In this document: one piece after another, positions 1 through 36,768 of the stretch
Numbering within the stretch: position 1 is the first letter of the stretch
Layout of the letters: each line of letters starts with the position of its first letter
Source of the DNA: Sphingobacteriales bacterium
Lineage (GTDB): Bacteria > Bacteroidota > Bacteroidia > Chitinophagales > CAIOSU01
Reading direction: 5' to 3'
Length of the DNA: 36,768 bases
Assembly (NCBI GenBank): GCA_027486795.1
Contig: JAIXOI010000023.1
Span: 386,076-422,843, forward strand
The notes under the pieces: generated by a model
Database searches by the model: none
What the model was told of the DNA's origin: nothing
The model's input: the letters and a program-made list of their open reading frames with translations, nothing else
Made by a program: the position numbers and the translations under genes

Positions 1-1491
1 TTTTCGGTGAGAGATAATACTTGCCGGCACATTAAACTGCGTGCTTACCAACAACTCAACCACTACCCAAAGCAACAACAGTGCGGGTATTGGCCTGCTG
101 CGTTGCCTAAACAACCAGTATAACAAAAGTAACAAACCTAACACCAACAACCCTTGCGTAAACAATAGGTGGCCAAACTTAAGCCCTTCGTAATAGGCCG
201 GAAACTCGCGCATGTTGAACAATGGCGGGAAAGCAAGGCCATAGCCTTGCCAAACCACAAAGCCCAATAGTATTGAAATGCCGGTTATCAAAAGCCCAAT
301 AACCCTAAAAGGCATTGATGCTTTTTGATTTGAGTTGAGAAAAACCATAAAATACTGCAAGCCGCTGGCCGCTACAACCATGGCCCCAACTATCCAGTAA
401 AGCCTGAAAATGCTCGGGAAACGAAATTTATCCAAGGCAGGCAAATAGGTTGCCATCCACGCTCTTACGGGCAATACCTCGCCCAAAGCTGCCGACAGCG
501 CAATAATTGCCATGGCAACAAAAAACACCTTATACTTGACCTTTCCATATATTAGCCCCGGCAGCAAAAAAACCACCATAATGATGCCCATATAGCCGTT
601 TATCATGGCAATATTACTCTTGTAATGACTGGTATCGGCACTTACGGCATAAGGCAAAATACTTGATACCAAGCTTTTAGGCGAGTATGGCCCAAACAGT
701 ATTTGGGCAATGGTAAGTGGCTTGCTCCTGGCCGTTTCAGGGAATACCTCAACCAAGGAGTATACATACCCTGCCGATAGTATAAACGATACCAACACGG
801 CAAACAGACTGTAGCCCATTAAACTTGCTGCCTCTGGGTATTCTTTGTTTACTAACTTACTTACCATAACTACAAACACAGCTAGCACTAAGAAATAGCC
901 AAGAATGATAACAAATGCAGGATAGCCCCCCGTGAGCAATAGGGCTGCAAAACCACCCAATAGCAACGCAGCGTAAAAGGAAGGCTTTTGCATCAACCTA
1001 AAAAACGCACCCAACACAAATGGCACCCAAGCCGCCGAAACCACATACGGTAAGTGTTGCGCATTGCCCACAAAAACACCATTGCACTCATAAGCCAATG
1101 CAAAGCACACAGCTACAAAACTGCTTATGCCAAGCACCCTGAGCAAGCCATACATGCCTAAACCCCCGATAATAACATGCAGTATAAAAGAAACATTTAT
1201 AATCCGGGCATCGCAAGGCATTATGGCCCCCAATAGCCACGAAACCGGATACCAATACCCCCCTTGCGGGTCGGCGTAAAAGGGCGAGCCAAAGTATTGA
1301 AAAGGGTTCCACAAAGGTAAATGGCCCGTGCTAATACAGTCGCAAATAAATGATTGGTGTTGGAAAAATTGGTCCATGGCATCCCATTTCATGGTAAAAA
1401 CCATAAAGCTTACCTGCCAATACGCCAACACTGGGAATAAAACAAGGAGTGCCAGCACCCAATACGCAAAGGCGTTTTCCTTTTTTTGCAT
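1..1491 (-). CDS. YfhO-like multi-spanning membrane protein, C-terminus beyond window
   Basis: An open frame runs 497 codons from ATG at 1491 down to base 1 with no stop, so the gene is cut by the window edge. The protein starts with MQKKENAFAYWVLALLVLF, a first membrane helix, then a loop with PLWNPFQYFGSPFYADPQ and YPVSWLLG, the pattern seen in the YfhO family of bacterial membrane proteins related to GT-C type glycosyltransferases. At least ten hydrophobic helices follow. YfhO-type proteins are linked to glycosylation of envelope polymers (established for Gram-positive members); the substrate here is unknown. A TAnnTTTG box (1498-1505) lies six bases before the ATG. Family assignment is by motif memory; the hydrophobic, loop-rich layout is seen directly. 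Confidence 0.75.
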   Translation of the reverse strand, partial: MQKKENAFAYWVLALLVLFPVLAYWQVSFMVFTMKWDAMDQFFQHQSFICDCISTGHLPLWNPFQYFGSPFYADPQGGYWYPVSWLLGAIMPCDARIINVSFILHVIIGGLGMYGLLRVLGISSFVAVCFALAYECNGVFVGNAQHLPYVVSAAWVPFVLGAFFRLMQKPSFYAALLLGGFAALLLTGGYPAFVIILGYFLVLAVFVVMVSKLVNKEYPEAASLMGYSLFAVLVSFILSAGYVYSLVEVFPETARSKPLTIAQILFGPYSPKSLVSSILPYAVSADTSHYKSNIAMINGYMGIIMVVFLLPGLIYGKVKYKVFFVAMAIIALSAALGEVLPVRAWMATYLPALDKFRFPSIFRLYWIVGAMVVAASGLQYFMVFLNSNQKASMPFRVIGLLITGISILLGFVVWQGYGLAFPPLFNMREFPAYYEGLKFGHLLFTQGLLVLGLLLLLYWLFRQRSRPIPALLLLWVVVELLVSTQFNVPASIISHRK

Positions 1492-1497
1492 GATAGA

Positions 1498-1505
1498 CAA
1501 ATTTA
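1498..1505 (-). promoter_or_regulatory. -7 promoter box TAAATTTG for the YfhO-like gene
   Basis: On the minus strand the octamer TAAATTTG matches the Bacteroidota TAnnTTTG consensus. It ends only six bases before the ATG at 1491, implying a nearly leaderless transcript. A plus-strand match (TAGATTTG, 1513-1520) lies beside it and could serve the divergent DUF218 gene. No clear -33 TTG was found at the usual spacing. Confidence 0.45.
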
Positions 1506-1619
1506 GTTGATTTAGATTTGCCATCGCATATTGTGTGGCTTTTGGTGCATTTGCCAAACAATATTTACCTTAACGAACTGAACCTTGAACCAAAATAATC
1601 CTTTGGAGTAGTATAAACT

Positions 1620-1627
1620 TATATTTG
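1620..1627 (+). promoter_or_regulatory. -7 promoter box TATATTTG before the DUF218 gene
   Basis: TATATTTG is a full TAnnTTTG match. It ends four bases before the first ATG (1632) and sixteen before the in-frame ATG at 1644, so if it is the active promoter the second ATG is the better start. TTTG at 1602-1605 is only 14 bases upstream, shorter than the usual 19-21, so the -33 element is doubtful. Confidence 0.45.
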
Positions 1628-1631
1628 CCCT

Positions 1632-2258
1632 ATGCCTATAAATATGCCCGGTAAAAAAATACGCGTTGCAGGTGTTTTGCTAGTCTTGCTCATCTGCCTT
1701 TTTGTTTTTCGCTACCCCATTATGCGGGGGTTTGGCCATTTTTTGATTTCATCCGACGAGCTACAAAAGGTATCACATGTGTTTGTGCTCTCTGGCGGTG
1801 CGTTTGACAGGGCACCTAAAGGCGCCAGTGTTTATTTGGAAGGATACACCGACACGGTAGTTTGCACAGGGCAAAGTGTGCCGCACGACTTGATGGCCAT
1901 AGGCCTGCCCTACAGCGAAGGCGAGATAACTAGAAGGTTTGTAGTGGAAAACGGAGTGCCAGAGGATAAAGTAAAACTGCTGGAACAAGGCACCAGTACG
2001 CTCGAGGAATCGGAGGTGATATTGGCTTATTGCAAGCAAAATGGTATTAAGAAAATCGGCATCGTTTCTACCCAGTTTCACACCCGGCGCATCCGCAGGG
2101 TATTTGATAAAAAATTCGCAGGTTCGGGCATTGAGGTTTTTATCTTCGGGGCCAATGCCACCGCCTACAGCGAAGAAACGTGGTGGGATAACGAATACGG
2201 GCTCATTTCGCTCAACAACGAGTATATTAAAATTGTGTACTACTGGTTGAAGCATTAA
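1632..2258 (+). CDS. DUF218 (YdcF/ElyC/SanA-type) membrane-anchored protein
   Basis: 208 residues (204 if the ATG at 1644 is used). One N-terminal membrane helix (about residues 10-27) is followed by a soluble domain with VSHVFVLSGG near residue 47, GTSTLEESEVI near 120 and KKIGIVSTQFHTRRIRRVF near 140-156. This order of a glycine-ended first strand, an acidic GTSTxEE segment and a VTSxxHxxR-type strand is the DUF218 pattern. E. coli members (SanA, ElyC, YdcF) affect envelope integrity and peptidoglycan precursor metabolism; the chemical role is not settled. It stands divergent from the YfhO-like gene and converges on the cupin gene. A second DUF218 protein lies at 12068. Confidence 0.85.
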   Translation: MPINMPGKKIRVAGVLLVLLICLFVFRYPIMRGFGHFLISSDELQKVSHVFVLSGGAFDRAPKGASVYLEGYTDTVVCTGQSVPHDLMAIGLPYSEGEITRRFVVENGVPEDKVKLLEQGTSTLEESEVILAYCKQNGIKKIGIVSTQFHTRRIRRVFDKKFAGSGIEVFIFGANATAYSEETWWDNEYGLISLNNEYIKIVYYWLKH

Positions 2259-2305
2259 AGCGGCTGCGTATGCTTACCCCGATGCATGCGCATTAAAAAT
2301 TGACT

Positions 2306-2857
2306 CTACCTTCCCTTCGATGCTTGGAACTCCTGAAGTGATTTAGCGCTGGTTATCTTCAAAAGCCTCCCCAATTTACCTATCACTGGGAAAACATTTT
2401 TTTGAACCCATTTCGGCACTTCAGTCAAATAATATTCGCCTGGCGATTGAGCGAGCACAAATGTAGCGTCAAAAGGTGAAGGGTCTTTAGTGCCTTTCCG
2501 ATTACAAGCCTCGAATATTTGTGTAAGGGTGTACTCTATATTTAGCGCAGGAGTAAATATAGTTTTAACTACTGCTTCTTTGCCATTTTTTGCAAAACAA
2601 CGATGAGATGCACCTTCAGGTACGGTAAACGATTGCCCAGCGGCAAGAATAATCTCCTTTCCCTCGCAACTTAGGCAAAGCGTACCCGATTCTACTTCAA
2701 AATATTCAGTTTGTTTCGGATGGATGTGAAAAGGCGGACCTCCACCATCGGCAGGTAAATGCAACCTAAGCTCCAAGTGGTCGACCTTCAAATTCTTCGG
2801 AGCATTTAAAAAAGTGATTTTTTCCCCACTCGCCGTTACTTCGATGGTTCTTTCCAT
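2306..2857 (-). CDS. Cupin-domain protein
   Basis: 183 residues from ATG 2857 (MERTIEVTASGEKITF); a longer open frame reaches back to 2884 but would add a poorly supported leader. The N-terminal two thirds is a single cupin: PPFHIHPKQTEYFEVESG gives the first metal-binding motif (two His, a Gln and a Glu), and PEGASHRCFAKNGKE holds the second His motif. The C-terminal 70 residues (KGTKDPSPFDATFVL onward) are helical and typical of the small cupins that act as mononuclear metal sensors or enzymes. No substrate can be named. Likely monocistronic. Confidence 0.8.
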   Translation of the reverse strand: MERTIEVTASGEKITFLNAPKNLKVDHLELRLHLPADGGGPPFHIHPKQTEYFEVESGTLCLSCEGKEIILAAGQSFTVPEGASHRCFAKNGKEAVVKTIFTPALNIEYTLTQIFEACNRKGTKDPSPFDATFVLAQSPGEYYLTEVPKWVQKNVFPVIGKLGRLLKITSAKSLQEFQASKGR

Positions 2858-3169
2858 GACAAACTCTTTGCTATAAATAATCAATTTGCCCTAAAATTAA
2901 AAATAGTAACCAAAACGCTACAATCAATGTTTATTGTGGAACATTAATCGCCATGCCTGAATGCTTTTACAAGCATTACAACTCGTGAACTTTCAATGAT
3001 TTTAATTGCCGATTATTAGAGTTAAACCTTTTTCTCGTTGGTTATGCTGGCTTATTAAACAATGCTGCATATTTTAAACCAATAACTTTGCAATTTGAAG
3101 TTATTGCAACCTTAAACATTACCGAAAAATTGACGAGTACATAAAAACTGCATAATACTTATTGAAGCA
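2858..3169. other. Intergenic region between cupin and hipA, with two inverted repeats
   Basis: No gene found in these 312 bases. Two inverted repeats are present: AATGCTT-TTAC-AAGCATT (2960-2977) and AATAACTT/AAGTTATT (arms 3081-3088 and 3098-3105). The second arm pair contains TAACTTTG, a plus-strand -7 match with no gene downstream. Either hairpin could end hipA transcription, but neither has a T-run on the minus strand. Confidence 0.4.
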
Positions 3170-4462
3170 TTAGAGCAAAACCAACGTTTTGGCAATAGCG
3201 CTACTCAATTTATCATCAACCGCTTGTTGCTCAGCATATTGGGGCCATTGGCTCACTATAGTTGATACCTCATCAATTATGGCATTGGCCTTTTTTACGT
3301 TCATTTGCTGAGCTACGGTAAGTAAGTCCTGCTTGGTGATATTTTGCCTTTTACCATTTATACTCAGTGCGTGTTGGCTTACCCAAGCACTGCCAGGGCG
3401 ATAGGCATGACATACATCATAAGCAGGCGAAAGCGCCCACTTACCAGTTCTGTCCATGGTAAATGCAAAATTCTTGGTATGGTCGTCGCAATTTCGTGCC
3501 ATTACGTTAAACACCATACGCCTGTACAACTGCTCCGCTTGCGGGTAGGGTAAGCCCAACATCCGCATGGTTTCGAACAATTGCTCGTAGCTATAAGAGG
3601 TTACGTTGTTAAAATCAAAGTGCCTCATGGCACAAAAACTCTGGATATGCAGTTTCTCGCCATCCGGCAGTCGGTCAAATCTTTGGGTCATGAAGTGTGC
3701 CCTGTCGTTTTCCTCCAACAGGCGACTTTCCATCATCGTTATTCCACAATCGATGGCCATGCGGTAATAGGCCATTTCTACCCTACCATATCCATAACTG
3801 GCCCCAAATTGGCTATCGGTCACTCCATCAAACTTTATTAGCCATTGCTTAAACCCTTTTGGTGCAGCGGTTTGGCCAGAGCGTACTTGGCCTGTTTGTT
3901 CGTTGTAAGCTATCACCGCTTTAGCTCTCGCTCCTCCTGCTGACGTACCAACCTTCAATATTTCTAGCAAACCAGCCTCCTCATCTTCGGTAAGGTCGGT
4001 TTCAAAATTTTCTCTTGATGATAATATACTTTGGGCAATGGCCACCAAGTCGTTAATTTCAATTTTGTTAGCCCTATCGTTGGCTGCTTGTAGCACAGGT
4101 TCAAATTCTAATGCTCCCATGCCACGTTTGCCAATAAAACACAACACCTCAACGGGGCTCATGCTACTGGCAGGCCTTCCCTGTTGCGCTAGCCAAGCAT
4201 TTATCAGGCTATTACCATATCTATCGGGTAGCACATCGGCCAAAAGGCCTGGCAAACCTTTAAAGGTGCTTACGTTAGCATTTTCGGGGAAACTGAAAAT
4301 ACGCCCACGAGTACTACTGATAGGCATAAGCATTGGCGCTATATCCCAATTGTTTTGTTGAAACGTAGGATCGTACTCAAAAGAACCGACTCCGGTGGCT
4401 TTATCCCATGCCACGGCACCTACCCTTTTACCCCATAAATACACAAATGCCGTATTTATCAT
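3170..4462 (-). CDS. hipA: HipA-family serine/threonine kinase toxin
   Basis: 430 residues, near the 440 of E. coli HipA, with both the N-terminal subdomain and the kinase core. Visible motifs: GTSAGGARAKA (about 172-182), the P-loop-like segment whose serine corresponds to the autophosphorylated Ser150 of E. coli; NCDDHTKN (about 324-331), the catalytic NxDxHxKN loop; and SPAYDV (about 345-350), the metal-binding Asp. E. coli HipA phosphorylates GltX and induces growth arrest; related kinases target other aminoacyl-tRNA synthetases, so the target here is open. The ATG at 4462 shares its A with the hipB stop (TAATG), which indicates translational coupling and is preferred over the upstream TTG at 4468. 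Confidence 0.93.
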   Translation of the reverse strand: MINTAFVYLWGKRVGAVAWDKATGVGSFEYDPTFQQNNWDIAPMLMPISSTRGRIFSFPENANVSTFKGLPGLLADVLPDRYGNSLINAWLAQQGRPASSMSPVEVLCFIGKRGMGALEFEPVLQAANDRANKIEINDLVAIAQSILSSRENFETDLTEDEEAGLLEILKVGTSAGGARAKAVIAYNEQTGQVRSGQTAAPKGFKQWLIKFDGVTDSQFGASYGYGRVEMAYYRMAIDCGITMMESRLLEENDRAHFMTQRFDRLPDGEKLHIQSFCAMRHFDFNNVTSYSYEQLFETMRMLGLPYPQAEQLYRRMVFNVMARNCDDHTKNFAFTMDRTGKWALSPAYDVCHAYRPGSAWVSQHALSINGKRQNITKQDLLTVAQQMNVKKANAIIDEVSTIVSQWPQYAEQQAVDDKLSSAIAKTLVLL

Positions 4463-4812
4463 TACCAATCGCTTTTTGTTGAATTGCCCTTTTTGTCAGT
4501 GCGGCTTGCCCGTTGGCGCTTATCCTTATCAAGCTGCGCCAACTTAAGTGGACTTACAGAGGCAGGCACTTTAAATGACTGCAACAAGTGCAGTTGCCCA
4601 AGAACGCGCAGTATTTGTACAATGGATAGCAACGTGCCGCCCGAGCCGTTTTCTATTTGGCTTAGTGTAGTACGATGTATACCTGCAGCTTCTGCGGTTT
4701 CCTCTTGTGTTTTGTTTTGCTGCACACGGGTTTCTTTAATGTAGTGCCCCAGCTGCTTTAAAATAGCTCCATCGCTCATTGAAAGCCAATTTATGTCGAT
4801 ATTTTCCATCAT
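4462..4812 (-). CDS. hipB: HipB-type XRE-family antitoxin/repressor
   Basis: 116 residues with an XRE helix-turn-helix at about residues 22-75: the block KTQEETAEAAGIHRTTLSQIENG is the classic Cro/CI-type turn, with Q-E and LSQIE recognition positions. The C-terminal tail is basic (KDKRQRASRTDKKGNSTKS) and likely disordered. By family it neutralises HipA and represses the operon. Two adjacent ATGs (4812, 4809) are possible starts. It lies directly upstream of hipA with a one-base stop/start overlap; palindrome and direct repeats upstream (4832-4929) are the expected operators. Confidence 0.9.
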   Translation of the reverse strand: MMENIDINWLSMSDGAILKQLGHYIKETRVQQNKTQEETAEAAGIHRTTLSQIENGSGGTLLSIVQILRVLGQLHLLQSFKVPASVSPLKLAQLDKDKRQRASRTDKKGNSTKSDW

Positions 4813-4831
4813 TAAGGCTTAATTGAAATAC

Positions 4832-4929
4832 TAATGTAGTAATTATCCAACAATTAAACAACATTATTATGTCGGCATTATCCGACATTAAGCAATGTAA
4901 AATGATTTAATGTAGTAAAAAGCCAACAA
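4832..4929 (-). promoter_or_regulatory. hipBA operator/promoter region
   Basis: A perfect palindrome ATGTCGG-CATTAT-CCGACAT (4869-4888, seven-base arms, six-base spacer) sits 57 bases upstream of hipB. It is bracketed by two copies of a 22-base direct repeat (4832-4853 and 4908-4929; TAATGTAGTAA then CCAACAA, three mismatches), 76 bases apart. Spaced palindromes are the known binding sites of HipB dimers; use of the direct repeats as promoter or second operator is inference. No full -33/-7 pair is clear. Confidence 0.6.
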
Positions 4930-5087
4930 TAATAATAGCAACTAACAAATAAACCATAGTGGCCCTAACTACCCAAAACCCCATCAAACGTAAAAATCTG
5001 TTAATGCCATACCTTAACCATCCTTGCAAGCGTTAACCCTCGCAACCTTTTATTAACTTCGTGCTTCTTTTGTAGGAACAGCCTCTC

Positions 5088-5996
5088 ATGTCGGTTAAAG
5101 TAGAACATCTTACCAAGCTATATGGCGCCCAGCGAGCGGTGGACGATATATCGTTCGAAGTGCGCACGGGCGAGGTGTTGGGTTTTTTGGGGCCAAACGG
5201 CGCCGGCAAAAGCACCACCATGAAAATGGTAACCTGTTTTGTACCGCAAAGCAGCGGCAAAGCAACCGTTTGTGGTTTTGATACCATCAATGACCCTATG
5301 GAGGTGCGCCGCAAAATTGGATATCTGCCCGAAAGCAACCCGTTGTACTATGATATGTACGTGCGCGAGTACTTGGAGTTTATTGGCCGCGTGCACAAGC
5401 TAAGCAACATAGGCAAGCGCATTGAAGAGATGGTGGACATGACGGGCCTTACCCGCGAACGCCACAAAAAAATAGGCCAACTAAGTAAAGGCTACAAACA
5501 ACGGGTAGGCATAGCACAAGCCATGCTACACAACCCTGATGTGCTGATACTGGATGAGCCTACCAGCGGCCTCGACCCGAACCAATTGGTGGAAATAAGG
5601 AGCTTGATAAAGAACCTAGGCAAAGAAAAGACGGTAATACTCTCTACGCACATAATGCAGGAAGTGCAAGCTATGTGCGATAGGGTTATCATTATTAACA
5701 AAGGTAAACTGGTAGCCGACGATACGCCAGAGCACTTGCAGCAGCGCACTGCCGGCGAAACTATTGTAAGGGTTGAGTTTAGGGAAACGCCTGAGTTAAA
5801 ATTGCTTTCAGCAATTAACGGTGTAAAAACGGTGAAAAAAGAAAAGGACAACCAATGGTTAGTATACTCGCAGCCAGGCAAAGACCCGCGTGAGGAAATT
5901 TTCCGCTTTGCTGCTGATAAGGGATTGACGTTATTGACATTGAATAAAGAGCAATCGTCGTTGGAGAATGTTTTCCAAGAATTGACGAATAAATAA
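5088..5996 (+). CDS. gldA: GldA-like ABC transporter ATP-binding protein
   Basis: 302 residues. Walker A GPNGAGKS (35-42), Q-loop region near YLPESNPLY, signature LSKGYKQR (132-139), Walker B VLILDEP (152-158), D-loop SGLDP and switch His in STHIMQEV. The C-terminal 90 residues match the extension of GldA/CcmA-type subunits. It starts the run gldA-gldF-gldG-DUF4340, with 11 bases to gldF. In Flavobacterium johnsoniae GldA, GldF and GldG form an ABC transporter needed for gliding, and there gldA is unlinked from gldFG. Homologues occur in non-gliders, so motility is not proven. A weak -7 match TAACTTCG lies at 5054-5061. Confidence 0.88.
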   Translation: MSVKVEHLTKLYGAQRAVDDISFEVRTGEVLGFLGPNGAGKSTTMKMVTCFVPQSSGKATVCGFDTINDPMEVRRKIGYLPESNPLYYDMYVREYLEFIGRVHKLSNIGKRIEEMVDMTGLTRERHKKIGQLSKGYKQRVGIAQAMLHNPDVLILDEPTSGLDPNQLVEIRSLIKNLGKEKTVILSTHIMQEVQAMCDRVIIINKGKLVADDTPEHLQQRTAGETIVRVEFRETPELKLLSAINGVKTVKKEKDNQWLVYSQPGKDPREEIFRFAADKGLTLLTLNKEQSSLENVFQELTNK

Positions 5997-6007
5997 GAAC
6001 CATAACG

Positions 6008-6742
6008 ATGCTAAGCATATACCGTAAAGAGATCAATGCCTTCTTCAGCTCGCTGATAGGGTATATCGCTATTGTGGTATTTCTAGTTATTACGGGCCTC
6101 ATTGTTTGGGTTTTCCCTGATACCAACGTGCTCGATTACGGCTACGCCTCATTGGAGAGCCTGTTTTTTGTGGCTCCTTGGGTTTATTTGTTCCTTATAC
6201 CGGCCATTACCATGCGCTCGTTTGCCGAAGAGATAAGCAATGGCACCATCGAAATGCTATCCACAAAGCCGCTTCGCGAAATTGACATTATACTGGGAAA
6301 GTACTTCGCAGCACTTACTTTAGTATTTTTCTCCTTGTTGCCCACCCTTATCTATTACATAGCTATTTATCAGCTAGGCGCACCTAAGGGCAACTTGGAT
6401 AGCGGCGCTATTTGGGGCTCCTACATCGGCTTGTTGTTTTTAGGTTCGGCTTTTGTATCTATTGGGTTGTTTGCCTCATCCATTACCAGCAACCAAATTG
6501 TATCATTTGTTTTAGCCGCATTCCTTTGCTTCTTCTTCCATTGGTCGTTCGATTTTTTGAGTGGCTTGGAGTTGTTCTATGCCAAAATTGACGATATCAT
6601 AGAAGCTATAGGCATTAATGCCCACTATATAAGCATCAGCCGTGGCGTGGTCGATACCCGCGATTTGGTTTACTTTATAAGCTTCACGGCCATATTTATC
6701 CTGTTAACCAAAACGGTGCTGGAGAGCAGGAAATGGAAATGA
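6008..6742 (+). CDS. gldF: GldF-like ABC transporter permease
   Basis: 244 residues with six hydrophobic segments: about 12-35, 52-70, 95-125, 135-160, 165-185 and 220-238. The conserved block RSFAEEISNGTIEMLSTKP after the second helix is the hallmark of ABC-2 type permeases of the GldF/NosY kind. It acts in the inner membrane with the upstream ATPase. The last bases overlap the ATG of gldG (ATGA at 6739-6742), showing tight translational coupling in one operon. Confidence 0.88.
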   Translation: MLSIYRKEINAFFSSLIGYIAIVVFLVITGLIVWVFPDTNVLDYGYASLESLFFVAPWVYLFLIPAITMRSFAEEISNGTIEMLSTKPLREIDIILGKYFAALTLVFFSLLPTLIYYIAIYQLGAPKGNLDSGAIWGSYIGLLFLGSAFVSIGLFASSITSNQIVSFVLAAFLCFFFHWSFDFLSGLELFYAKIDDIIEAIGINAHYISISRGVVDTRDLVYFISFTAIFILLTKTVLESRKWK

Positions 6743-8472
6743 AAAATACGTCGCTAAAAATAAGGTCGTTTGTGCGCTTGGGCGTTTTACTGCTCATAGT
6801 GGTGTTGCTAAATATCATTAGCCAACGGGTATATACCCGCCTTGACCTTACTAAAGAGAAACGCTACACGTTGGCCAAAGCCACCACCACCCTGCTCCGC
6901 GACTTGGATGATGTAATATATGTGCAGGTGTATTTGGAGGGCAAGTTCCCGGCAGGTTTTAAGCGCTTGCGCAACGCCACTGAAGAAATGCTGTATGAGT
7001 TTGCCAATGTATCGGGCGGCAAGGTGCAATACCGTTTTGTCGACCCATCGGCAGGAGAATACGCGCAAAAAGAAACCCTCTACAAAAACCTGTACGACAA
7101 AGGCCTACTGCCCACCAACTTGCAGGTAAAAGAAAACGATGGCACTAGCCAGCAAATCATTTTCCCAGGGCTGTTGATGCGCTACCGTGGGCAAGAAGTG
7201 CCGGTAAACTTGTTGGAAAACCGCCCAGGATTCGGACCCGACCAGGCCTTGAACATCTCTGTTGAGTTGCTGGAGTACAAGCTAGCCAATGGCATCAAGA
7301 AAGTAAGCCAGCGCAGCCAGCCGCGTATAGGCATAGTGCAAGGCCACGGCGAATTGGACACCCTGCGCATGGCCGATATTATTACCACCCTTACCGACCT
7401 AAAATACGACGTAAAGCGGGTAAACCTGCCCAATACCTTATCGGTGGCCAAGCGTTTCGAAACCTTGATTATAGCAAAACCAACCACGCCATTTTCGGAG
7501 CAAGATAAGTTCAAGCTCGACCAGTTTGTGATGAACGGCGGAAGCATTCTGTGGCTGATTGATGCCACCAATGCCGATTTGGACAGCCTTAAAGGCCAGC
7601 CGTTTCAAATGGCCGGTGCAAGAGATTTGAACCTCGACGACCAGCTTTTCCGCTATGGAGTACGTTTCAATAACGATTTGGTACAGGATATACAGAGCAA
7701 CGTAATACCTATTGTAGTAGGCGAAGGCAACCCACCACAAACGCAAATGATGCCTTGGCCATACTTTCCGGTGCTTACCTCGTATAGCAGCGACCCGAAC
7801 GATACACGCCTACCTAAGCCGCACACCATAGCGCGCAACTTGGATGCCATTGCTACCCAGTTCATCAGCACCATTGATACTATTAAGGTGCCTGGTGTAA
7901 AGAAAACGCCGCTGCTGTTTAGCTCGCGGTATAGCAAGGCCATCCTTACTCCGGCGCGCATACACTTTGCCATACTAAAAGAACAACCCGACCCGAAAAA
8001 CTACACCAAATCGTACATGCCAGTGGCTTGGTTGCTTGAGGGTAATTTTACTTCGGTATTCAAAAACCGACTATCGCCCGAGACCATTAAAACCCTGAAC
8101 GATTCGTTGAACAACATCGGGTTTAAAGATGCCGGCAACTATGCCAAAATGATTGTAATAGCCGACGGCGATGTAATTGCCAATGCCATAGCCAGCGATG
8201 GCAATCCTTACTTGCTCGGCTACTACCCATACTCGCAGCAAACCTTTGCCAACAAAGACTTTATACTGAATTGCATTGAGTACCTTACTGACGATGCCCA
8301 GTTGATTGAAACCCGGAACAAGGAGATAAAACTTAGGCTGTTGGATAAAGTAAAAGCCCGTGAGCAAAAGCTGATGTGGCAAGTGTTGAATATGGCTTTG
8401 CCAGTAGTTTTAATAGCGATATTCGGGCTGGTTTATAATTTTATTCGCCGACGTAAATATGCCCGCAACTGA
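6739..8472 (+). CDS. gldG: GldG-like ABC transporter auxiliary/substrate-binding protein
   Basis: 577 residues from the ATG at 6739, which forms an ATGA overlap with the gldF stop; an in-frame ATG two codons upstream (6733) is less likely. It has an N-terminal helix (about 12-30), a long periplasmic part that begins LDLTKEKRYTLAKAT, typical of the GldG/ABC_transp_aux family, and a C-terminal helix (VVLIAIFGLVYNFI) followed by a basic end RRRKYARN. This N-in, C-in layout is that of GldG. Its stop shares one base with the start of the DUF4340 gene. Confidence 0.87.
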   Translation: MKNTSLKIRSFVRLGVLLLIVVLLNIISQRVYTRLDLTKEKRYTLAKATTTLLRDLDDVIYVQVYLEGKFPAGFKRLRNATEEMLYEFANVSGGKVQYRFVDPSAGEYAQKETLYKNLYDKGLLPTNLQVKENDGTSQQIIFPGLLMRYRGQEVPVNLLENRPGFGPDQALNISVELLEYKLANGIKKVSQRSQPRIGIVQGHGELDTLRMADIITTLTDLKYDVKRVNLPNTLSVAKRFETLIIAKPTTPFSEQDKFKLDQFVMNGGSILWLIDATNADLDSLKGQPFQMAGARDLNLDDQLFRYGVRFNNDLVQDIQSNVIPIVVGEGNPPQTQMMPWPYFPVLTSYSSDPNDTRLPKPHTIARNLDAIATQFISTIDTIKVPGVKKTPLLFSSRYSKAILTPARIHFAILKEQPDPKNYTKSYMPVAWLLEGNFTSVFKNRLSPETIKTLNDSLNNIGFKDAGNYAKMIVIADGDVIANAIASDGNPYLLGYYPYSQQTFANKDFILNCIEYLTDDAQLIETRNKEIKLRLLDKVKAREQKLMWQVLNMALPVVLIAIFGLVYNFIRRRKYARN

Positions 8473-9545
8473 TGAAAAAAAACCTGGTTTATATCATAAT
8501 TGCCTTAGTATTGGCAGGTGTTGTGGGTTACTTGGTGTACCAAGAAAACAACAAATATGCCGTTGGCAACGATCAAGACTTCAGTACCGCCGAAGTTGAC
8601 GATCTAGAGCGCATATTTCTTGCCGCCAAAGATGGCCGAACGGTAAAGTTGGACAAGCAGGAGGACTATTGGATGGTAAACGACTCGTTTAAGGCCATGC
8701 AAGCCAAAGTTGATTTGTTGCTGAGCACCCTAAAAGGACTTACCATATACTCGCCAGTGCCAGAGGCCGCAGAAGGAACTGCGATAAAAGAACTTGCCAC
8801 GCACTCCATTAAAGTTGAGTTGTATAAAGATGCCGATGGAGCACCTTTTAAAGTTTACTTTTTGGGCAAGCCTAACCAAGGCCAAGATGCCAATAGCATG
8901 CTCATGCAAATTGACGGCAAATCGGCACGGAAACCATACTTGGTGCACATACCTGGTTTTGTTGGTAATTTGCAAACCCGTTTCTTGCTAAATACCAGCG
9001 ATTGGAGAGATTTAAGCGTATTTACTTACAAACTCGACGAAATACAAGAGGTCAATTTCGTGTATAACGAATACCCTGAGGCATCTTTTAAATTGACCAC
9101 TGAAGGCGACGACCAATACACCTTGCAAAATTTGGCAAACAAAACGGCTGCACCCGCAGCATCCTTGTTTAAAGCGGGCATCAATAAGTTTCTCGATTCG
9201 TTTGCCGACCTGAACGCCGAATCGGTAGAGAACAATTTCTTGTACAAAGACAGCGTAACCAGTGGGCCCAAGTTTGCAACCCTAACTGTAAAGGGCAAAG
9301 ATGGCAGCACCCAAGAAATGATCATGTACCGCATGCACGCCAACCGCCGCACCAAGTTGTTATACGACAAAGGTGGCAACGCAATTGAGTTCGACCCCGA
9401 CCATTATTATGCATTATTTAATAATGGTACCGATTTTGGCGTGGTGCAGCAATATGTATTTGGCAAAATACTGCGCAAATACGACGATTTTCTACTAAAA
9501 GACCCTAGCGAAGGCGCTCTTAAAGAAGGTGTTACCAATCCTTAA
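8472..9545 (+). CDS. DUF4340 protein of the gld-type ABC cluster
   Basis: 357 residues: one N-terminal helix (about 4-20), then an exported domain. The stretch LERIFLAAKDGRTVKLDKQ followed by YWMVND and VDLLLSTLKGLTI is the repeat unit of the DUF4340 family, which commonly accompanies GldG-like proteins. TGATG overlap (8470-8474) joins it to gldG, so it is probably a periplasmic, membrane-anchored component of the same transporter. Function unknown. A short hairpin GCGAA-AAA-TTCGC (9546-9558) follows the stop; it lacks a T-run. Confidence 0.8.
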   Translation: MKKNLVYIIIALVLAGVVGYLVYQENNKYAVGNDQDFSTAEVDDLERIFLAAKDGRTVKLDKQEDYWMVNDSFKAMQAKVDLLLSTLKGLTIYSPVPEAAEGTAIKELATHSIKVELYKDADGAPFKVYFLGKPNQGQDANSMLMQIDGKSARKPYLVHIPGFVGNLQTRFLLNTSDWRDLSVFTYKLDEIQEVNFVYNEYPEASFKLTTEGDDQYTLQNLANKTAAPAASLFKAGINKFLDSFADLNAESVENNFLYKDSVTSGPKFATLTVKGKDGSTQEMIMYRMHANRRTKLLYDKGGNAIEFDPDHYYALFNNGTDFGVVQQYVFGKILRKYDDFLLKDPSEGALKEGVTNP

Positions 9546-9582
9546 GCGAAAAATTCGCAATTTGTGGTAAAATACTAGCTGC

Positions 9583-10464
9583 ATGAAACGCCTAGCCATT
9601 GCAATCGGTTTTATTTTGGTTGTTAGTTTGCTTAGCTTAAACCCGCTGCAGGCACAACTCGATGTTCCACAAAAAAGTCCTAAAGCCAACATCTCATTTA
9701 GAGTAGGCCTCACCGATGTAAGCATAAACTACTGCAGCCCTGCTGCACGCGGCAGGGGTATTTGGGGCAAGCTAGTGCCCTATGACAAAGTATGGCGAGC
9801 AGGCGCCAACGAGGCCACTACCGTAGAGTTTAGCACCGATGTAATTATTGGTAACGTGATATTGCCTAAGGGTAAATATGGGTTCTTTTTGATACCAAGC
9901 AAAGAGGGTAGTTGGACAGCCATTTTTAACAAAGTATGGGACCAATGGGGTGCCTATAGTTACGATGAAACCAAAGATGCCCTGCGCATAACTGTTGAGG
10001 CCAAGAACCTGACCGAGGTGATTGAACACCTGCATTACCGCATAACTGAAAAGGATATTGAAAACGGCATAATTATAATGGAATGGGAGCGCAAGCAAGT
10101 GATTATTCCGTTTGCCACCGATGCCATTAACCAATCAATGGATAACATCGAGAAAGCACTAAAAACAGCCAAAAACGACGACAAATGGTGGTTGCATATG
10201 GAGGCTGCCGAATTGCAACTTGACCATTATTGCAGTGTAGGTGTAGCCCTGGAACACACCAATACCAGTATAAAACTTAAACCAACCGTTAGAGGTTATT
10301 GGGGCAAAGCTAGAGCATTGGCGTGGAAACAAGACTATGCCGGTGCCATAGCAGCTACTGAAAAGGCCAAAGCCTTGAGTGCCAGCAACAACGAGGAACA
10401 GGAATATTATGCCTCCATAAAGGAACAGTTGGAAGCCTCGTTAAAAGAATGGAAAAAGCTGTAA
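9583..10464 (+). CDS. Secreted DUF2911 protein
   Basis: 293 residues with a signal peptide (MKRLAIAIGFILVVSLLSL, cleavage near LQAQ). The central block SPAARGRGIWGKLVPYDKVWR then GANEATTVEFSTDV is the signature of DUF2911, a family abundant in Bacteroidota. The C-terminal 100 residues (MDNIEKALKTAKNDDKWWL onward) are helical and TPR-like. Role unknown; envelope location is inferred from the signal peptide. It lies 37 bases after the gld-type cluster and may be read through from it. It converges with the enoyl-CoA hydratase gene with only 7 bases between stops. Confidence 0.85.
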   Translation: MKRLAIAIGFILVVSLLSLNPLQAQLDVPQKSPKANISFRVGLTDVSINYCSPAARGRGIWGKLVPYDKVWRAGANEATTVEFSTDVIIGNVILPKGKYGFFLIPSKEGSWTAIFNKVWDQWGAYSYDETKDALRITVEAKNLTEVIEHLHYRITEKDIENGIIIMEWERKQVIIPFATDAINQSMDNIEKALKTAKNDDKWWLHMEAAELQLDHYCSVGVALEHTNTSIKLKPTVRGYWGKARALAWKQDYAGAIAATEKAKALSASNNEEQEYYASIKEQLEASLKEWKKL

Positions 10465-10471
10465 ATCAAAC

Positions 10472-11251
10472 TCAATTGCCCTTAAACACAGCGGGGCGTT
10501 TCTCTAAAAATGCCGTAACACCCTCTTTGTAATCATGTGTGGCACCTGCAATGTCTTGGCACTGGGCCTCGTAGTCAAGCATCGTATCCAAATCGCTATG
10601 GAATGATTTATTGAGCATCCGCTTCATCAGAGCAATCGATTTGGTAGGAGCGTTGGCATAGTAGTCCGTTACGCTCTTCACCATAGCATCTAACTCATCG
10701 GCAGGCACTACGCGGTTCACTAAGCCCAATTGCAAAGCCTCTGCGGCTTTTACGCGGCTACCCATGGTTGACAGCTCGAAAGCCTTGGCAGAACCCACCA
10801 AACGAGGCAAAAAGTATGAAGAGCCAGAATCAAGCACCAAACCAATATTAACAAACACCTCAATCAGGGTAGCGTTTTCGCTTGCAACAATAAAATCGCA
10901 GGCCAAAGCCAACGAACAGCCAGCTCCTGCGGCCACACCATTCAATCGGCAAATTACCGGCTTCGGCATATTGCGTATGGCCCTGATAATAGGGTTGTAA
11001 CGTTTATGTATCGATTCGGAGAAACTACGATTAGGTTGCGCCATAGCCGCTTTCAAATCTTGGCCTGAGCAAAAAGCTTTGCCCTCGCCAGTAAGCACCA
11101 CCGCCCTTACCTCAGTGTCACGCTCCGCTTTCTTCAGGGCCTCTTGCAACTCATAAGTGAGCTCATCGTTAAAGGCATTAAAAACATCGGGCCTATTCAG
11201 GCTTATGGTAGCTACCTTATCGGCAACGGTGTATAGCAGGCTATTGAACAT
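10472..11251 (-). CDS. Enoyl-CoA hydratase/isomerase, PaaG-like
   Basis: 259 residues from ATG 11251; the longer frame to 11278 would need a TTG. Crotonase fold: GKAFCSGQDL supplies the first oxyanion-hole strand and NGVAAGAGCSLALACD the second. The segment NIGLVLDSGSSYFLPRLVG carries DSG where hydratases usually have the second catalytic Glu, as in PaaG-type 1,2-epoxyphenylacetyl-CoA isomerases. It stands alone here, without other phenylacetate genes, so a general isomerase of fatty or aromatic acyl-CoA is also possible. Confidence 0.85.
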   Translation of the reverse strand: MFNSLLYTVADKVATISLNRPDVFNAFNDELTYELQEALKKAERDTEVRAVVLTGEGKAFCSGQDLKAAMAQPNRSFSESIHKRYNPIIRAIRNMPKPVICRLNGVAAGAGCSLALACDFIVASENATLIEVFVNIGLVLDSGSSYFLPRLVGSAKAFELSTMGSRVKAAEALQLGLVNRVVPADELDAMVKSVTDYYANAPTKSIALMKRMLNKSFHSDLDTMLDYEAQCQDIAGATHDYKEGVTAFLEKRPAVFKGN

Positions 11252-11698
11252 TGAAATGGTTTTGCGGTAAAAATACAAAATCGATTGGGGCTAACATGAA
11301 TCATTAACCGAAAAGTATCAAAGCTTACCTAATAGCTGAAAACGGAGGAAACAATTTATATAAACCTACATATTTTACAAAAAGTAATTTTTTTATTCAT
11401 TTTTTAAGTTCTGGACAAAATAAATAGGTAAAAAGTCGGCTTTTGAAAATAATAGTTCATTATCTGAAATATTTTTTGACTAATCGAACTAAAAAAGTGA
11501 AATTTACGTTGTACTAAAAGCATTCGGGTTTTGTGTGCTTTGAGGTGACAAATTTTCGCAAAAAAAACGAAATCACGAGCAAGAAGCGAAGAAGGTGTGC
11601 TTTTTTCCAAAATCACGAAGTGAAAAAGGGTGTTAATATTCATTTTTGGCTTTTTAACAAAAAAATATTGTCAAAATGATGCGATTTCAAGAGCGATA

Positions 11699-11730
11699 TT
11701 TGGAGATGCGCAATCTTAATCTTATTTTTG
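11699..11730 (+). promoter_or_regulatory. Full Bacteroidota promoter (TTTG, 20 bases, TATTTTTG)
   Basis: TTTG at 11699-11702 and TATTTTTG at 11723-11730 are spaced by exactly 20 bases, the textbook -33/-7 arrangement for Bacteroidota sigma. It is the best complete promoter I see in the window, yet it faces a gap with no recognised gene for 330 bases apart from the small frame at 11780. Confidence 0.6.
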
Positions 11731-11779
11731 CACTCTCTTAAACATTAGGCATAAATATTTAATTTATAAACCCATCACA

Positions 11780-11875
11780 GTGAAAGCACTATTTTCCTTC
11801 AGTTTACTCGTTTTGAGCAGCATTTTCATGTTTTTCATAGTGCTGTTTTTCTGGTTGTTGCCAGCGCGTGACTAA
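11780..11875 (+). CDS. Possible 31-residue membrane peptide
   Basis: A GTG-started frame of 31 codons encodes MKALFSFSLLVLSS, then a hydrophobic run to VLFFWLLPARD and TAA. The Lys after the start, a single helix of about 24 residues and a charged end (ARD) are what a one-helix small protein looks like. It lies 49 bases after the strong promoter at 11699-11730. No family recognised. The alternative is that the transcript is non-coding and the frame is chance. Confidence 0.4.
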   Translation: MKALFSFSLLVLSSIFMFFIVLFFWLLPARD

Positions 11876-12043
11876 ATGCTTTTTTGCCCTCCTCGGCAAT
11901 ATCGGGAATAGTGTGCCTTTTACTTTATTATCATAGTGTTACGTGCGGTTTATGGCTGACCTTCCATCCCTTTTGTGGATAACCATCCGCTTCTGTTGAA
12001 AGAAATACAAACACGTGTATAACGCTTTTTCAAAAACCTACGT

Positions 12044-12051
12044 TATCTTTA
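12044..12051 (+). promoter_or_regulatory. -7-like box TATCTTTA before the SanA-like gene
   Basis: TATCTTTA differs from TAnnTTTG only in the last base and ends 16 bases before the GTG start at 12068. No -33 TTG was seen at the expected spacing. Confidence 0.35.
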
Positions 12052-12067
12052 TAATAGATATTTAGGT

Positions 12068-12709
12068 GTGAAAAGATTTTTGTCCATATCGTTGTTAGGT
12101 GCCTTGGCCATGTTGCTGTTTTGCAATGCTGGCTACTGGTATATAGCCCACGTGTCTGACACGCATATCTTTACCGATATAGACCAAATAGGCCAATACG
12201 ACGTAGCTCTAGTGCTGGGTACATCCAAATACAACCGCAATGGCACTCGCAATATGTACTTTTATCACCGCATTGATGCTGCCGTTGACCTTTACACCAA
12301 TGGCAAGGTTAAAAAAATACTAGTAAGTGGCGATAATTCATTGCGTGAGTATAACGAGCCATTTGATATGCTCAAAGCCCTCATTGATCGCGGTATACCT
12401 AGAAAAGACATAGTGCTAGATTATGCAGGTTTCCGCACTTTCGACTCCATGGTTCGCGCCAACGAGGTGTTTGGCCAGCAAAGCTTTATAGTAGTTAGTC
12501 AGAAATTTCATCTTGAAAGAGCACTATACATTGGCCTTGCAAAAAAAATGGATGTGATAGGCTACGTTGCCAAAGACCCAGCGCAAGCCAGCAACCAGCT
12601 CTTTGCTCGCGAAATAATGGCCCGCGCCATGGCTCTGCTCGATTGTAAACTTTTGGGCACAACCCCTAAGTTTTTGGGCCAAAAAGAAGTAATTGACATG
12701 ACCCTTTAG
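12068..12709 (+). CDS. SanA-like DUF218 protein
   Basis: 213 residues beginning with GTG. It has one N-terminal helix (about 4-26), then YDVALVLGTSKY (about 44-55), FYHRIDAAVDLYTNGKVKKILVSGDN (65-90), the DMLKALIDRGIPRKDIVLDYAGFRTFDSMVRA block (about 97-128) and FIVVSQKFHLERALYI (about 138-153). This is the SanA/vancomycin-exclusion branch of DUF218, closer to E. coli SanA than the protein at 1632. SanA affects envelope permeability; mechanism not established. Monocistronic. ACAGCT/AGCTGT arms after the stop are too weak to call a terminator. Confidence 0.87.
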   Translation: MKRFLSISLLGALAMLLFCNAGYWYIAHVSDTHIFTDIDQIGQYDVALVLGTSKYNRNGTRNMYFYHRIDAAVDLYTNGKVKKILVSGDNSLREYNEPFDMLKALIDRGIPRKDIVLDYAGFRTFDSMVRANEVFGQQSFIVVSQKFHLERALYIGLAKKMDVIGYVAKDPAQASNQLFAREIMARAMALLDCKLLGTTPKFLGQKEVIDMTL

Positions 12710-12829
12710 TAGCTTGCCACTTACAGCTATTAGCCTCCAAATCTTAAAAGCTGTTAAAATTAACCCCTATCACTACCCTCGCATTAGGTAATAGTTTATT
12801 TTCACTTCAGTATATTCTCAAATAATCTC

Positions 12830-12860
12830 TAAATTTGCCAGCCGGATACAACTTTATCCG
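12830..12860 (+). promoter_or_regulatory. -7 box TAAATTTG and leader hairpin of the chaperone operon
   Basis: TAAATTTG (12830-12837) matches the consensus and lies 65 bases before the ATG at 12903. Just after it the leader can form CGGATA-CAACTT-TATCCG (12843-12860), a six-pair hairpin at what would be the extreme 5' end of the mRNA, a position where hairpins often stabilise transcripts. Confidence 0.45.
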
Positions 12861-12902
12861 TAGATTGCATATCTATTCGTTATATAAAGCGAAAAATCGG
12901 TC

Positions 12903-15044
12903 ATGAGATCAACTTCCAATTTTAGTCAGTTTTCTTTGTTTATCCTTTCTTTATTGTTTGCCGCTAACCTATTAGCACAACCCGATAAAACTATCAAGCC
13001 GCCAACCAAGCCAGTATCGTCAAGCACCCTTTCGGGTGTAAAGACCAATACACCGGTGCAAACTAGGAGCGGCCAACCTTCTAATAAAAATAATAGCGCA
13101 TTAACCAATATCGCCGCCGACAACAACAACTCTATTAACAATACTTCGGCCAACACGAGCGAGGTGTTGTTTACCATTGGCGGCCAGCCCGTATACCTGT
13201 CAGAGTTCGCTTACGTATACAACAAGAATAACGTCGACGACAAAAACGGCTATACTAAAGAATCGCTGAACGACTACCTTGATCTGTACATCAAGTTCCG
13301 ACTTAAAGTAAAAGAAGCCGAAAACTTGGGCATGGATACTCTAAGTTCGTTGAGCGTTGAGCTAGAAACTTACCGTAAGCAGTTATCTAAACAATATTTG
13401 TACGACCGTGAGGTAAGCGAAAAGTTATTAGAAGAAGCCTACGAACGCTCGAAACTTGAAGTAAACGCAAGCCATATATTAATAGGTATTGACGAACCTG
13501 GACTACCTGCTGATACCTTGAAAGCGTACAAAACAGCAGTGCAACTGCGCAACAGGATATTGAAAGGTGAAGATTTTGCCGAACTAGCTAAAAAATATTC
13601 TAAGGACCCTTCGGCACAAACCAACGGTGGCAACATTGGCTACTTTACGGTGCTGCAAACCGTTTATCCGTTTGAAACCGTAGCTTATGAAACCAAAAAG
13701 GGCGATATATCAATGCCCGTGCGCACCCGTTTTGGCTACCATTTGGTAAAGGTAAACGATGCCCGCGAAGCGCAAGGGGAGATAACCGTGGCCCACATTT
13801 TGCTTAAAATACCTACTGGGGCCGATAAAGAAGGTATTGAGCAAGTAAGGCTACAAGCCGAAAACATCTACAACTTGGCGCTTAAGGGCGAACAAACTTT
13901 TGATGAATTGGTAGCCCTGTACAGCGACGACAAAACCACAAAAAACAAAGCTGGGCTTTTGCCGCCGTTTGGCACCGGCCGCATGGTTGAAGAGTTTGAG
14001 ATAGCCGCGTTTAATTTGAAAAAAGACGGCGACCTAGCCAAACCTGTACAAACCGATTATGGTTTCCATATTATTAAGCGCATTAGTAAAAAAGCCCAGC
14101 CTACCTTTGAAGAAGCCAAAGGCGAGCTGAAAAAGAAAATTGAGCGCGACAGCCGTTCAGAAATTGCCAAGTCGAAATTACTGGATGGCATTAAGCTTGA
14201 GTACAACTACAAAGAAAACGTAAAGGCCCGCCAAGAGCTGTTTAAACTAATTGGTGAAAAATTGCCAGAGGGTAAATTTGTTTGGGAAGACAAAAGCGCG
14301 CTTACCAAAGTGTTGTTCTCCATTGGCGATAAAACTTATACCCAAGCCGACTTTGTAACCTACCTAGAGAGCAAACAGAAAAAGAAACGCGCCGATGCCG
14401 CACAAGTGGTATTCGATCAGTATTTCGATATATTCCAAGAGGAAATGCTCATGGCCTATGAAGAGAGCCAGCTAGAGCGCAAATACCCCGACTTTAAGAA
14501 CCTAATGCGCGAGTACAGGGATGGTATTTTGCTATTTGATCTTACTGATAAAAAAGTTTGGAGTCGCGCCGTAAAAGATACCACTGGCCTAACCGCTTTT
14601 TACGAAGGTGTGAAGGGCAAATACATGTACCCAGAACGCGTAAAAGCAACGACTTATACTATAGCCGATGCCAAAACAGCTGAGAAGGTGAAAAAGTATA
14701 TGGCTAAAAAAGGTGCTTCAGCTGCCTTGGCCAAATACAACAAAAACGGGGCAACCATCGTTTCTACTTCCGAAGGCACTTTTGAGAAAGGACAAAACGC
14801 CTTGGCAGATGCCACCGGCTGGAAAATAGGATTGGGCAACTTAACCACCGTTGCCGATGGCAGTAGCAAGTTTGTTGATGTAACCGAATTGCTTGCGCCA
14901 GCGCCGAAGCCTTTGCAGGAGGTTAAGGGTTTTGTGGTGTCGGAGTACCAAGATTTCTTAGAGAAAAAATGGATAGAAGAGTTGCAACAGCGCTATCCAG
15001 TAGTGGTTTACAACTCGGTTTTAGAAACCATGTACAAGAAATAA
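12903..15044 (+). CDS. Periplasmic peptidylprolyl isomerase with two parvulin domains
   Basis: 713 residues. A signal peptide (about 1-25, ending LLAQ) is followed by a low-complexity Asn/Ser/Thr-rich linker (30-86), a SurA-N-like helical region (90-185), two parvulin (rotamase) domains at about 188-286 (SHILIG to FGYHLVKV) and 293-396 (AHILLK to YGFHIIKR), and a 300-residue C-terminal part without a recognised domain. By family it assists folding of outer-membrane and secreted proteins. It heads a run of three SurA-related genes and moxR. The C-terminal part resembles a second chaperone arm (DKTYTQADFVTYLESKQ). Confidence 0.85.
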   Translation: MRSTSNFSQFSLFILSLLFAANLLAQPDKTIKPPTKPVSSSTLSGVKTNTPVQTRSGQPSNKNNSALTNIAADNNNSINNTSANTSEVLFTIGGQPVYLSEFAYVYNKNNVDDKNGYTKESLNDYLDLYIKFRLKVKEAENLGMDTLSSLSVELETYRKQLSKQYLYDREVSEKLLEEAYERSKLEVNASHILIGIDEPGLPADTLKAYKTAVQLRNRILKGEDFAELAKKYSKDPSAQTNGGNIGYFTVLQTVYPFETVAYETKKGDISMPVRTRFGYHLVKVNDAREAQGEITVAHILLKIPTGADKEGIEQVRLQAENIYNLALKGEQTFDELVALYSDDKTTKNKAGLLPPFGTGRMVEEFEIAAFNLKKDGDLAKPVQTDYGFHIIKRISKKAQPTFEEAKGELKKKIERDSRSEIAKSKLLDGIKLEYNYKENVKARQELFKLIGEKLPEGKFVWEDKSALTKVLFSIGDKTYTQADFVTYLESKQKKKRADAAQVVFDQYFDIFQEEMLMAYEESQLERKYPDFKNLMREYRDGILLFDLTDKKVWSRAVKDTTGLTAFYEGVKGKYMYPERVKATTYTIADAKTAEKVKKYMAKKGASAALAKYNKNGATIVSTSEGTFEKGQNALADATGWKIGLGNLTTVADGSSKFVDVTELLAPAPKPLQEVKGFVVSEYQDFLEKKWIEELQQRYPVVVYNSVLETMYKK

Positions 15045-15080
15045 AACAAGCGCTCGAGTTTAGTTTGAGTAGTAATATAA

Positions 15081-15110
15081 AGTGGAGACGTTGCGTGCAA
15101 CGTCTTTACT
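15081..15110. repeat. REP-like hairpin between the first two chaperone genes
   Basis: AGACGTTGC-GT-GCAACGTCT (15086-15105) is a perfect nine-pair hairpin; arms extend to 14 with two G-U pairs (15081-15110). Similar GACGTTGC palindromes are, to my recollection, common dispersed repeats in Bacteroidota. It may also act as a terminator or mRNA stabiliser between 15044 and 15168. Confidence 0.6.
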
Positions 15111-15167
15111 ATTTTCAGAGAAACAATAACTTTTTAGGGTATCGAATTCAAATTGACATATGGGTTA

Positions 15168-16007
15168 ATGGTTTCCTTGGCGTTCATGGTATGGGCAACC
15201 TCATGCAATTGGTTTGATAAAAACGAACGCGAAGACGACCCCGTTGTAGCTACCGTTGCCGAAAAAAAATTGTACCAATCGGACATAAACGAGGTAATGG
15301 TAAAAGGTGCTACCGCCGAAGACAGTGCCGAAGTTGCCAAAAACTACATTGACAACTGGATAAAGCGCCAACTAATATTGCAAGTAGCCGAAAAGTACCT
15401 TACCGCCGAGCAATTGGATATAGAACGAAGGGTGCAAGACTACAAAGAGTCGTTGATAATATATAGCTACGAAAACGAACTGATACAGCAAAAATTAGAC
15501 ACGGTGGTAAGCGAAGAAGAGATAATAGCCTACTACCAACAATACGAAGAAAACTTTTTGCTTACCGAAGACATTGCCCAGTTTTACTACGTGAAGCTGG
15601 CCAAAGATGCCCCAAAAATTGATGCCACCCGAGAAATGTTTCGCTCAAACAGAACGGAGGACAAGGAGCAACTTCTAGGATACTGCGTAACTTATGCAAC
15701 CGATTTTTACCTGAAAGACAGTATTTGGTACGAACTGAGTGGTATTTACAAGCAAATACCCATTGATCAATTGCAGCTAAGAACGTTAAGCAAAAACAGG
15801 CTTTCAGGAGAAGTGGAAGATTCACTGTATATTTATCTGCTCAAGGTAAACGACTTTAAAGAGCAGCAAGAGCCCGCTCCAATTAACTACATCCGTGAAG
15901 ATATAGTTAAAATCATCCTTAACAAAAGGAAGATGGAACTGGTGAATAAAACCTATGAAAATTTATACAAAGATGCCCTAGAAAACGGCAGCTTCAAGAC
16001 ATACTAA
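15168..16007 (+). CDS. SurA-N-like lipoprotein without a parvulin domain
   Basis: About 279 residues from ATG 15168; TTG at 15153 is the other start and gives MTYGLMVSLAFMVWATSC. The lipobox ATSC predicts a lipoprotein. The body has SurA-N-type elements: VATVAEKKLYQSDINEVM, a helical bundle, and a C-terminal helix pair (INYIREDIVKIILNKRKMELV) as in SurA and PpiD, but no HIL...GFH parvulin signature. It sits between two parvulin proteins, one base before surA, so a chaperone partner role is inferred. The hydrophobic leader lacks the usual basic start, which makes the exact start uncertain. Confidence 0.72.
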   Translation: MVSLAFMVWATSCNWFDKNEREDDPVVATVAEKKLYQSDINEVMVKGATAEDSAEVAKNYIDNWIKRQLILQVAEKYLTAEQLDIERRVQDYKESLIIYSYENELIQQKLDTVVSEEEIIAYYQQYEENFLLTEDIAQFYYVKLAKDAPKIDATREMFRSNRTEDKEQLLGYCVTYATDFYLKDSIWYELSGIYKQIPIDQLQLRTLSKNRLSGEVEDSLYIYLLKVNDFKEQQEPAPINYIREDIVKIILNKRKMELVNKTYENLYKDALENGSFKTY

Positions 16008-16008
16008 C

Positions 16009-17376
16009 ATGCGCACACTACTTATTTTACTTTGCCTTGTAGCAGCCTATTCCAGCACAAAGGCCGATACCATACTCGTTGACAAGGTTATTGCCGTAGT
16101 AGGAGACAAGGTAATCCTACTATCGGATGTTGAACTACAATACGAGCAGCTTAAATTGGAACAGGATGTGCCACTTAGTGCAAAATGCGAGCTGTTGAAC
16201 AGCATCCTTACCTCAAAGTTGTTTTTAGAAGCTGCCCTGCAAGACAGCGTAGCCGTAAGCGACGATGAAGTGGAAACCGAACTCGACCGCCGTGTAGGTT
16301 ACTTCGTATCAATGCTAGGTGGGCAAGAACAGTTGGAAGAATACTATGGCAAGAGCATTTTGGAGATAAAAAACGAGTTTCGCACCGATATTAGAGAGCA
16401 GTTACTATCGCAACGAATGCAGGGAAAAATTTACAGCAACGTGAAAGTTGGCCCATCGGATGTAAAGAAGTTCTTCAACCTAATACCTACCGATAGCTTG
16501 CCCTATTTCAATGCCGAAGTAGAAGTTGGGCATGTGATAATGAGCCCGATAGCCTCCGAATTTTCGAAAGAGATTGCACGCAAAAAAGCAGAGGAGGTTT
16601 TAACCCTTTTGGAGACCGACCCAGATGCCGATTTTTGCTTTTTGGTTAGTCGATACTCCAACGACCCCGGCACGCAAGATAAATGCGGTGACCTTGGTAC
16701 CGTTGGCCGTGGCGAGTTTGTAACCGAATTTGAGGCTGCAGCCTTTGCTTTGGAAGAAGGCGAGCACTCAGGGGTGGTAGAAACCAAATACGGTTTCCAC
16801 ATTATACAAATGGTGAAGAAAAAAGGTAACCGCATTACGGTACGTCACATACTTATTGTTCCAGCGGTGTTGGGCTCTGACCATGAGTTAGTAAAAAGTA
16901 AGCTCGACGGTATTCGCGACTCACTGGTTAACGGCACCATGTCGTTTGCATATGCGGTGAAAAAATACTCTGAAGACGACGAAACCAAACACCAAGGTGG
17001 CATTCTTTCAAACCCCGCCACAGGTAGCAGTTATTTTGAAATAGGGCAACTTGATAAAACTATTTACTTCGGGCTCGAAGGCTTAAAGCCTGGTGAATAC
17101 TCAATACCGCTATCCATGCAGTTGCCAAACGGCCAACCTGCTTATCGCATTTTGTTTCTAAAAAGCGAAACCCAACCGCACGTAGCCAACCTTACCGAGG
17201 ACTATTATAAAATACAGGCAGCCGCATTGAAAAAGAAACAAGATGAGGCTCTTGGTATGTGGCTAGAAGAACGGATTAAAGGCACGTATGTATGGCTTTC
17301 GCCTGATTATGCGGGCTGCCTATCATTAAAAAAATGGTTTAAAGAAGATAACTCAAGCAATAATAATTATGAGTAA
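16009..17376 (+). CDS. surA: SurA-like periplasmic chaperone/isomerase
   Basis: 455 residues, close to E. coli SurA (428). Signal peptide MRTLLILLCLVAAYSS ending near KAD; SurA-N domain from VDKVIAVVGDKVILLSDVE (25-43) to about 160; first parvulin domain 170-271 (EVGHVIMSP to YGFHIIQMV) and second about 275-375 (VRHILIVP onward). SurA folds outer-membrane beta-barrels in the periplasm. It starts one base after the upstream lipoprotein gene and overlaps moxR by eight bases, so the cluster is an operon. The C-terminal 40 residues form the helix that completes the core with the N-domain. Confidence 0.9.
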   Translation: MRTLLILLCLVAAYSSTKADTILVDKVIAVVGDKVILLSDVELQYEQLKLEQDVPLSAKCELLNSILTSKLFLEAALQDSVAVSDDEVETELDRRVGYFVSMLGGQEQLEEYYGKSILEIKNEFRTDIREQLLSQRMQGKIYSNVKVGPSDVKKFFNLIPTDSLPYFNAEVEVGHVIMSPIASEFSKEIARKKAEEVLTLLETDPDADFCFLVSRYSNDPGTQDKCGDLGTVGRGEFVTEFEAAAFALEEGEHSGVVETKYGFHIIQMVKKKGNRITVRHILIVPAVLGSDHELVKSKLDGIRDSLVNGTMSFAYAVKKYSEDDETKHQGGILSNPATGSSYFEIGQLDKTIYFGLEGLKPGEYSIPLSMQLPNGQPAYRILFLKSETQPHVANLTEDYYKIQAAALKKKQDEALGMWLEERIKGTYVWLSPDYAGCLSLKKWFKEDNSSNNNYE

Positions 17377-18334
17377 GTATAACTCTGATGTTGAGGCAGT
17401 TGATGCGCTATCGGCCAAGTATAAAGTGCTGCGCCAAGAGATTTCGAAAATAATAGTAGGGCAAGACAAGGTAATAGAAACCATTCTCATTGCCATATTT
17501 AGCGATGGGCATAGCCTGCTGGTCGGGGTACCAGGTTTGGCCAAAACCTTGTTGGTAAACACCATAGCCGAGGCGTTGGATTTGCAGTTTAAGCGCATAC
17601 AGTTTACGCCCGATTTAATGCCATCGGACATTACCGGTTCGGAGATATATGAGCAAGGCCATGGCTTTAAATTCATCAAAGGCCCCATTTTCTCCAATAT
17701 TATTTTGGCCGATGAGATAAACCGTACGCCGCCCAAAACCCAAGCTGCTTTGCTTGAGGCCATGCAAGAGCGCGCCGTAACCGCTGCAGGGCACAATTAT
17801 AAATTGGATAAGCCCTTTTTTGTACTAGCTACCCAAAACCCTATTGAGCAAGAAGGTACCTATCCGTTGCCAGAGGCCCAGCTCGACCGTTTTATGTTCA
17901 ATATTGTGGTGGATTACCCTACTTATGCCGAAGAAGTAGAAGTGGTAAAAAACACCACTAGCAACCGCAACGTAAAAGTTGAAAAACAGCTTACCGCCGA
18001 AGAGATTGTAGCTTTTCAACAATTGATACGTAAGGTACCAATTGCAGATAACGTTTTGGAGTATGCCGTAACCTTGGTGCACAAAACCCGCCCAGGTACT
18101 GCCTTGGCACCCGATACCGTAAACAACTACCTAAGTTGGGGCGCTGGCCCTAGGGCATCGCAGTTTCTTGTATTAGGCGCTAAATGCCACGCGGTGCTGC
18201 ATGGCAAGTACTCGCCCGATATTGAAGATGTAAAGGCCGTAGCATTGCCTATATTGCGCCACAGGGTGGTAAAAAACTATAAAGCCGAGGCTGAAGGAAT
18301 CTCTACTGACGACATTATACGTAAACTGCTGTAA
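17369..18334 (+). CDS. MoxR-family AAA+ ATPase
   Basis: 321 residues: Walker A GVPGLAKT (53-60), Walker B IILADE (111-116), then INRTPPKTQAALLEAMQE, and the MoxR-specific ATQNPIEQEGTYPLPEAQLDRF block with sensor 1 and arginine finger. The C-terminal lid (AGPRASQFLVLGAKCHAVL) is complete. MoxR proteins act as chaperones for metal or cofactor insertion and complex assembly, usually next to VWA-domain proteins; no such partner is in the window. The start overlaps the surA stop (ATGAGTAA). It converges with the minus-strand lipoprotein gene, 21 bases between stops. Confidence 0.93.
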   Translation: MSKYNSDVEAVDALSAKYKVLRQEISKIIVGQDKVIETILIAIFSDGHSLLVGVPGLAKTLLVNTIAEALDLQFKRIQFTPDLMPSDITGSEIYEQGHGFKFIKGPIFSNIILADEINRTPPKTQAALLEAMQERAVTAAGHNYKLDKPFFVLATQNPIEQEGTYPLPEAQLDRFMFNIVVDYPTYAEEVEVVKNTTSNRNVKVEKQLTAEEIVAFQQLIRKVPIADNVLEYAVTLVHKTRPGTALAPDTVNNYLSWGAGPRASQFLVLGAKCHAVLHGKYSPDIEDVKAVALPILRHRVVKNYKAEAEGISTDDIIRKLL

Positions 18335-18355
18335 GCGTCTGCGCAAAACTAATCG

Positions 18356-18757
18356 TTATTTACAATTGCTTTGGTAAGCGGCGGAAAGGGCTACATCTAA
18401 CTGCCTACGGTCGGCGGTGTCTTTATAGGTGCCTTCATAAAAGGTATTGAGCACATGGGTTATACTGTCGGCCATGGCCTTGGTACGCTGGTGCACGTCA
18501 TCCTTAGAAGATACTAATTGCGCTAGCTTGGCTTGGTAGGTTGGCTTAGCTAAGCTGTCTTTACTATACATTACCGAATCCTCAAGCTCCCTGATATCTT
18601 GGGCAAGTTTAAAGCGTTCTTCTTGTAACTTCTTAGCCTCGCATTGCAGCATGGCCAAATAAGCACCATCAACCTTTAAGGTTTCATCCGTTATTTTGTG
18701 GCCATTGCACGAAGATAGCATGCCAGTAACGGCTAAAAGCAAAACAAATAATCTCAT
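18356..18757 (-). CDS. Small coiled-coil lipoprotein, unknown function
   Basis: 133 residues. Signal and lipobox MRLFVLLLAVTGMLSSC are clear. The mature part is nearly all helical and charged (AKKLQEERFKLAQDIRELED, a coiled coil at about 38-60, and a second helix at 75-105). No family recognised. It follows the haloperoxidase-type gene by 15 bases on the same strand and is likely its operon mate. Confidence 0.7.
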   Translation of the reverse strand: MRLFVLLLAVTGMLSSCNGHKITDETLKVDGAYLAMLQCEAKKLQEERFKLAQDIRELEDSVMYSKDSLAKPTYQAKLAQLVSSKDDVHQRTKAMADSITHVLNTFYEGTYKDTADRRQLDVALSAAYQSNCK

Positions 18758-18772
18758 GTAGTGGGGTTACTA

Positions 18773-20125
18773 TTAAAATGACTTAGGCCAACGGATGCGG
18801 GTATTTACATTGTCGCCAACGGCTTTGCCCATTTTGAGGCCATTACTATTGTCCATATTGTAATGGATGCCACCATACAACCGAGAGTTAGCGCACTCTG
18901 TGGCCATATCGTCAAAGTTGCTGTAATTGCGCACTGAGAAACCAAATTGCAGTTGGCTTCTATCGGTAAACTGATAGTAACCATCGCCACTAGTAAACAT
19001 GTTGGTGAAAATACGCGAACCCGCTGCTGCCTCGGTAGCATGACCCGAAGTATAGGCCGGGAAAGGTGGGGTACCGATAAGGGTATTAAAATTCGGGTCG
19101 ATGTTCTGCCTGATGTAAGTTACCGGGCGAACCAAGAAATAATCATACTTCGCTTTCCAGCAGGCAATAAAGGCATCGTTTTCGGCAATGGCCAATTTGG
19201 CAAAGCCAACAGCACTCATTGCCAAATTTGCATCGCTCTCTTCAAGCAGTTGCACCATAATATTGAACGTGTGCCCAGTTGGGGTGCAAGTATTGAATGG
19301 GTCATCGGCCCAAAACTTAGCAATCTCCACTTCCTCGGCGGTAGCATTCGTAACTACATTGTACACATTCAAGGCCTCTTTATAAAACTCATCACTCGAA
19401 ACGGTAGAGTAAGCACAGTGCGCATTGGGTTGGCAATCGGTAATATTCACCGTCAAGAAAGGACGGTTGTTGGCCCAACGAGGAGCAAGCGGGTTGGCAG
19501 CAGCACCGGTAGGCACCCAAGCACCATCTTTAGTTGGCCATGTATATGGCAATTGGAAAGGATCAACATACTGCTCGTGCCCACCATCAGTTTTAGAGTA
19601 CTCGTAAATGGCATTGGCCATAGCCTGCCCAAAAGAGATAGAGCGCTCCCTAACTTCAGGGTCAACTCCTTCGCTAAGGGTAGCCTTCCATTTGTCCTCT
19701 AGTGCCAATATTTCGCTACGGTATTCCGGCTTTATGGTTCGGTCGAACATTTTGGTAATAATAACCGAGAAAGCCGCATTCGATGCCAAAGCCCAGTTGT
19801 ACTCATACTCAGCAGTATTGGCCATAGGCAACATGCTACTGTTTAGCCCGTTCAATTGCCCAGCTAAACTTTGGGCATCGGGCCAGCCTTGCACTACTGT
19901 TTCGTAAAGCGTTATGCCCGTGTATCCAAATGCACGAGAGGCTTGTGGCGGAAACATACCAGGTGTTACTTTTACCAACGTGCACTCCAATTTAAACCAT
20001 TCGCGAGTAAACTCACCATCGTACTCACTCGGCGTGGCGCTTATTACAGCTTCGTCTGTGTCCTTTTGACAAGAGGAAACGAATAACAACCCAAAAACCG
20101 AAAGACAAATAATTAAATGCTTCAT
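18773..20125 (-). CDS. Vanadium-dependent haloperoxidase/PAP2-type lipoprotein
   Basis: 450 residues from ATG 20125 (the frame open to 20182 needs a TTG and would overlap the receptor gene). Lipobox FVSSC predicts membrane anchoring. All vanadate/phosphate-site residues are present with exact spacing: K326 and R333 (KYDYFLVR, seven apart as in K353/R360 of Curvularia chloroperoxidase), S360-G361-H362 in FPAYTSGHAT, and R415/H421 (RLYGGIH, six apart as R490/H496). It could be a haloperoxidase or a PAP2 phosphatase; the motif spacing favours the former family. Second gene of an operon with the TonB receptor. Confidence 0.88.
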   Translation of the reverse strand: MKHLIICLSVFGLLFVSSCQKDTDEAVISATPSEYDGEFTREWFKLECTLVKVTPGMFPPQASRAFGYTGITLYETVVQGWPDAQSLAGQLNGLNSSMLPMANTAEYEYNWALASNAAFSVIITKMFDRTIKPEYRSEILALEDKWKATLSEGVDPEVRERSISFGQAMANAIYEYSKTDGGHEQYVDPFQLPYTWPTKDGAWVPTGAAANPLAPRWANNRPFLTVNITDCQPNAHCAYSTVSSDEFYKEALNVYNVVTNATAEEVEIAKFWADDPFNTCTPTGHTFNIMVQLLEESDANLAMSAVGFAKLAIAENDAFIACWKAKYDYFLVRPVTYIRQNIDPNFNTLIGTPPFPAYTSGHATEAAAGSRIFTNMFTSGDGYYQFTDRSQLQFGFSVRNYSNFDDMATECANSRLYGGIHYNMDNSNGLKMGKAVGDNVNTRIRWPKSF

Positions 20126-20178
20126 ATGGCAAATATGCAGGTTAAATTGTAATGTGTCAAGTAATTTTTTTGTTTTTA

Positions 20179-22353
20179 TCAAATTTTGATTCCTAGAGAT
20201 GCACTGAAACCAATACCATCAGATGACCATACGCCAGGTCCAGGATAGAATTGCGGACGCTTCGCAAAATACTGCCTATTGGTTGCGTTATTCAAATTTA
20301 TTTTCACCACTATCTTGTTGGTAATCTGCCCACTGAGTTGTAAATCAAGCAATCCGTAACTAGGCACCAACCCTGCTGAGGCCGTTGAGTTAGGCACTAA
20401 AGTATTTAACGCATCGGCATAGCTTTCGCTTACATAACTATATTGGGCCGTAAAGCTGAGCTTCCAATACTTCAGGGTTATACCATTCCTACTTATCCAA
20501 TTCGGCACACTTTCTACTTTATTGCCACTTACATCAGTATTGCTACTTCCATTACGAATTTCAGCATCGTGGTACCGCGCATCCATAATCGAGGTAGAGG
20601 TAAATATGGTAACGTAAACTTTATCGGCGACCTTAAAATTAGCCTCCGTAAATAATTCTATTCCCTTTGTAAACGAGTTGCCAATGTTCGTTTTATAAAT
20701 AATCAATCCCCCAGCACTATCAGTTAGCGCTACGGTGCCCATGCGGTTGTTATATCTCAATAGAAAACCAGTCACATCCCAGCTCAAAAACATCCAATTG
20801 CCTCTATATCCTATTTCGGCATTGTAACCATAGGCATCTTTAAGGTTTTCGTTGGTGCGCTCATAAACAGAGCCTGGAAAAATGTCCTTTAAAAGCACTG
20901 GCCTATATGCTTGAGAAAACCCAGCATATACGTTGTGGTTTTTGTGCGGTTTGTAGTCGATGCTCCCACCTAATAGCGGAAACTGATGTTTAATGGTTGT
21001 GGGCGGTATGTTATCGCTAGGTAGGTATACCGCTTTACCCGTAAGTTTCGATTGGCCCATTTCTATCCTAGCACCAACGTTTACCGATAAAGTGGGGTGA
21101 AACTTAAAGTTATTCTCTATGAATATTGCGACATTTTGAGTCCGAAAACGCATATCTCTTCCCCAGCCAACATCGGTTATGGTAAGGTCGTAGTCGCTGC
21201 CAGTGGTGCCAACCCCCAATTGCCGGCGATGCATGTTATTGTTCATATACTGCACCCCTCCAGTAAGAGAGCTCGTCTGACCTATAAGCCTATATTGCTG
21301 CAAAAAACGAATCTCAGTGGTGTAGCTGTTATAGTTGTCAATATCCACCTGCCTTGGGTTATAGTCAAGGGTAGTGGTGTTTATCGTATCCAAAACATTG
21401 GCAGGCCTATCAAACATTACGCTACTGCGCTGCCCTAATACGGCGGAGCTGGTAATGCTGATGCGGCTGCGTTCCGTTATTTTCCAATCGATGGATAATG
21501 ATGGCACGTGTATATCGGGGCTATAATAATTTCGGCTACGGGTGGCCTGACGAGGATTCTCGTTAAACATGCTATCGGTAAGCGCACCTGGTAATTGGTA
21601 AAGGTATTTGCTGCGCGACCATGATATCTTTAGCGATAAGTTCGCATTCGGTTCGTATTGCAATGATACTAGTTGCGCATCGCTTTCGCTTCGGCCATTG
21701 TCCCTATAGCCGTTACTTACCCGCTTTTGATAGTAAGCGTAATAAGTTAGCTTACCTACCTTGCCACCAAGGGCATTATAAGTACTTAGCAACCCGAATG
21801 CGCCTGCTGTGTTTATGGTCTCAAAACCAATCTTTTTGGTTGTATCGGGTTGCTTGGTAATGTAGTTGAGCATGCCTCCAAACTGTGCACCGTAGCTTAA
21901 GGCCCCTGTGCCACGCACTAGCTCAATACTACCTATACTCTCCATTGGCATACTATAATGGCTAGCTGGATAACCGTACATATCAGAGTTGGTGAGCATT
22001 CCGTCCCTGCGGATGTTAAACTCCCAACCCCTATGAGGGTCGAGGCCACGGGTGGATATGTTTATTTGGTTGCCACTGCCATCCATATCATAAACAAACA
22101 CGCCGGGTACTTTAGCAAAAATCAATCGTGCCGTTTTTTCGGCCACGTTAGCATCCAACCCTGCCAAGTTGATTACTTCAGATTTTTTACCTGCATAAAT
22201 ATAAGTGCCTTGTATGCTATCGAGCCGTTTTATAGTTGGCTTGGCATATAATTCTTTAATCACTACTTCTTCTAGCTTAATTGTATCTAGCGACTGAGCA
22301 AATATTGATGCACTCAGCAATAGTAATGGCGGAACAATAAGAAAGCGTTTCAT
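20179..22353 (-). CDS. FecA-like TonB-dependent outer-membrane receptor
   Basis: 724 residues: signal peptide to IFAQ, TonB-box-like segment TIKLEEVVIKE (about 24-34), plug domain about 60-190 with STRGLDPHRGWEFNIRRDG and NSDMYGYPASHY, close to the ferric dicitrate FecA plug, then RGTGALSYGAQFGGMLNYI and a 22-strand barrel. The C-terminus ends SASLGIKI rather than Phe. It takes up an unknown ligand, probably an iron chelate, powered by TonB. No N-terminal signalling domain and no adjacent FecI/FecR. 53 bases separate it from the downstream haloperoxidase-type gene; no clear promoter seen. Confidence 0.9.
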   Translation of the reverse strand: MKRFLIVPPLLLLSASIFAQSLDTIKLEEVVIKELYAKPTIKRLDSIQGTYIYAGKKSEVINLAGLDANVAEKTARLIFAKVPGVFVYDMDGSGNQINISTRGLDPHRGWEFNIRRDGMLTNSDMYGYPASHYSMPMESIGSIELVRGTGALSYGAQFGGMLNYITKQPDTTKKIGFETINTAGAFGLLSTYNALGGKVGKLTYYAYYQKRVSNGYRDNGRSESDAQLVSLQYEPNANLSLKISWSRSKYLYQLPGALTDSMFNENPRQATRSRNYYSPDIHVPSLSIDWKITERSRISITSSAVLGQRSSVMFDRPANVLDTINTTTLDYNPRQVDIDNYNSYTTEIRFLQQYRLIGQTSSLTGGVQYMNNNMHRRQLGVGTTGSDYDLTITDVGWGRDMRFRTQNVAIFIENNFKFHPTLSVNVGARIEMGQSKLTGKAVYLPSDNIPPTTIKHQFPLLGGSIDYKPHKNHNVYAGFSQAYRPVLLKDIFPGSVYERTNENLKDAYGYNAEIGYRGNWMFLSWDVTGFLLRYNNRMGTVALTDSAGGLIIYKTNIGNSFTKGIELFTEANFKVADKVYVTIFTSTSIMDARYHDAEIRNGSSNTDVSGNKVESVPNWISRNGITLKYWKLSFTAQYSYVSESYADALNTLVPNSTASAGLVPSYGLLDLQLSGQITNKIVVKINLNNATNRQYFAKRPQFYPGPGVWSSDGIGFSASLGIKI

Positions 22354-22499
22354 GTAGATGGGTAAAGTTTGATGAACTAAAACTAAAAAACATTATTTAA
22401 ACCAACTCCTCAATGCGAGTAAATAGCCTTATTGGCGGTAAAGCGGACAAGAGAGGATAATAAGTAACACAGCGCCAAATTTTGCACTAACTTAGCCTC

Positions 22500-22823
22500 A
22501 TGTTGCAAGCAATGATTTATGGAGGCAAAGGCTTTACCGCAATAGTATGGCTAATAGGCATTTGGGCATGGAGCAGCTTTACGGGTATTGGAAACGACCC
22601 TTCGTTTTTTACCCAATTAATGCGGATGGTTTCGGTGGTTACCCTAGGTGGTCATTTGTTATTGCTAGCCGGCTTTTTCTTTTGGGCGCGTACTTTGGGA
22701 TTGGCTACTGCGAGCAACATGGCGCAAGTATTCATTTTCGGTATGTTCCAAATAGCCGACGTATGGCTAAAAAGGGCTGAAAGCGAAGCGCAAAACCTAA
22801 GTAGGCAAACTAAATTCCCTTAA
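22500..22823 (+). CDS. Small three-helix membrane protein, possibly DUF1145 (YhhL-like)
   Basis: 107 residues with hydrophobic segments near 12-27, 42-63 and 68-90. The end FIFGMFQIADVWLKRAES resembles the C-terminal stretch of E. coli YhhL (DUF1145), but this is from memory and weak. Unknown function. Its stop overlaps the stop of the minus-strand MetS-like gene by four bases (TTAA at 22820-22823). Divergent from the receptor gene. Confidence 0.55.
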   Translation: MLQAMIYGGKGFTAIVWLIGIWAWSSFTGIGNDPSFFTQLMRMVSVVTLGGHLLLLAGFFFWARTLGLATASNMAQVFIFGMFQIADVWLKRAESEAQNLSRQTKFP

Positions 22824-22963
22824 CGAGGAGTTTCGTCATTCTCTTCATACGAATCAGGCTCGGCGCGCATAGGCGCTTTAAGCACCAAATAGAAGAAGTA
22901 CACACAATAGAAGGTAAAAAAGGCTATTGAGCCCAACATTACTATAAGTGCTGATGTATTCAT
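22820..22963 (-). CDS. MetS-like small subunit of the sodium-dependent transporter
   Basis: 47 residues from ATG 22963, too short for routine ORF calling. It starts MNTSALIVMLGSIAFFTF, one helix to YFFYLVLK, then a polar acidic tail (RAEPDSYEENDETPR). It begins three bases after the stop of the NSS-family transporter gene. Small one-helix partners (MetS in MetPS of Corynebacterium; putative methionine/alanine importer small subunit) are known to follow such transporters. Position and topology fit; the identity is inferred. Confidence 0.75.
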   Translation of the reverse strand: MNTSALIVMLGSIAFFTFYCVYFFYLVLKAPMRAEPDSYEENDETPR

Positions 22964-22966
22964 AGT

Positions 22967-24643
22967 CTATATCCTCCCTTCTTTTACGCGACGGGTGTAA
23001 GCCAAATATACCAGCCCCGCGATACCTAAAAATGTGCTTATCAACAATATTCGGGCACCAGTAACATATAAAAGTTTCTTTTCAAGATTATCCAAAACTG
23101 AAGCATCGGTAGCCGCTGCAATCTTAGCCCTCAGGCCAGCCAAGGTAGCTTGCTTAATAATGGAGCTGTTATCCAATGCCCAACCTTTGCCGGCAAACAG
23201 CCCTTGGAGCGACCCGGCCCAGTCATTACCTTCAGGCGTAATCAACGCTCCTAAAAACACTGCTGTTATTGATACCGGCGTAACGTATTTTATAATGTAC
23301 TTAAAGATTATGGGCACCTTAATATCGCCGCCTTCATTTATCTCATTAAAGCCTCTATCAACTCCAAAAACCAGTACAAATATGAGCACCTCGACCATCG
23401 CAAATATTACCAATGAAACCGTACCCGCCCAATAGTCGTACTCATCAAACACACCATAATTATAGAAAAGTACCGTTGGCAGGCCTAATATCAATACAAT
23501 TAGGCCAAACGACCAAGCACCTTTGCTACTGCTCCAGTTAAACTCGTCGCGCATAAAACCCATCCAAGGGGTACCCATAGCCAACGAGGAGGTAATGCCA
23601 GCAAAAAACAACAACCCAAACCACATTACACCAGCAATAGCCGCTAGTGCCACGCCCCAGTTATTGAATAGATATGGCATAGTTTGGAACGCCATACCGA
23701 AACTAGCATTTTCTTTTACCCAATCTAAGCCCAAATAGCCGGCAGCAATAGGAATAACAATAGCACCACCCAATACCACTTCAACAAAACCATTTACAAA
23801 GCCCGCCGACACTGCATTAAGGGCAATATCGTCTTTCGACTTAAGGTAAGAGGCATAACATTGAATAGAGCCCATACCCAACGAAAGGGTAAAGAATATT
23901 TGACCCGCCGCCGCTAACCACACTTTAGGGTTGGTGAGCGAGTCGTACTGGGGTGTCCATAAAAAGTTAAGTCCATCAATGGCACTGGCATCGGGATGCT
24001 CCGCATTTGCACCACTGGTGCCGAGTGTCCAGCCTTTGATAGCCAAAAGCAAACCGAAAATAATTAACAGCGGCATCCCTATTTTTGCTACTTTTTCAAC
24101 CCCACTCAGCCCGCGAGATAGTATATAACTATTGAGTATAACGCACACAACAAAGAAAACAATGGCCTCGTAAGGGATGCCAGTAGTACTCTTGCCAATG
24201 TCTATATAGTTAACAAAAAATTGAGCCACATCAACTTGGCTCATGCTGCTAAACGTGCCAACTACCGAGTGGTAAACGTAGGCCATGGTCCAGCTTTCGA
24301 TGTAGCAATAATAGGCCGCTACGCTGATGTTGGTGAAAATGCCGAACACGCCAAAGTACTTCCAGAAGGAGCGTTTTACTATCGAGTCGAGAATAAACGG
24401 GGTGCTGTGGTGCCCCAAGCGACCGCCAAAACGGCCCATGCTCCACTCAATCCATAACAACGGAACACCCATCAACAGGAAACAAACCAAATAGGGAATC
24501 ATAAAAGCACCGCCCCCATTTTGCACCGCCTGAACTGGAAAACGCAGGAAGTTGCCCAACCCTACGGCGTTGCCTGCCATGGCCAATACTAGGCCCACCC
24601 GGCTTCCCCAGACTTGATTGTCGTTGCTTAATGATTTACTCAT
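22967..24643 (-). CDS. Sodium-dependent neurotransmitter-symporter-family (NSS/SNF) transporter
   Basis: 558 residues. The first helix has GNAVGLGNFLRFP, the LeuT-fold sodium/substrate motif; later come SLGMGSIQCYASYL and GITSSLAMGTPWMGF, corresponding to helices 6 and 8. Eleven to twelve helices are visible, with a soluble insert (about 480-530, ending LDNLEKKLLYV) between the last two. It likely imports an amino acid with sodium; specificity unknown. A MetS-like 47-residue gene follows directly, which suggests a MetP-type methionine/alanine importer. Confidence 0.9.
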   Translation of the reverse strand: MSKSLSNDNQVWGSRVGLVLAMAGNAVGLGNFLRFPVQAVQNGGGAFMIPYLVCFLLMGVPLLWIEWSMGRFGGRLGHHSTPFILDSIVKRSFWKYFGVFGIFTNISVAAYYCYIESWTMAYVYHSVVGTFSSMSQVDVAQFFVNYIDIGKSTTGIPYEAIVFFVVCVILNSYILSRGLSGVEKVAKIGMPLLIIFGLLLAIKGWTLGTSGANAEHPDASAIDGLNFLWTPQYDSLTNPKVWLAAAGQIFFTLSLGMGSIQCYASYLKSKDDIALNAVSAGFVNGFVEVVLGGAIVIPIAAGYLGLDWVKENASFGMAFQTMPYLFNNWGVALAAIAGVMWFGLLFFAGITSSLAMGTPWMGFMRDEFNWSSSKGAWSFGLIVLILGLPTVLFYNYGVFDEYDYWAGTVSLVIFAMVEVLIFVLVFGVDRGFNEINEGGDIKVPIIFKYIIKYVTPVSITAVFLGALITPEGNDWAGSLQGLFAGKGWALDNSSIIKQATLAGLRAKIAAATDASVLDNLEKKLLYVTGARILLISTFLGIAGLVYLAYTRRVKEGRI

Positions 24644-24770
24644 GAAAGGTAGTGGTTTGTTGGCATTGGGGTAATGTTCTGCTAAACTAACATTTTTCTT
24701 TACAGACGCAAGGGTAAAACAAAGAGGAAATAGGAAATGAGAGATAAGAAACGATAAACGGTGTATTGAT

Positions 24771-25226
24771 CTACAACTTATCCAACTCCCGCTTCTTCTT
24801 AAAGAAGTCTTTCATCAACTGCCCACAATCGTGCTCCAAGAGGCCCTTCTCTACGTGGGTGGTATCATTGAAAATGTGCCTATCAAAGTGCGTAAAGCCA
24901 TATCGGTTGTCGCCAGCAGCGTAATACACTGCCCCAATTTTTGACCAAAACAGCGCCGTGGCGCACATCATGCAGGGCTCAATGGTAACATATATGGCAC
25001 AATCGGTGAGGTATTTGCTGCCCAAAGCATTGGTAGCCGAAGTAATAGCTAGCATTTCGGCGTGTGCGGTCGGGTCTTTCAATCGTTCCACTTGGTTGTA
25101 GGCCTTTGCAATAATGCGGCTATGCGATACCACCACTGCCCCAATAGGCACTTCGTCTTCGGCTTGTGCTTGCTTGGCCTCCTTAAGGGCCAACTCCATA
25201 AAATGCTGGTGTACGTTTATAATCAT
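24771..25226 (-). CDS. tadA: tRNA-adenosine deaminase-type nucleoside deaminase
   Basis: 151 residues of the cytidine/deoxycytidylate deaminase fold. Zinc site: H55-A-E57 (catalytic Glu) and P84-C85-M-M-C88. TadA converts wobble A34 to inosine in tRNA-Arg(ACG); a guanine deaminase of the same fold is the other possibility, as the segment DRHIFNDTTHVEKGLLEHDCGQ is rather guanine-deaminase-like. A TATCTTTG promoter box (25244-25251) lies 17 bases before the start. Divergent from serS. Confidence 0.8.
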   Translation of the reverse strand: MIINVHQHFMELALKEAKQAQAEDEVPIGAVVVSHSRIIAKAYNQVERLKDPTAHAEMLAITSATNALGSKYLTDCAIYVTIEPCMMCATALFWSKIGAVYYAAGDNRYGFTHFDRHIFNDTTHVEKGLLEHDCGQLMKDFFKKKRELDKL

Positions 25227-25243
25227 GTTCTAAGTGCCTGGGG

Positions 25244-25251
25244 CAAAGATA
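25244..25251 (-). promoter_or_regulatory. -7 promoter box TATCTTTG of the deaminase gene
   Basis: Exact TAnnTTTG match on the minus strand, 17 bases before the ATG at 25226. No -33 TTG at the usual distance. Confidence 0.5.
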
Positions 25252-25371
25252 CAGAATTGCACGTTCGCCCTAAAAACGTTTGACTATTTAGGTGCTTCAG
25301 GTTCAACCCGAACAAATGCCACAACAATACCCGCTGCCAAAACCCTGTAACCAAATTCCCCCCGTTCTTCC

Positions 25372-25379
25372 TATCTTTG
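25372..25379 (+). promoter_or_regulatory. -7 promoter box TATCTTTG of serS
   Basis: Exact TAnnTTTG match, 20 bases before the serS ATG at 25400. It lies inside the longer open frame that begins at 25292, which argues that the upstream extension is not translated. Confidence 0.55.
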
Positions 25380-25399
25380 GCCCACAAACACCCATTAGC

Positions 25400-26677
25400 A
25401 TGTTACAGGCAGCCTATATAGCCCAAAACCGCGACGCAGTAGTGGCGGGACTACAGAAAAAGAACTTTAAGGATACCGATAAAGTAGACCAGATAATTGC
25501 TATCGACGAAAAACGCCGCAAGGTGAAATTCGACCTCGATGAATTATTGAGCCAGCAAAACTCCATAGCCAAAGAAATAGGCCAACTGTTTGCCCAAGGC
25601 AAACGCGACGAGGCCGATGCCCTAAAGGGTAAAGCACCATTGCTTAAAGAACAAAGCCGCGAGTTGCAAGAGCAGTTGGAAGCGTTGGAATTGGAGCAAT
25701 ATGAGCTATTGGTTACCTTGCCCAACCTACCGCACAGCAGCGTGCCTTCTGGCAAAACCCCCGAAGAAAACGAAGTGGTAAAACAAGTGGGCACCATACC
25801 CACCATGGCCAGCACCGCCAAGCCGCATTGGGAACTACTGGAGCAGTTTGGTATTGTTGATTTGGCATTAGGCACCAAAATTACGGGTGCAGGTTTCCCG
25901 GTATATTTGGGCAAAGGTGCTCGCTTGCAACGGGCCTTGGTCAATTTCTTTTTGGATGAGGCCATTGCTGCAGGATACAAGGAAGTGAACCCACCTTTAA
26001 TGGTGAACACCGATACCGCATTCGGTACGGGACAGTTGCCCGACAAAGAGGGCCAAATGTACCATGCCACCGAAGACAACTATTACCTCATACCTACTGC
26101 CGAAGTACCGGTAACCAACATTCACCGCGACGATATATTGGCGGAGGGCGATTTGCCCATACGCTATTGCGCCTACTCTCCTTGTTTCCGCAGAGAGGCG
26201 GGTAGCTATGGTAAAGATGTGCGTGGCCTAAACCGCGTGCACCAGTTTGAGAAGGTGGAGATTGTACAGTTTCAAATCCCAGAGAAATCTTACGAAACCC
26301 TAGAAGGTATGGTGAGCCACGTAGAGCGCATTTTGCAAAAGCTAGAGCTACCCTACCGCATACTGCGTCTGTGTGGTGGCGACATGAGCTTCAGTTCTGC
26401 CCTTACCTACGATTTTGAGGTGTATAGCGCGGCCCAACAACGTTGGTTAGAGGTGAGCTCTGTGAGCAACTTCGAGACCTTCCAGAGTAACCGTATGAAA
26501 ATACGCTACAAAGGCAACGAGGACAAAAAGACCCAACTGGTGCACACCCTAAACGGTAGCGCCCTGGCCTTGCCACGCATTGTGGCCGCCTTGTTAGAGA
26601 ACAACCAAACCGCCGAAGGCACCGTACTGTTGCCAAAGGTATTGCACAGCTATACCGGCTTTGAGGTGATTGGGTGA
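25400..26677 (+). CDS. serS: Seryl-tRNA synthetase
   Basis: 425 residues from ATG 25400 (MLQAAYIAQNRDAVVAGLQKK); the open frame to 25292 would add 36 residues unlike SerS and span the promoter. N-terminal coiled-coil arm (about 28-105) that grips the tRNA-Ser long arm; class II core with motif 2 FRREAGSYGKDVRGLNRVHQ and motif 3 NGSALALPRIVAALLENNQ; serine-site region LEVSSVSNFETFQSNRM. It charges tRNA-Ser (and tRNA-Sec where present). Followed by a nested palindromic repeat (26687-26790). Confidence 0.95.
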   Translation: MLQAAYIAQNRDAVVAGLQKKNFKDTDKVDQIIAIDEKRRKVKFDLDELLSQQNSIAKEIGQLFAQGKRDEADALKGKAPLLKEQSRELQEQLEALELEQYELLVTLPNLPHSSVPSGKTPEENEVVKQVGTIPTMASTAKPHWELLEQFGIVDLALGTKITGAGFPVYLGKGARLQRALVNFFLDEAIAAGYKEVNPPLMVNTDTAFGTGQLPDKEGQMYHATEDNYYLIPTAEVPVTNIHRDDILAEGDLPIRYCAYSPCFRREAGSYGKDVRGLNRVHQFEKVEIVQFQIPEKSYETLEGMVSHVERILQKLELPYRILRLCGGDMSFSSALTYDFEVYSAAQQRWLEVSSVSNFETFQSNRMKIRYKGNEDKKTQLVHTLNGSALALPRIVAALLENNQTAEGTVLLPKVLHSYTGFEVIG

Positions 26678-26686
26678 GCGTAGGGT

Positions 26687-26790
26687 AGAACCTTGATTTT
26701 ACTTGATTTCCATGATTCGAAAAGGATTTCTTACATAATATGTAAAAAATCCTTTTCAAATCTATAAATCCTTTTCCCAATCATGGTTCT
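26687..26790. repeat. Nested inverted-repeat element downstream of serS
   Basis: 104 bases with three nested arm pairs: AGAACCTTGAT/ATCATGGTTCT (ends, one mismatch), CCATGATT/AATCATGG (26710-26717, 26779-26786), and an inner hairpin AAAAGGATTT-TTACAT folding onto ATGTAA-AAATCCTTTT (about 26719-26756). A second AAATCCTTTTC copy follows the first. Such AATC-rich palindromes ending in ATCATGGTTC are, from memory, dispersed repeats in Bacteroidota. It could also end serS transcription. Confidence 0.65.
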
Positions 26791-26804
26791 AACAATTCAG
26801 CCGC

Positions 26805-26812
26805 TATATTTG
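26805..26812 (+). promoter_or_regulatory. -7 promoter box TATATTTG of the SRPBCC gene
   Basis: Exact TAnnTTTG match ending eight bases before the ATG at 26821, so the mRNA would start within a few bases of the codon. Confidence 0.5.
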
Positions 26813-26820
26813 CAACACCC

Positions 26821-27294
26821 ATGCCCACTATCCTCCTCACCACAACCATCAATGCCCCTGCCGATATCTGTTTCGATTTGTCGAGGAGCATTGATTTGCA
26901 TAAAATCTCTACCGCACATACCAACGAAGAGGCTATTGCTGGCACTACCTCAGGGTTGATAAATTTAGACGAAACCGTCACTTGGCGCGCCAAGCACTTT
27001 GGGGTTTATCAAACGCTTACCTCTAAAATAACGGCCATGCAGCGGCCCGATTTTTTTGTAGATGAAATGGTGCAAGGGGCTTTTAAATCGTTCAAACACG
27101 AGCACCGTTTTCTGGAAACCGACGGCATCACTAACATGATGGATAAATTTACTTATACCTCACCGTTGGGCGTATTAGGTAAGCTAGCGGATGTGCTTTT
27201 CTTGGAGCAATACATGACCCAGCTGCTTTTAAAACGCAATGAGGTAGTGAAAGAGTTTGCGGAGAGTGGGCGGTGGAAAGAGGTGTTGGGGTGA
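26821..27294 (+). CDS. SRPBCC-family protein
   Basis: 157 residues of the START-like/SRPBCC fold: it opens with ILLTTTINAPADICFDLSRSIDLH, the usual first strand and helix of this family, and has FKHEHRFLETDGITNMMDKFTY in the middle strands and a long C-terminal helix. These proteins bind hydrophobic ligands; no ligand can be named. Close to cell-division-inhibitor-type SRPBCC proteins in annotation practice, but that name has no support here. Confidence 0.8.
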   Translation: MPTILLTTTINAPADICFDLSRSIDLHKISTAHTNEEAIAGTTSGLINLDETVTWRAKHFGVYQTLTSKITAMQRPDFFVDEMVQGAFKSFKHEHRFLETDGITNMMDKFTYTSPLGVLGKLADVLFLEQYMTQLLLKRNEVVKEFAESGRWKEVLG

Positions 27295-27361
27295 TTAGTC
27301 TAATTTGAAAGCCAATGTCTATTGGAATAATTTGCTCACCTTTGCAGCAAAATAAACCTAC

Positions 27362-29227
27362 ATGCGCATTATCCGACTGTTTTTGCCCATGCTAGCCATA
27401 GCCTTGCTGCTTACAACGGCCTGCAACAACACCCCCGATGCCCCAAAAGGCCCTACCGCCGAAGAAATTGAAGCCGAAAGCGCGCGATTGAACACTTGGT
27501 TTGATGCCGTATGGGACGACCAAGTAAGCCGCTACCCGGTTTGGAAGGCTTACCTAGGCATTAAAGATTCTACCGCCAACCAATGGGGCGATTTTTCTGA
27601 CTCAATGCAGTTGGTGGAAATTGCGATATTGAGACAAAACCTAACCTTCCTTAAAGATAGTTTCGACTTTGATAAGCTCAACGAGATAACCCAAACCAGC
27701 TACCGTATGTGGGTAGCCGATGCGGAAGACGAAATCAAGAATTTCGATTTCCGTATGCATGGTTACCCAATTGACCAAATGAACGGTATACACACTTGGT
27801 TGCCTTCGTTTTTGATGAACATACACCAAGTTGTGAATGTGCAAGACGCAAAAGACTACATTGCTCGCCTACAAAAGATTGACGTTGCCATGGCTCAAGT
27901 AGTAGCAGGCATGAAAGTTCGCGAAGCAAAAGAGATTATTCTGCCTAAGTTCTTGTTCCCCGCGGTATTAAAGGATTGCCAAAACTTGATTACTGGCGCG
28001 CCATTCGATAAATCTAAAAACGACTCGCCGCTGTTTGCCGATATTAAAGGCAAAATTGCGGGCCTTGACTCAACGGTTGATGCCGCTGCCAAAGCTGCTT
28101 TGGTTGAAGAGGCTCGTTTGGCGCTTTTGGAGCACTTTAAGCCTGCCTACAACAATATTATAACCTACCTGACCGAATTGGAGAAAAAAGCCACCAACGA
28201 TGCAGGCGTGTGGAAATTTCCGAATGGCGATAGCTACTACGAAGTGGCCTTGGCCAACAACACTACCACTAAGCTTACCCCTGACGAGATTATGGCCATT
28301 GGCGAAGCCGAAATTGTGCGCATACACGGCGAAATGCGCAACATTATGACGCAGGTAAACTTTAAAGGTGATAGCTTGAAAGCGTTTTTTGAGTTTATGA
28401 AAACCGATAAGCAGTTTTTCTATGCCAACACCCCAGAGGGCAAGAAACAATACCTTGACGAAACCCTTGCTTTGATTGACTCTATGAAGGCTACCCTGCC
28501 CAAGCTGTTTGGCATTATGCCTAAAGCTGAGTTGGTGGTAAAGCAAGTTGAGCCTTTCCGTGAAGAATCGGCGGGTACGGCGTTTTACGAAAGCCCAGCA
28601 CCTGACGGATCGCGCCCAGGTACGTACTACGTAAACCTGTACGAAATGAAGAACATGCCAGTATACGAAATGGAAGCCCTGGCATACCACGAAGCTATAC
28701 CAGGCCACCACATGCAAATAAGCATTAACCAAGAACTACAAGGCTTGCCTAAGTTCCGCACCTTGGGTGGCGACTATACCGCATACGTAGAGGGTTGGGG
28801 TTTGTATTCTGAGTACATACCCAAAGAATATGGTTTCTATAAAAACCCATATTCCGATTTTGGCCGTTTGAGCATGGAACTATGGCGCGCCTGCCGTTTG
28901 GTGGTTGACGTAGGTATACATTGGAAACGCTGGACCCGCGAAGAGGGCATTCAGTTTTACGCCGACAACACCCCAAGCCCTATGGGCGAATGTGTGGGCA
29001 TGGTGGAGCGCCACATAGTAATGCCTGGCCAAGCTACGGCATACAAAGTGGGCCAACTGAAAATTTTGGAATTGCTAAAACGCTCGCGCACTGCGTTGGG
29101 CGACAAGTTCGATATTCACTCGTTTCACGATGAGGTGTTGCGCCATGGCTCATTGCCTTTGAACATCTTGGAAGAGAACATCGACAAATGGATAGCCAAG
29201 CAAAAAGAAGCGGCTCCAGCGGCTTAA
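27362..29227 (+). CDS. DUF885 lipoprotein, metallopeptidase-like
   Basis: 621 residues. Lipobox LLTTAC after MRIIRLFLPMLAIAL marks a lipoprotein. The DUF885 core ends with YHEAIPGHHMQI (His443-Glu444 and His449 region), an HExxxGH-like zinc site, then GWGLYSEYIP and ECVGMVERHIVMPGQATAYKVGQ, all conserved in DUF885. Probably a periplasmic metal-dependent peptidase; substrate unknown. Ends with a strong terminator at 29255. A near-match -7 box CACCTTTG lies at 27337-27344. Confidence 0.87.
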   Translation: MRIIRLFLPMLAIALLLTTACNNTPDAPKGPTAEEIEAESARLNTWFDAVWDDQVSRYPVWKAYLGIKDSTANQWGDFSDSMQLVEIAILRQNLTFLKDSFDFDKLNEITQTSYRMWVADAEDEIKNFDFRMHGYPIDQMNGIHTWLPSFLMNIHQVVNVQDAKDYIARLQKIDVAMAQVVAGMKVREAKEIILPKFLFPAVLKDCQNLITGAPFDKSKNDSPLFADIKGKIAGLDSTVDAAAKAALVEEARLALLEHFKPAYNNIITYLTELEKKATNDAGVWKFPNGDSYYEVALANNTTTKLTPDEIMAIGEAEIVRIHGEMRNIMTQVNFKGDSLKAFFEFMKTDKQFFYANTPEGKKQYLDETLALIDSMKATLPKLFGIMPKAELVVKQVEPFREESAGTAFYESPAPDGSRPGTYYVNLYEMKNMPVYEMEALAYHEAIPGHHMQISINQELQGLPKFRTLGGDYTAYVEGWGLYSEYIPKEYGFYKNPYSDFGRLSMELWRACRLVVDVGIHWKRWTREEGIQFYADNTPSPMGECVGMVERHIVMPGQATAYKVGQLKILELLKRSRTALGDKFDIHSFHDEVLRHGSLPLNILEENIDKWIAKQKEAAPAA

Positions 29228-29254
29228 AAACCATATCAATGCAAGTAATAACCC

Positions 29255-29289
29255 AAGGGCCGCAAATATTTGCGGCCCTTTTGTTTTGC
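29255..29289 (+). terminator. Rho-independent terminator of the DUF885 gene
   Basis: A perfect 26-base palindrome (29255-29280; AAGGGCCGCAAA arms) followed by TTGTTTT. It lies 28 bases after the DUF885 stop. Confidence 0.85.
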
Positions 29290-29351
29290 TGAGCCCCGGT
29301 AGCCTATCAGAAGCAGAGACTGTTGCAGAAAACCATTGATAACCTAAAACA

Positions 29352-29388
29352 AAACGCCCCATCTCGTTTTGAACGAGATGGGGCGTTT
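29352..29388 (-). terminator. Rho-independent terminator of metK
   Basis: Seventeen-pair perfect hairpin with a three-base loop (arms 29352-29368 and 29372-29388, AAACGCCCCATCTCGTT). On the minus strand it is followed by a T-rich run (GTTTTGTTTTAGG). It lies 19 bases past the metK stop. Confidence 0.88.
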
Positions 29389-29406
29389 ATATCTATACTT
29401 GTATGC

Positions 29407-30663
29407 TTACTTAATACCGAAAGCCTCTTTCACGGTATCTACAAAATCAAGTTTCTCCCAAGTAAATAGTTCTACTTTCACTTTCTTGGTTTCGCCGCTA
29501 GGCAGGGTAAAGGTTTTGGTTACCTCTTCGTTCTTACGGCCCATGTGGCCATAAGCTGCGGTTTCGCTATACATTGGCGTGCGTAGTTTCAAGCGCTGCT
29601 CAATAGCATAAGGGCGCATATCAAACACCTTTTCTACAATCTTCGCAATCTCGCCATCGTTCAAACCTACACGGCCTGTGCCGTAAGTGTTTACATAAAT
29701 ACCCATAGGCTTGGCAACACCAATAGCATACGATACTTGCACCAAAACCTCGTCGGCTACACCTGCAGCTACTAGGTTTTTGGCAATGTGGCGTGTAGCA
29801 TAAGCTGCGCTGCGGTCAACTTTCGAAGGGTCTTTGCCGCTAAATGCACCACCACCGTGGGCACCTTTGCCACCGTAGGTATCAACTATAATTTTACGAC
29901 CGGTAAGGCCAGTATCGCCATGCGGACCGCCGATAACGAACTTACCCGTTGGGTTTACGTGGTACGTAATTTTGTCATCAAACAATTTCTGTACACGCTT
30001 AGGGAATTTCTTCATTACGCGCGGAATCAAGATGTTGATTACATCATCCTCAATCTGCTTTTGCATCTTCTTCTCGCTATCGAAATCGTCGTGCTGCGTA
30101 GAAAGCACAATAGCATCAATACGGATAGGCGTGTTGTCGTCGCTATACTCAATAGTAACCTGGCTCTTGCTATCAGGGCGTAGGTACTTTATCTTTTTGT
30201 TTTCGCGGCGAAGCTCGGCCAACTCAATCAATAGTTGGTGGGCAATGTCCAAAGGCAACGGCATGTAGTTGTCGGTATCTTTGGTAGCGTAGCCAAACAT
30301 CATACCTTGGTCGCCGGCACCTTGCTCTTCCTTGTTTTTTTTGTCAACGCCTTGGTTAATGTCGCTCGATTGCTCGTGAATGGCCGAGATAATGCCGCAG
30401 CTATTGGCCTCGAACATATACTCGCTCTTGGTGTAACCAATTTTCTTGATCACGTCGCGGGCAATAGTTTGTACATCTAGGTATACGGTCGATTTTACTT
30501 CGCCAGCCAACACCACCAAACCAGTGGTACACAAGGTTTCGCAGGCTACTTTCGATTCTGGGTCGAAAGCCAAGAAGTTATCAATCAATGCATCTGATAT
30601 TTGGTCGGATACTTTGTCCGGATGTCCTTCCGAAACCGACTCAGAGGTAAACAAATAGGGCAT
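29407..30663 (-). CDS. metK: S-adenosylmethionine synthetase
   Basis: 418 residues. Signature parts: [18 protein letters not shown] near the N-terminus (ATP-binding His and Asp), [12 protein letters not shown] in the middle, and [19 protein letters not shown] near 270-290. It makes AdoMet from methionine and ATP. The insert between strands ([19 protein letters not shown]) is typical of Bacteroidota MetK. The -7 box is at 30702-30709; no SAM riboswitch is visible in the 45-base leader. AdoMet is the cofactor of the nearby type IIG methyltransferase, though the two are unlikely to be co-regulated. Confidence 0.96.
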
Positions 30664-30701
30664 GATATGTAATTGTTAAAGGGTAAAGTTGAATTGTTGC
30701 C

Positions 30702-30709
30702 CAAATTTA
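30702..30709 (-). promoter_or_regulatory. -7 promoter box TAAATTTG of metK
   Basis: Exact TAnnTTTG match on the minus strand, 38 bases before the metK ATG at 30663. Confidence 0.5.
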
Positions 30710-30782
30710 AGAAAAGGGATTGTAATTGTGTTGGGAAAGTTTTTTGATGTTTGAGTTTTGGGGTTGGTGTAGGGTGCTTGGT

Positions 30783-30934
30783 TACGTGTTGCGTGTTTCC
30801 CTCACCCCAACCCTCTCTCTCGCCTCAGGCGAGAAGAGGCGGATTTACGTAGTACGTTAATTTTGTTTTTGCGAAGCAAAAAGTAGTGCCCCTCTCCCTA
30901 TGAGAAAGGCGGGGTGAGGGTTTTGGCATAACAC
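30783..30934 (+). repeat. Mosaic palindromic repeat, copy A
   Basis: Left end GTTTCCCTCACCCCAACC, hairpin CTCGCCTCAGGCGAG, middle module with TTTTTGCGAAGCAAAAA, right end GGTGAGGGTTTTGGCATAAC. The right inner hairpin is degenerate (CCCTATGAG). First of six copies, all in the same orientation; copies A-C are head-to-tail. Confidence 0.88.
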
Positions 30935-30945
30935 TAACCATTTTT

Positions 30946-31087
30946 TACATGTTGCGTGTTTCCCTCACCTAACCTCTCCCAAAAAAGGGAGAGGGACTTA
31001 CGTACTATGTACTATGTTTTTTGCGAAGCAAAAAGTAGTGCCCCTCTCCCTATGGGAGAGGTTGGGTGAGGGTTTTGACATAGCACC
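30946..31087 (+). repeat. Mosaic palindromic repeat, copy B
   Basis: Same ends as copy A, but the left hairpin is CTCTCCC-AAAAAA-GGGAGAG and the right is CTCTCCC-TAT-GGGAGAG. The middle TTTTTTGCGAAGCAAAAA module is shared. A short tandem TACTATGTACTATG lies inside. Confidence 0.88.
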
Positions 31088-31095
31088 AAGCATGT

Positions 31096-31257
31096 TACAT
31101 ATTGTGTGTTTCCCTCACCCCAACCCTCTCTCTCGCCTCAGGCGAGAAGAGGCGGATTTACGTAGTACGTTCATTTTGTTTTTGCGAAGCAAAAAGTAGT
31201 GCCCCTCATCTCGCCTGAGGCGAGAGAGAGGTTGGGTGAGGGTTTTGACGCAACACC
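31096..31257 (+). repeat. Mosaic palindromic repeat, copy C
   Basis: CTCGCCTCAGGCGAG-type hairpins on both sides of the GCGAAGC middle module. Ends 37 bases before the DUF559 start. The left half is nearly identical to copy A. Confidence 0.88.
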
Positions 31258-31294
31258 ATTTTGAAATTTAATTCACATCCATTATTTTGCAACT

Positions 31295-31678
31295 ATGGAT
31301 GGCAACGAAAAGCCCAGCAAACTAACCCAGCGCAGGCAGCTGCGCCGCAATAGCACGCCTGCTGAGATTGCGCTGTGGAACATGATTAGGGACAAAAAGC
31401 TAGATGGACGTAAGTTTAGGCGCCAACATAGTATAGGGTTTTATATTGCCGACTTTTGTTGTGTGGCCGAAATGCTGGTAATAGAACTTGATGGGCAGGT
31501 TCATAATGAGCCTGGCGCGCAAGAGTACGATTTCCATAGAGACGAGTTTATTAAAAGCCAAGGTTTTACGGTGCTGCGTTTTGAAAACCGCACCGTTTTT
31601 GAGTTGCCAGATGCCGTGCTGCATGCCATACGGGCACATTTTGATGAAAACTTGGCTAGACAGCAGGGTTTGCGGTAG
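31295..31678 (+). CDS. DUF559 (Vsr/PD-(D/E)xK-like) endonuclease-domain protein
   Basis: 127 residues, the whole length being one DUF559 domain: RRNSTPAEIALWNMIRDKKL (E24), KFRRQHSIGFYIADF (D53) and VIELDGQVH (E64, D66, H70), the Vsr-like nuclease site. The RFENRTVFE segment closes the fold. DUF559 proteins are predicted nucleases of unknown role, close to very-short-patch repair enzymes. It lies alone between repeat copies C and D. A near-match -7 box TTATTTTG (31282-31289) ends five bases before the ATG. Both the family and the repeat association suggest DNA mobility or maintenance (inference). Confidence 0.88.
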   Translation: MDGNEKPSKLTQRRQLRRNSTPAEIALWNMIRDKKLDGRKFRRQHSIGFYIADFCCVAEMLVIELDGQVHNEPGAQEYDFHRDEFIKSQGFTVLRFENRTVFELPDAVLHAIRAHFDENLARQQGLR

Positions 31679-31713
31679 TTATCTTGTGTTGCACTCACCT
31701 AGCCATTCATTTT

Positions 31714-31866
31714 TACATATTGCGTGTTTCCCTCACCCCAACCCTCTCCCAAAAAAGGGAGAGGGGGTTTTGTTTGAGCAAGCTCAAAATGTTTGCCCGC
31801 AATATGTAAGTCCCTCTTCTCGCCTGAGGCGAGAGAGAGGCTAGGTGAGGGCTGGGACATAACACC
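31714..31866 (+). repeat. Mosaic palindromic repeat, copy D
   Basis: Same ends, left hairpin CCCTCTCCC-AAAAAA-GGGAGAGGG, right hairpin CTCGCCTGAGGCGAG. The middle is a different module with TTTGAGC-AA-GCTCAAA then TGTTTGCCCGCAATATG. Its last base (31866) is the last base of the type IIG stop codon. A degenerate left-end remnant precedes it (31684-31701). Confidence 0.88.
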
Positions 31867-34800
31867 TACCCCACACTCTCCTCCACTATTTTTATCTCCT
31901 CGGGGGTGAGGTTGTAGAGTTGGTAAACCAGTTGGTCTATTTCCGCTTCCAGTGCCGTGGTGTCGGCATTTGGGTCGGCTTCTTTTGCGGCTAAGATTTT
32001 CTCAGTTATGCTTATTAGCTTAAATTGTACTTTATCATCAGTCTCAGGAATTGGAATCTGTTCAAAATATTGTGGTTTAACCTCAATATATCCGCCGCTT
32101 CTAATTACACAAACACTTTTCAAAAAGTACCAAACTGCTTTTGAATTTAAAACAGCAAGCAATGCCTTATTGCTTGTGGGTAAAAAAACTGCTGGTGCAT
32201 TTAAATACACGCCTGTTTCATCGAATGCAAACTTATTACTGTTTTGAAGGTTTGGAAAAATAATTTTGGGTTTATCAAACAAATCATAATAAGCACAATT
32301 TCTCAACTCCCACCAATATTCGCCTTTATCATAACGCTTAATTGACTTTTCTTGGAAAGGTTCAAGATGATTGATTATTTCAGGATAAGTTTTTTTCATT
32401 TTTTCAAATGCCGCACTTTCACTTAACTTGCCAAAACTCTTTGCAGTAGATTTACTTTCAAATACAATCATTTTTTTAAACGGTGCGGGTGCTTTCCATT
32501 TTTTTATATCCTTACCATCATACACATTTTTCAAAACAGTATAATTTCCCAAATTACGGTCTGTTACAAATGCCTCATTTAGTGCTGTTTTGATTCCGTA
32601 GTAGCACTTACCATATAACTCGGATACCGCTTTATGACTAAGTACTTTCGTTAAAATGTTTTGTTCAAGTGAGTTAATGAAATTCCATGCCGAAGAGTTT
32701 AAATTACTTTGTGCAACATCAGTGAATACTGATTCTTTGTGCATTAGTTCTTTATCGCTAAAATTGCCCCTTATATATTTAAAGAATTTGAAGTTGTTCT
32801 TCTGTTTTGATTTTTTTACTACCAAAATAATAGGATAAGTTGTTGCCTCTTCAAATACAACAACATCTGTAAAGTCAATGTATCTTTGAAAACTGAAATT
32901 GCTTTCAACAAATTCTCTTAACGTTTTTCCAGCAGCGGTTTTGTCAAAAGTGTTATTGATAAAAGAGAAGTAGCCTCCATTTCTAATAACTTTATGACTT
33001 AATTCATAGAAGTATGAAAAAATATCCCCTCCTGACGTAAATACTCTATAGTTGATTTGAAGGTATTGTTTAAAATCTCCAAGCTCTTCCTGCCTTATAT
33101 ACGGCGGATTCCCAATCACCACATCAAATCCCACAAAATCGCCATTATCATCTAGCACTTCGGGGAACTCAAAGCGCCACTCAAAGGCATTGCGGTATAT
33201 CTTGTTACCCTCAATGTCGTTTATCTCTCCTTCGCGTTGCGCTATCAGTAGCTGCAAGCGGCGCATTTCCAGTTCCTTCTTGCTTTCGTCCATTTGTTTG
33301 TCGCCAAACAAGTCGGTGTTCAAGGTTTCTAGTAGCAAGTATTCGCCACGCAGCTTGCTCAGTTGCTTGCGGCGCGGGTCGCGGTTGCTTACACTATCTT
33401 TAAACTGCTGCTTTATATCGTGTATAAATGCCAGTAGCTCGTTTTTGGCCTCGCGGCTGGTGGTGTCTTTGTAGGCCGCTACGGCATTGCGGTAGCTTTG
33501 TATGGTAAATTTGTCGCGCTTAAATACGTCGGTCAGGTCTTCGTCCAAAGCAAACCTACTTACCAAGCTATTGCCCTCTTTTATGTTTATGTCAATATTG
33601 GGCAGGGTCTCAAGGTCGGTATAGCCGCTTTCGGTATTGTAGTAGGCGTTTTTCAATAGTTCAATCCAAAGGCGCAGGCGGCATATTTTTACGCTGTTGA
33701 GGTTAATATCTACACCAAACAGGCAATTTTCTATTATTGTCTGCTTCTCATTAAACAACGCCTCTTGCAGCTTTTGCAACCCATCAATGGGCTTGCCCGT
33801 GGTGCTCATGCGGTACTGAAAAAACGCCATGTCCTCCTCGCGGTCGGTTATCATCAACTCGTCGTTCTCAATCTCTAGGCTCCAATCCTTATCTACTCTC
33901 GCTCCATTGGCATAGCATAGCAGGTTTAGTTCATATTTTATGGCTATTACCTCATTGAGCGCGCTTACCAAAAAGTGCCCGCTGCCCACGGCAGGGTCGC
34001 AAATTTTTAGGCTGTTTATTACGTCGTTGTAGGCCTTGCGTTTTTTGGCATCGTGGTACTCTAGGTGCTCGTGCAGTTGGTCAAAGGTTTCCACCTTCCA
34101 GCCATAAGCATCGTTAAATTTTTGCACGGTGGCGCGGCGTATGGTTTCGCGGCACATGTACATGGTTATAAAGCCAGGCGTAAAAAAGGAGCCGTCTTTA
34201 TAACCGTTTATCTTCTCAAATATCAGCCCCAGCACGCTGGCGTTAATTAGGCGTTTGTTTTGTTCCTGTATTTCTTCGGTGCCCTCACTGCTAAAGTTAT
34301 ACGCATCTAAAAAAGCAAACAGGTAGTGCATGGTGCGCTGCTCAGTGTTTTTGGGCAGCGGCTTGCCTTCTGGGCTTTTTAGCACGGTGCTGCTGTATAG
34401 CGGCATGGTGGCTAAGTCGTCCATATCGGTTATGCTCACTAGGTCTTCCTCTAGCCCAGTTTGCTCAAATAGGCTACTATTGAGGTAGGGTATGTGGGCA
34501 AATTTTTCTTTTACCTCGCTGCGCCTAGCTTCGGGGCGCTTGGCCATTACATCAAAAAACAGTTTCTCTAGCTCATCAAACTCAGGTATAAAAGCACTGT
34601 GCAGAAACTTAAATTGTGGGTTGCCATGGTTGTAGGTAAGCAGCTGCGCTTCAAGTAGTTTAAGGAAAAGTACTCTGTTCATCCAAGTAATGCAAAGCTC
34701 CAAGGCTACGTTAAATACCCGCTCTTCATCATTATCGCCAAAGTGGCCCGGGTTGGTAAGCTTGGGCAGTTTGTTGCGGTCTTCGATGCGCCGAATGCAC

Positions 34801-35654
34801 ATCTCTAGCAAGCTGGCGGCATTGCGCTCACCTTGGGGTTTGCGCGAAATGAGTTTTTTGCCCTTGTCTTTAAACTCCACCAAGCCAACAATGTGCAATA
34901 GCTCGGCATAGAACTGCTTATCGAGTGAGTTGCTGTCGTTGGCAAATGGCTGCTTAAGCAAGTGCTGCGGGCTCATGAGCTTGTACAGCGCCACCAGCTT
35001 ATTATCGTCGGCTAGGTCGGTGTTGCGTATGGCCTTTTCGTAACTGTTTATGCTGAACCAGGCAAACTCTAACTGGTCGGCCACTGCGGCCACATACTTA
35101 GGGGCTATTTCCTTATAAAATAGCGAAGTGTTGCCACTAGTTTTTTGCCCTGTGCTCCAGCTACGGTATTCTTTTAATAGGGCTTTGTTTTCGTAAAACA
35201 GTTTCTCAAACAGCTTGGCATCAAATACGTACCACTCTTGTACATTGGTTATTACTAAGTGTTTCAACTCGTTGTTGCCGCCATCGTCAACCCGCTCGCG
35301 CAGGTAGTATAGTAGCAGCTCGTACATGGCCTTGGCGTTCAGGTTATCCTTAGTTACCATTTCGGCCTTGTTCTTGGGGGCTTTTACCTCAAACAATACC
35401 CCAATAGGGTCTTTAGCCGATTTGCCCGTGCGGATAACCAAATCGTAATACTCGTGTGGGGTTATGTCGTATTCCTGATAAAACACATCGCGCAAAAACT
35501 GCGAAACGTATGTTTTCTGTTTTTCCTCGTCGGTATCGCCCATTTTATCCAAAAGGGTAACAAAGGCCGCTTTGTAGCGGTCCATCTCGTCGCGGGTAAC
35601 AGATTGCTTGCGGTAGGCCTTGTTAAGCGCTTGCCCAATTTTGAGGATATTCAT
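31866..35654 (-). CDS. Type IIG restriction-modification enzyme (fused nuclease, methyltransferase and specificity)
   Basis: 1262 residues, one polypeptide. N-terminal PD-(D/E)xK nuclease: D71 and E89-V-K91 in LFEVKAP. Helical connector about 100-480. N6-adenine methyltransferase: GSFFTPG (488-494, motif X), DPAVGSGHF (553-561, motif I, AdoMet), GVDIN (647-651), GNPPY (848-852, catalytic motif IV). A TaqI-like target-recognition domain follows from about 880 to the end (SGGYIEVKPQYFEQIPIP). It methylates and cuts at one recognition site; the site cannot be read from sequence. No partner gene needed. The stop abuts repeat D and a TAGCTTTG promoter lies before the ATG. Confidence 0.93.
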   Translation of the reverse strand: MNILKIGQALNKAYRKQSVTRDEMDRYKAAFVTLLDKMGDTDEEKQKTYVSQFLRDVFYQEYDITPHEYYDLVIRTGKSAKDPIGVLFEVKAPKNKAEMVTKDNLNAKAMYELLLYYLRERVDDGGNNELKHLVITNVQEWYVFDAKLFEKLFYENKALLKEYRSWSTGQKTSGNTSLFYKEIAPKYVAAVADQLEFAWFSINSYEKAIRNTDLADDNKLVALYKLMSPQHLLKQPFANDSNSLDKQFYAELLHIVGLVEFKDKGKKLISRKPQGERNAASLLEMCIRRIEDRNKLPKLTNPGHFGDNDEERVFNVALELCITWMNRVLFLKLLEAQLLTYNHGNPQFKFLHSAFIPEFDELEKLFFDVMAKRPEARRSEVKEKFAHIPYLNSSLFEQTGLEEDLVSITDMDDLATMPLYSSTVLKSPEGKPLPKNTEQRTMHYLFAFLDAYNFSSEGTEEIQEQNKRLINASVLGLIFEKINGYKDGSFFTPGFITMYMCRETIRRATVQKFNDAYGWKVETFDQLHEHLEYHDAKKRKAYNDVINSLKICDPAVGSGHFLVSALNEVIAIKYELNLLCYANGARVDKDWSLEIENDELMITDREEDMAFFQYRMSTTGKPIDGLQKLQEALFNEKQTIIENCLFGVDINLNSVKICRLRLWIELLKNAYYNTESGYTDLETLPNIDINIKEGNSLVSRFALDEDLTDVFKRDKFTIQSYRNAVAAYKDTTSREAKNELLAFIHDIKQQFKDSVSNRDPRRKQLSKLRGEYLLLETLNTDLFGDKQMDESKKELEMRRLQLLIAQREGEINDIEGNKIYRNAFEWRFEFPEVLDDNGDFVGFDVVIGNPPYIRQEELGDFKQYLQINYRVFTSGGDIFSYFYELSHKVIRNGGYFSFINNTFDKTAAGKTLREFVESNFSFQRYIDFTDVVVFEEATTYPIILVVKKSKQKNNFKFFKYIRGNFSDKELMHKESVFTDVAQSNLNSSAWNFINSLEQNILTKVLSHKAVSELYGKCYYGIKTALNEAFVTDRNLGNYTVLKNVYDGKDIKKWKAPAPFKKMIVFESKSTAKSFGKLSESAAFEKMKKTYPEIINHLEPFQEKSIKRYDKGEYWWELRNCAYYDLFDKPKIIFPNLQNSNKFAFDETGVYLNAPAVFLPTSNKALLAVLNSKAVWYFLKSVCVIRSGGYIEVKPQYFEQIPIPETDDKVQFKLISITEKILAAKEADPNADTTALEAEIDQLVYQLYNLTPEEIKIVEESVG

Positions 35655-35661
35655 AGTACTC

Positions 35662-35669
35662 CAAAGCTA
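35662..35669 (-). promoter_or_regulatory. -7 promoter box TAGCTTTG of the type IIG gene
   Basis: Exact TAnnTTTG match on the minus strand, seven bases before the ATG at 35654. The gene thus carries its own promoter inside the cargo between repeats D and E. Confidence 0.5.
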
Positions 35670-35709
35670 ATAAAAAGACATGGCAGAAAAAGATATGGAG
35701 TAAAGTTTT

Positions 35710-35947
35710 TACGTGTTTTGTGTTTCCCTCACCCCAACCCTCTCTCTCGCCTCAGGCGAGAAGTGGGGGTTTTACATAGTATGTCCTATATTGTTTTTGC
35801 GAAGCGAAAAGCTTTTGTTTTTTTGCCCCTCTTCTCCCCTTAGGCGAGAAGATGAGGCTTTGTTTGAGCAAGCTCAAAATGTTTGCCCGCAATACGTAAG
35901 TCCCTCTCCCTCTGGGAGAGGTTAGGTGAGGGTTTTGACATAACACC
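35710..35947 (+). repeat. Mosaic palindromic repeat, copy E (hybrid, both middle modules)
   Basis: 238 bases. It has the GCGAAGC middle module of copies A-C followed by the TTTGAGC-AA-GCTCAAA module of copy D, separated by a degenerate CTCCCCTTAGGCGAG hairpin. Right end GGTTAGGTGAGGGTTTTGAC. Looks like two repeats fused by recombination. Confidence 0.85.
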
Positions 35948-35956
35948 AAGCATTTT

Positions 35957-36104
35957 TACATATTGCGTGTTTCCCTCACCCCAACCCTCTCCCAAAAAGG
36001 GAGAGGGGGCCTTACATATTATGTCCATTTTTTTGCAGAGCAAAAAAGAAAGCCCCTCTTCTCGCCTGAGGCGAGGGAGAGGTTGGGTGAGGGTTTTGAC
36101 ACAC
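35957..36104 (+). repeat. Mosaic palindromic repeat, copy F
   Basis: Left hairpin CTCTCCC-AAAAA-GGGAGAG, shortened middle module TTTTTTTGCAGAGCAAAAAA, right hairpin CTCGCCTGAGGCGAG, right end GGTGAGGGTTTTGAC. Directly follows copy E and ends the series. Confidence 0.87.
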
Positions 36105-36107
36105 TCC

Positions 36108-36133
36108 AACTCGCGCGGAAGTAACTTCCGCGC
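36108..36133. repeat. Strong hairpin, first copy of a direct-repeat pair
   Basis: GCGCGGAAGT-A-ACTTCCGCGC (36113-36133) is a perfect ten-pair hairpin with a one-base centre. A 25-base stretch starting AACTCGCGCGGAA recurs at 36399-36423 with three mismatches, so the pair brackets the RNA-like locus. Confidence 0.75.
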
Positions 36134-36215
36134 CAGCAACGGTTATTAATCCCGCAAAAAATCAATTTCCCTCACGCTCAACCACTTGCATTTTTACATA
36201 AAAATAAATGGTGTT

Positions 36216-36386
36216 TATATTTGCGAGAAATAAAATCGGGTCGTAAATTAGTGTATATAGTTGCTGAGGCACTGTTTGTATTCATGATGGCCTACGTGGG
36301 GGCGCCATGCCCCGAGCGGTGAACCAGAGGTTCAAGCCAACGGCTATTCCGTAGCATTTACAACGAATAGCTGACAATCATTTTTT
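36216..36386 (+). ncRNA. Candidate structured non-coding RNA with promoter and terminator-like end
   Basis: TATATTTG (36216-36223) could start a transcript of about 160 bases with no reading frame. It can form GGGGC-GCCAT-GCCCC (36299-36313), TGAACC-AGA-GGTTCA (36320-36334) and a long stem CGGCTATTC..GT with AC..GAATAGCTG (36341-36352 and 36363-36373), then TTTTTT at 36381-36386. Stems with G-U pairs and a T-run end look like a folded RNA. It is flanked by two copies of a strong hairpin. It might be a known Bacteroidota RNA family such as Flavo-1, which I cannot check, or something new. Confidence 0.5.
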
Positions 36387-36398
36387 ACGGCAATTGGC

Positions 36399-36423
36399 AA
36401 CTCGCGCGGAAATTACTTCCGTG
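36399..36423. repeat. Second copy of the AACTCGCGCGGAA hairpin repeat
   Basis: AACTCGCGCGGAAATTACTT then CCGTG; the hairpin is weaker here because of two changes in the centre and one in the arm. It is followed by a small palindrome GCGGA-T-TCCGC. Confidence 0.7.
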
Positions 36424-36431
36424 TGAGCGGA

Positions 36432-36642
36432 TTCCGCCTGCATACTTTAGCAACATAACTTGGTTGGGGGTGGGGTGGTTAGCACATAACACGGGCAGCC
36501 AACGCGCACCCAGACCACCCCTAACCCCTCCTTTTCCATTTGCTCATTGCCGTGCGAAGGAGGGGAACCAAAACGGATAGGATGACATGCTTGCTTCCGC
36601 TTATGTACTTTAGCAACATGACTCGGTAGCTCCCCTCCTTCG
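36432..36642. repeat. Second repeat family: C-rich palindrome with a 33-base direct repeat
   Basis: A 33-base direct repeat (36432-36464 and 36595-36627; TTCCGC then TACTTTAGCAACAT) brackets G/C-rich inverted arms: GGGGTGGGGTGGT near 36467 against ACCACCCCTAACCCC (36514-36528), CCCCTCCTT (36525-36533) against AAGGAGGGG (36557-36565), and CGAAGGAGGGGA (36555-36566) against TCCCCTCCTTCG (36631-36642). No gene within. Confidence 0.65.
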
Positions 36643-36650
36643 AATGGCCC

Positions 36651-36768
36651 TGACCCGTCCTAAAATAAGTTTGCACCAAAGTAAACTTATATGACCAAGA
36701 ACAAGAGCACGGTAAAACGCCCTACATTTTACACCGAAGCCTTCAAGCGCCATGTGGTGGAAGAACAC
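36651..36768 (+). mobile_element. Left end of an IS3-like insertion sequence, cut by window edge
   Basis: The sequence starting TGACCCGTCCTAAAATAAGT resembles an IS3-family inverted-repeat tip (begins TG) placed 40 bases before a transposase ATG. The exact boundary is inferred because the right end is outside the window. An eight-pair hairpin ATAAGTTT/AAACTTAT (36665-36672, 36683-36690) ends just before the ATG. Confidence 0.55.
36691..36768 (+). CDS. IS3-family transposase OrfA, N-terminal 26 residues
   Basis: ATG at 36691 opens MTKNKSTVKRPTFYTEAFKR then HVVEEH and runs off the window. The F-Y-T-E-A-F-K-R-x-V-V pattern is the start of the helix-turn-helix of IS3/IS911 OrfA (HTH_Tnp_1 type). 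Only 26 codons are visible, so the subgroup cannot be given. The start follows directly on a hairpin, which may limit translation from outside transcripts. Confidence 0.68.
   Translation, partial: MTKNKSTVKRPTFYTEAFKRHVVEEH

Follow-up and report, generated by a model that had tools for sequence, protein, structure and literature searches.

Repeats described under the names triplex motif (TM), BoxC and PIT have been studied in E. coli, in which Holder et al. counted 23 TM copies and demonstrated that the motif forms a triplex in vitro, according to the relevant passages of their paper (Holder et al., 2015; PMC4666352). The same passages mention an earlier study, in which PIT elements had neither promoter nor terminator activity. 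The words "endonuclease" and "Vsr" are absent from the main text of this paper. A second arrangement to be considered is that of REPtrons, in which a small nuclease gene of the HUH/Y1 type is flanked by palindromic repeats. From what is given in passages of PMC3733652, these repeats are either single or inverted dimers with a GTAG tag, further repeats are found elsewhere in the genome, and the type of repeat goes with the type of nuclease.

Nucleases of the DUF559 family are widespread, and very little is known of what they do. VsrA of Caulobacter, which has the same Pfam domain, has been connected with the DNA damage response and was proposed to act in mismatch repair, as an endonuclease that goes with a cytosine methyltransferase, in passages that are not concerned with repeats (PMC12907096). 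In the literature searched, no paper linking DUF559 with such repeats was found. The repeat and the protein family are each known already. To our knowledge, no natural enzyme dedicated to intrastrand triplex DNA has been known earlier.

A DUF559 Gene Within an Array of Predicted Triplex Motifs

The window, by which we mean the whole stretch of 36,768 nucleotides that was analysed, contains an array of six repeat copies (A to F), three of which precede a DUF559 gene and three of which come after it. The features are as follows.

29407–30663, minus strand: metK (S-adenosylmethionine synthetase, named by eye), the fixed flank of the array
30796–30926, no strand: repeat copy A, an inverted hairpin pair whose left unit fits the triplex code poorly
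30959–31078, no strand: repeat copy B, with two 0-mismatch triplex motifs, 30962–30994 (minus) and 31043–31072 (plus)
31109–31253, no strand: repeat copy C, two inverted units of hairpin and foot, the right one TM-like at 31209–31244 (plus) with 2 mismatches
31295–31678, plus strand: DUF559 (PF04480) gene, a single-domain nuclease of PD-(D/E)XK type, 127 aa (from Pfam, alignment and PDB relatives)
31727–31860, no strand: repeat copy D, whose left unit is a 0-mismatch triplex motif, 31731–31765 (minus)
31866–35654, minus strand: Eco57I-type restriction-modification gene (DUF7149, DUF7814, Eco57I, TaqI_C; from Pfam and NCBIfam)
35723–35943, end approximate, no strand: repeat copy E, longer and apparently rearranged, with a triplex motif at 35903–35932 (plus)
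35970–36097, no strand: repeat copy F, with a triplex motif at 35974–36007 (minus)

Each copy is an inverted pair of one unit, made up of a hairpin and, after it, a G-rich foot (CCTCTCCC-TAT-GGGAGAGG-TT-GGGTGAGGG). When the foot is read antiparallel to the purine arm, G comes over G, and A or T over A. As a TM we counted a Y-arm, loop, R-arm, loop and a third strand that follows the code G·G and A or T·A, and the repeat units of the window agree with this definition at the level of the sequence code. Arms and foot covary between lineages; AAGGAGGGG pairs with GGGGTGGTT, with T opposite A and G opposite G. Judged by its sequence, the window unit is the BoxC/PIT/TM element of Holder et al. (2015; PMC4666352): it has in common with the element, as presented in passages of that paper, the hairpin, the third-strand code, a near-identical sequence (TM_ECO 2, CCCTCTCCCTTGAGGGAGAGGGTTAGGGTGAGGGT; window, CCTCTCCCTATGGGAGAGGTTGGGTGAGGG) and the occurrence as inverted pairs. 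The difference is that, according to these passages, no gene for mobility was found near the copies of E. coli, whereas a partner nuclease is proposed here. Triplex folding of the window copies is predicted from the third-strand code, and the single-strand fold z-scores of copies A, B, C, D, and F range from -4.2 to -12.1.

The triplex-code detector found five 0-mismatch motifs in the window, every one within the array, and the other units of the array have two or more mismatches to the code. When copy D was compared with the genome, ten of its 11 best matches (E <= 1.8e-7, self included) fell inside the window and one elsewhere, so that the clustering is not due to chance. A half-unit pattern has 25 matches genome-wide including the array, and the reversed pattern has none; half-units thus also occur outside the array. 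As a variation of the motif, in six loci of the wider sample described below (L133, L152, L161, L166, L175, and L177) the purine arm is joined to the third strand by a linker that itself contains a small hairpin, e.g., ATTTTCACGAAGTGAAAAT, so that a side arm would protrude from the folded triplex.

The preliminary description of this locus, made from the sequence alone, had noticed a lone and intact DUF559 gene between copies C and D, and the present analysis confirms it. PF04480 matches residues 12–114 of the product with E = 1.1e-34 (119.1 bits against a gathering score of 20.6), and the genome (3.9 Mb in 59 contigs, 97.6% complete) has no other DUF559 match. When 12 DUF559 domains are aligned, the acidic residues singled out at that time, E24, D53, E64, and D66, are the same in all of them, and the gaps of 37 and 36 bases given between gene and repeats fit if the repeat ends of C and D are read slightly further out. 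The feet of the right unit of copy C and of the left unit of copy D both point toward DUF559. No Y1_Tnp match was found by Pfam in this reading frame; the gene between the repeats is DUF559.

The Eco57I-type gene, bracketed by copies D and E, is probably a passenger. It has a weak likeness to BREX PglX, far under the cut-offs of those models. On the other side of the array, TM and DUF559 are found upstream of metK in two genomes of the genus of the window (G000 and G002), and neither of them was seen in the 900 bp examined upstream of metK in three others (G003, G004, and G005).

Association of DUF559 with TMs Across Phyla

From 84,980 species genomes, at least 579 DUF559 loci were confirmed, and the best 80 by protein similarity were analysed, which belong to Bacteroidota and many other phyla and include one archaeon. 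The earlier suggestion that DUF559 and the repeats are linked in the manner of REP elements and their RAYT enzymes gains strong support from these 80 loci. A TM was located within 300 bp of DUF559 in 64 of them, on both sides in 37, and was not found by the detector within this distance in 16; the median distance between domain and TM is 49 bp. TM density around DUF559 is 4.97/kb within 150 bp, 0.64 at 150–300 bp, 0.24 at 300–600 bp, and 0.02–0.10 beyond (best 80 of 579). Perfect hairpins of any sequence behave likewise in these best 80 of 579, with 3.17/kb within 150 bp and 0.04–0.13/kb beyond 300 bp. Chance or base composition as the cause of the enrichment is ruled out by shuffling, since shuffled flanks gave 0 TMs in 238 kb. 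Other ORFs of these 80 loci, at a distance of over 1 kb from DUF559, served for comparison: 24 of 734 have a TM within 300 bp (both sides, 3), and for DUF559 genes with full flanks, taken from the same best 80 of 579, the corresponding count is 63 of 76 (both sides, 36).

The preliminary description had proposed to ask whether DUF559 genes are enriched near the repeats in Bacteroidota, and they are. In the 30 best-scoring Bacteroidota loci, from 222 genomes with a match, a TM was present within 300 bp in 24 and on both sides in 21. Two control nuclease families were taken from Bacteroidota only: TMs were found within 300 bp in 0/30 GIY-YIG loci and within 1.5 kb in 0/30 loci of Y1_Tnp, the RAYT family. 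Even with two mismatches allowed and the motif placed anywhere in the locus, the numbers are 1/30 for GIY-YIG, 0/30 for Y1_Tnp, and 25/30 for DUF559. The idea that any small nuclease would do is ruled out by the GIY-YIG result, and RAYT as the agent of the TMs by the Y1_Tnp result, both for the Bacteroidota sample. For loci cut by contig ends, match positions were set by hand from contig coordinates (L037, L044, L045, L050, L060, L064, and L068, and likewise the controls L246, L249, L253, and L319); positions of three control loci (L254, L302, and L321) are uncorrected, by which zero TM counts are unaffected and GIY-YIG hairpin densities may shift. As a separate observation, GIY-YIG genes form short tandem arrays in several Bacteroidota (G138:C1 1733881–1734727, G072:C86 45033–46092, and G082:C2 234372–235265).

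At the level of whole genomes the link is modest. In a table counted by eye with one TM pattern, DUF559 is present in 10 of the 11 Bacteroidota genomes with at least four matches of that pattern, versus 212 of the 384 others (Fisher p = 0.016). The expectation that repeat number tracks the presence of DUF559 is borne out to this extent, and it fails in one genome (G007) with six pattern matches and no DUF559 match, which goes some way toward the many-repeat genome without DUF559 that had been named beforehand as counting against the idea. The identity of the repeat as a triplex motif, the reach of the association far beyond Bacteroidota, and the in-frame occurrence of DUF559 and repeats in conserved genes, to which we come below, were not part of the preliminary description.

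Orientation and Co-variation of TMs and Nuclease

The third strand of the nearest TM faces DUF559 in 74 of 101 cases and points away in 27 (p = 3e-6). Facing inward fits a gene located between TM pairs with outward feet. Polarity relative to DUF559 is mixed, as seen from these 27 cases and from the outward third strands of the unit in L188 described below. When the left flank was compared with the reverse complement of the right flanks of 78 loci, the locus' own right flank was the best match in 36/78. Mean matching scores are 24.1 for inverted and 21.7 for direct comparison, with the inverted one better in 48/78; a direct match nearly as good would be expected with a palindromic pair on each side. 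In five loci (L067, L276, L278, L286, and L289) the TMs flanking DUF559 have the same orientation, as though the gene stood between two whole TM pairs. If the direct TMs there recombined, a solo pair would remain, comparable to a solo LTR.

The class of TM follows the nuclease. With TM classes defined by our own patterns for 64 labelled loci, 24 changes are needed on the DUF559 tree, against a mean of 32.7 and a minimum of 27 in 300 shuffles. The tree also tracks phylum (17 changes). Cross-phylum pairs of the same TM class, from which five loci without phylum name were left out, are more alike than expected (1/2000 within-phylum shuffles), by a small margin of 2.9% identity. In three genomes with multiple DUF559 genes (G359, G280, and G292), the DUF559 copies that were read have different TM types. 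Co-variation of TM class with the nuclease tree argues for recognition of the repeat by DUF559, as far as sequences can tell, and is not a proof of it.

DUF559 and TMs in the Reading Frames of Conserved Genes

In 21 of the 80 loci (best 80 of 579), DUF559 is found within one open frame of at least 350 aa. The embedding is read from a single open frame, and the translation is putative. According to Pfam, the hosts are MetH in eight cases, HsdR in five, HsdM in two, and in one case each HsdS, MetRS, adenine deaminase, an rRNA methylase, and an epimerase; one of the 21 frames has no other Pfam domain. The five HsdR hosts are distributed over Bacteroidota, Verrucomicrobiota, Cyanobacteria, Planctomycetes, and one Methanophagales archaeon. 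From a first set of hosts, those of L114 (LeuRS) and L116 (HsdR) were confirmed by Pfam and the rest were named by eye. TMs were detected within 300 bp in 13 of the 21 embedded loci and in none of the other eight. Residues flanking the embedded DUF559 often read as translated TMs, for example SPLPLGEDLGEG or PSPSGRG. Indeed, four of six and three of six reading frames are free of stops in two types of TM, and these frames encode short Pro/Gly-rich linkers (SPLPLGEG, PSPSGRG); therefore the units can sit in frame in loops of host proteins or between domains.

LeuRS of Flavobacteriaceae offers a comparison of genes with and without DUF559, for which loci were taken from 30 of 78 genomes with a match. 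The distance from WIGKS to TTRPDT is 30–49 residues in 27 of the 30 genes and 179–231 residues in three, which carry DUF559 at one and the same loop; the other 27 have none. In the DNA of these three inserts no TM was detected; their translations contain, if anything, peptides like SPLSPEGG and PPSGERG. Other short peptides occupy the same loop in Flavobacteriaceae (VIASEAKQS and HAELVEA in L205, L222, L223, and L210), and we take them to resemble what dispersed repeats of other kinds would encode. This loop may accept in-frame repeats of various kinds.

A Two-Copy Unit in MetH of Flavobacterium

Two DUF559 domains per MetH are encoded in two Flavobacterium metagenome bins (L180 and L188). In MetH of L188, two 454-bp stretches at different sites are 84% identical over 456 aligned columns. 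Their likeness starts at AGCCCCCC-A-CCCCC-GAA-GGGGG and stops at CCCCC-TTC-GGGGG-C-GGGGGGGGCT; these ends are TM-like and inverted, their third strands point outward, and past them the sequences are not related. Thus one unit is found at different sites and ends at terminal inverted repeats, as transposable elements do. No target duplication was evident by eye at the two copies in this metagenome assembly. Relatives were compared by eye: the first site is empty in L182, and the second is empty in L196 and L200, holds an in-frame TM-like stretch without DUF559 in L140 and L182, and holds TM-DUF559-TM in L180 and L188. Gene conversion between two older inserts could also have made the pair alike. 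On sequence grounds the L188 pair appears to be the nearest thing to a movement caught in the act. Recent copies were also looked for by blastn among 30 of the 85 DUF559 loci of 12 genomes with several copies, and at 1e-8 no match was found between loci of one genome.

The DUF559 Gene ycjD of E. coli

The gene ycjD of E. coli K-12 is a DUF559 gene. A BoxC-like element with an imperfect stem (CCCCTCACCCTAACCCTCTCCCCAGAGGGGCGAGGGG) is located 166 bp past its 3′ end; it was found by eye and missed by the detector. Of 5426 E. coli genomes, 3333 contain at least 80% of the fabI-ycjD-sapF stretch. E. coli was considered as a clean empty site and rejected, since two strains without ycjD at this place have efflux genes beside fabI; in one ycjD-less strain, the fabI-sapF interval is occupied by an efflux operon through to sapF. 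In another strain (E. coli 2017-01-4CC, L298), ycjD is annotated as incomplete at the C-terminus with the BoxC-like element intact; the aligned stretch is too short to reveal the break.

Relation to REPtrons and Homing Endonucleases

As in REPtrons, whose features are again taken from passages of PMC3733652, the repeats are found on both sides of a nuclease gene and at other places in the genome. The differences lie in the parts: where REPtrons have an HUH/Y1 nuclease and GTAG-tagged REP sequences, the TM unit has DUF559 of the PD-(D/E)XK type and a triplex-code hairpin with a G-rich foot of the GGGTGAGGG or GGGGTGGTT type, with neither an HUH/Y1 gene between the repeats nor a GTAG tag. Unlike REPtrons, DUF559 with its TMs is often in frame inside conserved genes. 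By membership it is not a REPtron, and by analogy it would work like one.

A profile of 12 DUF559 sequences matched PDB 3hrl, the structure of a close relative, with E = 7.1e-36. It also matched 3r3p, entitled "Mobile intron protein", with E = 2e-5, which was not found with a single DUF559 sequence as query. We take 3r3p to be the Vsr-type homing endonuclease I-Bth0305I. Besides this homology to a known homing nuclease, insertion within conserved genes is shared with it. The TM-associated genes differ from the homing type in that TMs flank the gene and the hosts are many unrelated genes; no intron or intein was noticed.

Possible Mechanism and Alternative Explanations

From the observed association, its specificity against two nuclease families, the co-variation, the presence and absence among relatives, and the one pair of units with ends, we infer that DUF559 recognises TMs by their triplex fold and cuts DNA, that repair does the copying, and that transposition results. 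We consider it fairly probable that DUF559 and the TM repeats form one mobile unit, TM-DUF559-TM, and that TM pairs alone are its non-autonomous offspring, similar to REP elements or MITEs. A PD-(D/E)XK nuclease of Vsr/homing type would recognise the hairpin and its G-rich third strand in single-stranded or strained DNA, and would nick or break DNA at the TM or at the target. Repair would then copy the TM pair, or TM-DUF559-TM, into a new place, and such units would come to sit in frame in loops of host proteins and between domains. Points that speak against a mobile unit are the mixed polarity, the nearly equal direct match of the flanks, the lack of a detected TM in 16 of 80 loci, in eight of the 21 embedded ones and in the three LeuRS inserts, the lack of within-genome matches by blastn, the imperfect element at ycjD, the genome G007, and the small effect of the co-variation on a tree that also tracks phylum. 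More tentatively, it is possible that this is a new class of mobile element, in which a triplex-reading PD-(D/E)XK nuclease moves TMs, either by themselves or along with its gene, within genomes of bacteria and archaea, also into the frames of essential proteins without splicing, and that this is the agent behind BoxC/PIT/TM. The L188 pair with its defined ends adds weight to both the mobile unit and the new class.

It was also considered that TMs spread otherwise and serve only as landing pads or homology arms, between which DUF559 is copied as a homing endonuclease by break repair. The profile match to 3r3p agrees with this, and so do insertions near conserved protein motifs (Walker A of HsdR, GDVHDIGKN of MetH, and TTRPDT of LeuRS, all seen by eye), the second MetH site, at which some relatives have the TM-like stretch alone and others TM-DUF559-TM, and the loci with DUF559 between direct-orientation TMs. 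However, units in many unrelated genes require movement to new sites, and the spread of TMs would be left without an agent since neither control family goes with them, so that we regard homing into repeats as rather unlikely. A mobile unit is also to be weighed against a role of TMs as regulatory or protective DNA of the nuclease gene, that is, as binding sites, terminators or a guarded or repaired structure. Their closeness to the domain (median 49 bp) would suit such a role, as would the link of VsrA of Caulobacter to the DNA damage response, given in passages of PMC12907096. It is nevertheless improbable: copies inside the frames of other genes cannot be terminators, half-units also occur away from the single DUF559 gene of the window genome, the likeness of the L188 units stops at TM-like ends, and PIT elements lacked promoter and terminator activity in the earlier study mentioned in passages of Holder et al. 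(2015; PMC4666352).

Very improbable, in our estimate, is that TMs and DUF559 are simply carried along together in shared insertion hot spots or restriction-modification islands. In favour of this, restriction-modification genes are found among the hosts and neighbours in several cases, and between fabI and sapF of E. coli some strains have ycjD where one has an efflux operon. Hitch-hiking of this kind would not account for the other ORFs of the same loci being mostly without TMs (24/734 with one), for the lack of TMs at GIY-YIG and Y1_Tnp genes in Bacteroidota, or for the TM class tracking the nuclease tree. If the link between DUF559 and TMs is true, each of them gains a testable function, and a natural partner is proposed for triplex DNA. 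If TM-DUF559-TM is a mobile unit as well, it could explain the spread of TM repeats, including those of E. coli K-12, and would represent an element that enters conserved genes in frame.

Further Repeats Near the Contig End

Near the end of the contig, the window contains at 36514–36768 a second TM type (ACCACCCCTAACCCCTCC ... GAAGGAGGGG) and, after it from 36691 on, the apparent start of a transposase gene. Between the array and this region, a palindrome unlike the TMs (CAACTCGCGCGGAAGTAACTTCCGCG) is present in two copies, 36107–36137 and 36398–36428, which are 84% alike and 291 bp apart.
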